Below, piece by piece: positions 1-64,000 of a DNA stretch of 64,000 nt. Each line of letters begins with the position of its first letter. The first letter of the stretch is position 1. The stretch is taken from contig JANYKQ010000038.1 of the NCBI GenBank assembly GCA_025358115.1, positions 30,509 to 94,508 on the forward strand, in the 5' to 3' direction. This DNA is from Methanomicrobiales archaeon. Lineage in GTDB: Archaea > Halobacteriota > Methanomicrobia > Methanomicrobiales > Methanospirillaceae. Position numbers and translations under genes: made by a program. Below the pieces are notes generated by a model. The model searched no databases. It was not told the DNA's origin and saw only the letters and a program-made list of their open reading frames with translations.

Positions 1-1
1 G

Positions 2-277
2 CAGGATCTGGTGTTCGATTGTGCATTCCTTGGGGGTACACAAAATCTTGCAGAGATCCTCCCGGTCCTTGCAAAGAAGGTGAAGCGGACGATCGTGATC
101 AATGCAGTCATGGTGAGCACGCTCGAACGGGCGGTAACAATCCTGAAAGAACTCGGGATATTTACTGAAGTGGTGCAGGTGCAGGTTTCACGCTCCTGTG
201 ATATTGCCGGCAGCATCATGTTCAAACCCATAAATCCCGTTTATATCATTGTCGCGAGGGGTAAACCATGCTCATAG
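2..277 (+). CDS. cbiT: Cobalt-precorrin-6B (C15)-methyltransferase CbiT, C-terminal part
   Basis: The reading frame is already open at the left edge, so the N-terminus lies outside the window; the track start at 11 is only an internal GTG. The visible part is the second half of a Rossmann methyltransferase, with an FLGGTQNL loop and an IVINAVMVSTLE strand-helix that match the CbiT/CobL C-terminal domain. The family methylates C15 and decarboxylates the C12 side chain during anaerobic corrin synthesis. Its TAG stop overlaps the cbiL start by 10 bases, which indicates translational coupling. Family assignment is firm because all downstream neighbours are cbi genes. Confidence 0.9.
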   Translation, partial: QDLVFDCAFLGGTQNLAEILPVLAKKVKRTIVINAVMVSTLERAVTILKELGIFTEVVQVQVSRSCDIAGSIMFKPINPVYIIVARGKPCS

Positions 278-873
278 GTCTTGGACTCGGACCCGGCAAC
301 CCGGAACTCCTCACGCTCCGGGCTGTCCGGCTGCTTAAGGAAGCTGATACTGTCTTTGCCCCGGGAAGGATTGCCCGGGATCTCATCGCACCCTACCGGG
401 AACCGGTGATGCTGGACTTTCCCATGACCGCTGATGAGACAAAGATCCGCAGGTGTCTTGTCGAGAATGCAGGGAAGATTGCGCCTGTTGCCGACAACGG
501 TCTGGCGGTCTTTGGGATTCTGGGCGATCCCAATTTCTTCTCCACGTTCTCCCGTCTCTGTGCGGTTATTGCCGAGACCCACCCCGGCATTGAGTTCCAT
601 ACAGAACCCGGTATCAGCTCCATCACGGCATTTGCGGCAGCAGCCGGAATCCCGGTCAACAGCAGTTTTTCCGTGTCCGATGGATCGGTGGACAAAGCCG
701 GGATCTTCCTCAAAGTCCGGAAGCCCCGGAAGAAAGCTGCCGAACTGCGCTCGGAAGGGTATACTGATTTTGTACTGGTCGAGCGGATGTTCTTCCCCGA
801 CATGAAGGTGTACCGGAACGAGGATCTTCCTGCCGAGAGCGATTATATGAGCGTGATGTATGCCCGAAAATAA
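268..873 (+). CDS. cbiL: Cobalt-factor II C20-methyltransferase CbiL
   Basis: 201 residues, a full-length tetrapyrrole methylase of the CobA/CbiL fold. The N-terminus has the SAM-binding GLGLGPGNPELLTL loop; a second conserved block, GDPNFFSTF, sits near residue 90 and EPGISSITAFAA near residue 115. CbiL adds the C20 methyl group to cobalt-factor II, an early step of the cobalt-first anaerobic B12 route. The ATG lies inside the end of cbiT and the gene overlaps the cbiF start by 14 bases. Family members are usually 200-240 residues, so nothing is missing. Confidence 0.93.
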   Translation: MLIGLGLGPGNPELLTLRAVRLLKEADTVFAPGRIARDLIAPYREPVMLDFPMTADETKIRRCLVENAGKIAPVADNGLAVFGILGDPNFFSTFSRLCAVIAETHPGIEFHTEPGISSITAFAAAAGIPVNSSFSVSDGSVDKAGIFLKVRKPRKKAAELRSEGYTDFVLVERMFFPDMKVYRNEDLPAESDYMSVMYARK

Positions 874-1594
874 TCCGGATAACGTGATCTGGTTTGTCGG
901 GGCCGGTCCCGGAGATCCCGAGCTGATAACGGTCAAAGGAAGAGCCCTGCTTGACAAAGCAGATGTGCTGCTCTATGCCGGCTCGCTGGTCAATCCCGTT
1001 CTTGTCGCTTCAAGCCCCGCTGCCGAGAAAGTGGACAGCTGGGGCATGCATCTCGATGATATGGTTGCTCTCATGGCCGACCGGGTGCAGAAGGGAAAGA
1101 CCATAGTCCGGCTCCACTCCGGCGACCCGGCACTCTACGGGTCAATCGTGGAGCAGATCGCAGAACTCGAAAAATTAAACATAACGGTCCGGATAGTACC
1201 GGGTGTTTCATCGGTCTTTGCTGCAGCTGCGGCCCTGACTACCGAGTTCACGCCACGGGGTGTATCAGAGACCCTCATCATCACCCGCCCTGCAGGAAAG
1301 ACACTCGAAAAGGACTATATTGCTGAACTTTCAAAGGTCCCGGCCACGATGGCCTTCTTCTTAGGCAGCGAGCACTTTTTTGCAATAACAGAAAAACTGG
1401 AATGCCCGAAAGAGACCCCGGCTGCGGTGATCTTCCATGCCTCATGGCCTGATCAGCAGGTGATCTATGGTACTGTGGCCGATATTGCCCAGAGGGCCCA
1501 GGCCGCCGGCATAACAAAATCGGCCCTGCTCATTGTGGGAAAAGCCGTTAAGGGAACAGAATCCGGGTACCAGCGATCCCATCTCTATTCATGA
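860..1594 (+). CDS. cbiF: Cobalt-precorrin-4 C11-methyltransferase CbiF
   Basis: 244 residues. VGAGPGDPELITVKG near residue 12 is the methylase glycine loop, LHSGDPALYGS near residue 85 and PGVSSVFAAAAAL near residue 113 are the other family signatures, and the order and length fit CbiF/CobM. The enzyme methylates C11 of cobalt-precorrin-4. The start ATG overlaps the end of cbiL and the stop overlaps cbiG by four bases (ATGA). The assignment within the methylase superfamily is by motif and operon position. Confidence 0.92.
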   Translation: MPENNPDNVIWFVGAGPGDPELITVKGRALLDKADVLLYAGSLVNPVLVASSPAAEKVDSWGMHLDDMVALMADRVQKGKTIVRLHSGDPALYGSIVEQIAELEKLNITVRIVPGVSSVFAAAAALTTEFTPRGVSETLIITRPAGKTLEKDYIAELSKVPATMAFFLGSEHFFAITEKLECPKETPAAVIFHASWPDQQVIYGTVADIAQRAQAAGITKSALLIVGKAVKGTESGYQRSHLYS

Positions 1595-2463
1595 CCGACA
1601 CTGTTGTTATCACGTTTCCCTATTCCCGCCCGGATGCAGAACGCATTGCCGCATTTCTCGGGGCCGATGTAGTGGAATATTCTACAGAAATTTTTACTAC
1701 GGTTTTCCAGGACCGGAAGCGGATCGTAGCCCTGATGTCGATGGGGATTGTTGTGCGGAAGATCGGCCCGCTGCTTGAGGACAAGTGGACTGATCCGGCG
1801 GTTGTTGTCGTGAGCCCGGATTGCCGGTATGCAGTACCGGTTCTCGGAGGCCATCATGGGGCCAATGAGCTCGCAAAGGAGCTTGCAGGACTCGGCATGC
1901 AGCCGGTCATTACGACTGCAACGGAGTCCCGTGGACGGAATTCTGTTGAGACCATTGCGGAACGGACGGGAACTGAAGTCCTCAACCGGGATTCGACCCG
2001 CCAGGTGAACGCGGCCCTCTTAAACGCCGATATTCCGGTGCATGCGGTGGAGGGACCAGCCATCGTGCTAGCCGGTCCGGATGTTTCGATCCTCATAAAA
2101 AAAGGAGAATATTCGGTTGGTATCGGCTGCCGGAAAGGTGTCGGGTCTGCAGAAGTGGTAGACGCCGTGCGGCAGGCGCTAGCAGAGAACTCAATTTCAG
2201 AAGATGAGGTTTTTGTCTATGCAACAACCATCAAAAAATTCAACGAGGCCGGCCTTGTCGAAGCAGTCGGGGTACTTTCTGGCAATTTAATATTCCTTGA
2301 CGACGATACCATAAATGCACAGGCAGGAACAGGTCCTTCGCGGGCATCCAGGATCGGTCTTCTCGGGGTTGCCGAGCCCTGCGCACTGGCAACATCCAAG
2401 AGAAAAACGCTCATTATGATAAAAAAAGTTTACGGGAGAGTTACGGTTGCCATCGCACGCTGA
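1591..2463 (+). CDS. cbiG: Cobalt-precorrin-5A hydrolase CbiG
   Basis: 290 residues. The N-terminal half carries the ALMSMGIVVRKIGPLL and GGHHGANELA blocks of CbiG, and the C-terminal half has the GCRKGV motif and the SGNLIFLDDDTINAQ-like tail of the CbiG C-domain. The family opens the delta-lactone of cobalt-precorrin-5A and releases the C20 unit as acetaldehyde, the ring-contraction step specific to the anaerobic route. It overlaps cbiF (4 bases) and cbiH (17 bases). No additional fused domain is seen. Confidence 0.92.
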   Translation: MTDTVVITFPYSRPDAERIAAFLGADVVEYSTEIFTTVFQDRKRIVALMSMGIVVRKIGPLLEDKWTDPAVVVVSPDCRYAVPVLGGHHGANELAKELAGLGMQPVITTATESRGRNSVETIAERTGTEVLNRDSTRQVNAALLNADIPVHAVEGPAIVLAGPDVSILIKKGEYSVGIGCRKGVGSAEVVDAVRQALAENSISEDEVFVYATTIKKFNEAGLVEAVGVLSGNLIFLDDDTINAQAGTGPSRASRIGLLGVAEPCALATSKRKTLIMIKKVYGRVTVAIAR

Positions 2464-3232
2464 ACCATTGAAGGGAAGTCTTGCCATCGTGGGCTTAGGT
2501 CCCGGCAAGAGGGAGTATATGACCGCCCGGGCGTTAAAGGTCATAGCGGGAGCAGAGTACGTGCTCGGGCACCATACCTATCTTGAACCGCTCGAACCCC
2601 TGCTGAAAGGCAAGACGGTGATCAGCAGTTCGATGGGAAAGGAAGTGGACCGGGCCCAGCAGGCAATCGACCTGGCAAAGGCACATGCGGTTGCCATTGT
2701 CTCGGGCGGCGATGCCGGGGTCTATGGCATGGCAAGTATCGTGCTCGAAGTGCTCGAACATTCCGGGGCAGAGATCGAAGTCGAGATTATCCCGGGCGTG
2801 ACTGCAGCCAATGCCGCCGCATCGCGGGTCGGCTCCCCGCTTTCAAGCGATTTTGCGGTGATAAGCTTATCAGACCTGTTAACACCGCTTGAGATCATTG
2901 AAAAACGGCTCGATGCCGTCTTTTCAATCGGGATCCCGGTGGTCCTGTACAACCCGAAGAGCCGGGGCCGGCCGCACAACTTTGCCCTTGCAGTTGAGCA
3001 TGCCCGGAAACATCTTGGCAGCGGAACGCCGATTGCCATTGTAAAAAATGCCCTGCGCGAGAATGAAGAGACGATCATCACCACGCTGGGCGAGATCGAA
3101 GCACATGAACCTGCCATCGATATGCACACGACTGTCATCATCGGGGGCAGCGAGACGAGGATATGGAGGATGGGAAACAATGTCAAAGGAATCATCACAC
3201 CACGCGGGTACCACCGCAAATACGTATATTGA
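2447..3232 (+). CDS. cbiH: Cobalt-factor III C17-methyltransferase CbiH
   Basis: 261 residues, beginning at TTG inside the end of cbiG; a second TTG at 2468 would also keep the whole domain. GLGPGKREYMTARA is the SAM-binding loop, GGDAGVYGMA is the diagnostic CbiH/CobJ motif near residue 87, and PGVTAANAAASRVGSPL follows. The enzyme methylates C17 and drives ring contraction. The C-terminus ends with a conserved YxPRGYxxKY-like tail. The start is less certain than the identity. Confidence 0.92.
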   Translation: MPSHAEPLKGSLAIVGLGPGKREYMTARALKVIAGAEYVLGHHTYLEPLEPLLKGKTVISSSMGKEVDRAQQAIDLAKAHAVAIVSGGDAGVYGMASIVLEVLEHSGAEIEVEIIPGVTAANAAASRVGSPLSSDFAVISLSDLLTPLEIIEKRLDAVFSIGIPVVLYNPKSRGRPHNFALAVEHARKHLGSGTPIAIVKNALRENEETIITTLGEIEAHEPAIDMHTTVIIGGSETRIWRMGNNVKGIITPRGYHRKYVY

Positions 3233-3845
3233 TCCGGGTGCCGACACCCGCGAAGGGTACGCAATCTCGCAGAAATCCCGTATTCTCGCTCGCGAGATGG
3301 TAGGCAATGCAACTCCCGAAGATCGCATCCGGCAGCGCTGCTCGATTGCGGTCGGGGATTTCTCCATGGCGCCCCTCCTCCGGTTCGGGCACGATCCGAT
3401 TCCTGCTGCACTCCGGGCACTCGAATCCTGTGCCCCGATCATCACGGATATCCGGATGGTGCAGGTCGGCATCCAGAAGAAAGGGCATACGAGCGAGGTC
3501 ATCTGTGCACTCGATTACGGAGCAGAGATTGTGAAGGAACGAGGCATTACCCGGAGTTCGGCCGGGTTCCTTGCCCTGAAGGACCGGCTCCCGGGTTCCA
3601 TAGTTGTGATCGGTAATGCCCCGTCCGCACTGCTCATGCTCTGCGAGTTTGTAAGAGAGGGCATCCGCCCGGCAGTGATCATCGGCACGCCAGTGGGTTT
3701 TGTCAATGCAGCCGAATCAAAAGAGGTCCTGCGGACAATCGATATCCCGTCGATATCCAATGAAGGCACGCGGGGCGGCACACCGGTTGCTGTCGCCGCT
3801 ATCAACGAGTGCATCACGATCTTTATTGAAGGCGCAAAAAAATGA
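3180..3845 (+). CDS. cbiC: Cobalt-precorrin-8 methylmutase CbiC
   Basis: The ORF track begins this frame at 3048, but those residues are an out-of-frame shadow of cbiH. The ATG at 3180 has GGAGG about ten bases upstream and gives a 221-residue protein of the expected CbiC length. KKGHTSEV near residue 100 holds the conserved histidine expected to move the methyl group, and GNAPSALL and GTPVGFVNAAESKE are further family blocks. CbiC moves the C11 methyl group to C12, giving cobyrinate. It overlaps cbiH by 53 bases and cbiD by four. Confidence 0.92.
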   Translation: MSKESSHHAGTTANTYIDPGADTREGYAISQKSRILAREMVGNATPEDRIRQRCSIAVGDFSMAPLLRFGHDPIPAALRALESCAPIITDIRMVQVGIQKKGHTSEVICALDYGAEIVKERGITRSSAGFLALKDRLPGSIVVIGNAPSALLMLCEFVREGIRPAVIIGTPVGFVNAAESKEVLRTIDIPSISNEGTRGGTPVAVAAINECITIFIEGAKK

Positions 3846-4849
3846 GGGATCCGGTCACCGGCTTTGAATATCCTGACTCCTGGGTGGAGCGGTGTACTGA
3901 TCCGGCCCGGCTCCTGCTCGCTGAGCAGGGACTGGGAGTTCTCACTTCATCCGGGACGGTCCTCAAACGCGGGTTTACCACCGGCACGACCGCAGCTGCT
4001 GCCTGCAAAGCGGCAGTCCTCTCCCTTTCCGGAAAAACAATTTCAATGGTTTCGCTCTGTATTCCCTGCGGACTTGTTGTCAGTGTCCCGGCAGATGCAC
4101 ATGCGGGGAAAGCATCCTGCAAAAAATATGCCGGTGATTACCCCTCGGACGTGACTGCTGGTATCGATATTGTTGCAGAGGCAACTCCCCTGCCGGGCTG
4201 CATCCGGATCGAGGCTGGTGAAGGAATCGGCCGCTTTGTTCGGGATACCCCCCGGTATCGTAATGGCGAGCCGGCTATCAGCACCCCTTCATATGACTGT
4301 ATCCTGTGTTCGATCCGGGAAGCAGTGGAAGCAACCGGACTCTCCGGTGTTCTCGTAAAACTCCATATACCTGAGGGAGCAGCGGTTGCCGGAAAAACCC
4401 TCAACTCCCGGGTAGGTGTGACAGGAGGCATCTCCATTCTCGGGACCACCGGGCTCGTTGAACCCTGGGATGATCACCTGGAAGAATCAGTATGCGGACA
4501 GGTATCCCAGGCAAAAAACCCGGTGATCACGACCGGGAGAATCGGCCTGCGGTACGCCCGGCTGCTCTACCCGGAACATGAAGTGATCCTTGTTGGCGGA
4601 AAAATAGGCGAAGCCCTGGATGCTGCTCACGGAGCGGTGATCCTCTGTGGTCTGCCTGCCCTGATCCTCCGTTACATCAACCCGCACATTCTCGAAGGCA
4701 CCGGTTTTGCTACCGTTGAAGAATTTTCCGTATCCCCTTTGTTCAGGTCCGTCATGCAGGTGACTCTTGCGGAGTTCAAAAAAGAGCGGCCATCGGTTCA
4801 TGTCATGCTCATCGATCGCAACGGCACCATAATCGGGGAGAGTCCATGA
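3842..4849 (+). CDS. cbiD: Cobalt-precorrin-5B C1-methyltransferase CbiD
   Basis: 335 residues. The N-terminal GFTTGTTAAAACKAA block is the CbiD signature; TPGVTGGIS-like and GTTGLVEPW blocks follow in the middle, and a long C-terminal domain with LVGGKIGEAL completes it. CbiD methylates C1 of cobalt-precorrin-5B and belongs to a fold separate from the other methylases in this operon. Overlaps of four bases with cbiC and cbiE mark it as part of one transcript. The first 40 residues before the signature are somewhat longer than in many homologs. Confidence 0.92.
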   Translation: MRDPVTGFEYPDSWVERCTDPARLLLAEQGLGVLTSSGTVLKRGFTTGTTAAAACKAAVLSLSGKTISMVSLCIPCGLVVSVPADAHAGKASCKKYAGDYPSDVTAGIDIVAEATPLPGCIRIEAGEGIGRFVRDTPRYRNGEPAISTPSYDCILCSIREAVEATGLSGVLVKLHIPEGAAVAGKTLNSRVGVTGGISILGTTGLVEPWDDHLEESVCGQVSQAKNPVITTGRIGLRYARLLYPEHEVILVGGKIGEALDAAHGAVILCGLPALILRYINPHILEGTGFATVEEFSVSPLFRSVMQVTLAEFKKERPSVHVMLIDRNGTIIGESP

Positions 4850-5430
4850 TTATTATTGGCGTTGGCTGTGGGCCGGGGATGCTCACCCGGCAGGCGATCC
4901 ATGCGATCGGCATTGCAACCATCATCTATGGATCTGACCGGGCAATCGAGATCGCACAACCCTTTATCTCTCCGGGATGTGTGGTCAGGACTATCGATGA
5001 TTTCAAGGCGCTGCACCAGTTGCCGGAGGAGGCCGTTGTTCTGTCAACCGGCGATCCTATGCTGGCCGGGCTCGGGTATCTTCCGGGGACCGTAATTCCC
5101 GGGATCTCTTCTTTGCAGGTGGCTGCAGCCCGGTTGCACATTCCCTTAGCCCGTATTGCTGTTGTCGTGGCGCATGGAAGGGGACATGAACAGGGAATGA
5201 CTGAGACCCTTGAGGAAGTGCAGCGGGGAAAGATTGTCTATCTTCTTGCCGATCCCAAATTTAATGTTGAGGAACTGTATCGTCGCTTGTCAGCATTGTC
5301 GAGCCGCCCGCTCCGGATCGCAGTCTGCGAGAACCTTGGATATTCCGATGAGCTCATAATTACCGGTGAGATCGCAGCTCCTCCTGTACCAAAAGCGGAT
5401 CTCTACTCGCTGGTTATCGGAAATTTCTGA
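4846..5430 (+). CDS. cbiE: Cobalt-precorrin-7 C5-methyltransferase CbiE
   Basis: 194 residues; GVGCGPGMLTRQA is the SAM loop and STGDPMLAGLG and PGISSLQVAAARL are the conserved blocks of CbiE. It methylates C5 and works with CbiT, which is separate here (gene at the left edge) rather than fused as CobL. It is the last gene of the overlapping cbi run; no further cbi gene follows, so cobyrinate amidation and cobalt insertion functions must lie elsewhere. Confidence 0.92.
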   Translation: MIIIGVGCGPGMLTRQAIHAIGIATIIYGSDRAIEIAQPFISPGCVVRTIDDFKALHQLPEEAVVLSTGDPMLAGLGYLPGTVIPGISSLQVAAARLHIPLARIAVVVAHGRGHEQGMTETLEEVQRGKIVYLLADPKFNVEELYRRLSALSSRPLRIAVCENLGYSDELIITGEIAAPPVPKADLYSLVIGNF

Positions 5431-5528
5431 TCTGTTTTTATCAGGATTCAGATAAAAGGACCGGTCATTCGGATAACAAAGCTTTTTTCCTGCCGGATTT
5501 GATAGTGAAGAGAGGAATGAGTTTACCT

Positions 5529-5705
5529 ATGGATAAAGCAACCAAAATGCAATTGAGTGTCCTGTTCTTTGTGATCGGCCTTGCAATGATATTCATGCAG
5601 GATCTCAAACGCCTGGATACGATCAACCTTGGCTTCTCCATGCCGTTTGCCATCATGTTCTATATCGGCCTGATCTTCATGGTCATCGGGTATTACCTGA
5701 AATAA
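5529..5705 (+). CDS. Small two-helix membrane protein, unknown
   Basis: 58 residues from ATG 5529, chosen because an AGAGG lies about 13 bases upstream; the track start at TTG 5499 and an ATG at 5517 are alternatives. Two hydrophobic stretches (LSVLFFVIGLAMIFM and FAIMFYIGLIFMVIGYYL) are separated by a short charged loop. It follows the cbi operon after about 100 bases and may have its own promoter. I do not recognise a family. The clean reading frame and membrane pattern suggest a real gene. Confidence 0.55.
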   Translation: MDKATKMQLSVLFFVIGLAMIFMQDLKRLDTINLGFSMPFAIMFYIGLIFMVIGYYLK

Positions 5706-5758
5706 AGCGGTATACCCCGGTAAACGCCGGTGCCATAAGGAGGAAATGTTCTCTCTTC

Positions 5759-5903
5759 GGCTCTGTTGAAATCCTCTAAAAATGGGGGGGGTCAAGGGGA
5801 TGCTCCCCTTGGGTTGCCTCCCCCTCTGGGGGAGAGATGGGGTCCCCCTCCAAATGGCCTATAAGAGAAAGCGAATCACCGGAAATAGGATTTCAACAGT
5901 GGC
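5759..5903 (+). repeat. Family A MITE-like element, copy 1
   Basis: 145 bp bounded by GGCTCTGTTGAAATCCT on the left and AGGATTTCAACAGTGGC on the right. It is flanked by CTCTCTTC (5751-5758) and CTCTTTTC (5904-5911), an 8-bp direct repeat with one mismatch. The interior has two strong hairpins, AAGGGGATGCTCCCCTT and CTCCCCCTCTGGGGGAG. It carries no gene. The right flank abuts the 3' end of the next gene. Confidence 0.85.
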
Positions 5904-5913
5904 CTCTTTTCTT

Positions 5914-6429
5914 TTAATTCCCGGTTATTTCCGGTTTTTTCTCCCGGCTGATCTTGATCTCGCACTGGCGATCACCGGTGCACATGGACCGGACATAGCG
6001 TGTCATGTACTCTTTATTTAAGGACGGAACCGTCAGGAGCGTGAGGGCCATGCACCGTGGAAAGGTCTGCTCCCCGTTCATCCCCATCCTGTATCCCGTG
6101 TCAAGGAACGGGCAGCGTTTGATCAGGATCACCGAACCATCCTCTGACACGTCGATTGTTTCGCTCCTGCAGTCCGGGCCAAAAAGGATCGTCATGACGG
6201 TCCTCATGCTCTCTGCGAGATCGTGTGAATTCTTTACCGGTAACCCGAGATCCCGGGCAGTGGTGACTGCCATTGAGGAAAGTTCGATCCAGATCTCCCG
6301 TTCGATCTCATCATATCTTTCTCCAATAACTTTTCTGAATGCAACATCGTACAGGGCAGGTATCCGTGCAGCGCACTCCGCCGCGAGCCGCCACTTGATA
6401 TCATCGGGAATGGATTTGAGATCGGACAA
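5914..6429 (-). CDS. Conserved methanogen protein, MetOD/ATC-hydrolase-like C-rich domain
   Basis: 171 residues if read from TTG 6429, which has GAGGTGA eight bases upstream; the track uses GTG 6441, which lies inside that ribosome binding site. The C-terminal half has spaced cysteines in RCPF, PRCMAL and SMCTGDRQCE, a pattern I associate with the metanogen output domain or the L-2-amino-thiazoline-4-carboxylate hydrolase-like family. No membrane segment or signal peptide is seen. The exact family is uncertain and no function is claimed. It stands alone, read leftwards. Confidence 0.65.
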   Translation of the reverse strand: MSDLKSIPDDIKWRLAAECAARIPALYDVAFRKVIGERYDEIEREIWIELSSMAVTTARDLGLPVKNSHDLAESMRTVMTILFGPDCRSETIDVSEDGSVILIKRCPFLDTGYRMGMNGEQTFPRCMALTLLTVPSLNKEYMTRYVRSMCTGDRQCEIKISREKKPEITGN

Positions 6430-6613
6430 ACCGGTTGTCACCTCAGGTACTCGTTTATAGGAAATCCGGTTATTTCAATGATCGTCTTGCTGCAATTCGT
6501 TCCTTGTTTTTTCAACCGTTTTCCTGCTTTACCGTACCGATAAAAACTCATGAATGGATAGTGATGAAGATAAAAAAAGATCAAAAATTGTCGAAAGGAT
6601 ATTGTCGGTGCGC

Positions 6614-7054
6614 TTATCTCGTGTAAGCGGATGGAGGAGCACCCGCTTTTCCGGCATGATTGTTCTTTTCTGTTTCCCCGAGTTTCAATAACGCTTCTTC
6701 AGCGGCAAGCTTTACAAAGCAATTATCCTTCTCACAGGTCTCCATAAGAGCCTGCGATGCGGATGGGTGACCGATTGTCCCGAGTGCCTGGGCTGTTGCA
6801 AATCGTACATCCTGGTCATGATCCTCAAGGAGTTTTACAAGATGATCAATGGATCGCACATCACCAATATTGCCCAGTGCGTCGGCTGCCATATATCTCA
6901 CCCATTTGTCGTCATCTTTGAGGGCCTTGTGCAGGTATTCGACTGCCGGTTGTCCGAAATTTCCCAGTGCGATGACTGATATCCAGCGCTCTGGCCGGTC
7001 CTTGTCCTGCAGTTGTTTGTAGATCGTTTCCGTCTTCTTCATCTCCCGTCCCAA
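6614..7054 (-). CDS. HEAT-repeat (PBS lyase-like) protein
   Basis: 146 residues from TTG 7054, or 142 from ATG 7040-7042; neither has a clean ribosome binding site. Four or so HEAT units of about 31 residues are seen, each ending in a variant of ADALGNIGD (VIALGNFGQ, AADALGNIG, AQALGTIGH, AEEALLKLGE). Such repeats form a curved protein-binding scaffold; in archaea they are often regulatory adaptors. The start lies within a perfect 16-bp palindrome. No partner is identified in the neighbourhood. Confidence 0.8.
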   Translation of the reverse strand: MGREMKKTETIYKQLQDKDRPERWISVIALGNFGQPAVEYLHKALKDDDKWVRYMAADALGNIGDVRSIDHLVKLLEDHDQDVRFATAQALGTIGHPSASQALMETCEKDNCFVKLAAEEALLKLGETEKNNHAGKAGAPPSAYTR

Positions 7055-7064
7055 CTAGTTGGGA
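7049..7064. promoter_or_regulatory. 16-bp perfect palindrome over the HEAT-gene start
   Basis: TCCCAACTAGTTGGGA is its own reverse complement and covers the putative TTG start of the HEAT-repeat gene. It could be an operator for a dimeric regulator or a hairpin in the leader that hides the start. Its role is inference only. Confidence 0.35.
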
Positions 7065-7146
7065 TGAATCATAATATCCGGTGAGATATATTGAATATTT
7101 GCAATACTTGTATGCATGGCAGATCTGCTGACAACAGAAAATTTTT

Positions 7147-7285
7147 GGCTCTGTTAAAATCCTATAATCAGTGATTCGCTTTCTCTTATAGGCCATTTGG
7201 AAGGTGACACCCTCTCTCCCCCAGAGGGGGAGGCAAACCAAGGGGAGCATCCCCTTGACCCATCTTCTTTTTGAGAATTTTCCCA
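7147..7285 (-). repeat. Family A MITE-like element, copy 2, inverted
   Basis: Reverse orientation relative to copy 1. GGCTCTGTTAAAATCCT is intact on one side and the internal CTCTCCCCCAGAGGGGGAGG and AAGGGGAGCATCCCCTT hairpins are conserved, but the other end has decayed to GAGAATTTTCCC. The flanking AAATTTTT could match an AGATTTTT beyond the decayed end, but this is weak in AT-rich sequence. Confidence 0.75.
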
Positions 7286-7343
7286 TGAAAAACAGATTTT
7301 TCGTTCAGTTTAATTAAAGGGTCCCCGCTCAAAATACCAACAG

Positions 7344-7524
7344 GATTGTGCCGCCGCCCCCAACGGGGCTTCCTGTGCGGCGGTTCAAGGACTAAAATAC
7401 TTCCCCGTAAACAGATTTGCCCTGCGAGGCCCCGCCGAGGCGGCTGAGCGACCCCAAAAAGGGGGTGGGAAGATTCCTGAGGTCCATAAGTAGGGGTATC
7501 AGATTTTCATGCTTTGGGTCCGAA
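7344..7524 (+). repeat. Family B repeat, copy 1
   Basis: About 180 bp resembling 38662-38848. Shared blocks include GCCGCCCCC, CAGATTTGCCC/CGATTTGCCC, GAGGCCCCG and GGGGGTGGGAAGA, and both copies end in an ATTTTCAT...GGGT(C/A)CGAA tail. Several GC-rich hairpins are possible. No gene is evident; short ORFs across it differ between copies. It lies between the HEAT gene and the MutY-like gene, in a 660-bp gap that otherwise holds only A/T-rich sequence and MITE copy 2. Confidence 0.65.
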
Positions 7525-7717
7525 CACTTTGTTCATGTGCATTTCAACAGAGCAAAAATTTTAGTTTTTAAAACACAAAAAAATGCCGGGATTTTTTTTG
7601 TTTCAACTGTTTTCCATCAATTCAAAATGAATAAGCAATGTGAATAATCACCGTGATCTTTACAATTCCAAGCCGGATAATGAATTCACTCCTTTTTTAG
7701 TTCCGGATTTTCGGGTG

Positions 7718-8599
7718 TCACGAAACCAGGGAATAGCGGTTTTGTGAGCATTCCAAAAAACCCTCGCTCATAAGCGCTTCAATAATCCGTAAAACCCGGT
7801 CCGGTTCCTCGCTGAATATTCCGGCGATCTCATCAGAAGTCTGGCCCGGTGTTGCCAGGAGTAATGCTATTATCCTGCCGCGGATCCTGCGATCCGATCC
7901 TTCGAATGCTGACTGTTTCGTGTAGTGGATGCTTCTCCGGTTCGGGTTTATCACGGTTTTTTTAAGTGCTGTTCCCAGGTCCATGAGTGCCCAGTACCAT
8001 ACCCGGGAATCGTCCGGGAGAGCCCGCTCTGCTATGGGAAGTATTTCTGCATCGTTTACGGATGACGCATCGGGAAAAAAGAAGTGGATGAATACTCTGC
8101 GGATGTTGGTCTCTATAAATACCACCGGCATATTGAACGCAAAAGCGCAGATGGATGAGGCAGTTGCTCTGCCGATACCGGGAAATGTCGCAAGGGTATC
8201 AACATCTGCCGGGAGCACTCCGCCGTACTCGTTCATCACGCGCTGTGCACATTTTTGCAGTGCTATTGCACGCCGGTTATACCCCATGCCCTGCCATGCG
8301 GCCAGGATATCGGCAAGCGGGGCCTGCGCAAGCGAAGCAAAATCCGGAAACGCAGCCAGAAACTCCGGGTACTTTGTTGAAACCCGTTCTACCTGCGTCT
8401 GCTGGAGCATGATCTCGGATACAAGAATCCTGTAGGGATCGGTAGTGTCGCGCCATGCCATGGGTCGGCCGTGCTGACAGTAATAGTCGAGAACCATCTC
8501 CCGGAATGCTGAAACACCGGTAACCGGATCAAATTTTTGAGAATCAATCCGGTCAGCATCTTCAAGGGTAGCCTGAATTGTAATTTTTTTGGATTTCAT
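7718..8599 (-). CDS. MutY-like HhH-GPD DNA glycosylase lacking the iron-sulfur cysteines
   Basis: 293 residues. The SEIMLQQTQVERV helix holds the catalytic glutamate of A/G-specific adenine glycosylases, and FPGIGRATASSICAFAF is the helix-hairpin-helix. The usual catalytic aspartate segment ILDGNVKRV reads FIETNIRRV here, so Asp is replaced by Glu. The four-cysteine 4Fe-4S loop that follows in MutY and EndoIII is absent. The C-terminus looks like a small winged-helix (TSDEIAGIFSE...LMSEGFLE). It probably removes mispaired or damaged bases; the exact substrate is open. Confidence 0.85.
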   Translation of the reverse strand: MKSKKITIQATLEDADRIDSQKFDPVTGVSAFREMVLDYYCQHGRPMAWRDTTDPYRILVSEIMLQQTQVERVSTKYPEFLAAFPDFASLAQAPLADILAAWQGMGYNRRAIALQKCAQRVMNEYGGVLPADVDTLATFPGIGRATASSICAFAFNMPVVFIETNIRRVFIHFFFPDASSVNDAEILPIAERALPDDSRVWYWALMDLGTALKKTVINPNRRSIHYTKQSAFEGSDRRIRGRIIALLLATPGQTSDEIAGIFSEEPDRVLRIIEALMSEGFLECSQNRYSLVS

Positions 8600-8747
8600 A
8601 CCAGCATCCGGGGGATCACGTTGTGTCGTACGATGTACTCAATCCTGGATGATAATCATTCAGGTAATGACAAAAACAGTTCAATATTTTTTTAGTTTTA
8701 TAAACGTAAGCCGGATCTTCGTGACCCGGCACCGGACGTAAAAATGC

Positions 8748-10541
8748 CTAGGTGCGTTTGAACATGGCGTCCAGATCCCCCCTGCTGAACCGGATGATGG
8801 TTGGCCGGCCATGAGGGCAGGTGTACGGATTCTGGGTGAGACGGAGATGGTTGACGATACGCTGGCATTGTTCCCGCGAGCAGACCGTACCGGCCTTGAT
8901 CGCCCCACGGCACGCGATCACCCGGGTGATCCGCTCCCGGTTATTGACGGTACCGGTCGCAGCGTCACTGATGAGGTCGCTGATGATCTCATCGATAATT
9001 CCTGCATCTTCCATCCGCCCGAGAACCACCGGGATTGCCCGGACAATGAACGTTTCCCCCCCAAACTCCTCCAGCACAAATCCTTCCAGTGAAAGAGCCG
9101 GAAGCAGGTCTTTTAGGATCGATCGTTCCTTTGGCGTGCGGTGAAGGATGACCGGCCAGATAAGTTCCTGCGATTGATGTTCGCCTTTGAGCCGGAGCAG
9201 TACCTGTTCGTACAGGATCCGCTCGTGGGCGGCATGCTGGTCGATTATCACCAGTTCGCCGGTATCGGTCCGCCCGAGGATGTAGATGCCCCCGAACTCC
9301 CCGATCACTTCAATGGCGGGAAGTTTTGAAGGAACCGGGGGGATTCCGGTGAGGAGCTCGGTCTGCCGGAGCCGCTGGTCGGAATCAATGGTCCCCGCGT
9401 GGGTGGATTCAGAAACGCCGGCTGCTGCTTCAGTGATTGGGTAGGTATATGCCAGCTGTTTGTCCAACATAACCGGCGGGGATACTGCAGCTTGGACCGG
9501 GGAATCTGCTGCAGGGATAAGATCCTGGCTGAGCAGGGCTTCCGACACTGCTTTCCTGATCGCTTCAGCGATCTCTTTTTCCCGTGACAGGCGAACCTGT
9601 TTTTTTGTCGGGTGTACATTTACATCCACAAGACCCGTGTCGATCCGGAGCAGGAGAAATGCAACCGGGAACCGGTCTTTGGCGAGCAGGGTACCATATC
9701 CTGCCCTGACTGCTCCGCTAATTAGCGGGGATGAGATGAAACGCCCGTTGATGATTACCAGTATGCGTGCCGTGTCTTTCCGGGTGAGTGATGGCTGTGA
9801 AATATACCCTTTGACCGTCATAATCGGAAAGGAAAGATCAACCGGGACAAGATGTTTGACCGTGTCCGAACCGTACAGGCGTGCGATAGTGTCGAGGGAC
9901 CGGGTTGAACGGTCTGTCACCAGCTGCTCATGGTTATTATAAAAAAGACGAAATGAGCATTCAGGGTGGGAGAGACAGATCCCTTCCATGATGGTATGGA
10001 TCTGGGCAAGTTCCGTGTTGATACTTTTCAAAAATTTTTCCCGGGCCGGGGTGTTATAGAAGAGATCCTCAACCAGGATGCTGGTACCTTCCGGGGCACC
10101 GATTCCTGCGGTCTCTTTTACCGTTCCTCCGGCGATCACAATCTTTGTCCCGGCCACTGCGCCGGAACCCTGCTGTTTTGTTACCAGGGTCACCCGGGAT
10201 ACTGCTGCGATACTGGCGAGCGCTTCTCCCCGGAACCCAAGAGTCTGGATAGTATCAAGATCCCTGATGGCCGCAATCTTGCTCGTTGCATGGGGGACAA
10301 ATGCAAGCTCTGCATCCGCCGGTGACATGCCACAACCGTCATCGGTTATCCGGATGCTGGTGATCTTTTCCCGGGATGCAGAGAGTTCTATACGGATTGA
10401 ATGTGCCCCGGCATCGATGGCATTCTCCACCAGTTCCTTGACCACAGACGCCGGGCGTTCAACTACTTCACCCGCTGCGATCTTGTTGACCGTTGCCTGA
10501 TCAAGGATATGTATGACCGGATGGTCTGGTTCGCGGGTCAT
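8748..10541 (-). CDS. mutL: DNA mismatch repair protein MutL
   Basis: 597 residues. The N-terminal GHKL ATPase has IAAGEVVERPASVVKELVENAIDAG, DDGCGM and GFRGEALASIAAVS. The C-terminal dimerisation domain holds DQHAAHERILYE, which fits the DQHA(X)2E(X)4E endonuclease motif, and the ACRGAIKAG and CPHGRP blocks also seen in nicking MutL proteins. It should therefore nick the strand to be repaired. It overlaps mutS by four bases. MutS/MutL are patchy in archaea and are generally regarded as acquired from bacteria. Confidence 0.96.
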   Translation of the reverse strand: MTREPDHPVIHILDQATVNKIAAGEVVERPASVVKELVENAIDAGAHSIRIELSASREKITSIRITDDGCGMSPADAELAFVPHATSKIAAIRDLDTIQTLGFRGEALASIAAVSRVTLVTKQQGSGAVAGTKIVIAGGTVKETAGIGAPEGTSILVEDLFYNTPAREKFLKSINTELAQIHTIMEGICLSHPECSFRLFYNNHEQLVTDRSTRSLDTIARLYGSDTVKHLVPVDLSFPIMTVKGYISQPSLTRKDTARILVIINGRFISSPLISGAVRAGYGTLLAKDRFPVAFLLLRIDTGLVDVNVHPTKKQVRLSREKEIAEAIRKAVSEALLSQDLIPAADSPVQAAVSPPVMLDKQLAYTYPITEAAAGVSESTHAGTIDSDQRLRQTELLTGIPPVPSKLPAIEVIGEFGGIYILGRTDTGELVIIDQHAAHERILYEQVLLRLKGEHQSQELIWPVILHRTPKERSILKDLLPALSLEGFVLEEFGGETFIVRAIPVVLGRMEDAGIIDEIISDLISDAATGTVNNRERITRVIACRGAIKAGTVCSREQCQRIVNHLRLTQNPYTCPHGRPTIIRFSRGDLDAMFKRT

Positions 10542-13216
10542 GGATTTTCCTTACGCTCGATGGTCTTTTTCAGTTCTGCGATCTTTGTGAGTGCCTGCAT
10601 GGGCGTCATCTCGTCGGGATTGAGGCGGGCGAGGGCCCGGAGGGTCGGGTGTTCAGCCGGAATATGGGTCTCTGCCTTGTCATCAACAAGAAGAATCTGG
10701 GTGTAGCGCTGCGGCCGGGTACCGGCAGGAACTGCCTGGTTCATGCTTGCTGAAAGCAGCACCTCTGCCCGTTCGGTGACTTTTTTCGGGATCCCGGCAA
10801 GGCGGGCTACATGGATACCATAGCTCTTGTCGGTTGCACCGGGAATGAGTTTTCTCAAAAAGACCACTTCATCCGCGGTTTCCCTTACTGCAAAGTGATG
10901 GTTTCTGACCCGTTTTAACTGCTCTTCCATGGCAATGAGTTCGTGGAAGTGTGTTGCAAAGAGGGTTTTTGGCCCGGTTGTTCCCTTTCCATGGAGGTAT
11001 TCGAGTACCGCTTTTGCAATCGAGCTTCCGTCTGCAGTGCTCGTACCCCGGCCAATCTCATCAAGAATTACGAGGCTCTTTGCGGTAAAGTTGTTGAGGA
11101 TATTGGCCAGTTCCAGCATCTCGACAAAGAACGTGCTCTGCCCACTGGCGAGATCATCAAAGGCCCCTACCCGGGTAAAGACGCGATCGAGAATGCCGAT
11201 GCTGGCATGGCGGGCGGGAACAAAACTTCCTGCCTGGGCCATGATACAGCAGAGGGCAACGGTGCGCATGTACGTGGACTTACCGGCCATGTTAGCCCCG
11301 GTGATGATCATGATCTGGGTCCTGGTGCCCGAAAGTTCGGTATCATTGGGGACAAAGCCTCCCGCTACTCCCTGCTCGACCACCGGGTGACGTCCGTCCC
11401 GGATCATGATGGTATCGCCGTCGTTGAGCTGCGGGCGCACGTAATCCCGGGTCCGGGCTGCCTCGGCAAGGGCAGCGGATACATCGAGCATTGCAATGCC
11501 GGCAGCAATGGATTGCAGCGCATCGATCTGTTTCCGCAGTGTATCTATGAGCGTTGTATAGAGTTCCCGCTCCAGGGCAAGCACCCGCTCGTCGGCATTG
11601 GTGATGAGGGTTTCTTTTTCCCGCAGTTCCGGGAGGGTATAGCGCTCCCCCGTTGCGGTAGTCTGTTTGCGCTCATAATGCGCAGGGACAAGAGGGAGAT
11701 TGGGTTTGGTGATGTCAATATAGTAGCCGAAGATCCGGTTGTAGCCGATCTTCAATGATTTGATTCCCGTTAACTCCCGTTCCTTTGCCTGGAGTTCCAC
11801 GATCCAGTCCTTTCCTGAATGCAGTACAACGGTGATCTGGTCGAGCGCCGTGGAATAACCACGCCGGATTACCCCCCCGTTCCGGGCAATAACCGGTGGT
11901 TCATCGACAATAGCCCTCTTTATAAGATCAATAGTTTCCGGAAGATCCCGGCACTGCCCGAGCGCCTCCAGTAACAACCGGGAGAGTCCTTTGCCGGCGT
12001 AATCTTCCAACGGTTTCCTCAGTTCCGGCAGTGCCTGGAGCGATGCAGCCAGTGCCTGGAGATCGCGTGGCCCGGCATTGCCATACGCAATTCGTGCGGC
12101 TATGCGCTCGATGTCTGTTACCCGGGTGAGGTGCGATCGCAGCAAAAGGCGTTCTGTGGTATGCTCAGCGAGGAATTCTACGGCATCGAGCCGGTGGTTG
12201 ATAAGGTCAATGTCGGTGAGCGGCCGGGAAATATTGCGGCTTAAGAGCCGGCTTCCCATCGGCGTTTTTGTGAGATTCAGGCACGAGAAGAGCGTCAGGC
12301 CTTTCTGCCCCCCGCGGATGCTCTCCATCACTTCGAGATTGCGCAGCGTGATCGCATCCAGCATCATACTCTGGGCCGAAGTTCTTCGCGAGATGCTGGA
12401 AATATGAGAAAGTGGGGAGTACTGGGTCTCTTGTGCATAAGCAAGCGCTGCACCTGCTGCGCCAATGACAGATGGCTCACCGTCAAACCCGTACCCGTCC
12501 AGGGAGTGAACCCGGAAGTGGGACGTGAGAAGATATCCGGCCTTCTCATTGTCAAACAATCCGTCCGGAACCCGCGAGACCAGGATCGACCGTTCCCGGA
12601 TCCGTTCCTGCAGATCCTCCGAAACGGTTGATGGCATAATGATCTCTGCCGGGTGGTACCGGGCAATCTCGGAGAGGATGTTCTGGTGATGGCTGTCCTG
12701 TCCGATGCTGGTGACAAAGAACTCTCCCGTTGATATATCCAAAAGAGCAATACCCCATGTGCTCATTTTTTTATCAGGACATATAGCCATGAGGTACGTA
12801 GCTGCCGATGAGGAGAGCATGGAGGAGTCGATCACGGTGCCGGGCGTGATCACCCGGACAATCTCGCGCTTGACGATCCCCTTGGCAGTTTTGGGATCCT
12901 CGACCTGGTCGCAGATGGCCACCTTGTAACCTTTGCCAATCAGCTTTGCGATATAGCCGTCAATCGCATGATAGGGAACCCCGGCGAGAGGAATGGGATT
13001 ATCGCCAATCTTGGACCGCGACGTGAGCACGATCTCGAGTTCTTTTGAGATGATCTTTGCGTCCTCTTCAAAGGTCTCGTAGAAATCGCCAATGCGGAAG
13101 AGGAGGACGGTATCTGCAAATTTTTCCTTGAGCTCCCGGTACTGCCGCATGACCGGTGTGAGGCGGGGACCGGTCAATTCTGTCTCGGGTGTATCGGGTG
13201 ACGACTCACGAACCAT
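10538..13216 (-). CDS. mutS: DNA mismatch repair protein MutS
   Basis: 892 residues from ATG 13216. The track extends to 13453, but those extra residues are antisense shadow of the next gene. Domain I has the mismatch-reading FRIGDFYETF motif near residue 40; the C-terminal ATPase has TGANMAGKST (Walker A), LVILDEIGRGTSTADG (Walker B) and ATHFHEL. MutS binds mismatches and recruits MutL, encoded immediately downstream. The length fits bacterial-type MutS1. Confidence 0.96.
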   Translation of the reverse strand: MVRESSPDTPETELTGPRLTPVMRQYRELKEKFADTVLLFRIGDFYETFEEDAKIISKELEIVLTSRSKIGDNPIPLAGVPYHAIDGYIAKLIGKGYKVAICDQVEDPKTAKGIVKREIVRVITPGTVIDSSMLSSSAATYLMAICPDKKMSTWGIALLDISTGEFFVTSIGQDSHHQNILSEIARYHPAEIIMPSTVSEDLQERIRERSILVSRVPDGLFDNEKAGYLLTSHFRVHSLDGYGFDGEPSVIGAAGAALAYAQETQYSPLSHISSISRRTSAQSMMLDAITLRNLEVMESIRGGQKGLTLFSCLNLTKTPMGSRLLSRNISRPLTDIDLINHRLDAVEFLAEHTTERLLLRSHLTRVTDIERIAARIAYGNAGPRDLQALAASLQALPELRKPLEDYAGKGLSRLLLEALGQCRDLPETIDLIKRAIVDEPPVIARNGGVIRRGYSTALDQITVVLHSGKDWIVELQAKERELTGIKSLKIGYNRIFGYYIDITKPNLPLVPAHYERKQTTATGERYTLPELREKETLITNADERVLALERELYTTLIDTLRKQIDALQSIAAGIAMLDVSAALAEAARTRDYVRPQLNDGDTIMIRDGRHPVVEQGVAGGFVPNDTELSGTRTQIMIITGANMAGKSTYMRTVALCCIMAQAGSFVPARHASIGILDRVFTRVGAFDDLASGQSTFFVEMLELANILNNFTAKSLVILDEIGRGTSTADGSSIAKAVLEYLHGKGTTGPKTLFATHFHELIAMEEQLKRVRNHHFAVRETADEVVFLRKLIPGATDKSYGIHVARLAGIPKKVTERAEVLLSASMNQAVPAGTRPQRYTQILLVDDKAETHIPAEHPTLRALARLNPDEMTPMQALTKIAELKKTIERKENP

Positions 13217-13277
13217 AGGTGCTGAAATGTAGCCTTCCTGATCAGTTAATACCGATCTTTCGTGCAGTTGCTTTTTT

Positions 13278-14005
13278 TCAGGGAGCATTGCGGAACAGGA
13301 AGACAAGAGACAGGGGGGAAGAGAGTACCAGCGCAATGAGCCCGAAGCCAAGTCCCAGGGCAAACCCCATGCCAATGATGCGCGTAATTTCGGTGAGGAT
13401 CCCGACCGCACAGGGGACCTGGCTCCAGAGGATGAGCATGCCGGTAATCGCAAGGATGCCGTAACCTGCTGCTGCGTTTTTCAGGTCCTGGTTACTTGGT
13501 GCAACGGAGAGGATAAGGCTGAGGACCAGGTACAGGTAGAGGAGGAACCAGAAGTTGAACTGAACCACAAGGTTTTGCGTAAATGTAGCCAGGATTCCTC
13601 CCCCCATCACAACCACGGCATCGGAAGAATTGATAGCAAGAGGAAGAGCGGGAAAAAAACACCCGAGATAATGGGAAAAGAGCCACGTGCACCCGGTGAG
13701 AACGAGCGGGATGCAGAAGAGCGGTGCGGTGCTGATCACCACATTCCCGGCAACCGGAATCACCGGGGGATTGTACGTGACAGACCCGCCTTCAAGGGAA
13801 AAAAAACTACCCTGCGTATTTTTGCCCCGGTGAGCAGGCAGCCCAGCATATGGGCGCATTCATGGACAACAACGCCCGGTGCGCGGAGAATGTAATACAG
13901 GAACCTGACCGGTAATGCCTGGGCCCAGAGAAGATCCAGAACTTTTGACAGGAGAATCACGGCAATACCCGTTGCAATAATGATAAAAAAACCGGTGTAG
14001 TCCAT
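13278..14005 (-). pseudogene. M50-like membrane zinc protease, split by a frameshift at a T8 run
   Basis: Two overlapping ORFs together make one protein. The N-terminal part, from ATG 14005, gives a membrane helix and the zinc motif HECAH in VVVHECAHMLGCLLTGAK. The C-terminal part, in the -1 frame, gives SLEGGSVTYNPPVIPVAG and about five further hydrophobic helices, as in M50B-like site-2-type proteases. The switch lies in eight consecutive T residues of the coding strand (A13799-A13806). One extra T, or a -1 ribosomal slip there, restores VVFFSLEGG. It may be a recent mutation, a sequencing error or programmed frameshifting. Confidence 0.75.
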
Positions 14006-14113
14006 AGGAATCCTGAAACAGGATAATATAGGGGACCTCACCCCATAAGGTAAACGATTGGGCGGTATGGTACTGCTGAAAAGCTCATCAACTTGAACCG
14101 CCCATGAGCCCAT

Positions 14114-16246
14114 ATGCCGGAAGAAGATCCTTTGGCAGCACCTGATTCCGATAATACCCCACGGTCGAAGAACCGGCTTGGCGGTGAGCAGAGCCCGTAC
14201 CTTCTCCAGCACGCAGAAAATCCCGTGGACTGGTACCCGTGGGACGGGGAGGCTTTCTTAAAGGCAGCCCGGGAGGACAAACCGATCTTTCTTTCAATCG
14301 GGTATGCCACCTGCCACTGGTGTCACGTGATGGCGCATGAATCCTTTGAAGATGAGGAAGTTGCCGTCCTGCTCAACCGGGATTTTGTTGCCATCAAGGT
14401 GGACCGCGAGGAGCGCCCGGATATCGATGCCGTGTATATGGCCGTCTGCCAGCAGATGGCAGGACAGGGCGGCTGGCCGCTCACGGTTGTCATGACGCCG
14501 GAGAAAAAACCATTTTTTGCCGCAACGTACATTCCGAAAGAGACCCGGTTCTCGATGATGGGGCTCTTAACCCTCCTTCCCCGCATTACCCGGATGTGGA
14601 AGGAGAAGAGATCGGACCTTATCCGGTCCGGTGATCGGATAATTACTGCCATTGCTTCCCAAAGTTCTCCTTCACCTGCCATAGATCCCGGAGATAACCT
14701 TCTGGATGAGGGTTACCAGTCTCTCCAGCTCCAGTTCGATCCAGTACATGGCGGATTTGGCAGGGCCCCGAAATTTCCAACACCCCATACCCTTCTCTTC
14801 CTGCTCCGGTACGCAAAGAGGAATCCTCATTCCCGGGCTCTTCTGATGGTGGAGAGGACTCTTGACGCTATAAGAAATGGCGGGATATATGATCACCTCG
14901 GCGGAGGTGTCCACCGGTACTCTACGGATGAACAATGGCATATCCCGCATTTTGAGAAGATGCTCTATGACCAGGCCCTGCTGGTCATGGCATATACGGA
15001 AACGTTCCAGGTGACCGGTAATACGGCCTGCAGAAAGACTGCTGAAGAGATCCTCGGGTACGTGACGCGGTCACTTCGTTCTACGGAAGGAGCGTTTTTT
15101 TCAGCAGAAGATGCTGACAGTCCAGAAGGTGAAGGGGCTTTTTATGTCTGGACTCTTCGGGAATTCGAACAAGTACTGGGATTGGAGGATGCCACAGTTG
15201 CGGCGCTGGTTTTTGGCGTGACGCTGAATGGCAATTATCATGATCCCGGACGGGGTCATGGTTATAATATTCTTCGCTGGTCACTCTCTCCGGAAAAAAT
15301 TGCCTCATCCCTGCGGATAACGGAACCGGAACTTGCAATACGTATTGAATCGATTCGGCTCCGGCTGGTTGCATCACGAGAGCAGCGTGTCCGTCCCTCC
15401 CTTGATGACAAGGTACTTGCCGACTGGAACGGGTTGATGATAGCCGCTCTTGCCCGGGCTGGACGGGCTTTTGATAGCCCGGTATATATTGAAATGGCAA
15501 AAACCGCGATGCACTTTATCCTGGCAAGGATGCGCAGTCAAGACGGGGGTCTTCTCCACCGGTACCGTCGCGGGGATGCAGCGATCACCGGATTTGCAGA
15601 CGATTATGCGTTCATCATCCACGCCCTCATTGAACTCTATGAAACAACCTTTGACCCCCACTATTTCAGGACTGCCCTGGAACTGAACCGGTACCTGCTC
15701 GATCATTTCTGGGATGTGAAACAGGGCGGTTTTTTCACGATATAGGATACCACTGAGGCATTGATCCTCCGTAAAAAGGAAATTTTTGATGGTGCGATTC
15801 CCTCTGCAAACTCGGTTGCATTCATGAACCTTATCCGTCTTTCCCGTATGACCGGGGATTCAGGCCTTGATGTGAAAGCTTCGGCCCTGTCACGATCCTT
15901 TGGCGGAACCGTCAGCCAGTCCCCGTCAGCCTATACCTGGTTCCTCTGTGGTCTTGATCTGGTTAGTCAATCCCATGAAGTGGTTATTGTGGGAGATGAT
16001 GAGGCAGAGGATACAAGGAGGATGATCTCTGTACTGCAATCCCGGTATCTTCCTTCAGTTATCGTACTGCAGGTTGCGCCCGGCCCCCGGGCATCTGCCC
16101 TGACAGAGCTTGCTCTTTTTACCCAATCCCTTTTCATGATCGATGGAAAGGCAACTGCCTATGTCTGTTCCGGGAACACCTGTTCGGCCCCGGTCACGGA
16201 TCCGGAATCGGTTCTTGCACTGATTGAACCCCGGGAAAAATCTTAA
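14114..16246 (+). pseudogene. DUF255 thioredoxin-fold/glycosidase-like protein (YyaL/SPATA20 type), interrupted by in-frame TAG
   Basis: The frame encodes about 709 residues with one TAG at 15743-15745. Residues 25-180 are the thioredoxin-like domain ([34 protein letters not shown]), followed by an alpha/alpha barrel like N-acylglucosamine epimerases ([15 protein letters not shown]). Translation would stop after GGFFTI; the downstream codons read straight on with DTTEALILRKKEIFDGAIPSANS, a conserved family block. The total length fits intact homologs. TAG also ends several ordinary genes here, so a nonsense mutation or sequence error is more likely than recoding. Confidence 0.85.
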
Positions 16247-16624
16247 AAAAACAGTGCTGCCCAAATGCACATTGACTGGAGTTCACCCCCTTGCAATGAA
16301 AATGCATTTATGTTTTCCCCTGCCTCCTGGCCACCTTTTTAACCCCGGCTGGGTTAAAAAAAGTCAGATTTTTTTGTCATTAATCGCCACGGGGGCATGC
16401 TCACAGGATAAAAAGAATATCAGGAAAAATGATTTTTTTTTAGAATAAAAAATGGCTCTTTTAAAACCCTCTGAAATGAGGGGGGGTCGGGAGGATGCGC
16501 CCTTTGGGATGCCTCCCCCTCTGGGGGAGAGAGGGGGTCACTCTCCCAATAGTCGATAAGGGGAAGCGAATCATAGGAAAAAGGGATTATCCAGCACAAA
16601 AAATAAAAAAAAGATGGGTAAATA
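16247..16624. other. Intergenic stretch with MITE copy 3 and a hairpin terminator
   Basis: Apart from the family A element it holds AACCCCGGCTGGGTTAAAAAAAG just after the DUF255 gene, a short stem with an A/T tail that may end transcription. No credible ORF was seen. Confidence 0.4.
16454..16596 (+). repeat. Family A MITE-like element, copy 3
   Basis: Same orientation as copy 1. The ends have diverged (GGCTCTTTTAAAACCCT and AGGGATTATCCAGCAC), but the GCCTCCCCCTCTGGGGGAGAGAGGGGGTCAC-type core is well kept. The flanks are too A-rich to judge a target duplication. Confidence 0.75.
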
Positions 16625-17101
16625 TCAAAGATTTTTCAACGCAATGAGGTCCTTGACGCCAACGAGTTTCCAGACCAGTGAGCGTTCTTCTTTCCCGATT
16701 GCTGCCGGCGGATCGAGAGGTGAATGGCCCAGGGCCGCAAGGATATTGCACGAGAGATTGCGCTCAACGATTAAGTCCACAAACTTTTCCCGGATAATCT
16801 TTTTTTCTATTGAGTCATGGACTTCCTCCATGTAACCCTGGAGTGTTACAAACGTGTAGGAAGAGAGATCTTTTGTGTATTTCTCGATCTCCACTGATGC
16901 ATAGGGGCTTTTGCGGAAATATTCGATCTTTTTCCCGTATTTTGTGGAGAGGAAATATAAAAATGACCCGTCAAAAACATACAAAAACGGTGCAATATAA
17001 GGGTATTTTTCTCCCTGGAATGCAATTCTGCAGATATATCCCTTCTCGATAAGTCGGTCGTACTCCAGTTTTTCCATCCGGGGAATCTTTATAATTTCCA
17101 T
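16625..17101 (-). CDS. PPOX-class flavin-binding protein (NimA/pyridoxamine oxidase-like)
   Basis: 158 residues of the split-barrel FMN-binding fold: MEKLEYDRLIEKGYICRIAF at the N-terminus, YPYIAPFLYVFDG and FLYFLSTKYGKKIEYFRKSP in the barrel core. Relatives bind FMN or F420 and reduce nitroimidazoles or act as flavoredoxins; the substrate cannot be read from sequence. It is a single-domain soluble protein of typical length, read leftwards and next to the MBL-rhodanese gene with a 73-bp gap. Confidence 0.8.
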   Translation of the reverse strand: MEIIKIPRMEKLEYDRLIEKGYICRIAFQGEKYPYIAPFLYVFDGSFLYFLSTKYGKKIEYFRKSPYASVEIEKYTKDLSSYTFVTLQGYMEEVHDSIEKKIIREKFVDLIVERNLSCNILAALGHSPLDPPAAIGKEERSLVWKLVGVKDLIALKNL

Positions 17102-17174
17102 AGGGTCACTACCTTCTGCGTTTCCTTACCAAAGAAGATAAACCTTCTTAAATTTCGATAAAAAAGATTTATTG

Positions 17175-18542
17175 TTATTTTTCAATACTGAACCCGGCCC
17201 GTTTCCAGGCGGTCATTCCTCCAAGCACATTCGTCATGTCCTGGTAATTGTACCGGGCAAGTATACTTGCTGCAAGACTCCCCTTGTAGCCGGCATCACA
17301 ATAGATCACCAGGGGTCTGTCCAGGGGGATCTCTTCGAGTTGTGAGGAGAGTTCCCCGACATACCGGTGATGTGCTCCGGGGATATGTCCAATTGCGGTC
17401 CAGTTTTTGCTATCCCGCACATCGAGAAGAAATGGTGATTCGGTCCTGAGGCGTTCGTTGAGCTGCTGGACAGAACACGTAGGGAGGGTAGCAATCTCCT
17501 GCGCGGCCTTAGTCCACTGGGGAAAACCACCGGCAAGGTACCCTGCCACATTGTCATAACCCAGACGGATGATCTGGCGGTGCACGGAATCCAGCGAGAG
17601 ATTGAAGTCATCAACAAGGATAACCGGCAGATCGTATGTAAACACCCAGCCCATAAATGCCGAAACCCCCTCGCGCCAGCAGGAGATACTGCCGGGAATA
17701 TGGCCGGCGCCAAAACTGGCAGGGGAGCGGATATCAAGAACCTGGCATCCTGATGCCCTGAACCTATTTACCTCACTGACCGTGAGGGGCCTGAGATCCG
17801 ATTGTCCACGCAGGAGGGGCGCTCCTTCTTTGTTTAACTGCTCCATTTTCCGGAAGTAAGGGGGGACGTACGGGGATTCCTGTATCCGGGCTGCGATAAA
17901 GGCGTCCTTTCCCCCGGAAAGCCAGCGGTTGGTACCCTTTTCATATCCTGATGTAGTGAACGGGTGATCCGCGATCTCTCCGCCACAGACAGAACCCGCG
18001 CCATGAGCCGGACATATGATAATACCCTCTCCGAGACTGAGAATTTTTTTACTGATACTGTCAAATATTTTTCCGGCCATCTCCGCTTTGCGATCCTGCC
18101 CGTAGAAATCCGTACGGGCAATATCTCCTGAGAAGAGAGTGTCTCCGGAAAAAACCATGTAGGGCTGTAAGGATACCTCCTTATCCGTCAGTACCAGGGA
18201 TATGCTCTCTTCGGTATGTCCCGGGGTTTCCAGAACCCGGAGTTCCAGTTGGCCTAGGGCAAATATGTCTCCTTCGTAAACGGGTTTCCCATAGGAAAAT
18301 GCCATTGCTGCCCCATGGTAGATCTCCGCCCCGCAGTGGTTCGCGAGCTCAACAGACCCAATCACATAATCCTCGTTACGGTGCGTTTCAAAGATATGGG
18401 TGATAACCAGATCGTTCCTGCGTGCAATCTCCAGGTAGATTTCGCAGTCGCGGCGCGGATCGATTACAGCCGCCTTTCCGCCGGAGCCGATAAGATAGGA
18501 GATATGAGCAATTCCTTCTGATACAATCCGTTCAAACAGCAT
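17175..18542 (-). CDS. MBL-fold hydrolase with two rhodanese domains
   Basis: 455 residues. Residues 1-240 are a metallo-beta-lactamase fold like persulfide dioxygenase ETHE1; 250-350 and 360-455 are rhodanese-like domains (QVLDIRSPASFGAGHIPGS and LLDVRDSKNWTAIGHIPGA). The second domain has the active-site-like CDAGYKGS loop; the first lacks an obvious catalytic cysteine. The metal motif THxHADH reads THRNEDY, so two ligands are changed, while PGHTEES, FSGDTLFSGD and PAHGAG are kept. A role in sulfane sulfur handling is likely but unproven. Confidence 0.85.
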   Translation of the reverse strand: MLFERIVSEGIAHISYLIGSGGKAAVIDPRRDCEIYLEIARRNDLVITHIFETHRNEDYVIGSVELANHCGAEIYHGAAMAFSYGKPVYEGDIFALGQLELRVLETPGHTEESISLVLTDKEVSLQPYMVFSGDTLFSGDIARTDFYGQDRKAEMAGKIFDSISKKILSLGEGIIICPAHGAGSVCGGEIADHPFTTSGYEKGTNRWLSGGKDAFIAARIQESPYVPPYFRKMEQLNKEGAPLLRGQSDLRPLTVSEVNRFRASGCQVLDIRSPASFGAGHIPGSISCWREGVSAFMGWVFTYDLPVILVDDFNLSLDSVHRQIIRLGYDNVAGYLAGGFPQWTKAAQEIATLPTCSVQQLNERLRTESPFLLDVRDSKNWTAIGHIPGAHHRYVGELSSQLEEIPLDRPLVIYCDAGYKGSLAASILARYNYQDMTNVLGGMTAWKRAGFSIEK

Positions 18543-18619
18543 CGATATTTCACCGGTATAGTGGACATCTTCTCCGGGTGCGTAAATAGGTTATGAACCG
18601 GGAAAAATTGTCTGATGAT

Positions 18620-19933
18620 TCAGGATGCATAAGGATATCTCAGGAGAATGGGCCGGGCCTCTTTATCCGGCAGCCGGGATTGAATCAGGGTGCAGATCTC
18701 GTCTAATCCCACCGGTACGTAACCAACAACTTCTGCACTCACGTTGATCCGGCGATCAACAAAATTGATAAATGGAAAATGATGGAGGTCGTTATTATGG
18801 TGATGGCCGTGAACCGTCCAGCCGGTAAAACCCGGAGGTATATCTGCTGGATTATGCACAAGAAGGAAGTGTAATCCTTTGTAATCCAGTATCAAAGACG
18901 GTATGGCTCCCAGTTCGTTATTGTCATGATTGCCCCGGATGAAGGTGATCTCCCCGCCCAGTTGTTTCCGGTATTTTTCCAGACCCTGCGCATGTCTCCC
19001 ATACCGCAGGTCCCCGAGATAAAAAACCCTGCTCCTGGGGGAGATCACGTTGTTCCAGTTATCAATAAGAACACGATCCATCTCAGCAACATCGGAAAAG
19101 AGGAACGGCCGGGAACAATACCGGATGATATTGGCATGGCCAAGGTGCAGGTCCGAGATGAGGAATATATCTCCTTCCCTATCCCGCCGGGAAGAAGTAA
19201 GCTCAAAACCCATTTTTTTGCGATACCGGGAAAGACTGTTCTGCCAGGACAGGGACGTGTGCCGTGATCCTGCAGGGATCCAGCATTTGTCCAGGAGATC
19301 ATATTCTGCAAGAATATCTTCTCCTTTCATCACCGTGATCCGGATGCCGTGCTCATCGAGGGTGACCGGCCAGATGACCTGCCGGTTCCTGAGTTGCAGT
19401 TTCTTTATCAGCCATTTCAGGGGCCGTGAAAAATACCCGTCAAGCGACCGGTCAATCCGGGGCAGTGTTTCTTTTGATTTTGTTATAATGGAAAAAATTT
19501 CTTCTGCAAGAGCAGGTTCGAGCCGGTTGGCGATGGTAACGTGGAACCATTTTTTTCCGGGAAAAGCATCCCAGGGATTATAACTGGAGGTTATCGGTGT
19601 CAGTACCTCGGAAATGGACACGGTGAGACTTTTAAGTGCGTCCGATGGCTGGACAAAAAAGGCGATCACGCTTCCGTGCATACCGTCCCGTTTCTCCCAG
19701 CCGTCGATCATGAACGGGATCGGATCGTACCGGGATGCGGCCCTGCTGACAGCATCCAGGAACTGCTCCTCACTGACATCCCCATTGAGGCTCAAAGGCC
19801 CGAAAAGGGTGACATGCGGATGTTTTTCAGTATAGTTCCCCAGCCGGAATTTTTTGGCAATGGCAGAGATCGTCTCGTTCATCCGCCATTTTGTCTTTCC
19901 AAGGCGGATCTCGATGAGAAAAATATCTTCCAT
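18620..19933 (-). CDS. Fusion of 2H phosphoesterase and calcineurin-like phosphoesterase
   Basis: 437 residues from ATG 19933 (GGGATG upstream); ATG 19942 is the alternative. Residues 1-170 look like the 2H/2'-5' RNA ligase family, with two HxT motifs, HVTLFGPL and HVTIANRL, about 100 residues apart. Residues 230-430 are a calcineurin-like phosphatase with SDLHLGHANI, LGDLRYGRH, IRGNHDN, LVHNP and VHGHHHN, complete for two-metal catalysis. Between them is a linker of about 60 residues. Both halves of such a protein act on RNA ends or cyclic phosphates in relatives, so RNA end processing is a reasonable guess. Confidence 0.85.
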   Translation of the reverse strand: MEDIFLIEIRLGKTKWRMNETISAIAKKFRLGNYTEKHPHVTLFGPLSLNGDVSEEQFLDAVSRAASRYDPIPFMIDGWEKRDGMHGSVIAFFVQPSDALKSLTVSISEVLTPITSSYNPWDAFPGKKWFHVTIANRLEPALAEEIFSIITKSKETLPRIDRSLDGYFSRPLKWLIKKLQLRNRQVIWPVTLDEHGIRITVMKGEDILAEYDLLDKCWIPAGSRHTSLSWQNSLSRYRKKMGFELTSSRRDREGDIFLISDLHLGHANIIRYCSRPFLFSDVAEMDRVLIDNWNNVISPRSRVFYLGDLRYGRHAQGLEKYRKQLGGEITFIRGNHDNNELGAIPSLILDYKGLHFLLVHNPADIPPGFTGWTVHGHHHNNDLHHFPFINFVDRRINVSAEVVGYVPVGLDEICTLIQSRLPDKEARPILLRYPYAS

Positions 19934-20531
19934 GCAGTTCATCCCGTAAGATAATTTCTATTAGCCTTCCTTGGGGTTAAATCTTTGACCTGTAAATATC
20001 CCAGGAAGGGAAAAAATTTCTGATAATTTGGCTCTGTAGAAATTATCGGTTTTTATCATAGGCCGATATTGGGGGCGACGGCAATCTGATACCTCCTTCC
20101 CGCCACTCGGGAATTCCCCATACTGGGATAGGATCCACAGTGGGTTAGTGATAATTCCGCTAAAAAGGGGGTCAAGGGGATGCACCCCATGGGTTGCCTC
20201 CCCCTTTGGGGGAGAGAGGGGGTCACACTCATAATAACTAAAAGAATATAACCGAATTGTTGAAAAAAATAGGATTTCTACCGAGCAGATCTTCTCATTA
20301 AAAAAGAGCATGATCCAAAAAAGGTAATGTAAATAATTTTCTCTGACTGCAGAGAACCGTGGCCGTGCGGGTTTATTCATTGTCCGGAGCCCTCAGGGAA
20401 AAGACGGGAGTAAAAAAAGCAAAAATGCTGGAATATCCCTGGCAGATTCCAAAGGGAAGAGTTTTTTACCGTGCCATAGTATTATGCATCATCACTAAAA
20501 AATAAGTACAGAATTAAAAACGGAAACCTGT
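19934..20531. other. Intergenic stretch with an enlarged MITE copy
   Basis: Holds family A copy 4 and about 240 bp of A/T-rich sequence before the next gene. An ORF on the minus strand (track 19961-20380) follows the repeat and is not credible as a gene. A promoter for the gene at 20532 probably lies in the A/T-rich ATTATGCATCATCACTAAAAAATAAG area. Confidence 0.4.
20030..20286 (+). repeat. Family A MITE-like element, copy 4, enlarged
   Basis: Ends GGCTCTGTAGAAATTAT and AGGATTTCTACCGAGC, with the conserved AAGGGGATGCACCCCATGG and CTCCCCCTTTGGGGGAG hairpins. The left arm carries about 110 bp not present in the other copies (around 20050-20160), a possible nested insertion. No matching flank duplication. 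Confidence 0.7.
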
Positions 20532-21116
20532 ATGATACCCCCTGCTCCTCCGGGAAAAAATGAGCCCGAATCTCCACGTTCCGGGAAAAAACCCGTAATA
20601 ATCGTTGTCATTATTTCCTTTCTCCTAATCATAGCGGTTATTGCCATTGTCCTTGTTTTATCACCCGCAGGTAGCAGTCCAGCTCCTTCAGCGGAAGTTG
20701 TGAACAATTCTCACAATCCTGTCATTCCCAAGCCGGTCCGGGCGCCGGTGGCTGTTTCAACAGTAAAACCCGTGGATTTTGTCATCCAGCCCGGAGACCA
20801 GGAGAAATGCGGGCTGACCTGCCGCCGGTTGACTCCCTCTGTCACCAATACGGGGAATGAAACGGCGCACAATGTCTGCATTTCCATCACCCTTTACAAC
20901 AGCGATGGTGAGCTTATCTTTTTAAACGGGGAATCTTCCATCAAAAAGTGTATCGGGACGATTGCCAGCGGGGAATCAAAGAGTGAACCGGTTGTCATAG
21001 ATGCCGATTGTGGATTTCTTGCATCCAAATGTCTCCAGAAGACGCTGATACTCAAAACCCGGGCAACGTCTGACGAGGCAACGGTCCAGTTCCCCGACCG
21101 GACCATTGCAGTATAG
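20532..21116 (+). CDS. Membrane-anchored extracellular protein, unknown
   Basis: 194 residues. A proline-rich cytoplasmic N-terminus of about 23 residues precedes one hydrophobic helix (VIIVVIISFLLIIAVIAIVLVL); the rest lies outside, with a Pro/Ser-rich linker and a beta-rich domain (VTNTGNETAHNVCISITLYNSDGE) like archaeal FxLYD/CARDB-type domains. Four or five cysteines (EKCGLTC, KKC, DADCGF, SKC) could form disulfides. No partner gene is evident. Start ATG fits the edge of the coding pattern. Confidence 0.7.
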   Translation: MIPPAPPGKNEPESPRSGKKPVIIVVIISFLLIIAVIAIVLVLSPAGSSPAPSAEVVNNSHNPVIPKPVRAPVAVSTVKPVDFVIQPGDQEKCGLTCRRLTPSVTNTGNETAHNVCISITLYNSDGELIFLNGESSIKKCIGTIASGESKSEPVVIDADCGFLASKCLQKTLILKTRATSDEATVQFPDRTIAV

Positions 21117-21401
21117 GGCAATTGTATCCATGGGATAGCGAGGGACACTCTTTATCGGTATCCGGCTTCACAATCATTTCTGGCTGAAGACTCGTTCGTT
21201 CACCACAGCATTACGGGCAGTACCTGATTGTTCATCATTTGTACCCCGCTATTGCACTTTTATCAAATCTCCTCCTGGTGCAAAACAGATTCAAAAAATA
21301 GAGTTGTTCGATGTGCGTGCCGGCATTAGCTAATAATTCGTTTATGTATCTGCCGTTACCCATACACTCATAGAGCATCAGGAGTAAAACTATCCTTAAG
21401 A

Positions 21402-22088
21402 ATGGTAAATACAATCCGTCAAAATCCCATCACTACCCTCCTTTTCGACATGGATAACACGCTTTTTGATCTTGTCGGGGCACAGATCGCCTCCTGCCAT
21501 GCAGTGACACAATTTCTGGGAAATGATGATGGTGATGCTCTTTTTGAATATTTTCTGCGACCCGACCGGGGATTCGAATCCCATGAGAATATTCTTGACT
21601 ACATGGCCGACCGGTCCATTGCCCCGGAAGGAAAATACCGGGATGCCTGCCGCATGTACGAGACCGAGAAACTCCGCAACATTACCCCGTATCCCGGAGT
21701 TTTCGAAACGCTTGAAACCCTCAAAGGATGCGGGTATCCCATGGCTATTATCACCGATGCCCATTCCCGGGATGCAACCCTCCGCCTGGAAAAGACCGGT
21801 CTTCTGCCGTTCTTTTGCGGGATGGTGAGCTATGATATGGTTGGCGTAAAGAAACCCGCTCCTGATCCTTTCCTTTTCGCCCTCGAGATGATGCGGGCCA
21901 AATCACATGAAGTGCTGCTGGTGGGGGACAGTCCCCGCCGGGATATAGAACCGTGCAGGCTGCTGGGTATCTGTTCGGTGTATGCCCGGTACGGGGATCG
22001 TTTCTCTGATGACCGGAGTGAGTTCGAAGCAGATTATATCATTGATGGTATCGATGAACTGCCCGGTATTCTGGCAGGACTTTCCTGA
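21402..22088 (+). CDS. HAD-superfamily phosphohydrolase
   Basis: 228 residues with all four HAD motifs: LLFDMDNTLFD (nucleophile Asp), ITDAHSRD, GVKKPAPDPF (Lys) and LLVGDSPRRDI (acidic pair). The cap domain between motifs 1 and 2 is helical (C1 type), as in phosphoglycolate phosphatase and pyrophosphatase PpaX relatives. The substrate is not predictable. The 285 bp upstream (21117-21401) hold no ORF or repeat that I can support. Confidence 0.88.
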   Translation: MVNTIRQNPITTLLFDMDNTLFDLVGAQIASCHAVTQFLGNDDGDALFEYFLRPDRGFESHENILDYMADRSIAPEGKYRDACRMYETEKLRNITPYPGVFETLETLKGCGYPMAIITDAHSRDATLRLEKTGLLPFFCGMVSYDMVGVKKPAPDPFLFALEMMRAKSHEVLLVGDSPRRDIEPCRLLGICSVYARYGDRFSDDRSEFEADYIIDGIDELPGILAGLS

Positions 22089-22136
22089 TATCTGGCTTTT
22101 TAAAAGAGAGCTCACGTATTCGGGAGGATAAAGGCG

Positions 22137-22226
22137 ATGAGGGCCAATGCCGTAAATTCCCCGGAACCGGATGGATCCTGCCGGCTGGTCCATATGTTAA
22201 TGTCACTTACGTTTCAAAAAGAGTAA
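22137..22226 (+). CDS. Possible 29-residue small protein
   Basis: ATG 22137 has GGGAGGA about eight bases upstream, a stronger site than that of many larger genes here, and reads MRANAVNSPEPDGS... to TAA. It ends 15 bases before the next gene, so it could be a leader peptide or simply chance. No motif is seen. Confidence 0.25.
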   Translation: MRANAVNSPEPDGSCRLVHMLMSLTFQKE

Positions 22227-22241
22227 GCACGAGGAGTTGTC

Positions 22242-22529
22242 ATGGGAGTCTTCCGGTACGAAAACAGGTATGCGGCACCGACAAAAGAGCAGCGCGAGCG
22301 GTATATGACCGGTGAGCGTGAAGAGCACACCTTTGGTCCTGAGGGAAAGATCCTGCTGGTTGCGTACGATGAAGCCGTGTATATAAAAGATGATATTGAC
22401 GAGGTCCGTATCCTGTTTACCGGTATCAAGGATAAACAGAAAGCATATGATGAGGTACGGCGTCTTCTCGAGCACCACCAGCGGAAAGAGGAAGAAGATT
22501 CCCCGTTCTCAACGGCAAATGAATACTGA
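22242..22529 (+). CDS. Small soluble conserved hypothetical protein
   Basis: 95 residues, with GAGGAG nine bases before the ATG. It is highly charged, with a basic/acidic N-terminus (KEQRERYMTGEREEH), a beta segment KILLVAYDEAVYIKDD and a C-terminal helix (KDKQKAYDEVRRLLEHHQRKEEE). No cysteines and no membrane segment. I do not recognise a family; the even codon use and good ribosome binding site support a real gene. Confidence 0.65.
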   Translation: MGVFRYENRYAAPTKEQRERYMTGEREEHTFGPEGKILLVAYDEAVYIKDDIDEVRILFTGIKDKQKAYDEVRRLLEHHQRKEEEDSPFSTANEY

Positions 22530-22704
22530 TTCCTGCTGGGGCATGTCCATCAGGAGTACAAAAAAATCGGGATATGCCAACGTGGCAGGAACGGAATCAT
22601 GCTGTATCAGGTTCCCCGGATAATAACAACGTATTCTTTTCCAGAGCTCCAACCGGGTCGTGCATTTAAGACCCTGAGGGAAAATTCCGAGTATCCATAC
22701 CAAT

Positions 22705-25107
22705 TCATTTGAGCCCCTTTATCACCATTAAGGTGATATCATCGAACTGGGGCACATCCCCGGTGAACTGTTGCACTGCTTCAAGAATTTTACCCAGGAT
22801 ATCCTGGGAGGACATATGGGCATTTTGCCGTAAGACTGCATACAGTCTCTCTTCGCCAAACATCTCTTCCCGGGTATTGATCGATTCGGTGATGCCATCG
22901 GTGTACATGACAATGACATCATCCGGCCCGATATCCACGGTACGGGAATAAAATTCCCGGTGCTCGACAGCCCCCAGGATAATTCCCGTTGGCAGGAGTT
23001 CTTCCAGGCTGCCATCCCTGCTCCTGAATACCACCGGGGGGTTATGACCCGCGTTCACGTAGGTCAGGGTCCGGTTCTTCTCAGAAAGTGTCCCGTAAAA
23101 GAGCGTGACGAACATGCCGGCCTTGGAGTCCTGTGCAATGACATTGTTAGCATCATAAATTGCCCGGGCCGGATCGCGGTGCCAGAGGGCATTCACCCGG
23201 ACCACGATCCGGGATAATGCCATAAACAGTGCAGCCGGCACACCTTTTCCCGATACGTCCGCTATGAGAATTCCCAGGGTTCCTTTCTCAAGCGGGATTA
23301 TCTCAAACGGGATCACATCGAAAAAATCCCCTCCCACTTCTTTTGCCATCACACTTTTTGCCGCAATGTCAAAACCGGAGATCTGGGGGAGGATTTCGGG
23401 AAGAAAGCTCTGCTGGATCTCGGCAGCAATCTGGAGTTCGGCGTTCGAACGGGCAAGGCGCCCTTCCATCTCCCGGCGTTCGGTAATATCCCGGATCGTT
23501 TCAATTGCCCCGGTGATATTGCCCTGGGGATCATAGAGCGGGCTTGCTTTTGCCCAGAAGTACCGTCCCGAGATTCCCAGTTTCGGGATAAATGTATCGA
23601 CAACCAGTGTATCGCCTTCCCGTTTTATATGGGTATAGCGGCTCTCCACCTCTGCCTCGGGCATGAGAATGAGGTTTGCAAGCATGGGTTTCTTCTCGCC
23701 ATAAAACGGGAGGGCATACTCATAATCCCCTTTCCCAACCATGGCCTGTGCAGGTACGCCGGTCAGTTCTTCCATGGCCCGGTTCCACGTGATAACAATC
23801 CCGTCCCGGCTGATGACAAACGTAGCATCCGGTAAAAAACTGATGATCTCTTCGAGACTCCGGCGGGACCGGGTGATCTCCTGTTCAGCCCGTTTCCGGT
23901 CAGAGATATCGCGTATCGTCTCGATTGCACCGGAAATATTTCCCTGGGGATCATAGAGAGGACTTGCCTTTGCCCAGAAGTAAGTTCCTCCATTACCGAA
24001 AGTGGGTATGAAAATATCTACAACCAGCGTATCGCCGATCTTTTCCACGGTATCGTACCGCTTCTCAATCTCGACTTCCGGCATGAATATGAGATTTGCG
24101 AGCATCGGTTTTCTCTCGCCATAAAACGGGAGGGAATACTCATAATCCCCTTTCCCGAGTATGGCTGTGGCGGATACTCCCGTCAGTACTTCCATGGCCC
24201 GGTTCCACGTTATGACAATGCCGTCACGGTTGATGACAAATGTGGGATCCGGCAAAAAACTGATGATCTCTTCAAGACTCCGGTGGGACCGGGTGATCTC
24301 CTGTTCAGAGCGTTTCCGGTCCGTGATATCCCGGATTGTCTGTATAGCGCCGGAAATATTCCCGTGAGGATCATAGAGGGGACTTGCCTTTGCCCAGAAG
24401 TAAGTTCCCCCGTTACCGAATGTGGGTATGAAAATATCTACAACCAGCGTGTCACCTATTTTTTCGATATTGTCGTACCGCTTCTCAATCTCGACTTCCG
24501 GCATGAATATGAGATTTGCGAGCATCGGTTTTCTCTCGCCATAAAACGGGAGGGAATATTCATAATTCCCTTTTCCAAGTATGGAGCTGGCTGATACCCC
24601 GGTCAGTATTTCCATTGCACGGTTCCATGCAATCAGCTTCCCCTCAAGATCGATAACAAACGTGGCATCCGGCAAAAAATCAATGATCTCTGCCATCCTC
24701 CGGTTGGTCCGTTCCTGTTCCTGTTCAGCCCGTTTCCGGTCCGTGATGTCGCGGATTGTCTCAATTGCTCCGGAGATATTTCCCTGGGGGTCATAGAGAG
24801 GACTTGCCTTTGCCCAGAAGTAAGTTCCCCCGTTACCGAACGTGGGTATGAAAATATCTACAACCAGCGTATCGCCGATCTTTTCTACAGTATCATACCG
24901 CTTCTCAATCTCGACTTCCGGCATGAAGATGAGATTTGCGAGCATAGGCTTTCTCTCGCTGTAAAAAGGAAGGGCATATTCATAGTTCCCTTTACTGAGC
25001 ATGGCTGTCGCGGCTACCCCGGTCAGTTCTTCCATTGCCCGGTTCCAGGCTATCACCCGCCCTTCCAGATCGATCACAAACGTGGCGTCAGGCAAAAAAT
25101 CAATGAT
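22705..25107. repeat. Tandem 420-bp repeats encoding PAS domains (first three units nearly identical)
   Basis: Within the sensor gene, units of 420 bp repeat in tandem at roughly 25107-24688, 24687-24268, 24267-23848 and 23847-23470. DNA identity is high between units 1 to 3 (for example ATGAGATTTGCGAGCAT recurs), which argues for recent duplication or gene conversion. Assembly collapse or copy-number change here is possible. The remaining bases to 22705 encode the phosphatase and are not repeated. Confidence 0.8.
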
Positions 25108-25140
25108 ATCTCCATGAAATGTCCCTTCCCGCGAACCCAT
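22705..25140 (-). CDS. Four-PAS sensor with C-terminal SpoIIE/RsbU-type PP2C phosphatase
   Basis: 811 residues from ATG 25140, which has AAGGAG eight bases upstream; the track start at 25224 has none. Four PAS-PAC units of 140 residues each (starting near 12, 152, 292, 432) are followed by a linker and a PP2C-type phosphatase (AEIQQSFLPE, EVGGDFFDV, ADVSGKGVPAALFMA, VNAGHNPP, MYTDGITES). This build senses ligands or redox state and dephosphorylates an anti-sigma-type partner in bacteria; the archaeal target is unknown. The first three units are nearly identical (FMPEVEIEKRYD, FGNGGTYFWAKASPLYDP), and the fourth is more diverged. Confidence 0.9.
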   Translation of the reverse strand: MGSREGTFHGDIIDFLPDATFVIDLEGRVIAWNRAMEELTGVAATAMLSKGNYEYALPFYSERKPMLANLIFMPEVEIEKRYDTVEKIGDTLVVDIFIPTFGNGGTYFWAKASPLYDPQGNISGAIETIRDITDRKRAEQEQERTNRRMAEIIDFLPDATFVIDLEGKLIAWNRAMEILTGVSASSILGKGNYEYSLPFYGERKPMLANLIFMPEVEIEKRYDNIEKIGDTLVVDIFIPTFGNGGTYFWAKASPLYDPHGNISGAIQTIRDITDRKRSEQEITRSHRSLEEIISFLPDPTFVINRDGIVITWNRAMEVLTGVSATAILGKGDYEYSLPFYGERKPMLANLIFMPEVEIEKRYDTVEKIGDTLVVDIFIPTFGNGGTYFWAKASPLYDPQGNISGAIETIRDISDRKRAEQEITRSRRSLEEIISFLPDATFVISRDGIVITWNRAMEELTGVPAQAMVGKGDYEYALPFYGEKKPMLANLILMPEAEVESRYTHIKREGDTLVVDTFIPKLGISGRYFWAKASPLYDPQGNITGAIETIRDITERREMEGRLARSNAELQIAAEIQQSFLPEILPQISGFDIAAKSVMAKEVGGDFFDVIPFEIIPLEKGTLGILIADVSGKGVPAALFMALSRIVVRVNALWHRDPARAIYDANNVIAQDSKAGMFVTLFYGTLSEKNRTLTYVNAGHNPPVVFRSRDGSLEELLPTGIILGAVEHREFYSRTVDIGPDDVIVMYTDGITESINTREEMFGEERLYAVLRQNAHMSSQDILGKILEAVQQFTGDVPQFDDITLMVIKGLK

Positions 25141-25370
25141 AATCCTGCTCCTTATGCTAGAATAGACCGTTATCGGGTATGAATTTTCTTCTTTTTTTCT
25201 CCTGAAAGGTAGTATTCTGATCATACGGAGAAAAAATGAATTGCGTGTTATTTGCGGCTATCCGGAAAAGGGGTTCTCAGTATGATCCTTAATTATCAGG
25301 ATTTTTTACCGGGAAATCCCCCATGACTGAACCTTAATATAGGCACCCGGCCAATCATTTTTCACTTCGC

Positions 25371-26039
25371 ATGCTCGATTCATTGCTCACTATTTTTCTG
25401 CATCTTGACCAGAACATGGTCTCGGTAGTCCAGGAATATGGTACGTGGACATACTTTATCCTGTTCTGCATTATTTTTTTGGAGACCGGTCTGGTTATCA
25501 TGCCCTTCCTTCCCGGAGATTCCCTGCTCTTTGTCGGGGGAGCCGCGGCTGCAAGCGGGATTATGGATCTCAGGTGGCTTTTTATAGCAATCATTCTTGG
25601 TGCCGTGCTGGGCGATACCCTCAATTACTGGCTTGGGAATTATATCGGCGTGCATGTATTCCTTGAGCGCTTCCCCTATCTGGTTAAAAAAGAATATATC
25701 GATCGTACCTATGTGTTTTATGAAAAATACGGGGGTGCAACGATCTTTATTGCACGATTCGTCCCGGTTGTCCGGACATTTGCACCCTTTCTTGCCGGCG
25801 TGGGATCGATGCAGTACTCCCGGTTTCTTTTCTATAATGTGCTGGGTGCCGTGGTCTGGGCGATCTCGGTAGTCCTGGCAGGATATTATTTCGGTTCATT
25901 TACGATTGTAAAAGAAAATATGAGCCTTATGATCATCGGAGTTATTGCCCTGAGTGCAGTCACGATCCTGGTCATTGGTTATAACATAATTTCCGGGTAC
26001 CTGGCGAAGCGAAAAGACGCGGGTAAGGAAAAAGAATGA
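25371..26039 (+). CDS. DedA-family membrane protein
   Basis: 222 residues, about five membrane segments. The family signature ETGLVIMPFLPGDSLLFVGGAAAASG lies near residue 40 and the second conserved block FIARFVPVVRTFAPFLAGVGSM near residue 125. DedA proteins are proposed undecaprenyl-phosphate or related lipid flippases coupled to proton gradients; in archaea the lipid carrier would differ. A TTAATATAGG element about 36 bases upstream may be the TATA box. Confidence 0.88.
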   Translation: MLDSLLTIFLHLDQNMVSVVQEYGTWTYFILFCIIFLETGLVIMPFLPGDSLLFVGGAAAASGIMDLRWLFIAIILGAVLGDTLNYWLGNYIGVHVFLERFPYLVKKEYIDRTYVFYEKYGGATIFIARFVPVVRTFAPFLAGVGSMQYSRFLFYNVLGAVVWAISVVLAGYYFGSFTIVKENMSLMIIGVIALSAVTILVIGYNIISGYLAKRKDAGKEKE

Positions 26040-26508
26040 GGGTCTTTTTTGTTGTGAAAGAGTTATCGGTGAACTGAATGAATTGCTCCACATTTTTTAC
26101 ATAAGATCTATGCAGAATAAAAAAATGATCTGAAGGACCCGTCATGAACGCGAGTTCATATAAGGTTCATGAATCCCGTGAATGTGATCTCCTTTTGCCT
26201 TCGGGCCTCTTTGGGGCATGGCGGGCAGGGACGTTTAATTTTTTAAGGTTCTGATGTTCTGTTGAAATCTTTTTACCGGTGATTCGCTTTTTCTTATTGG
26301 CTGTTTGGAGGGTGACCCCCACTCTCCTCCGGAGGGGGAGGCCGTCCAAGGGGTGCATCCCCTTGACCCCCCCTTTTTTAGAGAGTTTCAACAGAGCCGG
26401 TTCAGGTAGAATCATTGAGCGAAACAGGATGTAATGAGGGTAAATCTTCGAGTGCGGGAATCTTGTTCTGGCAGGTTTTTCGCAGACCAAACCCCCCGGT
26501 AAAAAAAA
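26040..26508. other. Intergenic stretch with MITE copy 5
   Basis: Convergent gap between dedA and the mptG-like gene. Besides the repeat it holds GTTCATATAAGGTTCATGAATCC, which looks like a leftover inverted pair of TTCAT words. No ORF is convincing; the track ORF at 26167 crosses the repeat. Confidence 0.35.
26255..26398 (-). repeat. Family A MITE-like element, copy 5, inverted
   Basis: Ends TGTTCTGTTGAAATCT and GAGTTTCAACAGAGCC. Flanks GGTTCTGA (26247-26254) and GGTTCAGG (26399-26406) match at six of eight positions, consistent with an aged 8-bp target duplication. Core hairpins are present. Confidence 0.8.
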
Positions 26509-27588
26509 TTATTTTTCATGCACTATGGTCATGCCGGTATTATCGACTTTTGTGCTGATGGCAATGCTCAGGCCAATGGGTTTGAGCAGTTTTTCCATGG
26601 ATTTCCGGTCAAGTGCCGTGACTACGGCAATGGAAGGCCCCACCGAGCTCATGCCGACAAATTCGAGTTTCTTCTCCCGGAGCTGGCTCATGTAATGATA
26701 GATGCCATAACTGTGATGCTCCACTTCCGCCCGCTTGGATCCCCGGAACTCGATCTCCCAGATCACATCGCCGGCCTTTTTGAGGTCATCGCGTTCCAGC
26801 GCGGGAACCAGATCCATGAGGAAAAAATATGCCTTGAGCTCGCGGTCCCGGTAGTCCAGGGTCCGGGCCTTGTTCATCAGGAGATCGAACTCCTGGGTTC
26901 CGGCCGATGAGATATCGGTCGGGGGGATGATGATATGCACATTCTTTCCTTCAGCAAACGGGTGGTGGTACACGAGAGCCAGTTCATCGCCCATGATCGC
27001 CATGCCGCCATGGGTGCTCACGGCCGGGCCGACACCGGTCTCGAATCCAAAGGCAACATTCCCGTCAGCGGTCTCTTCAACATAGTTGTGGCCAATGAGG
27101 TGGCGGAGCTGGGTATTGGTGAGGGGAGAACCCAGTGCAACATTCATGGCGGTGGCAACCGCGATCATGACCGTGCTGGTGGATCCCAGGCCAACATGTT
27201 TCTTCTCGTGATCGGTTGCTACTATGGAAAATCCGCCGGTATACCCGACCGCTTTTTTGAATACGGCAACGAAGTTCTCAACAATAGGAGCCCGGTTATA
27301 ATTGACCGAGTCCGCTTTTTTTGTACATTCTGCCGATGCGGTGCAGTAACACTGGATGGCAAACCCGATACCGCCACCGCCCGGATGATCCGGTGCAAAC
27401 CGGTTCATGTCCAGCACGGTCAAGTGGATACGGGCCGGGGCTGTTACCGTTATTTTACCTTTTACCGGTGCCAGTTTGAACTTTTTCTTCTCAAGATCGA
27501 GCGTCTTTAATATTGTCTTTGGAGCAAATGACCTGAATTCGTATTCCACGAGATCCAGGTCTCCTCCACGGATTTTCATTATCGGCAT
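26509..27588 (-). CDS. mptG: GHMP-family protein, probable beta-RFAP synthase (MptG)
   Basis: 359 residues. ITVTAPARIHLTVLDMN and PGGGGIGFAIQ in the first third and HVGLGSTSTVMIAVATAMN (GHMP glycine motif) in the middle fit beta-ribofuranosylaminobenzene 5'-phosphate synthase, which joins PRPP and p-hydroxybenzoate or p-aminobenzoate in tetrahydromethanopterin synthesis. The first 45 residues before the core are an extension. Another archaeal GHMP enzyme cannot be excluded, but the ARIHL...D and GGGIGFAI blocks favour MptG. Confidence 0.75.
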   Translation of the reverse strand: MPIMKIRGGDLDLVEYEFRSFAPKTILKTLDLEKKKFKLAPVKGKITVTAPARIHLTVLDMNRFAPDHPGGGGIGFAIQCYCTASAECTKKADSVNYNRAPIVENFVAVFKKAVGYTGGFSIVATDHEKKHVGLGSTSTVMIAVATAMNVALGSPLTNTQLRHLIGHNYVEETADGNVAFGFETGVGPAVSTHGGMAIMGDELALVYHHPFAEGKNVHIIIPPTDISSAGTQEFDLLMNKARTLDYRDRELKAYFFLMDLVPALERDDLKKAGDVIWEIEFRGSKRAEVEHHSYGIYHYMSQLREKKLEFVGMSSVGPSIAVVTALDRKSMEKLLKPIGLSIAISTKVDNTGMTIVHEK

Positions 27589-27733
27589 AGTAACAGTCTG
27601 ACGTTAGGAGCGGGCCCAAGAAAAAGGCATCGAAACATACCCGTCTAAAAAAAATAACGAAAGAGAAATTTCCGATTATTATCCGTATCCCCGGCCGGAA
27701 GGTATCGCCGGGAAAATGGAGATGGTAGCTTTT

Positions 27734-28792
27734 TTAGATCCACTTCTTCTTCCGGAAAAACGTGAGCATACCGATGACCATGAGGGCCATAACGATAAGC
27801 ACCGAATAATAACCGAATTCCCATTCAATTTCCGGCATATTCTTAAAGTTCATGCCGTACAGTCCGACAACGAACGTGAGCGGGATGAAGATGGTTGCAA
27901 TGAGCGTGAGCACTTTCATGATCTCGTTCATCTTGTAACTCAGGCCGGAGAGGTAGATGTCGATCATTCCCGAAACCATATCCCGGAAGGTCTCTAAGGT
28001 ATCAATAACCTGGATCGTGTGGTCGTACACATCGCGCAGGTAGATCCGTGTCGATTCCCTGATGAGCGTGGAATCAGATCGCTCAAAATTATTGATCAAC
28101 TCGCGGAGAGGCCAGACCGATTTCCGGAGAAAGATCATATCCTTTTTGAGCCGGTTGATCTTCTGGAGGGAATCCTGTGTCGGGCTGGCAACCAGTTCCT
28201 CTTCCAAATCCTCAACCTTTTCTTCGAGTTTCTCCATTACTGAAAAATAATTATCCACTATAGTATCGATGAGCGCATATGCCAGGTAATCCGGGCCAAA
28301 CTGCCGGATCTTCCCGTCCTTGCGGATCCTCTCCCGCACCGGATCAAACACATCCCCCTCGTCTTCCTGGATTGAGATCAGGAAATTTTTCCCCATCAGG
28401 ATACTGATGTGCTCAATCTTGATCTCCTTCTCCGCTTCAAGGTAGGAGAGCATCTTTAAGGTAATGTAGAGATACCCGTCAAGATCCTCCATCTTCGGCC
28501 GCTGGCCGGTATTGAAGATATCTTCCAGGATGAGCGGGTGAATGGTAAAGCATTTCCCGAGATCTTCAATGAGCCCGGGATTTCCCAGGCCGTCGATATT
28601 TATCCAGGTCACGGTTTCGGTATCCCGGAACGGGAAGCATTCACTGACCTGGCGGACGATTTTTTCCTGGAAATGCGTTGCATCATAGTCAATGACCGTG
28701 ATCCTGACCGGCTGGTAAGAGGGTCCGGGAGGGATACTATTGCGGGGAAGCAGTCCCGTTTGTTTAATAAGTGAATGCCGGTGGCGTGACAT
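27734..28792 (-). CDS. corA: CorA-type magnesium/cobalt transporter
   Basis: 352 residues. A long cytoplasmic N-terminal funnel domain with acidic and coiled stretches (EKLEEKVEDLEEELV) ends in two membrane helices; the pore motif YGMNF follows the first helix and the second ends with the basic FFRKKKW tail typical of CorA. It forms a pentameric Mg2+ (or Co2+) channel. Length and motif are standard. It sits alone between mptG-like and DUF2148 genes. Confidence 0.93.
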   Translation of the reverse strand: MSRHRHSLIKQTGLLPRNSIPPGPSYQPVRITVIDYDATHFQEKIVRQVSECFPFRDTETVTWINIDGLGNPGLIEDLGKCFTIHPLILEDIFNTGQRPKMEDLDGYLYITLKMLSYLEAEKEIKIEHISILMGKNFLISIQEDEGDVFDPVRERIRKDGKIRQFGPDYLAYALIDTIVDNYFSVMEKLEEKVEDLEEELVASPTQDSLQKINRLKKDMIFLRKSVWPLRELINNFERSDSTLIRESTRIYLRDVYDHTIQVIDTLETFRDMVSGMIDIYLSGLSYKMNEIMKVLTLIATIFIPLTFVVGLYGMNFKNMPEIEWEFGYYSVLIVMALMVIGMLTFFRKKKWI

Positions 28793-28848
28793 GGTTTATT
28801 CCGGTGCAGTGTGATTGGGCAGGGGGGCGGATAAGAATATCGAAAAAA

Positions 28849-29412
28849 TTATGGTGCTCTCTCGCGATCAAAGAAGATATTCTTCCCGGTTGCAGAGAGG
28901 GGAATGGCATAGGCAACAGTGCAATCCTTCCCGAGAAGCCCGAGGTCCATGGCTGCAACACCGCCGGAATACATGATACGGTTATCGACATTATGGACCT
29001 GGGATGTCTTTACCGCTGAACCCAGTGCAATCCCGAGATCCGCCATGCGTACTGCGCAGTTGGGGCCGGAAAAGGGTGTGGTCTTTTTGCTCTTCTTCTT
29101 TTGGCACTCCTTTGCCATATCTGCACAGGTATCAAACCCGCATGCCCCGCAGTTTATGCCGGCAACCGTATCTCCCCGTGCACCAACCAGGACACACCCG
29201 TCACTTGCGGCAATGTTCTTTGCATCCCGTAAGAAAAAACCAATTCCCTGTTCCTCTCCCAGTTCCCGGAGCCGTGTTGAAAGTGTGGAGATTTCCTTAC
29301 CGGTAAGGATACGGATGATGATCGTATCCACCCCTTTTCCTTTCGGGGCCGTGCGGGCAGCAAGGGCCATGAGACCGGCAACGGTTGTCACTGCTGTCTT
29401 TTCAAACGTCAT
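28849..29412 (-). CDS. DUF2148 ferredoxin-like cysteine-rich protein
   Basis: 187 residues. The middle has NCGACGFDTCADMAKEC, followed by GPNCAVRMADLGIALGSAVK, the hallmark of DUF2148 proteins, which are thought to bind an iron-sulfur cluster in an unknown redox role. No membrane segments. The start ATG (29412) is followed by TFEKTAVTTVAGLMALAART, a conserved N-terminus. Common in methanogens and other strict anaerobes; the reaction is not known. Confidence 0.85.
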   Translation of the reverse strand: MTFEKTAVTTVAGLMALAARTAPKGKGVDTIIIRILTGKEISTLSTRLRELGEEQGIGFFLRDAKNIAASDGCVLVGARGDTVAGINCGACGFDTCADMAKECQKKKSKKTTPFSGPNCAVRMADLGIALGSAVKTSQVHNVDNRIMYSGGVAAMDLGLLGKDCTVAYAIPLSATGKNIFFDRERAP

Positions 29413-29523
29413 AAGGATTAGTTGTGACAGGCCAAAGATAAAAAAGGGGAGGGTTAAAATCCCCTTTTTACTAAAGAGAAAAATGGATAATATTCTTCCT
29501 TTCCCGGATCATTATAATTGTAC

Positions 29524-29805
29524 TTACTCTTCAGGCCCGAAATCTTCCCGGTCCATCTCGGACGGGGTATTCCAGACCTGCCAGCAGAAACCGGCTATAC
29601 AGATGATGATGAATAGTGCCATAAGGATTGCACTGAAAATATTTTCAGCAATGAGCAGGTTGATGGGAATGCGCATGCCCATCCTGTCATTTACTGCCCC
29701 GATACCCAGCGCCACGATAAGAAACAAAATAGTACCGGTGATTATACCAAGAATAACTGCAGCCGCAATACGCAGCATGCCCGGTCTCTGTGCATGTTCT
29801 GACAT
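29524..29805 (-). CDS. Small two-helix membrane protein, unknown
   Basis: 93 residues from ATG 29805, which has GGTGA about ten bases upstream; the track start at 29871 overlaps the thioesterase stop and adds 22 residues. Two hydrophobic helices (IAAAVILGIITGTILFLIVALGIG and NIFSAILMALFIIICIAGFCW) flank a short loop, and the tail is acidic. No family recognised. It probably shares a transcript with the thioesterase gene immediately upstream. Confidence 0.6.
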   Translation of the reverse strand: MSEHAQRPGMLRIAAAVILGIITGTILFLIVALGIGAVNDRMGMRIPINLLIAENIFSAILMALFIIICIAGFCWQVWNTPSEMDREDFGPEE

Positions 29806-29867
29806 GCAGTCAGTTTCACCGGCCATATATTTAGTAATTCGCAAAAATAACCAAAAACCCGTTTTTT

Positions 29868-30290
29868 TCATGGGTGAGGCGGTTTAACCTGGAGAGCTAC
29901 TCCATCAAATTCGGCAATAATGCGCTCACCTTCGTACACCATTACCCGGAATGTTGAATACCTGCCATTATCGGCAACCCGGTTCGCAATCGCAACAAGA
30001 TCACCGGTTGCCGGTGCGATATACTGGATATGTACCGAAACTGCAACACGATCTGCGTACCCGCAGTTCGCCGCGATACCGAATGCCTGGTCCGCAAGTG
30101 CAAAGATCGCTCCCCCGTGAGCAACATCATGTGGATTTAAGGTATGACCGCAATCCATCTCAACGCGGGCAAAGCCATCATGCGCCTCAGTGATGGTCAT
30201 CTTTAAGAGCCGGGCAAACGGGCTGTTGTTAAATGCAGCAATCCGTTCATTTTCCCGTTCCCCGGTTGGTTGCGGATCTGGTACTGGCAT
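29868..30290 (-). CDS. PaaI-type hotdog thioesterase
   Basis: 140 residues with the hotdog helix signature LNPHDVAHGGAIFALADQAFG, in which the HGG...D pattern carries the catalytic acid of phenylacetyl-CoA thioesterase PaaI relatives, and SVHIQYIAPATGDLVAIANRV forming the next strand pair. It hydrolyses an acyl-CoA-type thioester; the acyl group is not predictable. Single-domain and of usual length. Confidence 0.85.
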   Translation of the reverse strand: MPVPDPQPTGERENERIAAFNNSPFARLLKMTITEAHDGFARVEMDCGHTLNPHDVAHGGAIFALADQAFGIAANCGYADRVAVSVHIQYIAPATGDLVAIANRVADNGRYSTFRVMVYEGERIIAEFDGVALQVKPPHP

Positions 30291-30323
30291 ATTCTGGCCC
30301 GGCCTGGTAAAAATGAAGAAAAA

Positions 30324-31022
30324 TTATTTGTATTTTTTCTGGGAATAGGAATATTTTTCGGATTCCCCGCCTTTGGATACAATGTATACCCATTCGTACA
30401 GTGACTGGAGGGTGCCAAACTTCTGGTACCTGCGCATCGAAAAGCCCACTTTGAGACGGTTATCAAAGAGGATCTTCCCCTCATCTTTCATCCGCATGGC
30501 GATCTCCAGGTCATCCCCGGCATCGATGCAGCGGTACATGCCCGCTTTTAAAAATGCGTCTTTCCGAAACGCAGTGTTGCAGCCAAGGGTATAGTAAAAT
30601 GTCTTACTGTAATAGCCGATGCGGGCAAAGGTGTTGGCGAGCAGGAGCGAAAAGTGGTTGCCAATTCCCTCTTCTATCGGGTAGACCGGGCCATAGACCT
30701 GGACAACTGCGGGATTCTTAAAATCCTCTGCAAGGCTTTTAATCCAGTGCGGCGGAAGTATGCAGTCTGCATCGGTTGTTGCAACAATGTTGCCCTGCGC
30801 CACCATGACGCCATCATTGCGAGCACCTCCCACTTTCTTACTGGTCTGGGTAAAGACTTTGTCAGCATATTTCTTCGCGATCTCGCAGGTGGCATCCTTT
30901 GAACCGCCATCCACCACAATGATCTCGTAATCGGCCCGGGGGATATTCTGGTGCGATAGCGAGACGAGACACTGGGCGATATTCTCTTCCTCGTTGAACG
31001 TGGGAATGATGACTGATATCAT
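30324..31022 (-). CDS. Family 2 glycosyltransferase
   Basis: 232 residues of the GT-A fold: VIIPTFNEEENIAQCL at the N-terminus, VVDGGSKDAT, and the metal-binding TTDADCILPPHWI near residue 88. No membrane segment, so it is a soluble cytoplasmic enzyme using a nucleotide sugar. The FAD oxidase-like gene 88 bases upstream on the same strand may work with it in surface glycan or lipid-linked sugar synthesis. The acceptor is unknown. Confidence 0.88.
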   Translation of the reverse strand: MISVIIPTFNEEENIAQCLVSLSHQNIPRADYEIIVVDGGSKDATCEIAKKYADKVFTQTSKKVGGARNDGVMVAQGNIVATTDADCILPPHWIKSLAEDFKNPAVVQVYGPVYPIEEGIGNHFSLLLANTFARIGYYSKTFYYTLGCNTAFRKDAFLKAGMYRCIDAGDDLEIAMRMKDEGKILFDNRLKVGFSMRRYQKFGTLQSLYEWVYIVSKGGESEKYSYSQKKYK

Positions 31023-31110
31023 TAAATGAAATACTCCGGTACCATTTTCACGTTAACGCATAATAAGCGTGATGTAAAAGATGTGAAAATAATCATGTAT
31101 TGACCCGGTA

Positions 31111-32427
31111 TCAGGAAGCCGGGTGACGGGCAACAAAATCCATGACGCTGCGCAGGCAGCCATCCATGTTCAGGTACTCAAACTGGGAGAATCTTCCTAT
31201 GAGCGGGATGCCGGCCGCAGTGCAATAGTCCTTTACAATCGCGATATTTTTCTGGTAATCCAGGTCATAGACAACGTAGGCATATGGCTGGCGTTCCACC
31301 GAGGAACAGATAACCTGTTCCCGGCTGAGGATCTGCATTGCCTCTAAGGATGTGATCACCTGGTCGATGAGTGCGGCATCATCCATGTGGGAGACGTCAT
31401 CCCCCGGCTGGTGAGTGATCTCGGCGAGCACGGATCCACATCCTTCCGGTGCTGCATGGGCACTGTAATTGGACGGGAACGAGATCCGGTTGGTCATGCC
31501 CAGTGCGATCTCGGGGATATAGAGCCAGGAGATGTCGGGGACCGTGCCCTTAATCCCGATATTTACGCACACGATTGCATTATACCTGAGGGCATTGCAC
31601 GCTTCCTTTACCCGGGTTGGAACATTATCGAGTGCTGCAATGAGATGCTGGACCGGTATGGCTGATATGCACTGTTCCGCCACAATTACTTCACTGCCAT
31701 TGCTGATCTCAAAGAGCCCGTCTCGCTTTCGCACTGAAGTAACACAAAATCCGGTACGGATCCTGTCCTTTATTGGTTGTGCAATCGCGCTGGCCAGTGC
31801 TTCAATGCCCCCGTCAAGCGGGTAGGAGAAGACCGACTGGTGGGTGTAGCCTTCCGTCGGGATGCCTATCGCTGATTTGATCACATCCTCGACCGGCGGC
31901 CGGGGAATGCGGCCGTCCACCCAGTGCAGGGACATTAAGTCTGTTGGAAATTTCCAGATCTTCTCGTTATACGGGATCATGTAGCATTCGGCTATTCCTT
32001 TGCCAAAGGTATAGTATATCCATTCCCGGAAATTCTTTGGCGCCGGCAACTCTCCTTTTTCCACTGCAACGTGGGTTTTTACAAACTCATTGATGCAGAA
32101 GAACCGGTCCATCTGGGGCAGGTCGGAAAGGCCGTTCTCGAACGGGTACTTCACATACTGGCCTTTGTAAAAAATTTTTGTGTTCCGGTTATTCCGCTGC
32201 TCATTTCCCTCAATCATCCGGCGCATGAACAAGAGGACTTCAACATCCCGCGAGAAGATGATATGAGAACCGCCGATATCGAACGTGAACCCCTGTTCAG
32301 TCTTTGACCGGCAGAGCCCGCCACAGGCCGGTCCTGCTTCGAGAACGATCACATCGTCGCCTTTGTCATGCAGCAGCCGGGCCAGGGCAAGTCCTGAAAG
32401 TCCGCCGCCAAGAATTGCGATTGTCAC
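31111..32427 (-). CDS. FAD-dependent amine oxidase/UDP-galactopyranose mutase-like protein
   Basis: 438 residues. The N-terminal dinucleotide-binding motif ILGGGLSGLALARLLHDKG, then EAGPACGGLCRS, and FDIGGSHIIFSRD fit the protoporphyrinogen oxidase/UDP-galactopyranose mutase superfamily, as do YNEKIWKFP and the GGIEALASAIAQ block. Proteins like this beside glycosyltransferases often modify sugars or polyprenyl-linked precursors. I cannot choose between mutase and oxidase roles. FAD binding is well supported. Confidence 0.8.
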   Translation of the reverse strand: MTIAILGGGLSGLALARLLHDKGDDVIVLEAGPACGGLCRSKTEQGFTFDIGGSHIIFSRDVEVLLFMRRMIEGNEQRNNRNTKIFYKGQYVKYPFENGLSDLPQMDRFFCINEFVKTHVAVEKGELPAPKNFREWIYYTFGKGIAECYMIPYNEKIWKFPTDLMSLHWVDGRIPRPPVEDVIKSAIGIPTEGYTHQSVFSYPLDGGIEALASAIAQPIKDRIRTGFCVTSVRKRDGLFEISNGSEVIVAEQCISAIPVQHLIAALDNVPTRVKEACNALRYNAIVCVNIGIKGTVPDISWLYIPEIALGMTNRISFPSNYSAHAAPEGCGSVLAEITHQPGDDVSHMDDAALIDQVITSLEAMQILSREQVICSSVERQPYAYVVYDLDYQKNIAIVKDYCTAAGIPLIGRFSQFEYLNMDGCLRSVMDFVARHPAS

Positions 32428-32507
32428 TGCTCATTACGTTTGCAGCCGGAATTTATATTGCTGAGGGTAAATGAGGGACACCCTGGTTGTTCCCCACATT
32501 CTCTTTG

Positions 32508-33272
32508 TTAAATGGGTACCGGCATGGGTGTTGCAGGAGAATCGCACCGGCCCATGAAACAGATGAGCCCGTTCGGACAGGAATTCCCGCAGGACCCGCA
32601 ATGTTTGGGATGGGTCAGTAAGTCAAAACAGCCGTCAGGACAACTTGTCTGTCCTGCTGTACAGAGAGCTGCACAATTACCGTTCTGGCAGTATTTTCCG
32701 GCAGCGCAGGAATTCCCGCAGGACCCGCAACTGCTGTTATCTGTTCTCGGGTCAACGCAGGTATTATTGCAGGCAAGCCGGTCGGAAGGGCAGAAGACTG
32801 ATTTTGTGATCGGCACCGTGGTCGGACTGGTTGTCATGACCGTTTTTTGGACCAGCGTAGCGGCTGCAGTCAGCGGTTCTGTTGTGGGCAGGAGTGTCGG
32901 CACTTTGGTCTTGACAACAACAGGTTCTTCATTGGATGCACTTGCCGTTCCGTTCATCCGGGTAATAGTTGATACCGGAGTTATGGGAGTGCCTGCGGAG
33001 ACGGGTGACCCGCTGCCGGTAAACAGGGATGAACCAATGAAAAGGATGATAAGAATAATGATGACAAGTCCTGCCACTGCCACCAGGCCGTTTACTGACC
33101 TGATGCCGGATAATGCTGTCGGGGGGACCGGGCCGGGCTGTGTTGATTGCAGGGAGACTGGATCCTGAGAGTCGGTGAGATCCGGTGTGAGGGATATGCC
33201 ACAGTTTGTACAGAATTTTTTATCAGGTTCAACGGCTTTGCCGCACCGGGGACAGAATCGCAGGCTGATCAC
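32508..33272 (-). CDS. Zinc-ribbon membrane protein with Cys-rich extracellular tail
   Basis: 254 residues from GTG 33272. Residues 7-25 hold a CPRCGK...CTNCG zinc ribbon, then a linker and one membrane helix (LVAVAGLVIIILIILFIGSSLF), then a Thr/Ser/Pro-rich stalk and a C-terminal domain with two similar units of CNNTCVD...CGSCGNSCAAGKYC and CPDGCFD...CGSCGNSCPNGLIC. The paired units resemble Stig1-like Cys-rich repeats also found in bacterial surface proteins. The outer part is likely disulfide- or metal-stabilised; the function is unknown. Confidence 0.75.
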   Translation of the reverse strand: MISLRFCPRCGKAVEPDKKFCTNCGISLTPDLTDSQDPVSLQSTQPGPVPPTALSGIRSVNGLVAVAGLVIIILIILFIGSSLFTGSGSPVSAGTPITPVSTITRMNGTASASNEEPVVVKTKVPTLLPTTEPLTAAATLVQKTVMTTSPTTVPITKSVFCPSDRLACNNTCVDPRTDNSSCGSCGNSCAAGKYCQNGNCAALCTAGQTSCPDGCFDLLTHPKHCGSCGNSCPNGLICFMGRCDSPATPMPVPI

Positions 33273-33458
33273 ATTACACGCTCTCGGGTACTTTCATGTT
33301 CATGGGGCAGGAAAAAAAGGTTATGCCGGAAAGGGGGCATTATTTCCCTGTATCCGAAAATTTTGCAATCGCAAAAATCAGGTTAATCTGAAGTTTTCTT
33401 GTTAATTTTTTTAAAATCCAATCGTCGTAAGCAATGACTAGCGGCGCGGGAAAAAAGA

Positions 33459-34979
33459 TTATTTGGAAATGTACCAGCCGGTCTGGGTCTCGTTGAGAAT
33501 ATTTTCCGGCGTCTTCTTGGTCAGCAGGCTGACAATGATCATGGCAAGGATTGCAATTACGAATGCATAGAACGAGAAGTGCAGGGGAATTTTTGCAAAT
33601 TCAAAACCCATTGCGACAGTCTTGAAATAATTCAGGCCCCCGATTGCAAGGGAAGAAACAAGTCCCAGCGACATGGCTGCAAGTGCGCCTTCCCGGGTCG
33701 CACCGCGCCAGTACAGACCGGCCAGGAGCGGGACTGCAAAGGTTGCGAGCATGACGCCGATTCCCATCCAGATGAGGCTTGCCAGCATCTCGGGAGGGCT
33801 GATGGCAAGGAGCATGGTGCCTACAGCCGAGAGCACTACCACAATTTTCGAGAGCAGGAGCACGGATTTATCGTCCGCATCGGGTTTTAAGACTTTCTTG
33901 TAGATGTCCCACGAGAACATGGCACCGATGGTGAGCATCAGGCGGTCGGTCGTGGACATGACGGCTGCCAGCACAATTACGGCAAAGACTGCCCAGAGGG
34001 CAACGATCGGCAGGGCATACTGGATGCCGTAGAGGATGACAAAGTCCCCGGCATTGGGGACATTGGGGAGGGCAAACATTCCCTGCTTGACCATGGTAAG
34101 GCCGGCAAACCCGGTGAATTTCAGGAGAACCATGGCTACAAAGTAGATGAGGAACGCAACGAGCGGCGCCCACTTGAAGTACTTGACATCCTTGATTGCC
34201 AGCACATTGTTGATCACGTGCGGTGCGCAGGCAAGACCCACCATCAGGAGGATCGCAAACGAGAAGATGTACGGGATGGCAAAGGCCCCGCTCGGCATCC
34301 AGGGCATGACGAGGGCCGGGTTGACCGATGCGATGTACTCATTGACCGGGGTAAACCCTCCTGCGTAGAAGATGATGATCGGTGCCATGATGAGCACACC
34401 GCCTATAAGGATGACGGACTGGATGAGCGAGGCCCATGCCACTGCATAGAGCCCGCCAATCGCGGTATAGACCATGGTCACGGCAGTTGCGATCACGAGA
34501 GCCAGCCAGAGCGGGATCTGGAAGAGCCAGATGAGCACGATCGCAATTGCAGTATATTGCCCGACAAGGTAGATCAGCGAGACTATAATACCGGCAACTG
34601 CCGCGAGCGTCCGGAGTGCAGTCGGGCTCTGGTACCGGTGGGCGAGATAATCCTGCACCGTAACATAGCCGGCGGTTTTTGCCACATTGTGGAGCTTGAC
34701 GCCAAAGAAAATGATACAGAATGCGATCGAGAGCGGGACAAAGATCTGTTCCCACATGGTGGGCCAGCCCATCTTATACCCGAGACCCGAGACCCCGAGA
34801 AGGGACATTCCCGAACAGACGGTCCCAATCATAAGGAGCACGAACATCCAGAATCCTAAAGAGCGCCCGGCATTGAGGTAATCATCGGTATTCTTGATCT
34901 TCTTGGATGCCCAGAATCCTATCCCGAGCATGGCAAGGAAATAAACGGCAACGACAAGGATGGTGATATAATCGGCCAT
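33459..34979 (-). CDS. Sodium/solute symporter (SSS family)
   Basis: 506 residues with about 13 membrane helices. The first helix, followed by ASKKIKNTDDYLNAGRSLG, and the middle block TAIGGLYAVAWASLIQS are SSS family signatures (proline, pantothenate and sialic acid transporters). Substrate unknown; a monocarboxylate or amino acid is plausible. It starts one base after the stop of a 34-residue membrane peptide, an arrangement seen at other archaeal SSS loci. Confidence 0.92.
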   Translation of the reverse strand: MADYITILVVAVYFLAMLGIGFWASKKIKNTDDYLNAGRSLGFWMFVLLMIGTVCSGMSLLGVSGLGYKMGWPTMWEQIFVPLSIAFCIIFFGVKLHNVAKTAGYVTVQDYLAHRYQSPTALRTLAAVAGIIVSLIYLVGQYTAIAIVLIWLFQIPLWLALVIATAVTMVYTAIGGLYAVAWASLIQSVILIGGVLIMAPIIIFYAGGFTPVNEYIASVNPALVMPWMPSGAFAIPYIFSFAILLMVGLACAPHVINNVLAIKDVKYFKWAPLVAFLIYFVAMVLLKFTGFAGLTMVKQGMFALPNVPNAGDFVILYGIQYALPIVALWAVFAVIVLAAVMSTTDRLMLTIGAMFSWDIYKKVLKPDADDKSVLLLSKIVVVLSAVGTMLLAISPPEMLASLIWMGIGVMLATFAVPLLAGLYWRGATREGALAAMSLGLVSSLAIGGLNYFKTVAMGFEFAKIPLHFSFYAFVIAILAMIIVSLLTKKTPENILNETQTGWYISK

Positions 34980-34980
34980 G

Positions 34981-35085
34981 TTAATCGTGCCCCTTGAAGG
35001 TTATTCCCCATAAAACGAGCAAAGCAATGGCGATGATCGTTACTATACCAAAAACAATGATTGTGATATCGGGTAATCCGAACAT
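34981..35085 (-). CDS. Symporter small accessory membrane protein (34 residues)
   Basis: Not in the ORF track. ATG 35085 to TAA 34981 encodes MFGLPDITIIVFGIV... ending in TFKGHD, a single membrane helix with a short basic/acidic tail. Its stop is separated from the symporter ATG by one base, so translation should be coupled. It matches a known type of small accessory subunit beside SSS symporters. TTATATG, about 35 bases upstream, may be the TATA box. Confidence 0.75.
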   Translation of the reverse strand: MFGLPDITIIVFGIVTIIAIALLVLWGITFKGHD

Positions 35086-35436
35086 AGTACCATGCTAATT
35101 TGTAGTATGCTAGCATATAACACGATCGAAATTGTTCGGCGATCTTACCGGCGTAAAAATATTCATATGGATTATATATACAAATCTCTTTGAAAGAATT
35201 CCTGCAGTGACTGGTTATCATCATCCGGTTTGCCGGATAACATTTTTGCCGTTCTGGAACGGGGAATATACCGGTTATCGTCCATTGATTTCCTGGCAGA
35301 TAATCTGTACCGTGGAATACCCGGACTCCCGGGAGAAAAGAAGGCTACGCCCGGATCTGTTAAAATATGTTTAATACTCCCCTGTGCGAACCTATAGCAT
35401 AGCAGATAAAACCGGCTTTATCGGGGGGATTCAGGT
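35086..35436. promoter_or_regulatory. Divergent intergenic region between symporter and livGF
   Basis: 350 bp without a credible ORF. The symporter side has GTTATATGCTAGCATAC, in which ATGCTAGCAT is a 10-bp palindrome; a second ATTCATATGGATTATATATAC stretch near 35160 is TATA-rich. The livG side has GTTTAATACTCC and the GGGGGG ribosome site at 35423-35428. Confidence 0.45.
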
Positions 35437-36165
35437 ACGCTCACTCTTTCGGCAGTAACCAAACAGATCGGTGGCCTTACTGCTGTGAACAAGGTTGACC
35501 TGGAGATCGGAAATGACCAGATCGTCGGCCTTGTGGGGCCAAACGGGGCCGGCAAGACAACGCTTTTGAACATCATCTCCGGAATCCTTCCCCCGACTTC
35601 CGGGACAGTCTCGTTCTTTGGTGAGAACATCACCGGCATGAAACCGGACCGGATCTGCCGGAAAGGGATTGCAAAGACATTCCAGATCGCCGAATCGTTC
35701 CCGGACCTGACCGCACAGCAGTGCGTCATGATCGGTATTCTCTTTGGCAATGAGAAGGCGCCGGGCATGAAAGATGCGCAGGTCCAGGCCCTCTCAATTC
35801 TTGAAGAGGTCAACTTCCCGCTGGAGAAGGCTCAAACCATCAACCGGAATCTCAATGTCGTTGAGCTCAAACGCCTTCAGCTTGCGCGGGCGCTCGCATC
35901 CCGACCGAAACTCCTGCTTCTCGATGAACTCACTACCGGGCTCAATCCGAAAGAGAGCAACGAGGCCGTGGAACTTATCCGGAAGATCCGGGACGGGGGG
36001 ACCTCCATCCTCATCATCGAGCATGTCATGAGTGTCATCATGGGAGTCTCCGATCGCATCGTGGTACTGAATCATGGTGAGAAGATTGCAGACGGCCGGC
36101 CCTACGAGGTCGTGAACAACCAGCAGGTGATCGATACCTATCTCGGTGACTTCAATGCGTTTTAG
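35437..36165 (+). CDS. livG: ABC transporter ATPase LivG, likely initiated at ACG
   Basis: The track starts at GTG 35485, which would remove the first beta strand. The frame is open back to 35410 but has no ATG, GTG or TTG. ACG 35437 is eight bases after GGGGGG and one change from ATG; it gives 242 residues beginning LTLSAVTKQIGGLTAVN, as expected for LivG. GPNGAGKTT is Walker A and LLLLDELTTGLNP Walker B; the signature is degenerate (LNVVELKR). It energises branched-chain amino acid-type uptake with LivF. Confidence 0.85.
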   Translation, partial: TLTLSAVTKQIGGLTAVNKVDLEIGNDQIVGLVGPNGAGKTTLLNIISGILPPTSGTVSFFGENITGMKPDRICRKGIAKTFQIAESFPDLTAQQCVMIGILFGNEKAPGMKDAQVQALSILEEVNFPLEKAQTINRNLNVVELKRLQLARALASRPKLLLLDELTTGLNPKESNEAVELIRKIRDGGTSILIIEHVMSVIMGVSDRIVVLNHGEKIADGRPYEVVNNQQVIDTYLGDFNAF

Positions 36166-36177
36166 GATGGAAAAAAT

Positions 36178-36873
36178 ATGCTTGACGTGACCGGCCTCAA
36201 TGTCTTTCATGGAAACCTGCAGGTTGTCTGGGATTTAGGCTTCCATGTTGGCAAGGGTGAACTGGTGACCCTGATAGGCCCGAACGGGGCCGGCAAGACA
36301 ACAACGGTCGAGACCATCATCGGTCTCAACCGGAAGGCCTCGGGTTCTGTCCTCTTCGAAGGAGAGGAGATCCTCGGGAGTCACCCTTACGCTCTCTTCC
36401 GGAAAGGACTTGCGCTCGTGCCGGAGAAACGCGAGATCTTCCCGAAGATGCCGGTAGCCGAGAACCTGCTCCTCGGGGGAATCGGGCAGGACGGGACGGA
36501 AAAAACCCTTGCTCACATCTACTCGCTCTTTCCGATCCTCAAAGAACGGGAACACCAGCAGGCCGGCACCTTAAGTGGTGGTGAGCAGCAGATGCTTGCG
36601 ATTGGACGGGCCCTCATGTCAAAGCCCCGGCTTCTCATCCTGGATGAACCCTCGACCGGGCTCTCCCCCCTTCTCGTGGGCCAGGTATTCCGGTCCCTTG
36701 AACAGCTGGGCCGGGAAGGGATGACGATTCTCCTGCTCGAGCAGAATGTCCGGCATGCCCTTGACATGTGTCACCGGGGATATGTACTGGAGAACGGGCG
36801 GATCATCAAAGAGGGCAAGGCAAAGGAACTCAAGCGCGACCCGCATATCCAGAAGGTATATCTCGGGTTCTAG
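36178..36873 (+). CDS. livF: ABC transporter ATPase LivF
   Basis: 231 residues: GPNGAGKTTTVETIIGL (Walker A), LSGGEQQMLAIGRAL (a complete signature), LLILDEPSTGLSP (Walker B) and LLLEQNVRHAL (H-loop region). It follows livG after 12 bases in the same transcript. LivF pairs with LivG under the LivH/LivM channel, whose genes lie 2-4 kb away on the opposite strand and converge on this pair. Confidence 0.93.
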   Translation: MLDVTGLNVFHGNLQVVWDLGFHVGKGELVTLIGPNGAGKTTTVETIIGLNRKASGSVLFEGEEILGSHPYALFRKGLALVPEKREIFPKMPVAENLLLGGIGQDGTEKTLAHIYSLFPILKEREHQQAGTLSGGEQQMLAIGRALMSKPRLLILDEPSTGLSPLLVGQVFRSLEQLGREGMTILLLEQNVRHALDMCHRGYVLENGRIIKEGKAKELKRDPHIQKVYLGF

Positions 36874-36904
36874 AGAAAGATCTGCAATTTTTTTATGATT
36901 ACAG

Positions 36905-37049
36905 GGCTCTGTTGAAATCCTCTAAAAAGAGGGGGGGTCAAGGGGATGCTCCCCTTGGGTTGCCTCCCCCTCTGGGGGAGAGAGGGGGTCACCCTCCAAA
37001 TGGCCTATAAGAGAAAACGAATCACCGGAAATAGGATTTCAACAGAGCC
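36905..37049 (+). repeat. Family A MITE-like element, copy 6, best preserved
   Basis: 145 bp with perfect 17-bp terminal inverted repeats, GGCTCTGTTGAAATCCT and AGGATTTCAACAGAGCC. Flanks GATTACAG (36897-36904) and GATAACAG (37050-37057) are an 8-bp direct repeat with one mismatch. The core has both G/C hairpins. It fills most of the 320-bp convergent gap between livF and livK1; it could also act as a bidirectional terminator. Confidence 0.9.
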
Positions 37050-37196
37050 GATAACAGAGCATTTTGGTGAATGCAGATTTCCTTGAAATCTCCGGTTATT
37101 ATAAGCATATTTTTCAGACTGGTATTTCCCTGGTTCATAAAAGTTCGAAGCAGTCTCGTCCAGACCAGACTGCCGGTAAAAAAAGATATTCGGGTT

Positions 37197-38528
37197 TTAT
37201 ACACTGCCGGCTGTATACCCCATTGGCAGGGTAAATTCTGTTGTCCTGAGGTTGTCCGGCCAGACAATGAACGGCCGTGTCTCACCAAGGGTCTGGTTGA
37301 ACGCGAGCTGCTCCATCCAGAGGTCGAAGGTTGATTCCCGGTAGTCCGGGGAGAACGAGATGGTCTGGTCCTTCATCGGCACAATAACCTGGGGCATTTT
37401 CAGGTCTACGAGTGCCTGCCGGACCGTGGCTTTATCCGTGCTTCCTGCATTGCCGACAGCTTTTGCCGCAATGAAGACTCCCTCGTAGGTTGAAGCGCCC
37501 ATCATGTCCGGGTAGGTGCCAAACCGGGTGAAGTACGCCTGCTTCATGGCACCCTGGGCATCGGATACTGCACCCACCGGTGCCGTGTAGGGAGAGAACA
37601 TGCTCTCGATGATGGCCCCTTCGCCATATTGCCCGAGATCCTTGTAGAACTGGGCATTGTCATTGTTCACTACGTTGAGGAAGATCGTGTTGAGGCCAAT
37701 ATCCCTGCGGGCCTGCGTGATGATGGGTGCTCCCTCGTTCGGGAATGCCGCGATATAGACTGCGTCAGGGTTTGCTCCCTTGATAGAGGTCAGCGGAGTC
37801 CGGAAGTCGGTCTCGCCCATCCGGAAACTCTGCTGGGAGACGAGCTGGATATTGAGCTTCTCCTGCGTGATGGTGTTTATGACCGCTGTCTGCACGCCTT
37901 TGCCAAATGCGGTGTCCTGGTACAGGAGTGCGAGCCGGAGCGGCCGATCCGCAGAAAAACCGGACTTCTTTGCTATGGCCGGACGGAGGACCTGGTCGAT
38001 GAATTTTATGGTATACTGGGCATAGGCATCCGTTGTCGGGCAGTGGTGGAAGATATAACTGGTATCAATGTCCGTGCGGTGGGTGATGACGGGACTCGAT
38101 GCACCGGTAACGATATAGGGCACCTTGTACTCCGCGATGGTCTGCTCGTATGCCGAGGTTACCGCGCTTGAGTACCCGCCGACAAGGAGATCCACCTTGT
38201 CATCGGTTATCAGCCGGGTTGCAGCTTTCTGGCCGCCCGCCTGGGTGGACTCATCATCAGCAACTATCATCTTGATCTGTGCCTTCGATCCGTCTTTCAG
38301 GGTCACGCCGCCAGCGGCATTGATCTTATCCGCGGCAACCTGTGCCGACTGCCACATGTTCGTTCCGACATTGCTTGCAGGCCCGGTCAGCGATGCAATA
38401 ACGCCAATCTTGATTACACCGGTGGATCCTGGGGTTGTCTGTGCTTGCGTGGCTGCCGGCTGGGTACACCCGGTGACAAGTGCGGCCATGACAAGCAGTG
38501 CCGCGATAAAGAGAACCTGGTATTTCAT
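37197..38528 (-). CDS. livK: ABC transporter substrate-binding lipoprotein, LivK-type, copy 1
   Basis: 443 residues. A signal peptide ends in a lipobox-like LVTGC, so the protein is likely membrane-anchored outside the cell. KIGVIASLTGPASNVGTN begins the periplasmic binding fold used for branched-chain amino acids, amides and urea, and VGGYSSAVT and GASSPVITH line the hinge. It is about 85 percent identical by eye to the copy at 40857, the main difference being scattered substitutions and the C-terminus. Ligand unknown. Confidence 0.92.
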   Translation of the reverse strand: MKYQVLFIAALLVMAALVTGCTQPAATQAQTTPGSTGVIKIGVIASLTGPASNVGTNMWQSAQVAADKINAAGGVTLKDGSKAQIKMIVADDESTQAGGQKAATRLITDDKVDLLVGGYSSAVTSAYEQTIAEYKVPYIVTGASSPVITHRTDIDTSYIFHHCPTTDAYAQYTIKFIDQVLRPAIAKKSGFSADRPLRLALLYQDTAFGKGVQTAVINTITQEKLNIQLVSQQSFRMGETDFRTPLTSIKGANPDAVYIAAFPNEGAPIITQARRDIGLNTIFLNVVNNDNAQFYKDLGQYGEGAIIESMFSPYTAPVGAVSDAQGAMKQAYFTRFGTYPDMMGASTYEGVFIAAKAVGNAGSTDKATVRQALVDLKMPQVIVPMKDQTISFSPDYRESTFDLWMEQLAFNQTLGETRPFIVWPDNLRTTEFTLPMGYTAGSV

Positions 38529-38914
38529 TTCCTGTTTCCTTTGCTACGATAGTGTATGCAACAGTAAATGTCGATAACGATGCTAAAAAGAATGTCGTTT
38601 TCTTTTTCGGGGAAGACGGTTGATTTTCTATTAAAATCGTCGTCTTCAATCTTCTTGAATAATTGTGATGAACGCTGCCGCCCCCACAAAGGGGCTTCTT
38701 GTGCCGGGGTTCAATGACCGGATACTCTTCCTTAAAACCGATTTGCCCAGCGAGGCCCCGACGAGGCGGCCGAGCGACCCCCGAAGGGGGTGGGAAGACT
38801 CCTGATATCTATAAGAGGCAAATCTGATTTTCATTATATGGGTACGAAATCCCGTTTATATCTGTTTTAAAAAGATCTGGAATATTCTTAGAAAAATCCG
38901 GTGAAGGGAAAACC
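38529..38914. other. Intergenic stretch with family B repeat
   Basis: The 386-bp gap between livK1 and livM contains repeat B copy 2 and the promoter region of livK1. No ORF is credible. The gap splits what would otherwise be a livK-H-M-K run, so livK1 probably has its own promoter. Confidence 0.4.
38662..38848 (+). repeat. Family B repeat, copy 2
   Basis: Partner of 7344-7524, same orientation. Recognisable blocks are GCTGCCGCCCCC, CGATTTGCCC, GCGAGGCCCCG and CGAAGGGGGTGGGAAGA, in the same order and spacing. The CCCCCGAAGGGGG core is a tight hairpin. No terminal inverted repeat or flanking duplication was found. Confidence 0.65.
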
Positions 38915-39898
38915 TCACTCCTTCTTCAGGCCCCCGCCCGCACCCCTGCGCCCCTCCCGCCAGGTCCGGAACTTCTCGGGCAGGTTCACAAGTCCCTTGG
39001 GCAGGAAGATGATCGTGAGGATGAGGATGAACCCCACTATTACGTATCTCCCGAAGGTGAGCCCCGTCATCTTGAGGCCTTCCCATATGAATGTCAGCAC
39101 AACCGTACCGACAACCGGGCCGGCCAGGGTGCCAAGGCCCCCGAGAATTACGAAAGTAATAGGCCAGAACGAGTTGTCAACCCCGTACAGTTCGGGCGTC
39201 AGGTAGCCGATATGGTGGATCTGCAGTGCTCCGGCAACCCCGGCAAGGTATGCACTTATGCCAAAGGCGATGAGGCGGTATCGGACCGGGTCAACGCCCG
39301 CAGCCCGGGCTTCCAGCTCGTTCTCCCGGATTGCCAGGAAGGCAAGACCTATCCGGGATTTCATGATATACCAGATTGCAGCGAGAGTAGCAATCGTGAT
39401 GAAAAGGATTGCATAGTATTCTATGAGCTGGTACCCGGGAATGGACGGGCTCACGAGTCGGGGGGAGGCGATCCCGTCCCATCCCCCGGTGAAGGGGGCG
39501 AATACGCTGACGGTGAGGGTCTGGACAATGATGGCAAACCCGAACGTGACCATGGCAAGGAACCACTCCTTGAGCCGGACGCAGGTGAGCCCGATGAGAA
39601 TCCCGATGACTGCGGCAACAGCGGCCCCGATGAATATTGTAATGAAGGGCGAAAATCCGCTCTGCAGGGCAATCATTGTCGAAGCATAGGCCCCGATGCT
39701 GAAGAACGCGGCGTGGCCAAGCGATCCCTGACCGGAATAGGCGAGCAGGTTCCAGGCCGATGCAAATATGATGGAGATGAGCATCAGGACTGCGAGATTT
39801 AAGAGGAACATGCTGTCCGAGAGGAAGGGCAGCGCAGCCGCGAGAACGAGTGCTGCAACCAGGCCGTATGTTGTCAGGTCCTTCCGTTGGAAATTCAT
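38915..39898 (-). CDS. livM: ABC transporter permease LivM
   Basis: 327 residues from ATG 39898, preceded by GGAG/AAGGA at the end of livH; the track start at 39922 lies inside livH. Around nine membrane helices, with the permease motif AIRENELEARAAGVDPVRYR in the cytoplasmic loop that meets the ATPases. The stop follows a charged, Gly/Arg-rich tail. It is the second channel subunit, downstream of livH by four bases. Confidence 0.93.
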   Translation of the reverse strand: MNFQRKDLTTYGLVAALVLAAALPFLSDSMFLLNLAVLMLISIIFASAWNLLAYSGQGSLGHAAFFSIGAYASTMIALQSGFSPFITIFIGAAVAAVIGILIGLTCVRLKEWFLAMVTFGFAIIVQTLTVSVFAPFTGGWDGIASPRLVSPSIPGYQLIEYYAILFITIATLAAIWYIMKSRIGLAFLAIRENELEARAAGVDPVRYRLIAFGISAYLAGVAGALQIHHIGYLTPELYGVDNSFWPITFVILGGLGTLAGPVVGTVVLTFIWEGLKMTGLTFGRYVIVGFILILTIIFLPKGLVNLPEKFRTWREGRRGAGGGLKKE

Positions 39899-39902
39899 GT
39901 CC

Positions 39903-40781
39903 TTACTCCCCCTTGTCGCCAAACAACCCGGTTGGCCGCACGATGAGCACCACTATCAGGATGATGAACGAGACTGCATCTTTCCAGATCCCGCCAAGGA
40001 AATAGGCAGCCCCGTTCTCGGCAAGGCCCATTAAGAGCCCGCCAATGATAGCGCCCGGGATGCTGCCAAGCCCGCCCAGGATGATGATGGCAAACGCCTT
40101 GACTGCGGGGATCGATCCCATGTACGGGTTGAAGACCTGCCCGCTCACCACCCAGAGCGTTCCTGCCGCGGCCGCGAGTGCGCACCCGAGACCAAAACTG
40201 ATCACATCAATCCGCTCGACATCGATACCGACAAGCATTGCCCCTTTCCGGTTCTGGCTCGTGGCCCGCATCTCCATGCCAATCCGTGTACGATTGAGGA
40301 AAATATACAGGGCAATAAGAATTGCCGCGGTGAACGCAATGATGATGATATAGTCGAGCGGGACATTGAGTGACCCGACGGGGATCGTGATCCCGTCATA
40401 CGGGCTCTTCACGCTCTGCCAGGCATCACCCCAGATCATGGCAGCCCCGTTCTGGAATATGTAGATCAGGCCAATGGAAAGAAAGATCTCATTGAGTTTA
40501 CCGGTCCCGAGAATCGGCCGGAAACAGAGCCGTTCGATGATTGCCCCGATACCGACCAGGGCAAGCATGGACAACAGGAGGATCACGTAGGGATTGATGC
40601 CGGTTAAGAGAAAGACCGTTGCAGTGATGTACGCCCCAATCATGAGGAATTCCCCGTGGGCGAAATTGACAATCTTCATTACGCCAAAGATGAGGTTCAA
40701 GCCGGTGGCGAGCAGGATGTAGATGCAACCGGCATACAGCCCCCAGAACATGATCTGTAAAAATATCCCAAGGTTGTCCAT
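39903..40781 (-). CDS. livH: ABC transporter permease LivH
   Basis: 292 residues, about eight membrane helices. GLNLIFGVMKIVNFAHGEFLMIGAY at the N-terminus and RTRIGMEMRATSQNRKGAMLVGIDVERI in the coupling loop are diagnostic of LivH. It pairs with LivM in the inner channel. Located between livK2 (75 bases upstream) and livM. Confidence 0.94.
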   Translation of the reverse strand: MDNLGIFLQIMFWGLYAGCIYILLATGLNLIFGVMKIVNFAHGEFLMIGAYITATVFLLTGINPYVILLLSMLALVGIGAIIERLCFRPILGTGKLNEIFLSIGLIYIFQNGAAMIWGDAWQSVKSPYDGITIPVGSLNVPLDYIIIIAFTAAILIALYIFLNRTRIGMEMRATSQNRKGAMLVGIDVERIDVISFGLGCALAAAAGTLWVVSGQVFNPYMGSIPAVKAFAIIILGGLGSIPGAIIGGLLMGLAENGAAYFLGGIWKDAVSFIILIVVLIVRPTGLFGDKGE

Positions 40782-40856
40782 GGCGTCTTTCGTATCCCTC
40801 TTTTGATTATGCTATAAAATCGGAATGCTTCAGATAAAAATAGATGTGTATTGAAT

Positions 40857-42188
40857 TTATGCGCTTCCTGCGGTATACCATGCGGGCAGGATAAAGTCTG
40901 TTGTCTTTAAATTGTCCGGCCAGACAATCGCGGGCCGTGTCTCCCCGGCAGTGGCATTCATCGCAAGCTGCTCCATCCAGAGATCAAAGTTCGATTCCCG
41001 ATAGTCCGGTGAGAATGAGATGGTCTGGTCCTTCATTGCCTCGATCACCTGGGGCATCTTCAGGTCAACCAGCGCCTGCCTGACCGTTGTCTTGTCAGTG
41101 GTTCCTGCATTTCCGATCGCTTTTGCAGCAATGAACACACCCTCGTAGGTTGATGCACCCATCATGTCGGGATAGGTGCCGAATTTAGCGAAATATGCCT
41201 GCTTGAATGCACCCTGGGCATCGGCTACTGCGCCGGCCGGGGCGGTGTAGGGTGAGAACCTGCTCTCGATGATGGCTCCTTCCCCGTACTGGCCAAGGTC
41301 CTTGTAGAACTGGGCATTGTCATTATTCTCCACATTGAGGAAGAGCGTGTTGAGGCCGATGTCCCTGCGGGCCTGCGTGATGATGGGGGCGCCTTCATTC
41401 GGGAAGGCTGCGATATAGACCGCGTCGGGTGTGGCAGCCTTGATTGCGGTCAGCTGGGTCCGGAAATCGCTCTCCCCCATCTTGAAACTCTGCTGGGAGA
41501 CGAGCTGGATATTGAGCTTGTTCTTGGTGATGGTGTTGTTCACTGCGGTCTGCACGCCTTTGCCAAATGCCGTATCCTGGTACAGGAGAGCAAGGCGGAG
41601 CGGGCGGTCAGCGGAATACCCGTACTTTTTTGCGAGTGCCGTGCGGACAACCTGGTCGATAAAACTCGTGGTGTACTGGCCATAGGTATCGGTGGTCGGG
41701 CAGTGGTGGAAGATATAACTGGTATCAATGTCCGTGCGGTGGGTGATGACAGGGCTCGATGCACCGGTGACGATATAGGGCACTTTGTATTCGGCAATGG
41801 TCTGCTCGTACGCAGAGGTAACTGCGCTTGAGTACCCGCCAACAAGGATATCCACCTTGTCATCGGTGATCAGCTTGGTGGCTGCTTTCTGGCCGCCCGC
41901 CTGGGTGGACTCATCGTCGCCGACAATCAGCCTGACCTGGGCCTTCGACCCGTCCTTTAAGGTCACCCCGCCAGCGGCATTGATCTTGTCGGCAGCAACC
42001 TGCGCCGACTGCCACATGTTCGTGCCGACATTGCTTGCCGGGCCGGTCAGTGATGCAATAACCCCGATCTTGATGACGCCCGGTGATGCCGGTGTTGTCT
42101 GCGCCTGCGTTGCTGCCGGCTGGGTACAGCCGGCGAAGAGTGCGGCCATGACAAGCAGGACCGCTATAAAGAGAACCTGGTATTTCAT
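40857..42188 (-). CDS. livK: ABC transporter substrate-binding lipoprotein, LivK-type, copy 2
   Basis: 443 residues, with the signal peptide and lipobox-like LFAGC. It is closely related to the copy at 37197 across its length, including the hinge and ligand-pocket segments. The copies differ in charged surface positions (for example PTTDTYGQYTTSF against PTTDAYAQYTIKF) and near the C-terminus, so they may bind related ligands with different affinity. It heads the livK2-livH-livM transcript. Confidence 0.92.
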   Translation of the reverse strand: MKYQVLFIAVLLVMAALFAGCTQPAATQAQTTPASPGVIKIGVIASLTGPASNVGTNMWQSAQVAADKINAAGGVTLKDGSKAQVRLIVGDDESTQAGGQKAATKLITDDKVDILVGGYSSAVTSAYEQTIAEYKVPYIVTGASSPVITHRTDIDTSYIFHHCPTTDTYGQYTTSFIDQVVRTALAKKYGYSADRPLRLALLYQDTAFGKGVQTAVNNTITKNKLNIQLVSQQSFKMGESDFRTQLTAIKAATPDAVYIAAFPNEGAPIITQARRDIGLNTLFLNVENNDNAQFYKDLGQYGEGAIIESRFSPYTAPAGAVADAQGAFKQAYFAKFGTYPDMMGASTYEGVFIAAKAIGNAGTTDKTTVRQALVDLKMPQVIEAMKDQTISFSPDYRESNFDLWMEQLAMNATAGETRPAIVWPDNLKTTDFILPAWYTAGSA

Positions 42189-42426
42189 CTCATATCCCCT
42201 ATGCTATGATATAGCATGTCACAGTAAGTTTTGGGAATTAACCTAAAAAGAATATCGATTTTATCTCCGGGAAGAAGGAAGCTGTTTTTTCCCGTTCTGT
42301 CCGTCATGTCAATCAGGATCCTGGAGAAAAAAACCGGCGGAATCGAATTCATGAGATACGTATTTCCCGCTGAGAGAATTCCGGAACAGGGCATGCTTTT
42401 TTACCAGCGAAAAGGAATGTTCCATC

Positions 42427-42987
42427 ATGGACAATGGACCCGTGGTGCCCGGCACAATTCACCGGGTTCCTGCCGCAATGGCCTTACGCATATGCCCCCA
42501 TTGCGGAAAGGAGTCTGCCGAGGAGTCGCCACGGTTCTGCAGCGGGTGCGGTGCCCGGATGGACGGGGGCATCCCGCCCGGGTCCCCGGCCTATGGCGGA
42601 ACGGGCCGGGTGGAGAAAAATGCAACCATGGCGGGATTCTGTTCGTCGGTCCTTCCCGGTCTCGGGCAGGTGTACAATGGCGAGACCCTCAAAGGGGTAA
42701 TCCTCTTTTTTCTCACCCTTGCGGGGTTTTTCATCTTCTTAATCCCCGGTTTCATTGTCTGGCTCTATGCCATGTATGATGCGCATGCAGTTGCGGGGAA
42801 GATGAACACGGGAGAGGTTGAGTTTAAGGAGATGCAGATGCTTCCCATGATCCTGTTCATTGCAGGGGCCGTGATTGTTATCCTGTTCGTACTTATCGCA
42901 GTTACCCTGGTAGTATTCTCGAGCCTGATGGCCCGGCTCGGCCCGGTTGATACAACCAGCCTCAACCGGCTCTTTACCCTGAAATAA
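42427..42987 (+). CDS. Zinc-ribbon protein with TM2-like membrane domain
   Basis: 186 residues from ATG 42427 (AAGGA nine bases upstream); ATG 42478 is the alternative. CPHCGK...CSGCG is an N-terminal zinc ribbon. The GRVEKNATMAGFCSSVLPGLGQVYNGETLKG segment is TM2-domain-like: a short linker, a Gly/Pro turn and two helices. A third helix follows near residue 135. Such proteins are common in Methanomicrobia; no function is established. Confidence 0.72.
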   Translation: MDNGPVVPGTIHRVPAAMALRICPHCGKESAEESPRFCSGCGARMDGGIPPGSPAYGGTGRVEKNATMAGFCSSVLPGLGQVYNGETLKGVILFFLTLAGFFIFLIPGFIVWLYAMYDAHAVAGKMNTGEVEFKEMQMLPMILFIAGAVIVILFVLIAVTLVVFSSLMARLGPVDTTSLNRLFTLK

Positions 42988-43152
42988 AAAACTTCCCAAC
43001 AGGTCAGGTCGATATTTCTCCCGGTTTAGCTGATTCATTCACGTAATTACCCGGTGTGGAAAATCCCCTTTATCACTCAGGAACCGGAACCCGCAGGAAC
43101 TTTCCGGACCTTAAATGACAATAAAAAAGAGACCCTTTTTTGCCGGAAAAAA

Positions 43153-44172
43153 TTATTTGCGCCCGGCAATAATTGCCATGGCTGCCAGGGAGACGGCACT
43201 AAAAATTACCATGACAGATGCCGGAGCCTTAGTGGTTGTTGGTAATACTGTCGGGATTGCCGTTACAACCGGAAGTGATGTCTGCACGGTAATGACCGGA
43301 GACGGTGTAGCCACGGTTGTAGGGGGAATTACGACAATATTGAACAGGGTGGATCCGGTTACGTCAACGGTCATGCCGGAGACTTTGACAATGTACTCAT
43401 CCGGTTTGAAGCCCGATGCATCGACCGGAAACGACCACCGGTTCAGGGAACCGGTACCCGCCACGACTTTAACCGATCCCGAAGCTCCCGAGAATTCGGC
43501 TCCCTGGGTCTTTGACGTGGGCTTGAATGACGATGAGGTAATGTCGACCATGAGAGAATCTCCGACAGCAAGATTGGTTGAACCTTCAATCGTGAACTGT
43601 TCCCCGACTCCATGATCCCCGACCGGGTAGATGAATGCTGTCGGGGGATTGACAATGAATGAGGTTGTGGCAAAGGTATCATCGATATTCTGGCTGCTGA
43701 TGGCCTGCATCAGGGCACTGGCACTTGCGGGGGTCTGGAGGCTGCCGGCCCCGGTGAGCTGGTAGATGGCAGTCCCGCTTCCCAGCTGGCGGTTGATGAC
43801 CCTGCCGGTAGCAGCGTCATAGTAAATGTCGAACTGCCCGTTCATCATCGGATGCTGGATCAGGACAAAGTACTGTCCGGATGAAAGGGCCCGGGTATCG
43901 GCAGACGTGAGTTGATATTCATAGGAATTATCGGCATTTGTCGAGACGGTTGTGATCTTCACGTAATTGTTCCCGAACAGCCAGACCTGCAGGCCATCCC
44001 GGGGGTGACCGGTGGCAATGCCGTGGATATATACCGGATCTCCGTTGGCAATAGCGGGTGCTCCGGAAAAGGAGCTTCCGGGCGAGAGGGAGATGGCCGC
44101 GACCGGGGAAATGACCAGCATGACTGCCAGGATGAAGAGGATGACAGAGGTGCGAACAGGAGCGTGTATCAT
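43153..44172 (-). CDS. DUF3821-type surface protein with signal peptide and C-terminal anchor
   Basis: 339 residues. An N-terminal signal peptide (SVILFILAVMLVISPVAAI) is followed by the ISLSPGSSFSGAP... and GDPVYIHGIATGHP blocks I associate with DUF3821, a methanogen surface domain with a beta-rich fold. The C-terminus has a Thr/Pro-rich stalk and a terminal hydrophobic helix with a basic end (IIAGRK). It is expected to be part of the cell envelope. The function is not known. Confidence 0.78.
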   Translation of the reverse strand: MIHAPVRTSVILFILAVMLVISPVAAISLSPGSSFSGAPAIANGDPVYIHGIATGHPRDGLQVWLFGNNYVKITTVSTNADNSYEYQLTSADTRALSSGQYFVLIQHPMMNGQFDIYYDAATGRVINRQLGSGTAIYQLTGAGSLQTPASASALMQAISSQNIDDTFATTSFIVNPPTAFIYPVGDHGVGEQFTIEGSTNLAVGDSLMVDITSSSFKPTSKTQGAEFSGASGSVKVVAGTGSLNRWSFPVDASGFKPDEYIVKVSGMTVDVTGSTLFNIVVIPPTTVATPSPVITVQTSLPVVTAIPTVLPTTTKAPASVMVIFSAVSLAAMAIIAGRK

Positions 44173-44273
44173 AGTACTCAGCCGTTATTATGCCTTAAAT
44201 GATGATGAAGGTGTGGCCTGTTTTACCGGTTCCTTCGCGGTATATCTAAATAGTAAAATAGCAACCAATCCTC

Positions 44274-44408
44274 ATGGATTCAAAACAACAAACCGTTCGC
44301 GTAAAAAAAGATAAACCGATCTGTGCAAAATGCCAGGATACCAATCTCAAAGTCCGGCCGGATGGCAGCTATACCTGCAAGCGGTGCGGGTACGACAGCT
44401 CCAAATAA
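44274..44408 (+). CDS. 44-residue zinc-ribbon protein
   Basis: Not in the ORF track because of its length. ATG 44274 to TAA 44406 encodes a basic N-terminus then ICAKCQDTN and YTCKRCGY, a complete four-cysteine zinc ribbon. It is divergent from the surface protein gene upstream; the 100-bp gap has GGTATATCTAAATAG, a possible TATA box. Similar short ribbons act in transcription or translation, but no role can be assigned. Confidence 0.7.
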   Translation: MDSKQQTVRVKKDKPICAKCQDTNLKVRPDGSYTCKRCGYDSSK

Positions 44409-44954
44409 CCAATATTTTCAAAAGTGAACCTGCCAGAAAAGGGATTAAGATTCCCCGTATTCTTTGACGTATTCTCTATACTCAAGCCAAAGGTGCAGCT
44501 TTTTTAACCCGGCGAAAGGTTTTTTTTTAATTATGCGGGGGCAATCTTTTTTTCCCTTTTGTTGGGCCAATCCTCATGAACGGAAGTTCGCACCCGAAGC
44601 ATGAAAACCGTCCTGGATTTTCTCCCGCCCCGGTGTCTCTCCTCAGGTAAGGCGGGGGAGGAAGGTTTTATTTTCATTCTTAAACTGTCGCACAGTAAGC
44701 CCCGTCAAGGGCGGCGATGTCCATCCAGCATTGGGAGTAGAAAATATCTTGACCTTCGTCAACAAAGTTAAGAGCGCGATTTTCACGTCCACTATCCGCT
44801 TTCCCTGATATTATCAGGAACCGGTTCTCATGCCGGCCTTCCGGGGAGAATATTGCAATTTGATTTTTCTTAAAGGAAGTTTAACCCCGGGTCAAAAAAT
44901 ATCCCGCGAAAAAGGATGGAGAATTAAACGAGAATATATAGTCCGGTAAAACAT
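44409..44954. other. Long noncoding stretch with foldable GC-rich core
   Basis: 546 bp with no credible ORF. CCCGCCCCGGTGTC...AAGGCGGGGG at about 44626-44658 can form a hairpin, and CACAGTAAGCCCCGTCAAGGGCGGCGATGTCC at about 44692-44722 vaguely recalls the end of IS200/IS605-type elements. Nothing firm can be assigned. Confidence 0.3.
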
Positions 44955-45839
44955 TTACCGCTCTTCTGAGAACTGTAAAGGCGGGATGGCACAATTTACT
45001 TCAAGATAATTTCCCAGCAGATCGTTTCCCAGCTCTTTCCGGTTATGTGCCGGTAAGGGTTTCCTGTCGCAACAGAACGAAAATTGCCGCCCGTTGCCTT
45101 CCGGCGATCGCGTGCTTAAGCGGAACAGGGTCTCTGCGCAGTTTTCTGATATGCCAATGAAGAGAATCTCCCGGGTGCCGGCATCAAAGATAAGGTAATC
45201 CCCGGGCTGGGGCGGGACGATCCCGACCTGGGAGGGTTTTAAGTCCCTGCGGGTACTCCAGGACAGACCCATCCAGCCCGGGTCCCCGGGTTTTCCGGTT
45301 GCCGGTAACGGAGATGCGCTCGGTCCGCCGGAGGGGTTCAGGGGATCCCGGTCGCCAAGTTTTCCCCCCGGACTCCCGTTGTCAATGCCCGATGATCTCT
45401 GGTACTTCCGGTGAAAACGCCCGAAATTGCAGGCCGGGGATTCATGAAGATCCTGGCGGTAACGGTATAACAGGTAACTCCTCACGCCCTTGCGTTCGAT
45501 TTCTGAACCAGTCGATGGCGTGACTGAACACTCATAGGTATAGTTTTTGGCATCTTTCCATGCCCACAGGGCCGGGGCAACCGGATGCGGCTGGTCCTCA
45601 GGCATCCTGCTTTTCATGCTGTTCTGCCGGATCTCGTTGATGCATTGCCGTAATGGCTGGCCGGTCTGGCCGATATACATCAGGGAATTATTTTTGGCAG
45701 CCCGGATCCGGAAGAGACCGGGCTCTGAGGGAATGGTATCAAACCGTACATTGGTTGCGCTGAACGGGATCCATGACGACCATGGAAGCCCATACCAGTT
45801 GTCTGAGAGAAAATCGGGATACTTTTCAGGATCTGCCAT
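44955..45839 (-). CDS. Double GIY-YIG-like protein, copy 1
   Basis: 294 residues. Residues 38-75 (PGLFRIRAAKNNSLMYIGQTGQPL) and 205-250 (PGDYLIFDAGTREILFIGISENC) each look like a GIY-YIG core: a strand with [L/Y]xI, a second with [Y/F]IG, then a helix. The middle has an LLYRYRQ-containing segment and GWMGLSWS. The usual catalytic arginine and glutamate are not clear in the first core. A paralog lies at 47680. It may be a nuclease or a nuclease-derived binding protein. Confidence 0.6.
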   Translation of the reverse strand: MADPEKYPDFLSDNWYGLPWSSWIPFSATNVRFDTIPSEPGLFRIRAAKNNSLMYIGQTGQPLRQCINEIRQNSMKSRMPEDQPHPVAPALWAWKDAKNYTYECSVTPSTGSEIERKGVRSYLLYRYRQDLHESPACNFGRFHRKYQRSSGIDNGSPGGKLGDRDPLNPSGGPSASPLPATGKPGDPGWMGLSWSTRRDLKPSQVGIVPPQPGDYLIFDAGTREILFIGISENCAETLFRLSTRSPEGNGRQFSFCCDRKPLPAHNRKELGNDLLGNYLEVNCAIPPLQFSEER

Positions 45840-46190
45840 GAAACACCAGCATTTATTTTTATTGCCAAAGAGGCCCCTTGCTGATGAGATCTGTGTATTG
45901 CCTTCCTAATACAATTTCTGATATATTTCTCATCTTTTTTGACAGATACAGGGCTTATGTTTTTTTGTTGTCAACTTCGTCTTTCACGAGGGAGTAACTC
46001 ACATTTTCCGGGACCCCGGGATAATTAAAAAAGCATGGGAAAACGCACCCTGGCCATCTTCGTTTTTCCGGAAAAAAGCCAGATTTTTTTTAAGCTGGTG
46101 CTCCTGCCTGGAAGCCTTTGAAGAAAATACATACTGATAACCGATATCCGGCAGATTAAAAAAAAGAGAAAAAATTATCCGTTAATGCAC
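45840..46190. other. Intergenic stretch without a supported gene
   Basis: 350 bp between the GIY-YIG gene and the first zinc-protein gene. ORFs here are short and have codon use unlike genes. It probably holds the promoter of the GIY-YIG gene (TATATTTC near 45930). Confidence 0.35.
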
Positions 46191-46370
46191 TCAGAAGCGG
46201 GGCTTCCGGTGTTTCGGGAGGCAGTCTCTGCAGTAGACGGGCCTTCCCTCAGTTGGCTTGAACGGTACTTCGCATTCTTTTCCACAGTCTGAACAGACTA
46301 CTTTTGTCATTTCACGGGGACCAAAGTCACGGGGACCCTGGTTGCCGCCAAAATTTGATGATCCATACAT
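46191..46370 (-). CDS. 59-residue CxxC zinc protein, copy 1
   Basis: Not in the ORF track. ATG 46370 to TGA 46191 encodes a Gly/Arg-rich start (FGGNQGPRDFGPRE), then VVCSDCGKECEVPFKP and RPVYCRDCLPKHRKPRF. The VCxxCGxExxVPFxP...RPVYCxxC pattern is a zinc-binding module found alone or attached to RNA-binding proteins in archaea, so nucleic acid binding is likely. Copy 2 lies 700 bp away and differs at only four residues. Confidence 0.8.
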   Translation of the reverse strand: MYGSSNFGGNQGPRDFGPREMTKVVCSDCGKECEVPFKPTEGRPVYCRDCLPKHRKPRF

Positions 46371-46892
46371 GATAAATTACTCAAACAGTCTGATTATAAA
46401 CTGTAAATTTATATTTGATGCCGGGGTATAAGAGTGTCTGTATTGGGAGTGGCAGAAAATCCGCATTATCCCGCAATAATGGGCACCGGTGTAGTTTTTT
46501 CCGTGTTTTGGAAGGGTATTTTAAAAAAACGCGCACGGATTTTGGAGTTTTTACACCATCCAGCAGGTCCGTCCTGGTGGTGTACCTCAGAAAATTTTCC
46601 TGCCGGTGACCGGTTCCGGTTTTTACCTGGCATTCATTTCCTGGGACCCGGCATTTTTAAATTCTTCAGTTTTCCCGTCTGGGAACATGCGCAGGCTCGC
46701 GGAAAGGGCAGCTTTCCGATTATACTGCAGGACAAAAAAGATGACAACCCGTAAACCTGTAACCGGTAATTTTTTGGACCGGCAAATCCCCAAAATCGAT
46801 ATACCCGGTTTTTAAGCCCATGCAGATCGCTATGCAGGATTAAACAGAGGAAACAAACTAAAAAAAGAGAAAAAATTTTTCCGTTAATACAC
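46371..46892. other. Gap between the duplicated zinc-protein genes
   Basis: 522 bp. The first 75 or so bases repeat the upstream region of copy 2 (ACTCAAACAGTCTGATTATAAACTGT is shared), and the last 35 repeat the downstream flank. The middle has no credible ORF; track ORFs here have unusual composition and no ribosome site. Confidence 0.4.
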
Positions 46893-47072
46893 TCAGAAGC
46901 GGGGCTTCCGGTGTTTCGGGAGGCAGTCTCTGCAGAAGACGGGCCTTCCCTCAGTTGGTTTAAACGGTACTTCGCATTCTTTTCCGCAGTCTGAACAGAC
47001 TACTTTTGTCATTTCACGGGGACCGAAGTCTCGGGGACCGCGGCTGCCGCCAAAATTTGATGATCCGAACAT
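46893..47072 (-). CDS. 59-residue CxxC zinc protein, copy 2
   Basis: Not in the ORF track. ATG 47072 to TGA 46893; same architecture as copy 1 with substitutions near the N-terminus (MFGSSNFGGSRGPR) and V-F-C for V-Y-C. The nucleotide identity extends into both flanks, which indicates that the promoter and 3' end were duplicated as a unit. Confidence 0.8.
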   Translation of the reverse strand: MFGSSNFGGSRGPRDFGPREMTKVVCSDCGKECEVPFKPTEGRPVFCRDCLPKHRKPRF

Positions 47073-47679
47073 GATAATTACTCAAACAGTCTGATTATAA
47101 ACTGTGCTACTATAAATGTGGCCTGAGTATAAGAGGTTCTGTATTGAACCACAGGTTTAGCGGAACAAATCCATGAAAAATGATGGTTTTTGTCCCAGCT
47201 GCCAGGTCCCCTTGTATAATCCGGTCCAGGCATACCGTATGCCGGGTCCCTGTATGCATGGTTTTACGGCACAATGTGTCCCGTGCGCGGGTGCACCGGA
47301 AACCGGTTCCAGATTTTTTTTAGAAATTTCCGGTTTTTCCCGGTACTCTTTTTTAAAGCCATCCGGGCATCACGGGTGTAGTGAGCGGGGTTAACAAAAT
47401 ATCCGGGTACGACGGAGGTCCGGATGGTTCCCTTTGGGCTGCCACCCCCGGGGGGAAAGAGGGGTAACACACCATCGGTCCGGAACTCATGACCATCAGT
47501 TACCGGAAATTCCAGGGTTTTTTACCGGGCAAATCTTTTCTGCCCGAAACTCCGGAAGATGCCGGTGCAGGGGAAGGAATTGTTTCAGATAAGCGTGTTT
47601 TCCCGGGAACAAGTGTCGGGGATCCGGTATGCGCAGGCACCGGCTCGCTGCAACAAAAAATTTCCGGTGAAAAAGAGTA
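47073..47679. other. Intergenic stretch with a weak family A core
   Basis: 607 bp. Around 47395-47475, GGTTCCCTTTGGGCTGCC and CCCCCGGGGGGAAAGAGGGG look like a decayed MITE core without ends. An ORF at 47173 starts with MKNDGFCPSCQVP, which resembles a zinc ribbon start, but lacks a ribosome site and the rest has no family features; it may be a remnant. Confidence 0.35.
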
Positions 47680-48585
47680 CTACTTGTTCCTGAACTGGAA
47701 CTCAGGGGCTTTCCGGTACTGCTCAAAATAATTGCCTGTCAGGTCATTTTCCCGTTCCCTGAGCTGGTGCGGCAGTACCGGGTTTTCCAGGCCATGGAAT
47801 GAAAACCGCAGTTCTTTTTCACTCCTGGATTTCCGGGCATGGTCTTCCAGGCGCCGGGCACAATTTCCTGACTGGCCGATATATACAATCTCCTGCGAAC
47901 CGGCATCGGTGAGAATATACAGGCCCGGGCCGGCGGGTGCAGCAGGGATTGTTCCCGTCCCAAGGGTTTGAGGAATGCTCCAGGCAAGTCCCATCCAGCC
48001 CGGTTCACCGGGTGTTCCGGCTGGCTTTAGCGGGGGAAGGCCCGGGCCCCCCGCCGGGTTATCCTTCTGCCCTGCTTCCAGTTTACCGCCGCGAAGGCTC
48101 TCTTTCCGGGACGTGGATCGCCGGTAGCGCGGGTGGATACGGCCGAAGTTGCACGGCGTTGACTCACCCTGTTCCTGCCGGTACCGGTATAACAGGTAAC
48201 TCTCCATCCCCTGTCGCCCGCTGGTAGTTGCATCGAGCGGGGATGCCGAACACTCGTAGGCGAAACCTTCAGCATCCTGCCAGGCCCAGAGAGCCGGCGC
48301 TTCCGCGTGGGGATCGGCCCAGGGCATCAGGTCCCTGCCTTTGAGTACCATGCGGAGATCGGCCAGGCGCTGGTGGAGGATCTTTTTTGTCTCGCCGATA
48401 TACATGAGGAAGTCTTTGCCCGCGGGCCGGATGCGGAAGAGGCCGGGCTCTTTGGGGATCTGCCGGAGTTCGTACTTGTCCGCGGTAAACGGTATCCACG
48501 GGGTCCAGGGAAGGGAGGCCCAGGTCTCAGAAAAGAACTCTTTTGCCGGAAGCTCATTTACCAGGATATCGGAATCAGGCACCAT
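47680..48585 (-). CDS. Double GIY-YIG-like protein, copy 2
   Basis: 301 residues, paralogous to 44955-45839 over its whole length (shared blocks LPW[S/T]xWIPF, PGLFRIR, APALWAW, ESYLLYRYRQ, CNFGR, GEPGWMGLAWS). Core 1 is PGLFRIRPAGKDFLMYIGET near residue 46; core 2, PGLYILTDAGSQEIVYIGQSGNCARRLEDHA near residue 220, has a clearer GIY-YIG helix with an arginine. It is the better candidate of the pair for retained nuclease activity. Tandem GIY-YIG cores in one chain are not an arrangement I know. Confidence 0.62.
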   Translation of the reverse strand: MVPDSDILVNELPAKEFFSETWASLPWTPWIPFTADKYELRQIPKEPGLFRIRPAGKDFLMYIGETKKILHQRLADLRMVLKGRDLMPWADPHAEAPALWAWQDAEGFAYECSASPLDATTSGRQGMESYLLYRYRQEQGESTPCNFGRIHPRYRRSTSRKESLRGGKLEAGQKDNPAGGPGLPPLKPAGTPGEPGWMGLAWSIPQTLGTGTIPAAPAGPGLYILTDAGSQEIVYIGQSGNCARRLEDHARKSRSEKELRFSFHGLENPVLPHQLRERENDLTGNYFEQYRKAPEFQFRNK

Positions 48586-48821
48586 ACGTGATCATACTCT
48601 GGGCGGGGAACGGGATAAGCGTGGTGCCTGCCGCCAGGAGCAGAGGAATCATATCTCCGTCACCAGCAGATCCTTGGGATGAGAGGTGAAGTGCCCTGCA
48701 AAGCCAGCCCCTGTCTGCCCGTGAAGGTTTGAGCATGGATATCCCGGCACGTAAAAAAAAACAGAACTGTAAGATATAAATCCTGCCGTTGAATAAAAAC
48801 AATTGAAGCATTCATATCCGG

Positions 48822-49529
48822 TTGATCCAGTTTCTCCACGATACATTCCCGACAACAACTTATTACCCGTTCAACCTGGACATTTTTACCCGGACGGATT
48901 CGATTGCCTTTGAAAGTCCCGTGACCTTCTTCATGGGCGAGAACGGGACCGGGAAATCCACCCTGCTCCGGGCGATAGCAAAACACTGTCACATCCATAT
49001 CTGGGAGGAGCGGACCGGGCACCGGGACCCAAAAAACCCGTTTGAAGACCTGCTCCACGAGAATATCCGGGTCGAGTGGACTGACGGCAGGGTTGCCGGC
49101 TCATATTTTGCATCGGAAATTTTCCGGCATTTTGCCGAAGTGCTGGACGGGTGGAGCAGGGTTGACCCGGGCTGCCGGGATTATTTCGGAAACGGCTCCC
49201 TGGTTGTCAAGTCCCACGGCCAGTCCCACATGAGTTTCTTTGAGAACCGGTTCCGACGAAAAGGCCTGTACCTGCTCGATGAACCGGAGAATGCCCTCTC
49301 TCCCACGCGGCAGCTCGAACTCCTGCGCCTGCTGGGGGAGATCAGCCGGCAGGGCAATGCACAGTTCATCATCGCCACGCATTCTCCCATTCTTCTTGCG
49401 TTTCCTCAAGCCGACATATACTCCTTTGATGCAAGTCCCATCCGGAGGATAGCGTACGAGGATACGGATTATTTCCGGATCTACCGGGATTTTCTCAACA
49501 ACCGGGCGAAATACCTGGAGGGGATTTGA
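48822..49529 (+). CDS. AAA/ABC-type ATPase, COG3910-like
   Basis: 235 residues from TTG 48822, the only start after an in-frame TGA. FFMGENGTGKSTLLRAIA is Walker A, KSHGQSHMSFFENRF the signature region, GLYLLDEPENALSPTRQ Walker B and IIATHSPILLAF the switch histidine. The family is predicted soluble ATPases with an SMC/OLD-like head and no transmembrane part. Roles are unknown, some homologs occurring near defense genes. It is complete and divergent from the GIY-YIG gene. Confidence 0.82.
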   Translation: MIQFLHDTFPTTTYYPFNLDIFTRTDSIAFESPVTFFMGENGTGKSTLLRAIAKHCHIHIWEERTGHRDPKNPFEDLLHENIRVEWTDGRVAGSYFASEIFRHFAEVLDGWSRVDPGCRDYFGNGSLVVKSHGQSHMSFFENRFRRKGLYLLDEPENALSPTRQLELLRLLGEISRQGNAQFIIATHSPILLAFPQADIYSFDASPIRRIAYEDTDYFRIYRDFLNNRAKYLEGI

Positions 49530-49621
49530 GGGGTGTAAAAAAGATGAGTGGCAGGTAAATATCGCGCCAGGTTTCAACGGCCGGAGTATACCGGCCGGTA
49601 AACGATCACAGGAAAAGATCT

Positions 49622-49771
49622 CTTTTTTTATTATCCCGATGCTCTGCGATTTTAAAGTGTATCCTCACGGTGGAGATTATAGAGCCGGGCCACCGGCAGT
49701 ATGATGCAGGGTTCCTGGCTGCCGTCACGTAATCGAATGCAGAGGGATATACACTCTTAAGGGGGATATCG
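49622..49771 (+). pseudogene. Remnant of a small membrane-protein gene (relative of 55463-55738)
   Basis: ATGCTCTGCGATTTTAAAGTG... aligns with the start of the gene at 55463 over about 125 bp, including the TTTTTATTATC stretch just before the ATG, but the reading frame is broken by small indels. This appears to be an old duplicate that has decayed. Confidence 0.6.
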
Positions 49772-49802
49772 CCCGGCTCCTGGACCTGCACTGGTAAAAA
49801 AA

Positions 49803-50036
49803 TTATTCACTTTCAACAATGAAAGCAATTTTTAAGTCAGCACGATATTCGACAATCCTGTTGTTCTTTACTTTTGCCGTAAAGTGCTGCACATCCACAC
49901 CCGTGATATTCCTGATGCTCCGGGATGCAGCTTCGATTGCATTTGTGGTGGCTTCTTCCCAGCTGTTGGGGGAGCTGCCGATCAATTCAACAACCTTGGC
50001 TACAGCGATATGCTCATTTTTATGGGTATCTTTCAT
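49803..50036 (-). CDS. Dodecin flavin-binding protein
   Basis: 77 residues from ATG 50036 (AAGGAG nine bases upstream); the track start at 50117 is too far upstream. The family pattern is plain: AVAKVVELIGSSPNSWEEATTNAIEAASRSIRNITGVDV, ending in RADLKIAFIVE. Dodecins assemble as hollow dodecamers that bind flavins or CoA and buffer or protect them. The full length is present. It stands alone. Confidence 0.93.
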   Translation of the reverse strand: MKDTHKNEHIAVAKVVELIGSSPNSWEEATTNAIEAASRSIRNITGVDVQHFTAKVKNNRIVEYRADLKIAFIVESE

Positions 50037-50485
50037 TTTTGTCTTCTCCTTAAACGCCCGGTTTCGGGTTGGTGTGAGGAAGTGGTTTGGCGTGATATGC
50101 TTTTTGCTGAAATGCAAAAATCCACTTTGATATTTTTATTGTTACGCCTGACTGGTTTATCCCAAAAAACCCTCGTCCTGACAGCCCGGGTAATGCCGGG
50201 GTTTAACCCGGGTGAAAGGGTAAACGGGTACCAGTTTTAGGAATGAAGGGGGTTTTTTTTACGAGAAGTCCTGGCAAAAATAATGTTTCTGTATTTCTCA
50301 CGGTTATGGACATTCCCTGCGTAAACTGTGGTATCTGGTATAATGATGACAAAAACCCGCAGCAGGTAAATCATCTCCCGGGGAAATGAATTTTTTCCCG
50401 GGTTCAATTTCCAGTTTCTCGTCCGCTCGCGGAATGTTTTACATTTTTTTTAAAAGTCGGAAATACCCCCGCTCTCAAACCGTAT
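50037..50485. other. Intergenic stretch, possible very small ORF
   Basis: 449 bp. A 27-codon ORF at 50306-50389 begins MDIPCVNCGIWYN and could be a zinc-knuckle remnant but has no ribosome site. Otherwise nothing was seen. Confidence 0.3.
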
Positions 50486-50977
50486 TCAGAGTACATCAAT
50501 GACTTTTTCCACAGAGGTCTCAAACGGGTCTTTTGAACAGTCGATCGTTACATCCGCATACTTCTCATACAGGGGAATCCTCTCATCATACATCTCGTGC
50601 AGGGTCTCGCCACGGGAGAGGACAAGCCCCCGGGTCGTGATGTTCCGGAGCCTTCTCTCCATCTCTTCAAATGAGATCTCCAGGTAAACGACAATGCCTT
50701 TTGATTTGAGGTGTTCCATTGCTCTCCTGCTGAAAACAGCACTCCCCCCGGTGGCGATAACCGTATTGTGGCAATGAAGGGACAGGATCGTCTCTTCCTC
50801 GATCTTTTTGAACGCTTCGGGCCCGCCCGTGTCAATAATTTCCTGCAGGAGTCGTCCGGTCATTTCCTGGATCGCGATATCGGTGTCGATAAATTTCATT
50901 CCCAGCGTTTTTGCCAGGATGACTCCCATGGTGCTCTTTCCTGCGCCGGGCATGCCGATGAGGATGATGTTTTTCAT
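50486..50977 (-). CDS. aroK: Shikimate kinase, bacterial AroK/AroL type
   Basis: 163 residues from ATG 50977 (GGAG upstream); the track start at 51028 has none. LIGMPGAGKSTMGVILAKTLG is Walker A, FIDTDIAIQEMTG holds the shikimate-binding DTD, GPEAFKKIEEE and ATGGSAVF are the family blocks, and the lid includes LVLSRGETLHEM. It would phosphorylate shikimate in aromatic amino acid synthesis. Most archaea use a GHMP-type kinase instead, so this bacterial-type enzyme is noteworthy. Confidence 0.85.
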   Translation of the reverse strand: MKNIILIGMPGAGKSTMGVILAKTLGMKFIDTDIAIQEMTGRLLQEIIDTGGPEAFKKIEEETILSLHCHNTVIATGGSAVFSRRAMEHLKSKGIVVYLEISFEEMERRLRNITTRGLVLSRGETLHEMYDERIPLYEKYADVTIDCSKDPFETSVEKVIDVL

Positions 50978-51037
50978 GGCGGGATTCTCCGGAAGGTATT
51001 GTTCGTGCCGGGTAATATTGAAAAGCACTGAGGGGAA

Positions 51038-51181
51038 TTACCCGCTGTAAACCAGGTACGATCTCCGCTCCGGGTAAGCAAAGTGCCTCTTCTGCAGTAA
51101 TCCGTACTTCTTATATGCATCCTCCGCAATGAAACCGCTGTTGAGGGAACCGCTGTGCACAGGAACGGTGAACTTTATCAT
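51038..51181 (-). CDS. Possible 47-residue small protein
   Basis: Not in the ORF track. ATG 51181 to TAA 51038 encodes MIKFTVPVHSGSLNSGFIAE... with a basic C-terminus. It lies 60 bases before the shikimate kinase gene on the same strand and 65 bases from the divergent 50-residue ORF. No motif is recognised; the clean frame and position are the only support. Confidence 0.4.
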   Translation of the reverse strand: MIKFTVPVHSGSLNSGFIAEDAYKKYGLLQKRHFAYPERRSYLVYSG

Positions 51182-51246
51182 CCGTTCCGCACTACTGAGG
51201 AATTAATCTTTATGGGGGATACCCGTAAACTGAGGTGAAGAGCGGT

Positions 51247-51399
51247 ATGAAGCCCCGCAAACACGAGATACCGACCCTGACTGATCTGGAGGCTGAAAAC
51301 ATAGTGACCCGCAGAAATGAAGAGGATCCCAAACTGCCCATCCTTCCTGACGGGGAAGCTGAAAACATCGTAATCCGGAGAAACGGAAAAGCCCGTTGA
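51247..51399 (+). CDS. 50-residue charged protein with an internal repeat
   Basis: ATG 51247 is preceded by GAGGTGA eight bases upstream, an ideal ribosome site. The product contains EAENIVTRRN and EAENIVIRRN, a nearly exact 10-residue duplication separated by 15 residues, and is highly charged with no hydrophobic segment. No family recognised. It may be a regulatory or binding peptide. Confidence 0.55.
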   Translation: MKPRKHEIPTLTDLEAENIVTRRNEEDPKLPILPDGEAENIVIRRNGKAR

Positions 51400-51771
51400 G
51401 GGTCCCGGGGTGGCGGGCATGACGCTATAGCTCCACAGCCTGTGAGGCCTGCCCCGGAGTTGAGTTATTACCCACGGTTCCGGAAACGGTATCCCGGTGA
51501 GCGGACAATCGTGCAGGGATTTTCCTTTGTCTGCCAGGATTTATTGCACCAACGCGAGCGCGGGATCCTGTTCATTACCCATGAATGCCCACTGCATTTT
51601 CTTTACATTGCTAATGTATAAAAGTAAATTTACGCCGTATTTTTGTTAGTGAACAGGGAGAATATTCTTGCGGTGGTAACACTTCAATGGTTTTTGTCAT
51701 CCCGCAGCCAGCAGGGGCTTGCACCGGAAGGTGATGAACGGGGATGAAAAAGTCGAAGAGTATCAGTCCCT
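51400..51771. other. Gap with a possible ATPase gene fragment
   Basis: 372 bp. The frame from 51400 to the TAA at 51621 reads on without a stop and its end, GILFITHECPLHFLYIANV, recalls the H-loop end of an ABC ATPase or a KaiC-like domain. No start codon is present, so it would be a remnant. A TATAAAAG box follows at about 51618. Confidence 0.3.
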
Positions 51772-53037
51772 TTACAAAAACCGGCTCTTCAGTCTCGCCA
51801 CATCTTCCGGCAGATCCAGAACATGCATCTTCCGGTGGCAGTTGGGACAGAGGAAAACGGTATTCTCCCTTACATCCTCTCCTCCTTTGGAGAGCCAGTG
51901 GATGTGATGGGTTTCGAGATAGGGTTCCCCGTTCCGGGTACTGAAAGGAGCGGGCTGGTTGCAGAGCTGGCAGACTCCTCGTTGTGCATGGGCCGGAACG
52001 AGCGGTTCCTGCTTCAGTTGCGGGGATGCTGCACTGTGCATCCTGCGCCCTTTCAGGGAGCCCGGTGCCGGGGATCCGGGATCTGATGAGGTGAAGGTTT
52101 TCCTCCGCAGGAGTTCCTCTTTGGTTTCCTCTAATTCCCGGTAGTGGAGCGGGGGCCGCTTTTGACCGGTGAGTTTTAAGGGAAAGATGCAGACCTCCCG
52201 GAGATTCTTTTCACGGTCGGGCTGCCGCGAGAGGAAGGGTTTGTCGGAAGGTTCCACTTCTCCCATGTACACATAGTGTCCCGGGACAAATACTTCAAAA
52301 AGGTAGAGGCGGACTCCCCGGGTTTTTGATTCCACGAGTATTTTGTTCTCCGGCAGCGAGATCCCCTGTTTGCCGCCCAGTCCCCGGCCGGTATAGTGAA
52401 AGAAATTGTTCACCCATGTGTCTTCAAACGGGGAGCTGGTGTGATCCGATACAATCACGAAACCACCGGCCTTTAACGATCGCCGCATGGTTCCTTCGGC
52501 CCCGCAGTGGAAGATGGCCCGGAGGGTCTCGTTGTCAATAGTGTCACCGGGTTTGAGCGGCACCGGGAACTCCACCGGGACCGCACCGGGTGACGGGGCA
52601 TCTTCGAACGCTACATCATAGTGGCCGGCCATATCCCTCCGGGTAAAGTACACGGAGGGTGTTTCATTGGATTCTTCCCGGCTTTTCTTAAAAAACTCCA
52701 GCCACCGGGGATATACGGTGCGGAGAACTGCGGCAAAGTCCGCATTCCACATCATTCTTGTTCTGGGAGAGAGGTGACTGGTCTTTTCAATGAAGGCATC
52801 GAACTGTTGATTCTCCAGCCAGAAGACGACTGCTCTTTTTTTACCCGGCTGTAAGTCCCCTATCGCGAAGAAGTCCCGGATCTTTTCGGGGATTATGGTC
52901 TCGCGGAAGAGGAAGAACGACCGGTCGGTCTTTTTAATTGCAACGGGCCCGGGTTCTAGAGACCAGGAGAGGGAGTGGAAATCTTCATCAAACCCATCGG
53001 ATTCGTCTTCATGGGGGCCCGTATTGTGTTCGTGCAT
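51772..53037 (-). CDS. Candidate type IV restriction enzyme: SRA-like domain plus HNH nuclease
   Basis: 421 residues. Residues 1-170 are an unrecognised domain. Residues 195-300 look like an SRA/YDG fold that reads modified bases (FHYTGRGLGGKQGIS, NKILVESKTRGVRLYLFEV, YVYMGEVE). The C-terminal HNH has CQLCNQPAPF, the THHIHWLSKGG histidine-metal block and CPNCHRKMH. The pairing of base-flipping reader and HNH nuclease is as in ScoMcrA-type enzymes that cut methylated or phosphorothioated DNA. It is isolated, with no methylase beside it. Confidence 0.75.
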   Translation of the reverse strand: MHEHNTGPHEDESDGFDEDFHSLSWSLEPGPVAIKKTDRSFFLFRETIIPEKIRDFFAIGDLQPGKKRAVVFWLENQQFDAFIEKTSHLSPRTRMMWNADFAAVLRTVYPRWLEFFKKSREESNETPSVYFTRRDMAGHYDVAFEDAPSPGAVPVEFPVPLKPGDTIDNETLRAIFHCGAEGTMRRSLKAGGFVIVSDHTSSPFEDTWVNNFFHYTGRGLGGKQGISLPENKILVESKTRGVRLYLFEVFVPGHYVYMGEVEPSDKPFLSRQPDREKNLREVCIFPLKLTGQKRPPLHYRELEETKEELLRRKTFTSSDPGSPAPGSLKGRRMHSAASPQLKQEPLVPAHAQRGVCQLCNQPAPFSTRNGEPYLETHHIHWLSKGGEDVRENTVFLCPNCHRKMHVLDLPEDVARLKSRFL

Positions 53038-53411
53038 GGTTTGCTTCCAGAAGGTTTTGGGAGATGGGGGGATAAGGGTTATCGCTCATCAGGGCTGAGT
53101 TGATTTTGGCCGGCTGAATTTTTTTAAAACTTCTAAAATTTTTCAGATCAAGGGAAAATTTTGTCCTTGCCCTGGTTTTACGGTAAAGCAGGGTTACTCC
53201 GGATAATTTTCTTATACATCCGGTAAACCGGGATCCGGTTGTTGTGCCGGGTGTCACCCCCAGATATTCTGAGGTTACCGGAGAACGGGAGATGCGGGGT
53301 GGTTGTACATGGAGTGGCAAACACTTTTTCCGGCCCTGCGGGAAAGTTACCGGTCAAAGGAATCCGGGATTTTTTTTTTAAAAAGAGAATAATTCCGGCT
53401 GGTTAAAACGC
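53038..53411. other. Intergenic stretch, nothing recognised
   Basis: 374 bp between the restriction gene and the beta-propeller gene. A/T-rich and G/C-rich patches alternate; no ORF, repeat copy or promoter stands out. Confidence 0.35.
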
Positions 53412-55163
53412 TCACAGCCAGATCGTGACAGACTTGTGGTAACCGGCCCCGCCGTGAACATAGCCCCAGCCGTTTATAACGCGATCCCAGGCATACAGCC
53501 AGAACGTGTGCGCACAACGGGTTGATGTCGGGTCGCCGGCAACCGTCGCGTCCCACCAGGGGTTTGGCAGCACGGGCGGGGGTGGCACCGCTGTCGGCGT
53601 AGTGATACCGGCCCACCGGTGCGAAGGCGAGATATGGTTGCTGTAGCTGTCGCCAGCCACCGTGGCTGATCTGTTCTCGCCCCAGTAGGCTACAAGGCTC
53701 CATCCGGCCAGGTGCTGCTGTGCCTGCGAGGCGGTGATGGTGAAGGTGAACCAGGGATTACCCGTCATCACCACGTCGCAGGTCCTGACAGGTCTGGTCG
53801 TCATCTTCGGCAGCGGTGTTACCACCTGGTTGATCTGTAAGAACCCCACGGTGGGCCCGGTATTATCGATAGTCAGCGTTACGGAGCGCTTTTTTACGGG
53901 AACCGCCTTGATGAGTTCCTTGTTTTTATCGTACAGTTCGATGATGATGCTGACAAGCCCGTTTGGCTGGCTGCCCGTTGAGAGCAGCATCCCCAGCCAG
54001 TAGTTCAGCCAGATCTCGCCCGCGTCCCGGACCGGATAGAAGCCGCCTGCCGGCATGGTGGTAACGAGCTCGAACCGGTCCAGGGCCGTGTTCCAGCGGT
54101 AGTCGCTGTATCCCTGGACTGACGCGACTTCGTGACCGGCCGGACCGGCAAGAACCTTGTAGTACCTGGCCTGGCTGTCCCGTGCCAGGTTGAAGTTGAT
54201 CATGATGGGCAGTGTGCCGCCAAACGGTGCATCCCTGACCTGGAAGAAATAGTCCGGGTCCATGGTTGTTGTGGCATACCCGTCCACGATATGCATGGTA
54301 TCCACCGGCACAAACCCGATGCCGAGCAGGAGCGGCCCGGTGGATGCATAGGGCGTGAGGAAAACCTCATCAATCTCCCGGTGGCAGGAGATGAGCAGGT
54401 GTCCCGGGGAACAGAGCGCAAGGCCCCGGGCACTGTCTCCCACGGGGCCGGCGATATCTGATACCAATGGCGCAGGTATGGTGAGATCCAGTTTCCTCAA
54501 TAAACCGGCGGGTGAACTGCCCTGGATGAACAGGATCGCTGTCTCGCCGGCATCTGACCACAGCATATGCTGCGGGTAATTGAGACCGGACGCCACCACG
54601 GTGTTCGTGCCCGCAGCGAGATCGTACCGGACTATGGTGTTACTGCTGCGGTTACTCACGTAAACATAACGCCCGTCCCGGCTTGCAAGTACCCCGCTCG
54701 TGTTGGAGGTGTCCAGCCCGGATGCGACCGCTGATGGCGAGTTGGTTGAAAGGTTGATCCGAACAAGGTTTCCGGCAACGGCCACGAAGGCATACCCGTG
54801 TGTCTCATCAAGACCGATCTGGTTAATGGATCCATTGCCCAGTCCGCTGGCAATGACAGTCGCGGCCGCACGGTTGAGGTTGCTGAGCGGTACCCGCAGC
54901 AGGTTTCCTCCCCCCACCCTCTCAGAGATATAGGCAGTATTGCCATCTGCGCTCAGCATAATATCAGACGGGGTGTTGTAACCCGTACCAACAACTGTAA
55001 CCGGTTTGGGACTTATGGAGGTATTGCTGATCGCGGAGAGAGCATAGATCTTGCCGTCACCCTGGTTTGCCACCAGGAGTTTGTCATGGTCCTGCCAGTA
55101 CGCACAGCCGTCATATGTTCCGCCCGTTGGAGGGCTGATTGAATGTGGAATCGGTAGTGTCAT
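53412..55163 (-). CDS. Large beta-propeller protein with a C-terminal beta-rich region
   Basis: 583 residues. The first 280 or so have repeating blade-like strands (DKLLVANQGDGKIYAL, NTAYISERVGGGNLLRV, RYVYVSNRSSNTIVRYDL, ETAILFIQG), like NHL/YVTN propellers. The second half has Ig-like strands and a Trp-rich end. There is no signal peptide or membrane anchor, which is odd for a propeller of this type and suggests either cytoplasmic function or release by another path. No operon partner. Confidence 0.65.
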   Translation of the reverse strand: MTLPIPHSISPPTGGTYDGCAYWQDHDKLLVANQGDGKIYALSAISNTSISPKPVTVVGTGYNTPSDIMLSADGNTAYISERVGGGNLLRVPLSNLNRAAATVIASGLGNGSINQIGLDETHGYAFVAVAGNLVRINLSTNSPSAVASGLDTSNTSGVLASRDGRYVYVSNRSSNTIVRYDLAAGTNTVVASGLNYPQHMLWSDAGETAILFIQGSSPAGLLRKLDLTIPAPLVSDIAGPVGDSARGLALCSPGHLLISCHREIDEVFLTPYASTGPLLLGIGFVPVDTMHIVDGYATTTMDPDYFFQVRDAPFGGTLPIMINFNLARDSQARYYKVLAGPAGHEVASVQGYSDYRWNTALDRFELVTTMPAGGFYPVRDAGEIWLNYWLGMLLSTGSQPNGLVSIIIELYDKNKELIKAVPVKKRSVTLTIDNTGPTVGFLQINQVVTPLPKMTTRPVRTCDVVMTGNPWFTFTITASQAQQHLAGWSLVAYWGENRSATVAGDSYSNHISPSHRWAGITTPTAVPPPPVLPNPWWDATVAGDPTSTRCAHTFWLYAWDRVINGWGYVHGGAGYHKSVTIWL

Positions 55164-55462
55164 GATTATCTTTCCTAAACAACAGGCAACGTACGTGTCC
55201 CTGTCTCTTCATCACTTTCATCCGTGTCCGTTAAGGACGACGGTTGATGTATCAGGATATCATTTTGTGCTATATAATTATTATCTTCTATAAAATACAT
55301 CAGGAAAAATGAGGAAAATATTGCAGGGATAATTCATGTGCAGGAACCGGTACCTGGAGGAATTTTAAAGAGACCCGTGCGATCTCTTTCCCTTGAGCCG
55401 GGCCGAAGGATTAATCGACCAGCAAACATTTAACAGAATATATCTTTGTTTTTATTATCACC
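55164..55462. promoter_or_regulatory. Divergent promoter region
   Basis: 299 bp between oppositely oriented genes. AT-rich TGTGCTATATAATTATTATCTTC around 55270 holds likely TATA elements; no ORF of quality was found. Confidence 0.4.
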
Positions 55463-55738
55463 ATGCTCCGCGATTTCGGTATACCCCTCACGATGAAGAT
55501 TATGGCGCTGGGCCACTCGCTGTACGAGGCGGAGTGCATGGCCGCCATCATCGCGATCGAATGCCTGGTGGTATACACGATCATGGGATACCGGTTCTCG
55601 TTTGATGAATCAAAAGAGGAACCCGGTATCTTCTCCGCACCTGCTGTCATCCACACCGGAACCCGAAAAATCGCGGGCTGTGAAGCTGTACACGTGGATG
55701 CCCGGAGAAATTCTCCTGCTCTTTTAACAATGACCTGA
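55463..55738 (+). CDS. Small membrane protein, unknown
   Basis: 91 residues. A short N-terminal amphipathic segment (LRDFGIPLTMKIMALGHS) is followed by one hydrophobic helix (CMAAIIAIECLVVYTIMGY) and a polar tail. A decayed relative lies at 49622. Two copies within 6 kb suggest a locally duplicated accessory gene. No family recognised. Confidence 0.5.
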   Translation: MLRDFGIPLTMKIMALGHSLYEAECMAAIIAIECLVVYTIMGYRFSFDESKEEPGIFSAPAVIHTGTRKIAGCEAVHVDARRNSPALLTMT

Positions 55739-55884
55739 TCCGGTTATCGTCCGGGATGTACAGGCTATTTGTCTGGTCCTGCATCTCCGGACCGAACCCC
55801 GGATGCAAGGAAATTATTCCTGCAGAAGAGCGGAGGCTCTCTTTCTCATGAACTGCTGCTGAACAAAAATGACCAGAAAGCGAG

Positions 55885-56208
55885 GTGAGCACTATAGGAA
55901 ATGATCTTTGTACAGGCAATCCCATCCCCCGGAATTGCGGAAAATCTTTTGGCAGGAATCTGCCGGAACCGGAAATTAATCCGGTACGTTATGATGCAGA
56001 GACTGGCGGTACCGGGCGGGAGAAGTATCCGGAAGGATTCGATCCGGTGACCGGTGGTATCGGGTGGGAAACCCGGCCGGAAGGCTATGACCCGGAGATT
56101 GCCGGAACCGGATGTGGTCCGGAGATAAATCCGGCCTTGTCTTGTCCGGATAAAGAACCCGGCCGCCTGGCCGCCTTCTCAACCCGGGTGATCAGGCCGG
56201 GCCGGTAA
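55885..56208 (+). CDS. Possible Gly/Pro-rich repeat protein
   Basis: 107 residues from GTG 55885. The middle contains three similar segments (RYDAETGGTGREKYPEG, FDPVTGGIGWETRPEG, YDPEIAGTGCGPEINP). No hydrophobic core or signal. It could be a small structural or secreted protein or a chance ORF; I give it low confidence. Confidence 0.35.
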   Translation: MSTIGNDLCTGNPIPRNCGKSFGRNLPEPEINPVRYDAETGGTGREKYPEGFDPVTGGIGWETRPEGYDPEIAGTGCGPEINPALSCPDKEPGRLAAFSTRVIRPGR

Positions 56209-56363
56209 TCACCAGTTCCGGTGCTTCAACCCGGCTGGCCCCGGCCCGCAATGGCTTTCCGGGAAACACCCGGAAAACGGTACCTTTTCCCGGCAGATCC
56301 GGGCAGGCAGGAGATACAATTCCCTCCTGCCGGTCCCGGAAATTTTTCAGGGAGGTTTTACCA

Positions 56364-56528
56364 ATGGAAACGGAAATTATGGGGATCATCCTGGGAGCAG
56401 TGCTCCCGGTCTATCCCCTGCTCTTTGTCATCTACCAGAGAATCGGCAGGTATGATGAGATCGTTGAGGAGTTCAAACAACTCCGCACGGAACATGAACA
56501 TTACAAGGAGGTGCATCATGAACACTGA
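56364..56528 (+). CDS. 54-residue membrane protein, first gene of an unknown operon
   Basis: Not in the ORF track. ATG 56364 has GGAGG eight bases upstream. One membrane helix (IMGIILGAVLPVYPLLFVIYQ) precedes a coiled, charged C-terminus (DEIVEEFKQLRTEHEHYKE) ending in several histidines. Its end overlaps the next ATG by 11 bases, so translation is coupled. It resembles the small subunit of a membrane complex, but I recognise no family. Confidence 0.65.
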   Translation: METEIMGIILGAVLPVYPLLFVIYQRIGRYDEIVEEFKQLRTEHEHYKEVHHEH

Positions 56529-56991
56529 TCCCGCACCTGTAGCAACCGTAACGGGTCTCTACCGGGGAACCTGGAGCGGGCTTGAACCGCTGAGCAGGGA
56601 CACCCCGCTCACGCTCGATGAAGTCCGGCGCAACCCGATCTTCTATGAGCTGGAACTGCACCCGGAGGCGGGCGATGAGAACCTGATCATCGATGTGATC
56701 TATGACAACATGTCCCCCCTGCGGCTGCAGGATCTCATGCGGGGAACCGATATTCCCCGGGGGGTCCGCTTCTGGCCGGACTGGTTCGAGATCCCGCCCT
56801 ACCGGGAGATGCGGGATTGCGATGGCCATCGCGTGTACCCCCGGGCCCCGGGTATCCACACGGTCCGCATCCGGACCGCAAAGCGGAAGTTCGACCGGAT
56901 GGGAAAGGAGCGGGACTTTGGCCCGGCCAATGGCGGCTGGACAAGCCCGCTCTTTGAACTCACCATCACGGCGGATGGTGACGATGTTTGA
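56518..56991 (+). CDS. Soluble protein of unknown operon
   Basis: 157 residues from ATG 56518 with AAGGAGGTG directly upstream; the track start at 56221 is wrong. The sequence is rich in aromatic and charged residues (GTWSGLEPLSRD, DVIYDNMSPLRLQDLM, RFWPDWFEIPPYREM), with no membrane helix. The fold is probably beta-rich. No family recognised. It sits between two membrane-protein genes. Confidence 0.65.
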   Translation: MNTDPAPVATVTGLYRGTWSGLEPLSRDTPLTLDEVRRNPIFYELELHPEAGDENLIIDVIYDNMSPLRLQDLMRGTDIPRGVRFWPDWFEIPPYREMRDCDGHRVYPRAPGIHTVRIRTAKRKFDRMGKERDFGPANGGWTSPLFELTITADGDDV

Positions 56992-57568
56992 GAATGTTGT
57001 CGAGACCCGGGCTGCCATCTGCGGTACCGGGTGCCTGCTCGCCCTTATTTTTTTCGTATCGCACCTGCCGCTCATCCTTCTCATCATACCGGTTGCGATC
57101 CTGTTTCTCGGGATTGTCGCGGACCCGGAGGAGACCCATGCGGTGTGGTACGGCATGCTCTACACGCTCGGCATCTTTGACCTGTCAGTGCTGGATGAGG
57201 AAGAACGGGGGACCTGTTCGGTGAAAAAACACTACTTCTGGTTCGGGGAGGTTGCATCAGCAGCTCTGCTGGCACTCGTCTTTTGCATCCCGCTGGGGAT
57301 ATTCCTGTCCGGGAGAACGGATATCACGCTCGCGTTCATTGGCGCGGCTATGCTGTTCCTGCCGCTCTTTGTCTTCCTGCCCCGGCTTATCCGGCAGGGA
57401 ATGAAAGCAGATACCGGATCAATCCTTGACACGTTTGGGAAGAACGAACAGGTAAAGAAAGTGTTCTGGACCCTGTTTGCTGCACTGGCAGGCATCGTGC
57501 TGATACGGGTGGTGGACCCGGTGACTGCACAGCAGGTAGTGGGAATGATTACGGGCATGGGGGGATGA
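56984..57568 (+). CDS. Four- to five-helix membrane protein of unknown operon
   Basis: 194 residues from ATG 56984 overlapping the previous stop; ATG 56975 is an alternative. Hydrophobic helices lie near residues 13-50 (paired), 80-100, 110-130 and 160-185. Between the first pair and the third helix is a conserved-looking acidic segment (EDPEETH, DEEERG). No transporter motif is seen. With the two genes before it, it forms a three-gene unit of unknown purpose. Confidence 0.65.
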   Translation: MFENVVETRAAICGTGCLLALIFFVSHLPLILLIIPVAILFLGIVADPEETHAVWYGMLYTLGIFDLSVLDEEERGTCSVKKHYFWFGEVASAALLALVFCIPLGIFLSGRTDITLAFIGAAMLFLPLFVFLPRLIRQGMKADTGSILDTFGKNEQVKKVFWTLFAALAGIVLIRVVDPVTAQQVVGMITGMGG

Positions 57569-58236
57569 TTAACATGCATTGATTCTTTCTTTTACCGGAG
57601 AAATGACCCAAAAAATCTCACTCTTTTTCCAAAAAAACAGTTTTTTCCCAGATACCATCATTCCTGCATATTCCTGCAATCCGGAAGATCCTCTGATAAG
57701 TGCTACCATGCATTACCAGCCCCGCTGCCACACCGGTACCGGACCCGGTTCTGCACCCGGGCCGGATATTCCCACAGTTTTTCTTTTTGAACTCATCTAT
57801 CTGGCATCAACCGACACCAGCAGTGAGACAGTTTCTGATTCGTAAAAAAATCTGTCCATCCCGTCTACAAAGATTGAGAATGAATACCAGAATAGTACCG
57901 GAATAATCTGTCCGGTGCCGTAAAAATCACCGGATACAAAGCACCGGCACGATTCGGCCTGATACTCAAATCGTTCCGGAAAATTTTAAAAAAAGTCCAT
58001 TGTCAATATTCACATCCGGGGGAATCCGGATCGTTTTATGGGGATCGCGGATGAATTCTGGCAGGTTCGTTTTTTTTGCATTCCATTTCCGGCAATACGT
58101 TTCCGGCACCGGGAAATGACCCGGCCCGGTAAAGCAATATTGTCGGGCAGGCATGCAAATAATGCTCCAATACTAATAGATTTAATGAGTTGGCTTTTTA
58201 TATTTATTTTTGATATGTATATATTGGGATTTTCTT
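57569..58236. other. Long gap, nothing recognised
   Basis: 668 bp of mostly A/T-rich sequence with scattered short ORFs that lack ribosome sites. The last 60 bases (TATTTATTTTTGATATGTATATATTGGG) likely contain the promoter of the next gene. Confidence 0.4.
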
Positions 58237-59022
58237 ATGGATACTTCCGAGAATAAACGCAATATCTCACAAAATTCCGGAATCCGGGGTGCGGAATTTA
58301 CCCTTGTTGTGTGCATGTTAATCGTGTTGACCGCCCTGGTATTTGCAATCCTTATCATTCCCATGCAGTGGTCAACCGGTGCAGGGACTACTTCGCTTTC
58401 AGAGATCCTCAAATTTCGGGCAGAGATTCTCACGGTTATCATAACAGCATTCAGTGCATGGATTGGGGCTGGTGCTGCCTACTTCTTTGGCAGGGAAAAC
58501 ATGCGCGAAGCAACCCAGGCCATGCTTGACATGCGCCAGCTTCCTCCCCGGGAGAAGCTGCGGCAGATCTCCTTAAAAGAACTGCCTCCCCGGCCAATCA
58601 CCTGGAAGGTAAACACCGAAGACTTCCTTATCACCGTGTATGATAAGTTAAAAACGGATGTTTCCTGGTGGTTCATTGTCATCACAAAAAAAGATGGGTC
58701 TTTGGAAACGGTAGTCCACGAAGAGGCGATATGGCGTTTTATCGATTCACTGGCACTCGATGGCAAGAAGCCGGATGAGGAATTGAAGAAGATCACCGTC
58801 CAGGCACTGCTGGATTATCTCAAGGAAGAGAAGAACAAGGATCTTGCGACAAAGGTCAAAGATATCTACATCAGGGTCACCTATGATTACACTCTTGGTG
58901 CGGTGAATGACCTGATGCTGGATAAAAAACTCTTCCTCTCGATTATTACGGATGAATCGAACAAGCCGGTCAGCTATATTTCATCCGATGATGTCCGAAG
59001 GGAATTCTTAAAAATGTCTTAA
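58237..59022 (+). CDS. Membrane protein with cytoplasmic CBS-like pair
   Basis: 261 residues from ATG 58237. Two helices near residues 20-45 and 65-88 are followed by a soluble region with two CBS-like halves: PITWKVNTEDFLITVYDKLKTD...WWFIVITKKDGSLETVV and YTLGAVNDLMLDKKLFLSIITDESNKPVSYISSDDVRREF. CBS pairs sense adenine nucleotides and gate attached transport or enzyme domains. The pair is diverged, so binding is uncertain. TATA-like sequence is just upstream. Confidence 0.62.
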   Translation: MDTSENKRNISQNSGIRGAEFTLVVCMLIVLTALVFAILIIPMQWSTGAGTTSLSEILKFRAEILTVIITAFSAWIGAGAAYFFGRENMREATQAMLDMRQLPPREKLRQISLKELPPRPITWKVNTEDFLITVYDKLKTDVSWWFIVITKKDGSLETVVHEEAIWRFIDSLALDGKKPDEELKKITVQALLDYLKEEKNKDLATKVKDIYIRVTYDYTLGAVNDLMLDKKLFLSIITDESNKPVSYISSDDVRREFLKMS

Positions 59023-59030
59023 TTTTTTTT

Positions 59031-59092
59031 GCTCTGTTGAAATCCCGGTTCCGGTGATTCACTTTCATTCATTGGCTGCCGGGAAGTGGAGA
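59031..59092 (-). repeat. Family A element, copy 7, partial
   Basis: GCTCTGTTGAAATCCCGG followed by CCGGTGATTCACTTTC and ATTGGCTG matches one arm of the element; the hairpin core and other end are missing. A truncated relic. Confidence 0.65.
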
Positions 59093-59252
59093 TGGGAGAA
59101 ATTCTCCCAAGCCTTGCTGATGAGTGCAATACCATCCTGCATCAGATGTTCTATTTTCTGACACGGGTCCTTGCTTTTTTCTTTCAATCATAACCGCAAC
59201 CATCTAACCAAATGTTGATAATTCCTCCCCACAATGAAGGATAAGACAATAC

Positions 59253-59576
59253 ATGACGGACTCGGCACTTTTACGGATCATCGAAGTCATCGTCCGTACG
59301 CTCGACCCGGATACCATCATCCTGTTCGGATCCCGTGCACGCGGTGACGCACGGGAAGATTCCGATTTCGACATCTGCTTTTTAAAAGACGGTATTACCC
59401 AAAGGCGCCCGCTGGCACGCAAACTCTATCGTGCGCTCTACGGCGTCGGCGTCCCGGTTGAACTGATCGTGGAAGCCTCGGATATATTCTCGAAAAACAA
59501 GGATAACCCGCATCTCATCTATCGTGACATTGCCCGGGACGGGAAGATAATATATGAAAAATCGCATACTGGTTGA
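59253..59576 (+). CDS. MNT-type nucleotidyltransferase (antitoxin of MNT/HEPN pair)
   Basis: 107 residues. The polymerase-beta core LFGSRARGDAREDSDFDICF carries the GSxxxG and DxD metal motif; PVELIVEAS gives the third acidic position. Minimal MNT proteins of this family AMPylate their HEPN partner and neutralise it in type VII toxin-antitoxin pairs. The adjacent HEPN gene follows directly. The enzyme appears intact. Confidence 0.88.
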   Translation: MTDSALLRIIEVIVRTLDPDTIILFGSRARGDAREDSDFDICFLKDGITQRRPLARKLYRALYGVGVPVELIVEASDIFSKNKDNPHLIYRDIARDGKIIYEKSHTG

Positions 59577-59957
59577 ACTATTGGCTCAGCCGTGCTCAAA
59601 GTAATCTTGACCGGGCACGTGCAGGAAAGATATGGGAGACCATCCTTTACGAAGACCTCTGTTTTGACTGCCAGCAGGCTGTAGAGAAATCGCTCAAAGC
59701 ATTGCTGGTGGCTTTAAGATCGGGAGAGCCCGCATACCCATATCATTGGCCGGCTGCTCGAAATCCTTGAACAGGGCGATATGAAAATTCCTGATGATAT
59801 CAAGTGTGCAGCTGATCTCACCGAATATGCGGTCCATACCCGGTATCCCGGCATCTATGAACCGGTTACTGCGGAAGAGTTCCAGGAAGCACTGGCGGTA
59901 GCGGAGCGTATACATGAATGGGTGGATGTCCAGCTCAAATCACGGGCAGGCAACTAA
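59573..59957 (+). pseudogene. HEPN-domain gene disrupted by a frameshift
   Basis: The frame from TTG 59573, overlapping the MNT stop, gives NYWLSRAQSNLDRARAGKIWE...CFDCQQAVEKSLKALLVAL, a typical HEPN N-terminus. It then leaves frame around 59711-59722; the next frame continues with PHTHIIGRLLEILEQGDMKIPDD and a normal C-terminus ending at TAA 59955. Removing one base near GATCGG restores the protein. It could be an inactivated toxin or a sequencing error. Confidence 0.8.
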
Positions 59958-60244
59958 ATGTCCGGCAAAATCCCTGTCACACGAAAAATTATGTTTCAAT
60001 AATATTGTATCAGTACCCGCAGTGCAGCCCCGCCAGTATTGAAACGGAAGAAGGGAACCAGGGATCTCTTTCCCTTATTATTCCATATCACACCAAATCC
60101 TGTTTTCATCAAAACCCGAATGTAGTACCCTTCCGGAAATTATCCACTCTCTTTCACCGTAACGATGGATCAGCATAACCAGGACGAAAAACCTCATCCA
60201 CCGACCCGATACCCTCATTGCTTCAGGCACTCTTAGTGAGATAC
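59958..60244. other. Intergenic stretch with an inverted GTTTCAATA pair
   Basis: 287 bp. GTTTCAATA at 59993 and TATTGAAAC at 60037 form an inverted pair 35 bases apart, resembling the ends of archaeal CRISPR repeats, but there is no repeat series. No gene is supported. Confidence 0.35.
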
Positions 60245-60724
60245 ATGGTAAATCTGCGTTCAGCCGCACTCGCGGCGGCCTGCATCCTCATCCCCCTGGT
60301 CTCGGGGGCCGTCACCGGTCTCCTCACCATGGGCAGTATCACGACCTGGTATGCCACCCTCAACAAGCCCTGGTTCACTCCCCCGGGGTATGTCTTTGGC
60401 CCGGTCTGGACCGTACTCTACATCCTGATGGGAATCTCCTTGTACCTGATCGTCTCGAACGGGTGGGAGAAGAAGCCCGTGCGGATCGGCATGCTCCTGT
60501 TTGGCCTCCAGCTGGCGGCAAACATAGCCTGGTCGTTCCTCTTCTTCGGGCTGCATTCACCGGTTGCGGGTCTTGCCGATATCTTCCTGCTGCTGGCCTT
60601 CGTCATCGCGACAATCATCGTATTTTACCGCCAGTCAAAACCTGCCGCCCTGCTGCTCATCCCGTACCTTGCATGGATCTGTATCGCCACGGCCCTGAAT
60701 GCCGGAGTTGTGCTCCTGAACTAA
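60245..60724 (+). CDS. tspO: TspO/MBR tryptophan-rich sensory protein
   Basis: 159 residues from ATG 60245 and five membrane helices. The blocks STTWYATLNKPWFTPPGYVFGPVWTVLYILMG and AANIAWSFLFFGLHSP are typical TspO features, as is a C-terminal LIPYLAWICIATALNAGVVLLN. TspO binds tetrapyrroles and cholesterol-like molecules in bacteria and mitochondria; in a cobalamin-making methanogen the ligand may be a corrin or heme-like intermediate. Full length. Confidence 0.92.
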   Translation: MVNLRSAALAAACILIPLVSGAVTGLLTMGSITTWYATLNKPWFTPPGYVFGPVWTVLYILMGISLYLIVSNGWEKKPVRIGMLLFGLQLAANIAWSFLFFGLHSPVAGLADIFLLLAFVIATIIVFYRQSKPAALLLIPYLAWICIATALNAGVVLLN

Positions 60725-61010
60725 AATTCAGGATACCGTAAATAACCCTGCAATATGCGGCCGGGATGCCGGGTACGGCAGCGTTAAAGCCAACAGGAAC
60801 CACGGGCACCCGCCCCCGGATGGATGACCCGCCACCCATCAGCGTTGCGATCGACACCCTGAAAAAAGCATGATTTTGGTTAATAAAAAAATCATTTTTT
60901 TTAGAATGCCTGGTTTGTTTACCGGCTGCCCGCCTCTCCGGATAAAACGATCGTTACGGTATGAAAAAAATTCTACAGCAGATGCATGAGGCAGGGAAAA
61001 TGACTCCTTT
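60725..61010. other. Convergent gap
   Basis: 286 bp. A 35-codon ORF at 60766-60873 (MPGTAALKPTG...) lacks a ribosome site and is probably chance. A run of T's near 60890-60902 can end transcription of tspO. Confidence 0.35.
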
Positions 61011-61388
61011 TTAGTACATCTGTTTGCCCATCACAACCCCGCGTATCCCGCCCCGGGGTTCCTTGACATCCCCGACATACCGCGGGATCATGTGGCAATG
61101 GCAGTGCATCACGGTCTGGCCGGCCGCTGCCCCGGTATTGAACCCGATATTGTAACCGGCCGGCCGGAAATTCTCCTCAATTATTACCCGGCAGTCATCG
61201 ATCAGGGCAAACAATGCGAGCCGTTCATCAGCCGTCATCGAGAAGAGATCCGGCGTATGCCGGAAGGGTATGAGAAGCAGGTGGCCCTTGCTTGCCGGAA
61301 AGCGATCCCAGCGGGCATAACAGAGCTCGTTCCGGGCAACAATATCATCGGCAAATGGCGTGCAGAACGGGCATTTTACGGGAACCAT
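61011..61388 (-). CDS. HIT-family nucleotide hydrolase/transferase
   Basis: 125 residues. CPFC near the N-terminus may bind zinc, LLLIPFRHTPDLF leads to the core, and the catalytic histidine triad QTVMHCHCHMIPRY is complete. HIT proteins split AMP-linked or Ap4A-type substrates. Single-domain and full length. The next gene on the right is read in the opposite direction after a 387-bp gap with no supported ORF. Confidence 0.9.
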   Translation of the reverse strand: MVPVKCPFCTPFADDIVARNELCYARWDRFPASKGHLLLIPFRHTPDLFSMTADERLALFALIDDCRVIIEENFRPAGYNIGFNTGAAAGQTVMHCHCHMIPRYVGDVKEPRGGIRGVVMGKQMY

Positions 61389-61775
61389 GTCAGCTATATC
61401 TGGACGGTGATTGGGTATGAATTTTATTTATTTTACCATGCCGCTTCCGGGTCCGGGATATCATGACAGCGCTGCCGGTGGCAAGGAAGGCACCCGGGAT
61501 CGTGATATGACTGAAATGAACAGATTCCCATTCTCTTTGAGAAAACAGCGGAAAATCCGTTGTATTTTTACTCCGGGAACAATCAAGATCGTACAATTTA
61601 AGGAAAGACTCAGCGGGGCATGGCGCAGGTCCGGGTTTTCTCTAAATTTCCGCGTGTCGGGAACTGTTTTTCATAAAAAAAGATAGCTAAAAACCTGTCA
61701 CGGAACGGATTCCAGGTACCCCCCATAAAGATTTTCCATCAGTATTATGCTCCGGGGAGGATCATAGAATAGAAG
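61389..61775. other. Divergent gap with TBP1 leader
   Basis: 387 bp between the HIT and TBP1 genes. No ORF is credible. Its last part contains the conserved ATAAAG and AGTATTATG block listed below. Confidence 0.35.
61725..61749 (+). promoter_or_regulatory. Conserved TBP promoter block, copy 1
   Basis: ATAAAG and AGTATTATG are spaced 16 bases start to start and lie 35 bases (from AGTATTATG) before the ATG. The same words with the same spacing precede the second TBP gene, while neighbouring bases differ, so they are probably constrained. Confidence 0.6.
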
Positions 61776-62330
61776 ATGGCTGAAAACAAGTACGAATCAT
61801 TGAAAATTGAGAACATCGTTGCTTCCGGAGCCATTGCCGAGACCATTGATCTCGTAGAGCTCTCATCCAAGGTTCCCAACTGCGAACTCAACAAGAAGCG
61901 GTTTCCCGGTGCAGTCTATCGTATCGCCGATCCCAAGATTGCTGCCCTCATATTTTCATCGGGAAAGGTTGTGCTCACCGGCATGCGAAACCGTGAGGCC
62001 CTTACAAAGGGACTTGCCGTCATCACCAAATCTTTGAATGACGCGGGTATTGTAACGCTCAAAGAGCCCAAGGTTGCGATCACCAACATGGTCTGTTCAT
62101 ATGATCTTGGCAAATACATCAATCTCAACAAGATCGTAGTCACGCTCAATGTGGAAAATATCGAGTACGAACCCGAGCAGTTCCCCGGCCTTGTATACCG
62201 GATCAAGGATCCCAAGATAGTTGTCCTCATCTTCTCTTCCGGAAAGATCATCCTGACGGGCGGCAGAAATCTTGAAGATATCCGGAAAGGTCTTGGTGTG
62301 CTTGAACAGAAACTCTCAAGCATTATGTAA
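61776..62330 (+). CDS. tbp: TATA-box-binding protein, copy 1
   Basis: 184 residues, two direct repeats of about 90 residues (LSSKVPNCELNKKRFPGAVYRI...FSSGKVVLTG and NLNKIVVTLNVENIEYEPEQFPGLVYRI...FSSGKIILTG), the saddle fold that binds and bends TATA boxes. Essential in archaeal transcription with TFB. It is followed 380 bp later by a close paralog. Composition is typical for the window. Confidence 0.96.
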   Translation: MAENKYESLKIENIVASGAIAETIDLVELSSKVPNCELNKKRFPGAVYRIADPKIAALIFSSGKVVLTGMRNREALTKGLAVITKSLNDAGIVTLKEPKVAITNMVCSYDLGKYINLNKIVVTLNVENIEYEPEQFPGLVYRIKDPKIVVLIFSSGKIILTGGRNLEDIRKGLGVLEQKLSSIM

Positions 62331-62709
62331 GAGATTTTTTGTTTATTTTCAGGTAAAAAAAACAATCTTCTTTTTCTTTGCTGTCATTCTTCCGGGTTTT
62401 ACCAGGGAAAACCAACTCTCTTCCACTCTGCCGTCATGCAATGGATTATTCCGGTTTTTTTTAAGACTCTGTCGCGACCCCACTGCTTCCCCACCGGGGC
62501 TGTTTAGGTGGAAACCGGGGTAAAAATCCCGGTCGTTTTTATGAATTCTCCCGCGGCCCGGTATCAGGTAACAGATCAGACACTGCTGGTGCATGCGAAT
62601 CATTTTTGTTTATATAAAGAAAAACGGGGGTACCGGAATGCAAAAAAATTTACCTATAATAAAGCTTGTCCGTTAGTATTATGATCAAGTGAGAATCATT
62701 CTAGAGCAG
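62331..62709. other. Gap between the TBP genes
   Basis: 379 bp. T-rich runs right after TBP1 (TTTTTTGTTTATTTTC) likely end its transcript; the right end carries the conserved promoter block of TBP2. No ORF. Confidence 0.4.
62659..62683 (+). promoter_or_regulatory. Conserved TBP promoter block, copy 2
   Basis: Same ATAAAG and AGTATTATG words as at 61725, at the same distance from each other and from the ATG at 62710. Here TATAATAA overlaps the ATAAAG word and fits a TATA box. The shared spacing to the start suggests a regulatory signal common to both genes. Confidence 0.6.
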
Positions 62710-63264
62710 ATGGCTGACAAAAAGTACGAATCATTGAAGATTGAGAATATCGTTGCATCCGGTGTTATTGCAGAATCCATTGATCTTGTTGAACTCTCCA
62801 GTAAGGTCAAGAACTGCGAACTCAATAAGAAACGATTCCCCGGTGCAGTCTATCGTATCGAGGATCCCAAGATCGCATCCCTGATCTTCTCATCCGGCAA
62901 GATCGTGCTCACGGGCATCCGCAACAACAAGGCACTCGTGGACGGGCTTGCAATCATCATCAAGTCATTGAATGATGCCGGCATTGCAACCCTCAAGGAA
63001 CCCAAGGTTGCGATCACCAACATGGTCTGCTCGTACGATCTCGGCAAGTACATCAACCTCAACAAGATCGTAGTTACGCTCAATGTTGAGAACATCGAGT
63101 ACGAACCCGAGCAGTTCCCCGGTCTCGTTTACCGGATCAAGGATCCCAAGATCGTAGTCCTCATCTTCTCGTCGGGAAAGATCATCCTCACGGGCGGCAG
63201 GAACTTAGAAGACATCCGCAAGGGTCTTGGCGTTCTCGAACAAAAACTTGAAAGCATAATGTAA
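62710..63264 (+). CDS. tbp: TATA-box-binding protein, copy 2
   Basis: 184 residues from ATG 62710, chosen to match the paralog; the track start at 62689 adds seven residues with no support. It is nearly identical to copy 1 in the second repeat, with most changes in the first (SIDLVELSSKVKNCELN, DPKIASLIFSSGKIVLTGIRNNKALVDGL). Having two TBPs suggests a specialised or condition-specific one. Confidence 0.95.
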   Translation: MADKKYESLKIENIVASGVIAESIDLVELSSKVKNCELNKKRFPGAVYRIEDPKIASLIFSSGKIVLTGIRNNKALVDGLAIIIKSLNDAGIATLKEPKVAITNMVCSYDLGKYINLNKIVVTLNVENIEYEPEQFPGLVYRIKDPKIVVLIFSSGKIILTGGRNLEDIRKGLGVLEQKLESIM

Positions 63265-63850
63265 ATCAGGAAAATCTTTTTTTGGCTTTTTAAAAAAAAG
63301 CTGCAATCATTTTTATTGGATTATTTTTTACCGGGTGGTTACCGTTGGACCGGCCGGATCCGGGATATTTCGTTAAGGGTTGTTGCGGGAGAGTATCGCT
63401 GGAATGCAGGAGAACTGATGTTGAACGGGCCGGGATAATTACTCCGGTAATGAGGAATAAATCCTGGAATCGCAGTTTTTCTTGATGATTTTTCCGGGTA
63501 TTTTCCAGAATCGCTTCGGTTGAAAGTCATATTTCGCGACTCGATTTTCTCTTTAGATAACCGGGAGTATGACCCCCTCTCTCCCCCAGAGGGAGGTTAT
63601 CCCAAGGGGTGCACCCCCCCTGACTCCCGGGTTTATCGGGAGGTTTTCATGAACACGCGGAAGGATTTAGTATATATTCCCAATGGGACATTTGTATTTC
63701 ACTCCGGGTTTTCAACAGACTTCCTGAAATCATCACCGTCCCGGATTACCCGAATGAAAAAAATGTTGCCGTATAATACCCACGGTTCCATTCCCTGCAA
63801 CCGTTATTCAGGACATGGAAAAAGAGGAAAAAAAGTTCAGCGATTCCCGT
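63265..63850. other. Gap with a T-rich terminator and an inverted family A core
   Basis: 586 bp between TBP2 and purQ. TTTTTTTGGCTTTTTAAAAA at 63275 follows TBP2 as a likely terminator. Track ORFs here overlap the repeat or have no ribosome site. Confidence 0.4.
63535..63640 (-). repeat. Family A element, copy 8, core only
   Basis: CCCCCTCTCTCCCCCAGAGGGAGG and CCCAAGGGGTGCACCCCCCCTGAC match the inverted core of the element, but the 17-bp ends are lost. A decayed copy. Confidence 0.6.
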
Positions 63851-64000
63851 TCACCGGAAATACGCAACTGCATTCCGGAACAGGTGCATGTTCATGGATT
63901 CTGTTGGCACGGGCACTCCCTTGCGCCGCATCTCTTCCTTTCTGAGCGGCCAGTCATACAGGTTGACAAACTCCATTGCCCGCTCGGGATGCGGCATCAG
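63851..64000 (-). CDS. purQ: Phosphoribosylformylglycinamidine synthase glutaminase subunit PurQ, C-terminal end
   Basis: Not in the ORF track. The frame runs off the right edge and ends at TGA 63851-63853. It begins LMPHPERAMEFVN, which holds the catalytic histidine and glutamate of the PurQ class I glutamine amidotransferase (MPHPER), followed by a tail (YDWPLRKEEMRRKG...) longer than in many bacterial PurQ proteins. PurQ supplies ammonia to PurL for purine synthesis. Only the last 49 codons are visible. Confidence 0.75.
   Translation of the reverse strand: MMPHPERAMEFVNLYDWPLRKEEMRRKGVPVPTESMNMHLFRNAVAYFR

What the first reader, a model, noticed from the sequence alone, without database searches (positions are those of the whole stretch)
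5759..5903. Dispersed family A repeat is an IS6-like MITE with 8-bp target duplications
At least six fuller copies (5759, 7147, 16454, 20030, 26255, 36905) and two or three relics share 17-bp ends GGCTCTGTTGAAATCCT and an internal pair of G/C hairpins. Copy 6 has perfect ends and flanks GATTACAG/GATAACAG; copy 1 has CTCTCTTC/CTCTTTTC; copy 5 has GGTTCTGA/GGTTCAGG. The ends resemble IS6-family ends (GGxxCTGTTGCAAA) and the 8-bp duplication matches that family. No transposase lies here, so it should be mobilised in trans. The conserved interior hairpins suggest a selected RNA or terminator function as well.
Basis: partly seen in the sequence, partly recalled or inferred. Interest (0 to 1): 0.7.

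Follow-up and report, generated by a model that had tools for sequence, protein, structure and literature searches.

The report
IS5-powered mini-transposons with conserved hairpin core
The repeats are small, gene-less jumping elements of the methane-making archaeon Methanoregula; their ends and 8-base footprints match IS5-family transposons (not IS6 as first guessed), and inside most of them sits a hairpin-rich core of unknown purpose that was found only in this genus and a close relative.

Summary
The window holds six main copies plus relics of a dispersed element with 17-bp inverted ends (12 end matches against 0.16 expected by chance); the genome holds about 34 hits. Two "copies" are larger than stated: 7147-7554 (408 bp) and 20030-20287 (258 bp) are composite. 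The 8-bp target duplication is confirmed: of 89 elements bounded by these ends in Methanoregula and relatives, 27 have a perfect 8-bp duplication (0.34 expected), against one each for 7 or 9 bp. The IS6 assignment is wrong: IS6 transposase is absent from this genome and from 35 of 39 genus genomes, and the few hits lack these ends. IS5-family elements of about 1 kb in Methanoregula carry the same ends and 8-bp duplication. The own 70%-complete assembly has no transposase copy. So this is a MITE family most likely mobilised in trans by an IS5-family transposase, a kind already known in archaea. The unusual part is a 64-bp, three-hairpin core shared across elements with different ends, sizes and modules, found only in Methanoregula and one neighbouring genus. 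RNA selection on it is not shown: almost no compensatory changes, and G-U changes (51) exceed A-C (35) only modestly. Its loops do vary five times more than its stems.

The parts
5759..5903 (+). MITE copy 1, 145 bp, TIRs GGCTCTGTTGAAATCCT / GCCACTGTTGAAATCCT; flanks CTCTCTTC/CTCTTTTC
7147..7554 (-). composite element, 408 bp: hairpin core (reverse) fused to a second G/C-rich module, both TIRs present; AT-rich flanks 7/8
16454..16584 (+). MITE copy with decayed right end
20030..20287 (+). 258-bp element with TAGAAA-type ends and an extra left module before the core
26255..26398 (-). MITE copy, 144 bp; flanks GGTTCTGA/GGTTCAGG
36905..37049 (+). best-preserved MITE copy, 145 bp, perfect 17-bp TIRs; flanks GATTACAG/GATAACAG; between convergent genes
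   Evidence: absent behind the same gene in 19 congeners
36897..36904 (.). left copy of the 8-bp target duplication of the 36905 element
37050..37057 (.). right copy of the 8-bp target duplication of the 36905 element
36933..36996 (+). 64-bp core with hairpins H1 AAGGGGatgcTCCCCTT, H2 CTCCCCCtctGGGGGAG, H3 GAGGGggtcaCCCTC
59030..59075 (+). relic: one TIR and sub-terminal arm
63516..63628 (-). relic with decayed core

Best explanation
A family of MITEs (non-autonomous DNA transposons of about 95-400 bp) of the archaeal genus Methanoregula. They share 15-17-bp ends with ~1-kb IS5-family insertion sequences of the same genus. They are most likely moved in trans by that IS5-type DDE transposase, which binds the ends and inserts the element with an 8-bp target duplication, mainly between genes and in A/T-rich sites. 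Shown: matching ends, matching 8-bp duplications, transposase family, occupied and unoccupied sites, near-identical copies. Inferred: that this transposase moves them, and that the source IS was lost from or missed in this assembly. The conserved hairpin core is part of the MITE, not of the IS; its role is open. My best guess (about 0.3) is that it makes insertions harmless to neighbouring genes, for example by stopping read-through in both directions.
For: 12 ends in the window vs 0.16 expected. 34 hits in the genome. 27 of 89 end-bounded elements have perfect 8-bp duplications vs 0.34 expected; 7 and 9 bp give 1 each. IS elements of 941-1013 bp with the same ends whose transposase scores 190 bits on NF033579 (cut-off 140) and hits DDE_Tnp_1. 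Several of these have perfect 8-bp duplications: L170, L172, L173, L181, L191, L194. Transposase clades match end types: proteins 71-94% identical to the L145 type carry TTGAAA ends, those about 41-51% identical mostly TAGAAA ends; the MITEs have the same two end classes. Left/right asymmetry of the TTGAAA-type IS (GAAACCCT left, GAAATCCT right) recurs in many MITEs of relatives. Element missing behind the orthologous gene in 19 congeners. Near-identical copies with different flanks at contig ends point to recent movement.
Against: No IS5-type transposase in the own assembly (70% complete) or in several congeners that hold the elements, such as G005, G014, G017 and G034. MITE and IS share little beyond the ends. 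The closest TTGAAA-type transposase (G021) is frameshifted. Window copies have only 5-7 of 8 matching flank bases. No transposition was observed.
Confidence: 0.9

Rival explanations
1. IS6-family MITE.
Against: PF13610 is absent from the own genome and from all genomes with many full copies; the few genus hits lie on about 340-410-aa proteins without these ends. An IS5 partner has the ends.
Confidence: 0.02
2. The hairpin core is itself a mobile or exchangeable cassette that entered IS5-type MITEs of several lineages; the MITE is only its vehicle.
For: Core 90-98% alike across the genus while arms do not align. It occurs with both end classes and with different neighbouring modules. Core-less copies join at one GGGGGTCA repeat. 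In G028 and G033 further hairpins sit between H1 and H2.
Against: 86 of 107 cores have at least one element end within 300 bp (control 2 of 214), mostly at two or three preferred distances. Core-less copies are also explained by deletion between the 8-bp direct repeats.
Confidence: 0.12
3. The core is kept by selection as an RNA element or bidirectional terminator used by host genes.
For: Loops vary 24%, stems 4.7%. Sites lie between genes, convergent 24 vs divergent 7, p=0.003. G-U cells 51 against A-C 35 in the stems, a slight lean to the core-forward strand.
Against: 8 compensatory cells in about 1,200; the G-U excess is modest; unpaired spacer nearly as conserved as stems. Both orientations relative to neighbours (tandem 10 vs 13). 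Site occupancy differs between species. No Rfam match. Convergent bias is also expected from selection against promoter damage.
Confidence: 0.2

Closest known systems
Archaeal MITEs with IS5 partners (Methanosarcina and Methanococcoides, listed by Kamoun et al. 2013, PMC3852290)
   Same: Short non-coding elements (140-252 bp) sharing mainly the inverted ends with an IS5 element
   Different: No hairpin core is mentioned in the passages read; DRs there are listed as 0 or 3 bp for the IS5 cases; other genera
IS5 family, NCBIfam NF033579 transpos_IS5_2; nearest annotated relative found: Methanomethylovorans hollandica pMETHO01 IS5 transposase WP_015313961.1
   Same: 49% identical transposase; its element ends GGCTCTGTAGAAA match
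   Different: About 1-kb autonomous element; no hairpin core
IS6 family
   Different: Different transposase; not found with these elements
BOX elements of Streptococcus pneumoniae (modular MITEs; modularity from memory, mentioned in PMC10969869)
   Same: Intergenic MITE built of exchangeable hairpin modules
   Different: Bacterial; unrelated sequence
GC clusters / double-hairpin elements of mitochondria (PMC4478555)
   Same: G/C-rich hairpins, intergenic, changes concentrated in loops
   Different: No IS5-type ends or 8-bp duplication

Membership tests
MITE | short, no transposase gene, multi-copy | tested here: met
   94-408 bp, about 34 hits in the genome, no IS5-, IS6- or IS1595-type transposase found in the own genome
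MITE | terminal inverted repeats and target-site duplications | tested here: met
MITE | autonomous partner with the same ends | tested here: met
   IS5-family elements in congeners; none in the own incomplete assembly
MITE | movement demonstrated | not testable with these tools
   only indirect: site absent behind the orthologous gene in 19 congeners, near-identical copies
IS5-family-driven | partner transposase is IS5 family | tested here: met
   NF033579 190 bits vs cut-off 140; PF01609
IS5-family-driven, ISH1 subgroup | subgroup assignment in ISfinder | not testable with these tools
   8-bp duplication fits ISH1 (from memory) but no ISfinder search was available
IS6-driven | IS6 transposase with these ends | tested here: not met
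REP/BIME with Y1 transposase | no TIR-type target duplication; palindrome is the mobile unit | tested here: not met
   TIRs and 8-bp duplication bound the elements; Y1 transposase itself was not searched for
known RNA family | Rfam match | tested here: not met
   no match in the window at gathering threshold
selected RNA structure | compensatory base changes | tested here: not met
   8 compensatory cells of about 1,200

The most novel reading that the evidence does not exclude
A hairpin cassette largely restricted to Methanoregula is exchanged between IS5-type MITE lineages with different ends and kept because it does something in the cell, for example insulating neighbouring genes from read-through or raising the element's own transposition.
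Probability: 0.2. Interest if true: 0.6.

Novelty: new member of a known kind. Interest (0 to 1): 0.35.

Why it matters
It corrects the family assignment, ties a widespread uncatalogued repeat of environmental methanogens to a concrete transposase, and shows a modular MITE system in which one hairpin core outlives changes of ends and arms. It also explains some contig breaks in these metagenome assemblies. If the core proves functional, it would be a testable case of a mobile insulator or terminator in archaea.

Tried and rejected
IS6 (PF13610) and IS1595 (PF12762) transposases: present in a few congeners, not linked to these ends. Independent mobility of the core: weakened by the TIRs found around it. 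RNAalifold on the core alignment was spoiled by variable loop length, so pairs were counted by hand-set columns. A first check of the orthologous site used the wrong orientation for minus-strand loci and was redone. Viral contigs hold no exact core. Literature searches for Methanoregula MITEs in the held library gave nothing specific. Conservation of H2/H3 in loci L195-L229 is biased because that pattern was used to find them; they were left out (pair counts and stem/loop test).

Full report
Setting. The window is bases 30509-94508 of contig C84 of a 2.26-Mb, 97-contig, 70%-complete assembly. An exact core pattern finds only Methanoregula and Methanomicrobiales MAGs among named genomes, so the host is a Methanoregula-like methanogen.

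Observation. The end motif occurs 12 times in the window against 0.16 expected. Copies at 5759, 26255 and 36905 are 144-145 bp with two ends. The 7147 copy extends to 7554 (408 bp) and the 20030 copy to 20287 (258 bp); both are composites with extra G/C-rich modules. The 16454 copy has lost its right end. Genome-wide there are 34 hits: about 16 full or nearly full copies, the others mostly core only. Several contigs end within nearly identical copies. C36/C27 (GAATTATC/GAATTCTC) and C46/C77 (AATTTTTT on both sides) look like single copies split by the assembler (inference).

Target duplication. Over 89 end-bounded elements from all fetched loci, 27 have a perfect 8-bp duplication (0.34 expected from mismatched pairs), against one each at 7 and 9 bp. 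Clear cases are G014 (TCCTGCGG, TAAATAAT, GATTATTG), G006 (ATTATTTC) and G005 (CATATTTG, GACATTAA, GCAAATTG).

Partner. IS6-type transposase (PF13610) is absent from this genome and from 35 of 39 genus genomes, and where present lacks these ends. IS1595 is also excluded as the source. A search for the ends in four relatives gave a 988-bp pair in G021 enclosing a frameshifted DDE transposase. It matches IS5-family model NF033579 and DDE_Tnp_1. Its relatives are in 25 of 39 genus genomes, and most fetched copies lie inside 941-1013-bp elements with the same ends, several with perfect 8-bp duplications. An intact one (L173, 317 aa) scores 190 bits on NF033579, cut-off 140. The nearest annotated relative found is in Methanomethylovorans hollandica, 49% identical, with the same end type. 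Elements with transposases 71-94% identical to the G021 type have TTGAAA ends; those about 41-51% identical mostly have TAGAAA ends; MITEs show both classes. The own genome has no copy, so the source IS is lost or lies in the missing 30%.

Evidence of movement. Behind the gene that precedes the 36905 copy, 19 congeners have no element. In G021 the IS itself sits behind the gene that precedes window copy 5759.

Hairpin core. A 64-bp block (three hairpins) is 90-98% alike across the genus while the arms do not align. In a phylum sample of 394 genomes it appears only in this genus and in one genome of a neighbouring genus. Of 107 cores, 86 have at least one element end within 300 bp, 58 both, against 2 control hits in 214 flanks. 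It occurs in elements of different sizes and with other hairpin modules. Core-less copies join at a GGGGGTCA direct repeat, which suggests deletion. Structure test on 63 cores not selected by pattern: 8 compensatory cells out of about 1,200. G-U against A-C cells are 27:20 (H1), 9:8 (H2) and 15:7 (H3), 51:35 in all, a slight lean towards the core-forward strand that, without compensatory changes, does not amount to proof of RNA selection. Loops change in 24% of cells, stems in 4.7%, other unpaired positions in 6.8%. So stem and spacer sequence is constrained, but an RNA fold is not proven. Cores lie mostly between genes, 24 convergent to 7 divergent (p=0.003), with no orientation preference; gene calls there were simple ORF calls and that count includes the pattern-selected loci (18 to 5 without them).

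Known context. Kamoun et al. 2013 (PMC3852290) list archaeal MITEs with IS5 partners that share mainly the inverted repeats, so the kind is known. I found no description of this family in the held papers, which are only part of the literature.

Verdict. New member of a known kind; IS6 is corrected to IS5; the core's role stays open.

Noticed in passing
window 23477-25195: Four 420-bp tandem repeats (60-83% alike) inside the 839-aa ORF 22705-25224 (minus strand).
   Followed up: no
window 61725-63264: Two adjacent paralogous ORFs with internal repeats (FPG.VYRI.DPKI..LIFSSGK..LTG), which look like duplicated TATA-binding proteins.
   Followed up: no
window 37196-38528 and 40857-42188: Two paralogous 443-aa ORFs on the minus strand, 79% identical over 300 bp, near an ABC transporter ATPase gene (36178-36873).
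   Followed up: no
window 46152-47146: Direct repeats of 224 bp (91%) and 71 bp (82%) about 700 bp apart.
   Followed up: no
L158 and L159 (G014:C40:2920-3015 and 19688-19783): A separate 96-bp MITE without the core, same ends, perfect 8-bp duplications, in opposite orientations.
   Followed up: partly
L083 and L084 (G028, G033): Extra hairpins inserted between core hairpins H1 and H2, hinting at exchange of hairpin modules.
   Followed up: no
L010, L014, L150, L199, L201: A third end type, GAAACGCACATGA, on larger (357-701 bp) composite elements.
   Followed up: partly
G029: Eleven intact IS5 copies with nearly equal scores in one genome, suggesting recent activity.
   Followed up: no

Follow-up and report, generated by a model that had tools for sequence, protein, structure and literature searches.

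A conserved A-B-C membrane operon of Methanoregula and its relatives belongs to a dispersed gene unit usually led by a protein restricted to Methanomicrobiales

The described systems closest to the genes considered here are of several kinds. One is the set of order-specific signature proteins of Methanomicrobiales, which have 62 exclusive clusters, 26 of them hypothetical (PMC2686161). Others are toxin–antitoxin modules with one-transmembrane (one-TM) peptide toxins; CBASS and Pycsar operons with TM effectors, the Pycsar cyclase PycC bearing an Ig-like sensor domain (AGS-C); and the carbohydrate-binding domain of Wzt. We compared with these a locus in the window, i.e., the whole 64,000-nucleotide stretch of archaeal DNA analyzed here, and found it to be an incomplete copy of a dispersed gene unit usually led by a fourth gene, P. 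Like the signature proteins, P is confined to the order, and it possibly corresponds to one of those 26 hypothetical clusters, which are unnamed in the text of that study; the range of the three window genes is far narrower than the order.

The original prediction placed three co-directional open reading frames at 56364–57568, and this is exactly where they lie, on the + strand. Gene A (56364..56528, +) encodes a 54-aa bitopic membrane microprotein with an acidic N-terminus, a TM segment at approximately residues 3–27, and a charged cytosolic tail (IGRYDEIVEEFKQLR). Gene B (56518..56991, +) encodes a 157-aa soluble protein, and gene C (56984..57568, +) a 194-aa polytopic membrane protein with ~5 TM segments. 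The expected series of one-TM, soluble, and multi-TM products agrees with hydropathy, which yields one segment for A, none for B, and, for C, a long double one with three others. The overlapping starts were also borne out, with overlaps of 11 nt between A and B and 8 nt between B and C. As for the strong ribosome sites claimed for the first two genes, Shine-Dalgarno-like sites do precede both, CAGGGAGGTTTTACCATG for A (GGGAGGT, with its spacer at 56349..56363, +) and AAGGAGGTGCATCATG for B; the start of C is preceded by a weak GGTGA alone. Two invariant motifs of C, D-P-E/H-A-V-W-Y-G and K-HYFWFGE, fall in a single E/H/W/Y-containing loop that hydropathy places between TM segments 2 and 3, and which is predicted to be cytosolic by the positive-inside rule, a topology taken from charge only.

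A scan of one-genome-per-species contigs yielded 44 loci, assigned to Methanoregula, Methanoregulaceae, or Methanomicrobiales, with flanking genes called by a simple hexamer caller. A was present in nearly all full copies, and wherever B and C co-occurred the order was A-B-C. The overlap between A and B measured 11 nt in 27 of 33 other copies and 8 nt in 3; in 24 of 35 copies the overlap between B and C was 8, 11, or 14 nt, and in the others gaps of 5–164 nt separated the two genes; a purine-rich site preceded A in 26/33 copies and B in 32/36. Since the overlaps and ribosome sites recur in other copies, they are not due to chance. The ratio dN/dS was ~0.07–0.25 for B and C between close copies, and 0.16–0.29 between the window and its sister copy L010. 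A, B, and C are thus real overlapping genes under purifying selection, and the view of a coupled membrane operon of families without a known match holds: its genes stay together across genomes rather than being scattered or matching known unrelated families, although many isolated 3′ fragments of C also exist. The three products may form a physical complex.

Gene A has a further peculiarity: at codons 18–26 and 45–54 in all copies, conservation of its synonymous sites exceeds that in B and C, and 91% of codons are identical in the last of these segments. The signals that initiate B, its ribosome site and start, account for only part of this conservation. An antisense gene over A was considered and rejected, its frame being uninterrupted in 17 of 33 copies, where 18.9 would be expected.

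Clustering of neighboring genes placed a 167-aa soluble protein, P, directly upstream of A in 33 of the 44 loci. The usual unit is therefore P-A-B-C, ~1.9 kb long, with A-B-C as its membrane half. In pairwise comparisons, similarity between copies set in ~80–100 bp upstream of P and ended at the C stop codon, and the flanks usually differed even when units were 88–91% identical, e.g., between L025 and L028 on two contigs of one genome. Neither P nor a remnant of it was found in the window, including the region where it would be expected (55170..56348, no strand), and similarity to sister copies starts there only ~36–50 bp before A. Hence the predicted three-gene operon is conserved as A-B-C yet incomplete, and the picture of a single operon gives way to a dispersed multi-copy family that includes decayed copies.

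Beyond P, a search for conserved flanking partners turned up only short recurrent upstream open reading frames, in about one third of loci and with no family match, and none was retained. Runs of paralogous short frames (80–170 aa) lie upstream of P at seven loci (L006, L013, L014, L033, L037, L039, and L155), and antirestriction-like genes lie 3′ of some copies. A conserved noncoding repeat of ~330 bp (L030:6596-6924, L012:6596-6899, L032:6645-6975, and L044:8616-8959) was often found directly 3′ of C and also alone, in 1–23 copies per genome across the 11 Methanoregula and 1 near-relative genomes searched. It has a weak consensus structure and no Rfam match, and its candidacy as a part of the unit was dropped, as it is an independent dispersed repeat.

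The window itself holds several other genes of note. Just 3′ of the operon, 58237–59022 encodes a protein of 261 aa with two TM segments, whose SLATT-like and CBS-like matches are weak. At 59253–59957, an MNT-like nucleotidyltransferase gene matching the PADLOC candidate PDC-S09 is followed by an apparently frame-broken HEPN-like partner, split at 59573–59770 and 59781–59957. A 235-aa, apparently short AAA ATPase at 48822–49529 has PADLOC matches to AriA/PtuA/GajA-type ATPases, and two similar proteins, each with a stretch resembling GIY-YIG (GLFRIR..LMYIGQTG), are encoded at 44955–45839 and 47680–48585, on either side of a poorly coding region.

Next, we evaluated how widely each gene occurs; because most of the genomes are draft metagenome bins, the copy numbers and absences given are approximations. 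Of the 232 class genomes searched by profile, 45 carried C, spread over 7 genera of one family, and 34 carried B, from 4 genera. Across the phylum, 288 of 295 genomes had no B, and the 7 matches all came from the same genus. B and C are restricted to Methanoregula and a few relatives, and constitute an added module. Intact copies numbered ~1–5 per genome, in addition to many decayed 3′ ends of C; the genome of the window carries 5 C loci (4 of full length, with 67–72% identity), 4 B loci, and 5 P loci. In a tree of the B and C proteins, several old paralogue clades appeared alongside a small number of duplicates within single genomes; there, the window copy grouped with L010, L014, and L013.

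P, in contrast to this narrow module, was found in 193/232 class genomes and 33/40 genera, with 1 to 15 copies each, and was restricted to Methanomicrobiales among the 295 phylum genomes. Nearly all inspected P proteins were exactly 167 aa long. By an eye count, a one-TM microprotein adjoined P in ~80 of 88 P loci, and P stood either with this microprotein alone or with another module besides. The partner types included A (54–56 aa), A′ (39–46 aa, MDNELILTGAFLGAGLLAYVVIPGLLVMWDRVLDHM type), and a 49-aa form, as well as an 80-aa coiled-coil/TM protein that is transcribed divergently and weakly matches the phage family phrog_1103 (E 9e-5). An hhalign comparison (P-value 6e-4, probability 28%) is no more than suggestive of homology between A and A′. 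At two loci, L181 and L182, P-A was followed by a 144-aa one-TM protein, D, and not by B-C. As P occurs in most genomes of a major methanogen order with a near-invariant length, no curated family, and no significant fold match, a function for P would be a function for an order-defining protein. The microproteins paired with it can escape a gene caller limited by length. The role of the extra modules is best sought in Methanoregula, which has as many as a dozen copies together with a B-C extension of its own.

The prediction that no product would match a known family was upheld by profile searches: A, B, C, and P had nothing at or near the curated cut-offs in Pfam, NCBIfam, and PHROGs, and no match to the PADLOC system protein models. 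No significant PDB sequence match was obtained for B, C, or P; the best one for C, to the GABA-B receptor (E 0.002 over 80 hydrophobic residues), was taken as compositional and set aside. Structure prediction gave B an Ig-like beta-sandwich (pLDDT 87, pTM 0.82), whose best PDB structure matches were a carbohydrate-binding domain, RoxP, CARDB, and Pycsar AGS-C, all with low TM-scores. P was predicted to be an alpha+beta protein (pLDDT 89, pTM 0.79), with no significant match of the model in PDB or viral structures, and the idea that it is TBP-like was abandoned after profile comparison returned nothing. A limited literature search found no description of these genes. Overall, A, B, C, and P are new as protein families, where newness means that no test placed them in a known family or system, and concerns the families, not a mechanism; the one defining feature shared with a named group is the generic pairing of a small membrane peptide with a soluble protein.

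The history of the window copy can be examined at the HIT/TBP locus, where L010 carries the full P-A-B-C unit, the window has A-B-C without P, and L047 retains no more than the final 60 codons of C. On 19 other contigs of related genomes, the TBP loci lack the unit, the orthology of those TBPs being uncertain. The comparison of L010, the window, and L047 supports a scenario in which the unit reached the locus in a common ancestor and was then eroded in situ, which leaves the better survival of the 3′ end unaccounted for. The window also has tandem TBP genes (61776–62330 and 62710–63264) whose proteins are 91% identical, and Methanoregula genomes have several TBPs each. Elsewhere, profile and protein searches returned ~100 partial C matches, mostly of the 3′ end and some of them contig ends, often in the same orientation as another copy and within a few kb of it. 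Retro-copies truncated at the 5′ end are a candidate source of such fragments, against which in situ decay fits at the one comparable locus. MITE-like deletion derivatives were discounted, a P start fused near the end of C occurring at a single locus (L154). Copies duplicate within genomes and decay, and the best reading is that the unit is maintained by birth-and-death evolution.

As the role of the unit, we tentatively favor, at a probability of roughly 45%, a membrane-bound surveillance or conflict module, toxin–antitoxin-like or defence-like. Specifically, microprotein A would anchor P at the inner membrane face to form a membrane-bound core; in the Methanoregula extension, the Ig-like domain of B would join this core in the cytosol as a sensor or adaptor, and the polytopic C, whose conserved loop is rich in His, Glu, and Trp, would provide a channel- or enzyme-like output. 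For the window A-B-C, function would then depend on P made from a different locus in its genome; alternatively, the copy would be in early decay. A surveillance or conflict role would explain the dispersal, the copy turnover, and the swapped partners, and is consistent with the further P copies in the genome of the window and with the replacement of B-C by D after P-A. It sits less easily with the presence of P in almost every good genome of the order, which is housekeeping-like and unlike the patchy toxin–antitoxin and defence systems, with the lack of any PADLOC match for the four proteins, and with the generic nature of the Ig-like fold of B. That near-universality (126 of 135 high-quality class genomes), together with the constant length of P and the purifying selection on the proteins, instead suits an ordinary structural or membrane-organizing complex of P and its microprotein, e.g., a membrane-bound scaffold or filament, with B-C as a Methanoregula refinement and the copies serving dosage or as specialized paralogues. 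We regard such a complex as somewhat unlikely, since copies lie in unrelated contexts, have duplicated recently, and decay, partner modules are swapped, and some genomes of the order lack P.

The loss of P from the window, along with its retention in the sister L010 and the mere 60 codons of C in L047, could also mean that only a non-functional, decaying remnant is left in the window, its three-gene operon an accident of decay. This we consider doubtful: none of the three frames is broken, Shine-Dalgarno-like sites are in place, the dN/dS between window and L010 is low, even if it partly predates the loss, and P could be obtained from other loci of the same genome. Still less probable is that P-A, with or without B-C, is a mobile element, its passenger, or a domesticated provirus, whose function is spread and not service to the host. 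Discrete unit ends with differing flanks, dispersed P units 85–96% identical within single genomes of other genera, the phage-family match of the 80-aa partner, and the antirestriction-like genes downstream of some copies would all suit such an element. However, the unit has no recombinase or transposase, four sister copies show neither inverted repeats nor constant outer ends, C and P have no IMG/VR relatives, and P is absent from phage records and plasmids; moreover, gene conversion between old paralogues would likewise yield sharp ends, and several loci are syntenic between genomes. An element with fixed ends was rejected, as the sister copies within one genome (G058) have ragged borders and no terminal repeats. 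Returning to the conflict module, a more ambitious version of it strikes us as improbable at present, though worth stating: P and an interchangeable one-TM microprotein could be the core of an undescribed, order-wide conflict or membrane-protection system of Methanomicrobiales, a small spreading cassette that acquires different effector modules, namely B-C for Methanoregula and D for a related genus, with a fold of P perhaps unseen in solved structures.

Compared with described systems, the likeness of B to Wzt remains at the level of fold: the Wzt carbohydrate-binding domain (8dku, 6o14) is its best Foldseek match (E 9e-4), but with a TM-score of 0.40 and 11% identity, and the unit includes no ABC ATPase. 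B gives a weak match to the AGS-C domain of PycC (9ard; Foldseek E 0.022, TM 0.42/0.49) and, as in CBASS and Pycsar operons, is encoded beside membrane proteins; yet it has no Pfam AGS_C match, 9ard scores no better than several other Ig-like sandwiches, and the P-A-B-C unit has no nucleotide cyclase or SMODS gene, nor was a cyclase or nucleotidyltransferase found among the conserved genes of the 44 loci. With toxin–antitoxin modules the unit shares a small hydrophobic peptide encoded beside a soluble protein in multiple, dispersed, and decaying copies, and most P loci include, as those modules do, two adjacent genes of which one encodes a small membrane peptide; it differs in that P is near-universal in the order and no known toxin–antitoxin family is matched. 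Although the near-universal presence of P points to a core function, the multiplicity, turnover, changing partners, and dispersal of the unit appear closer to conflict systems than to metabolism.
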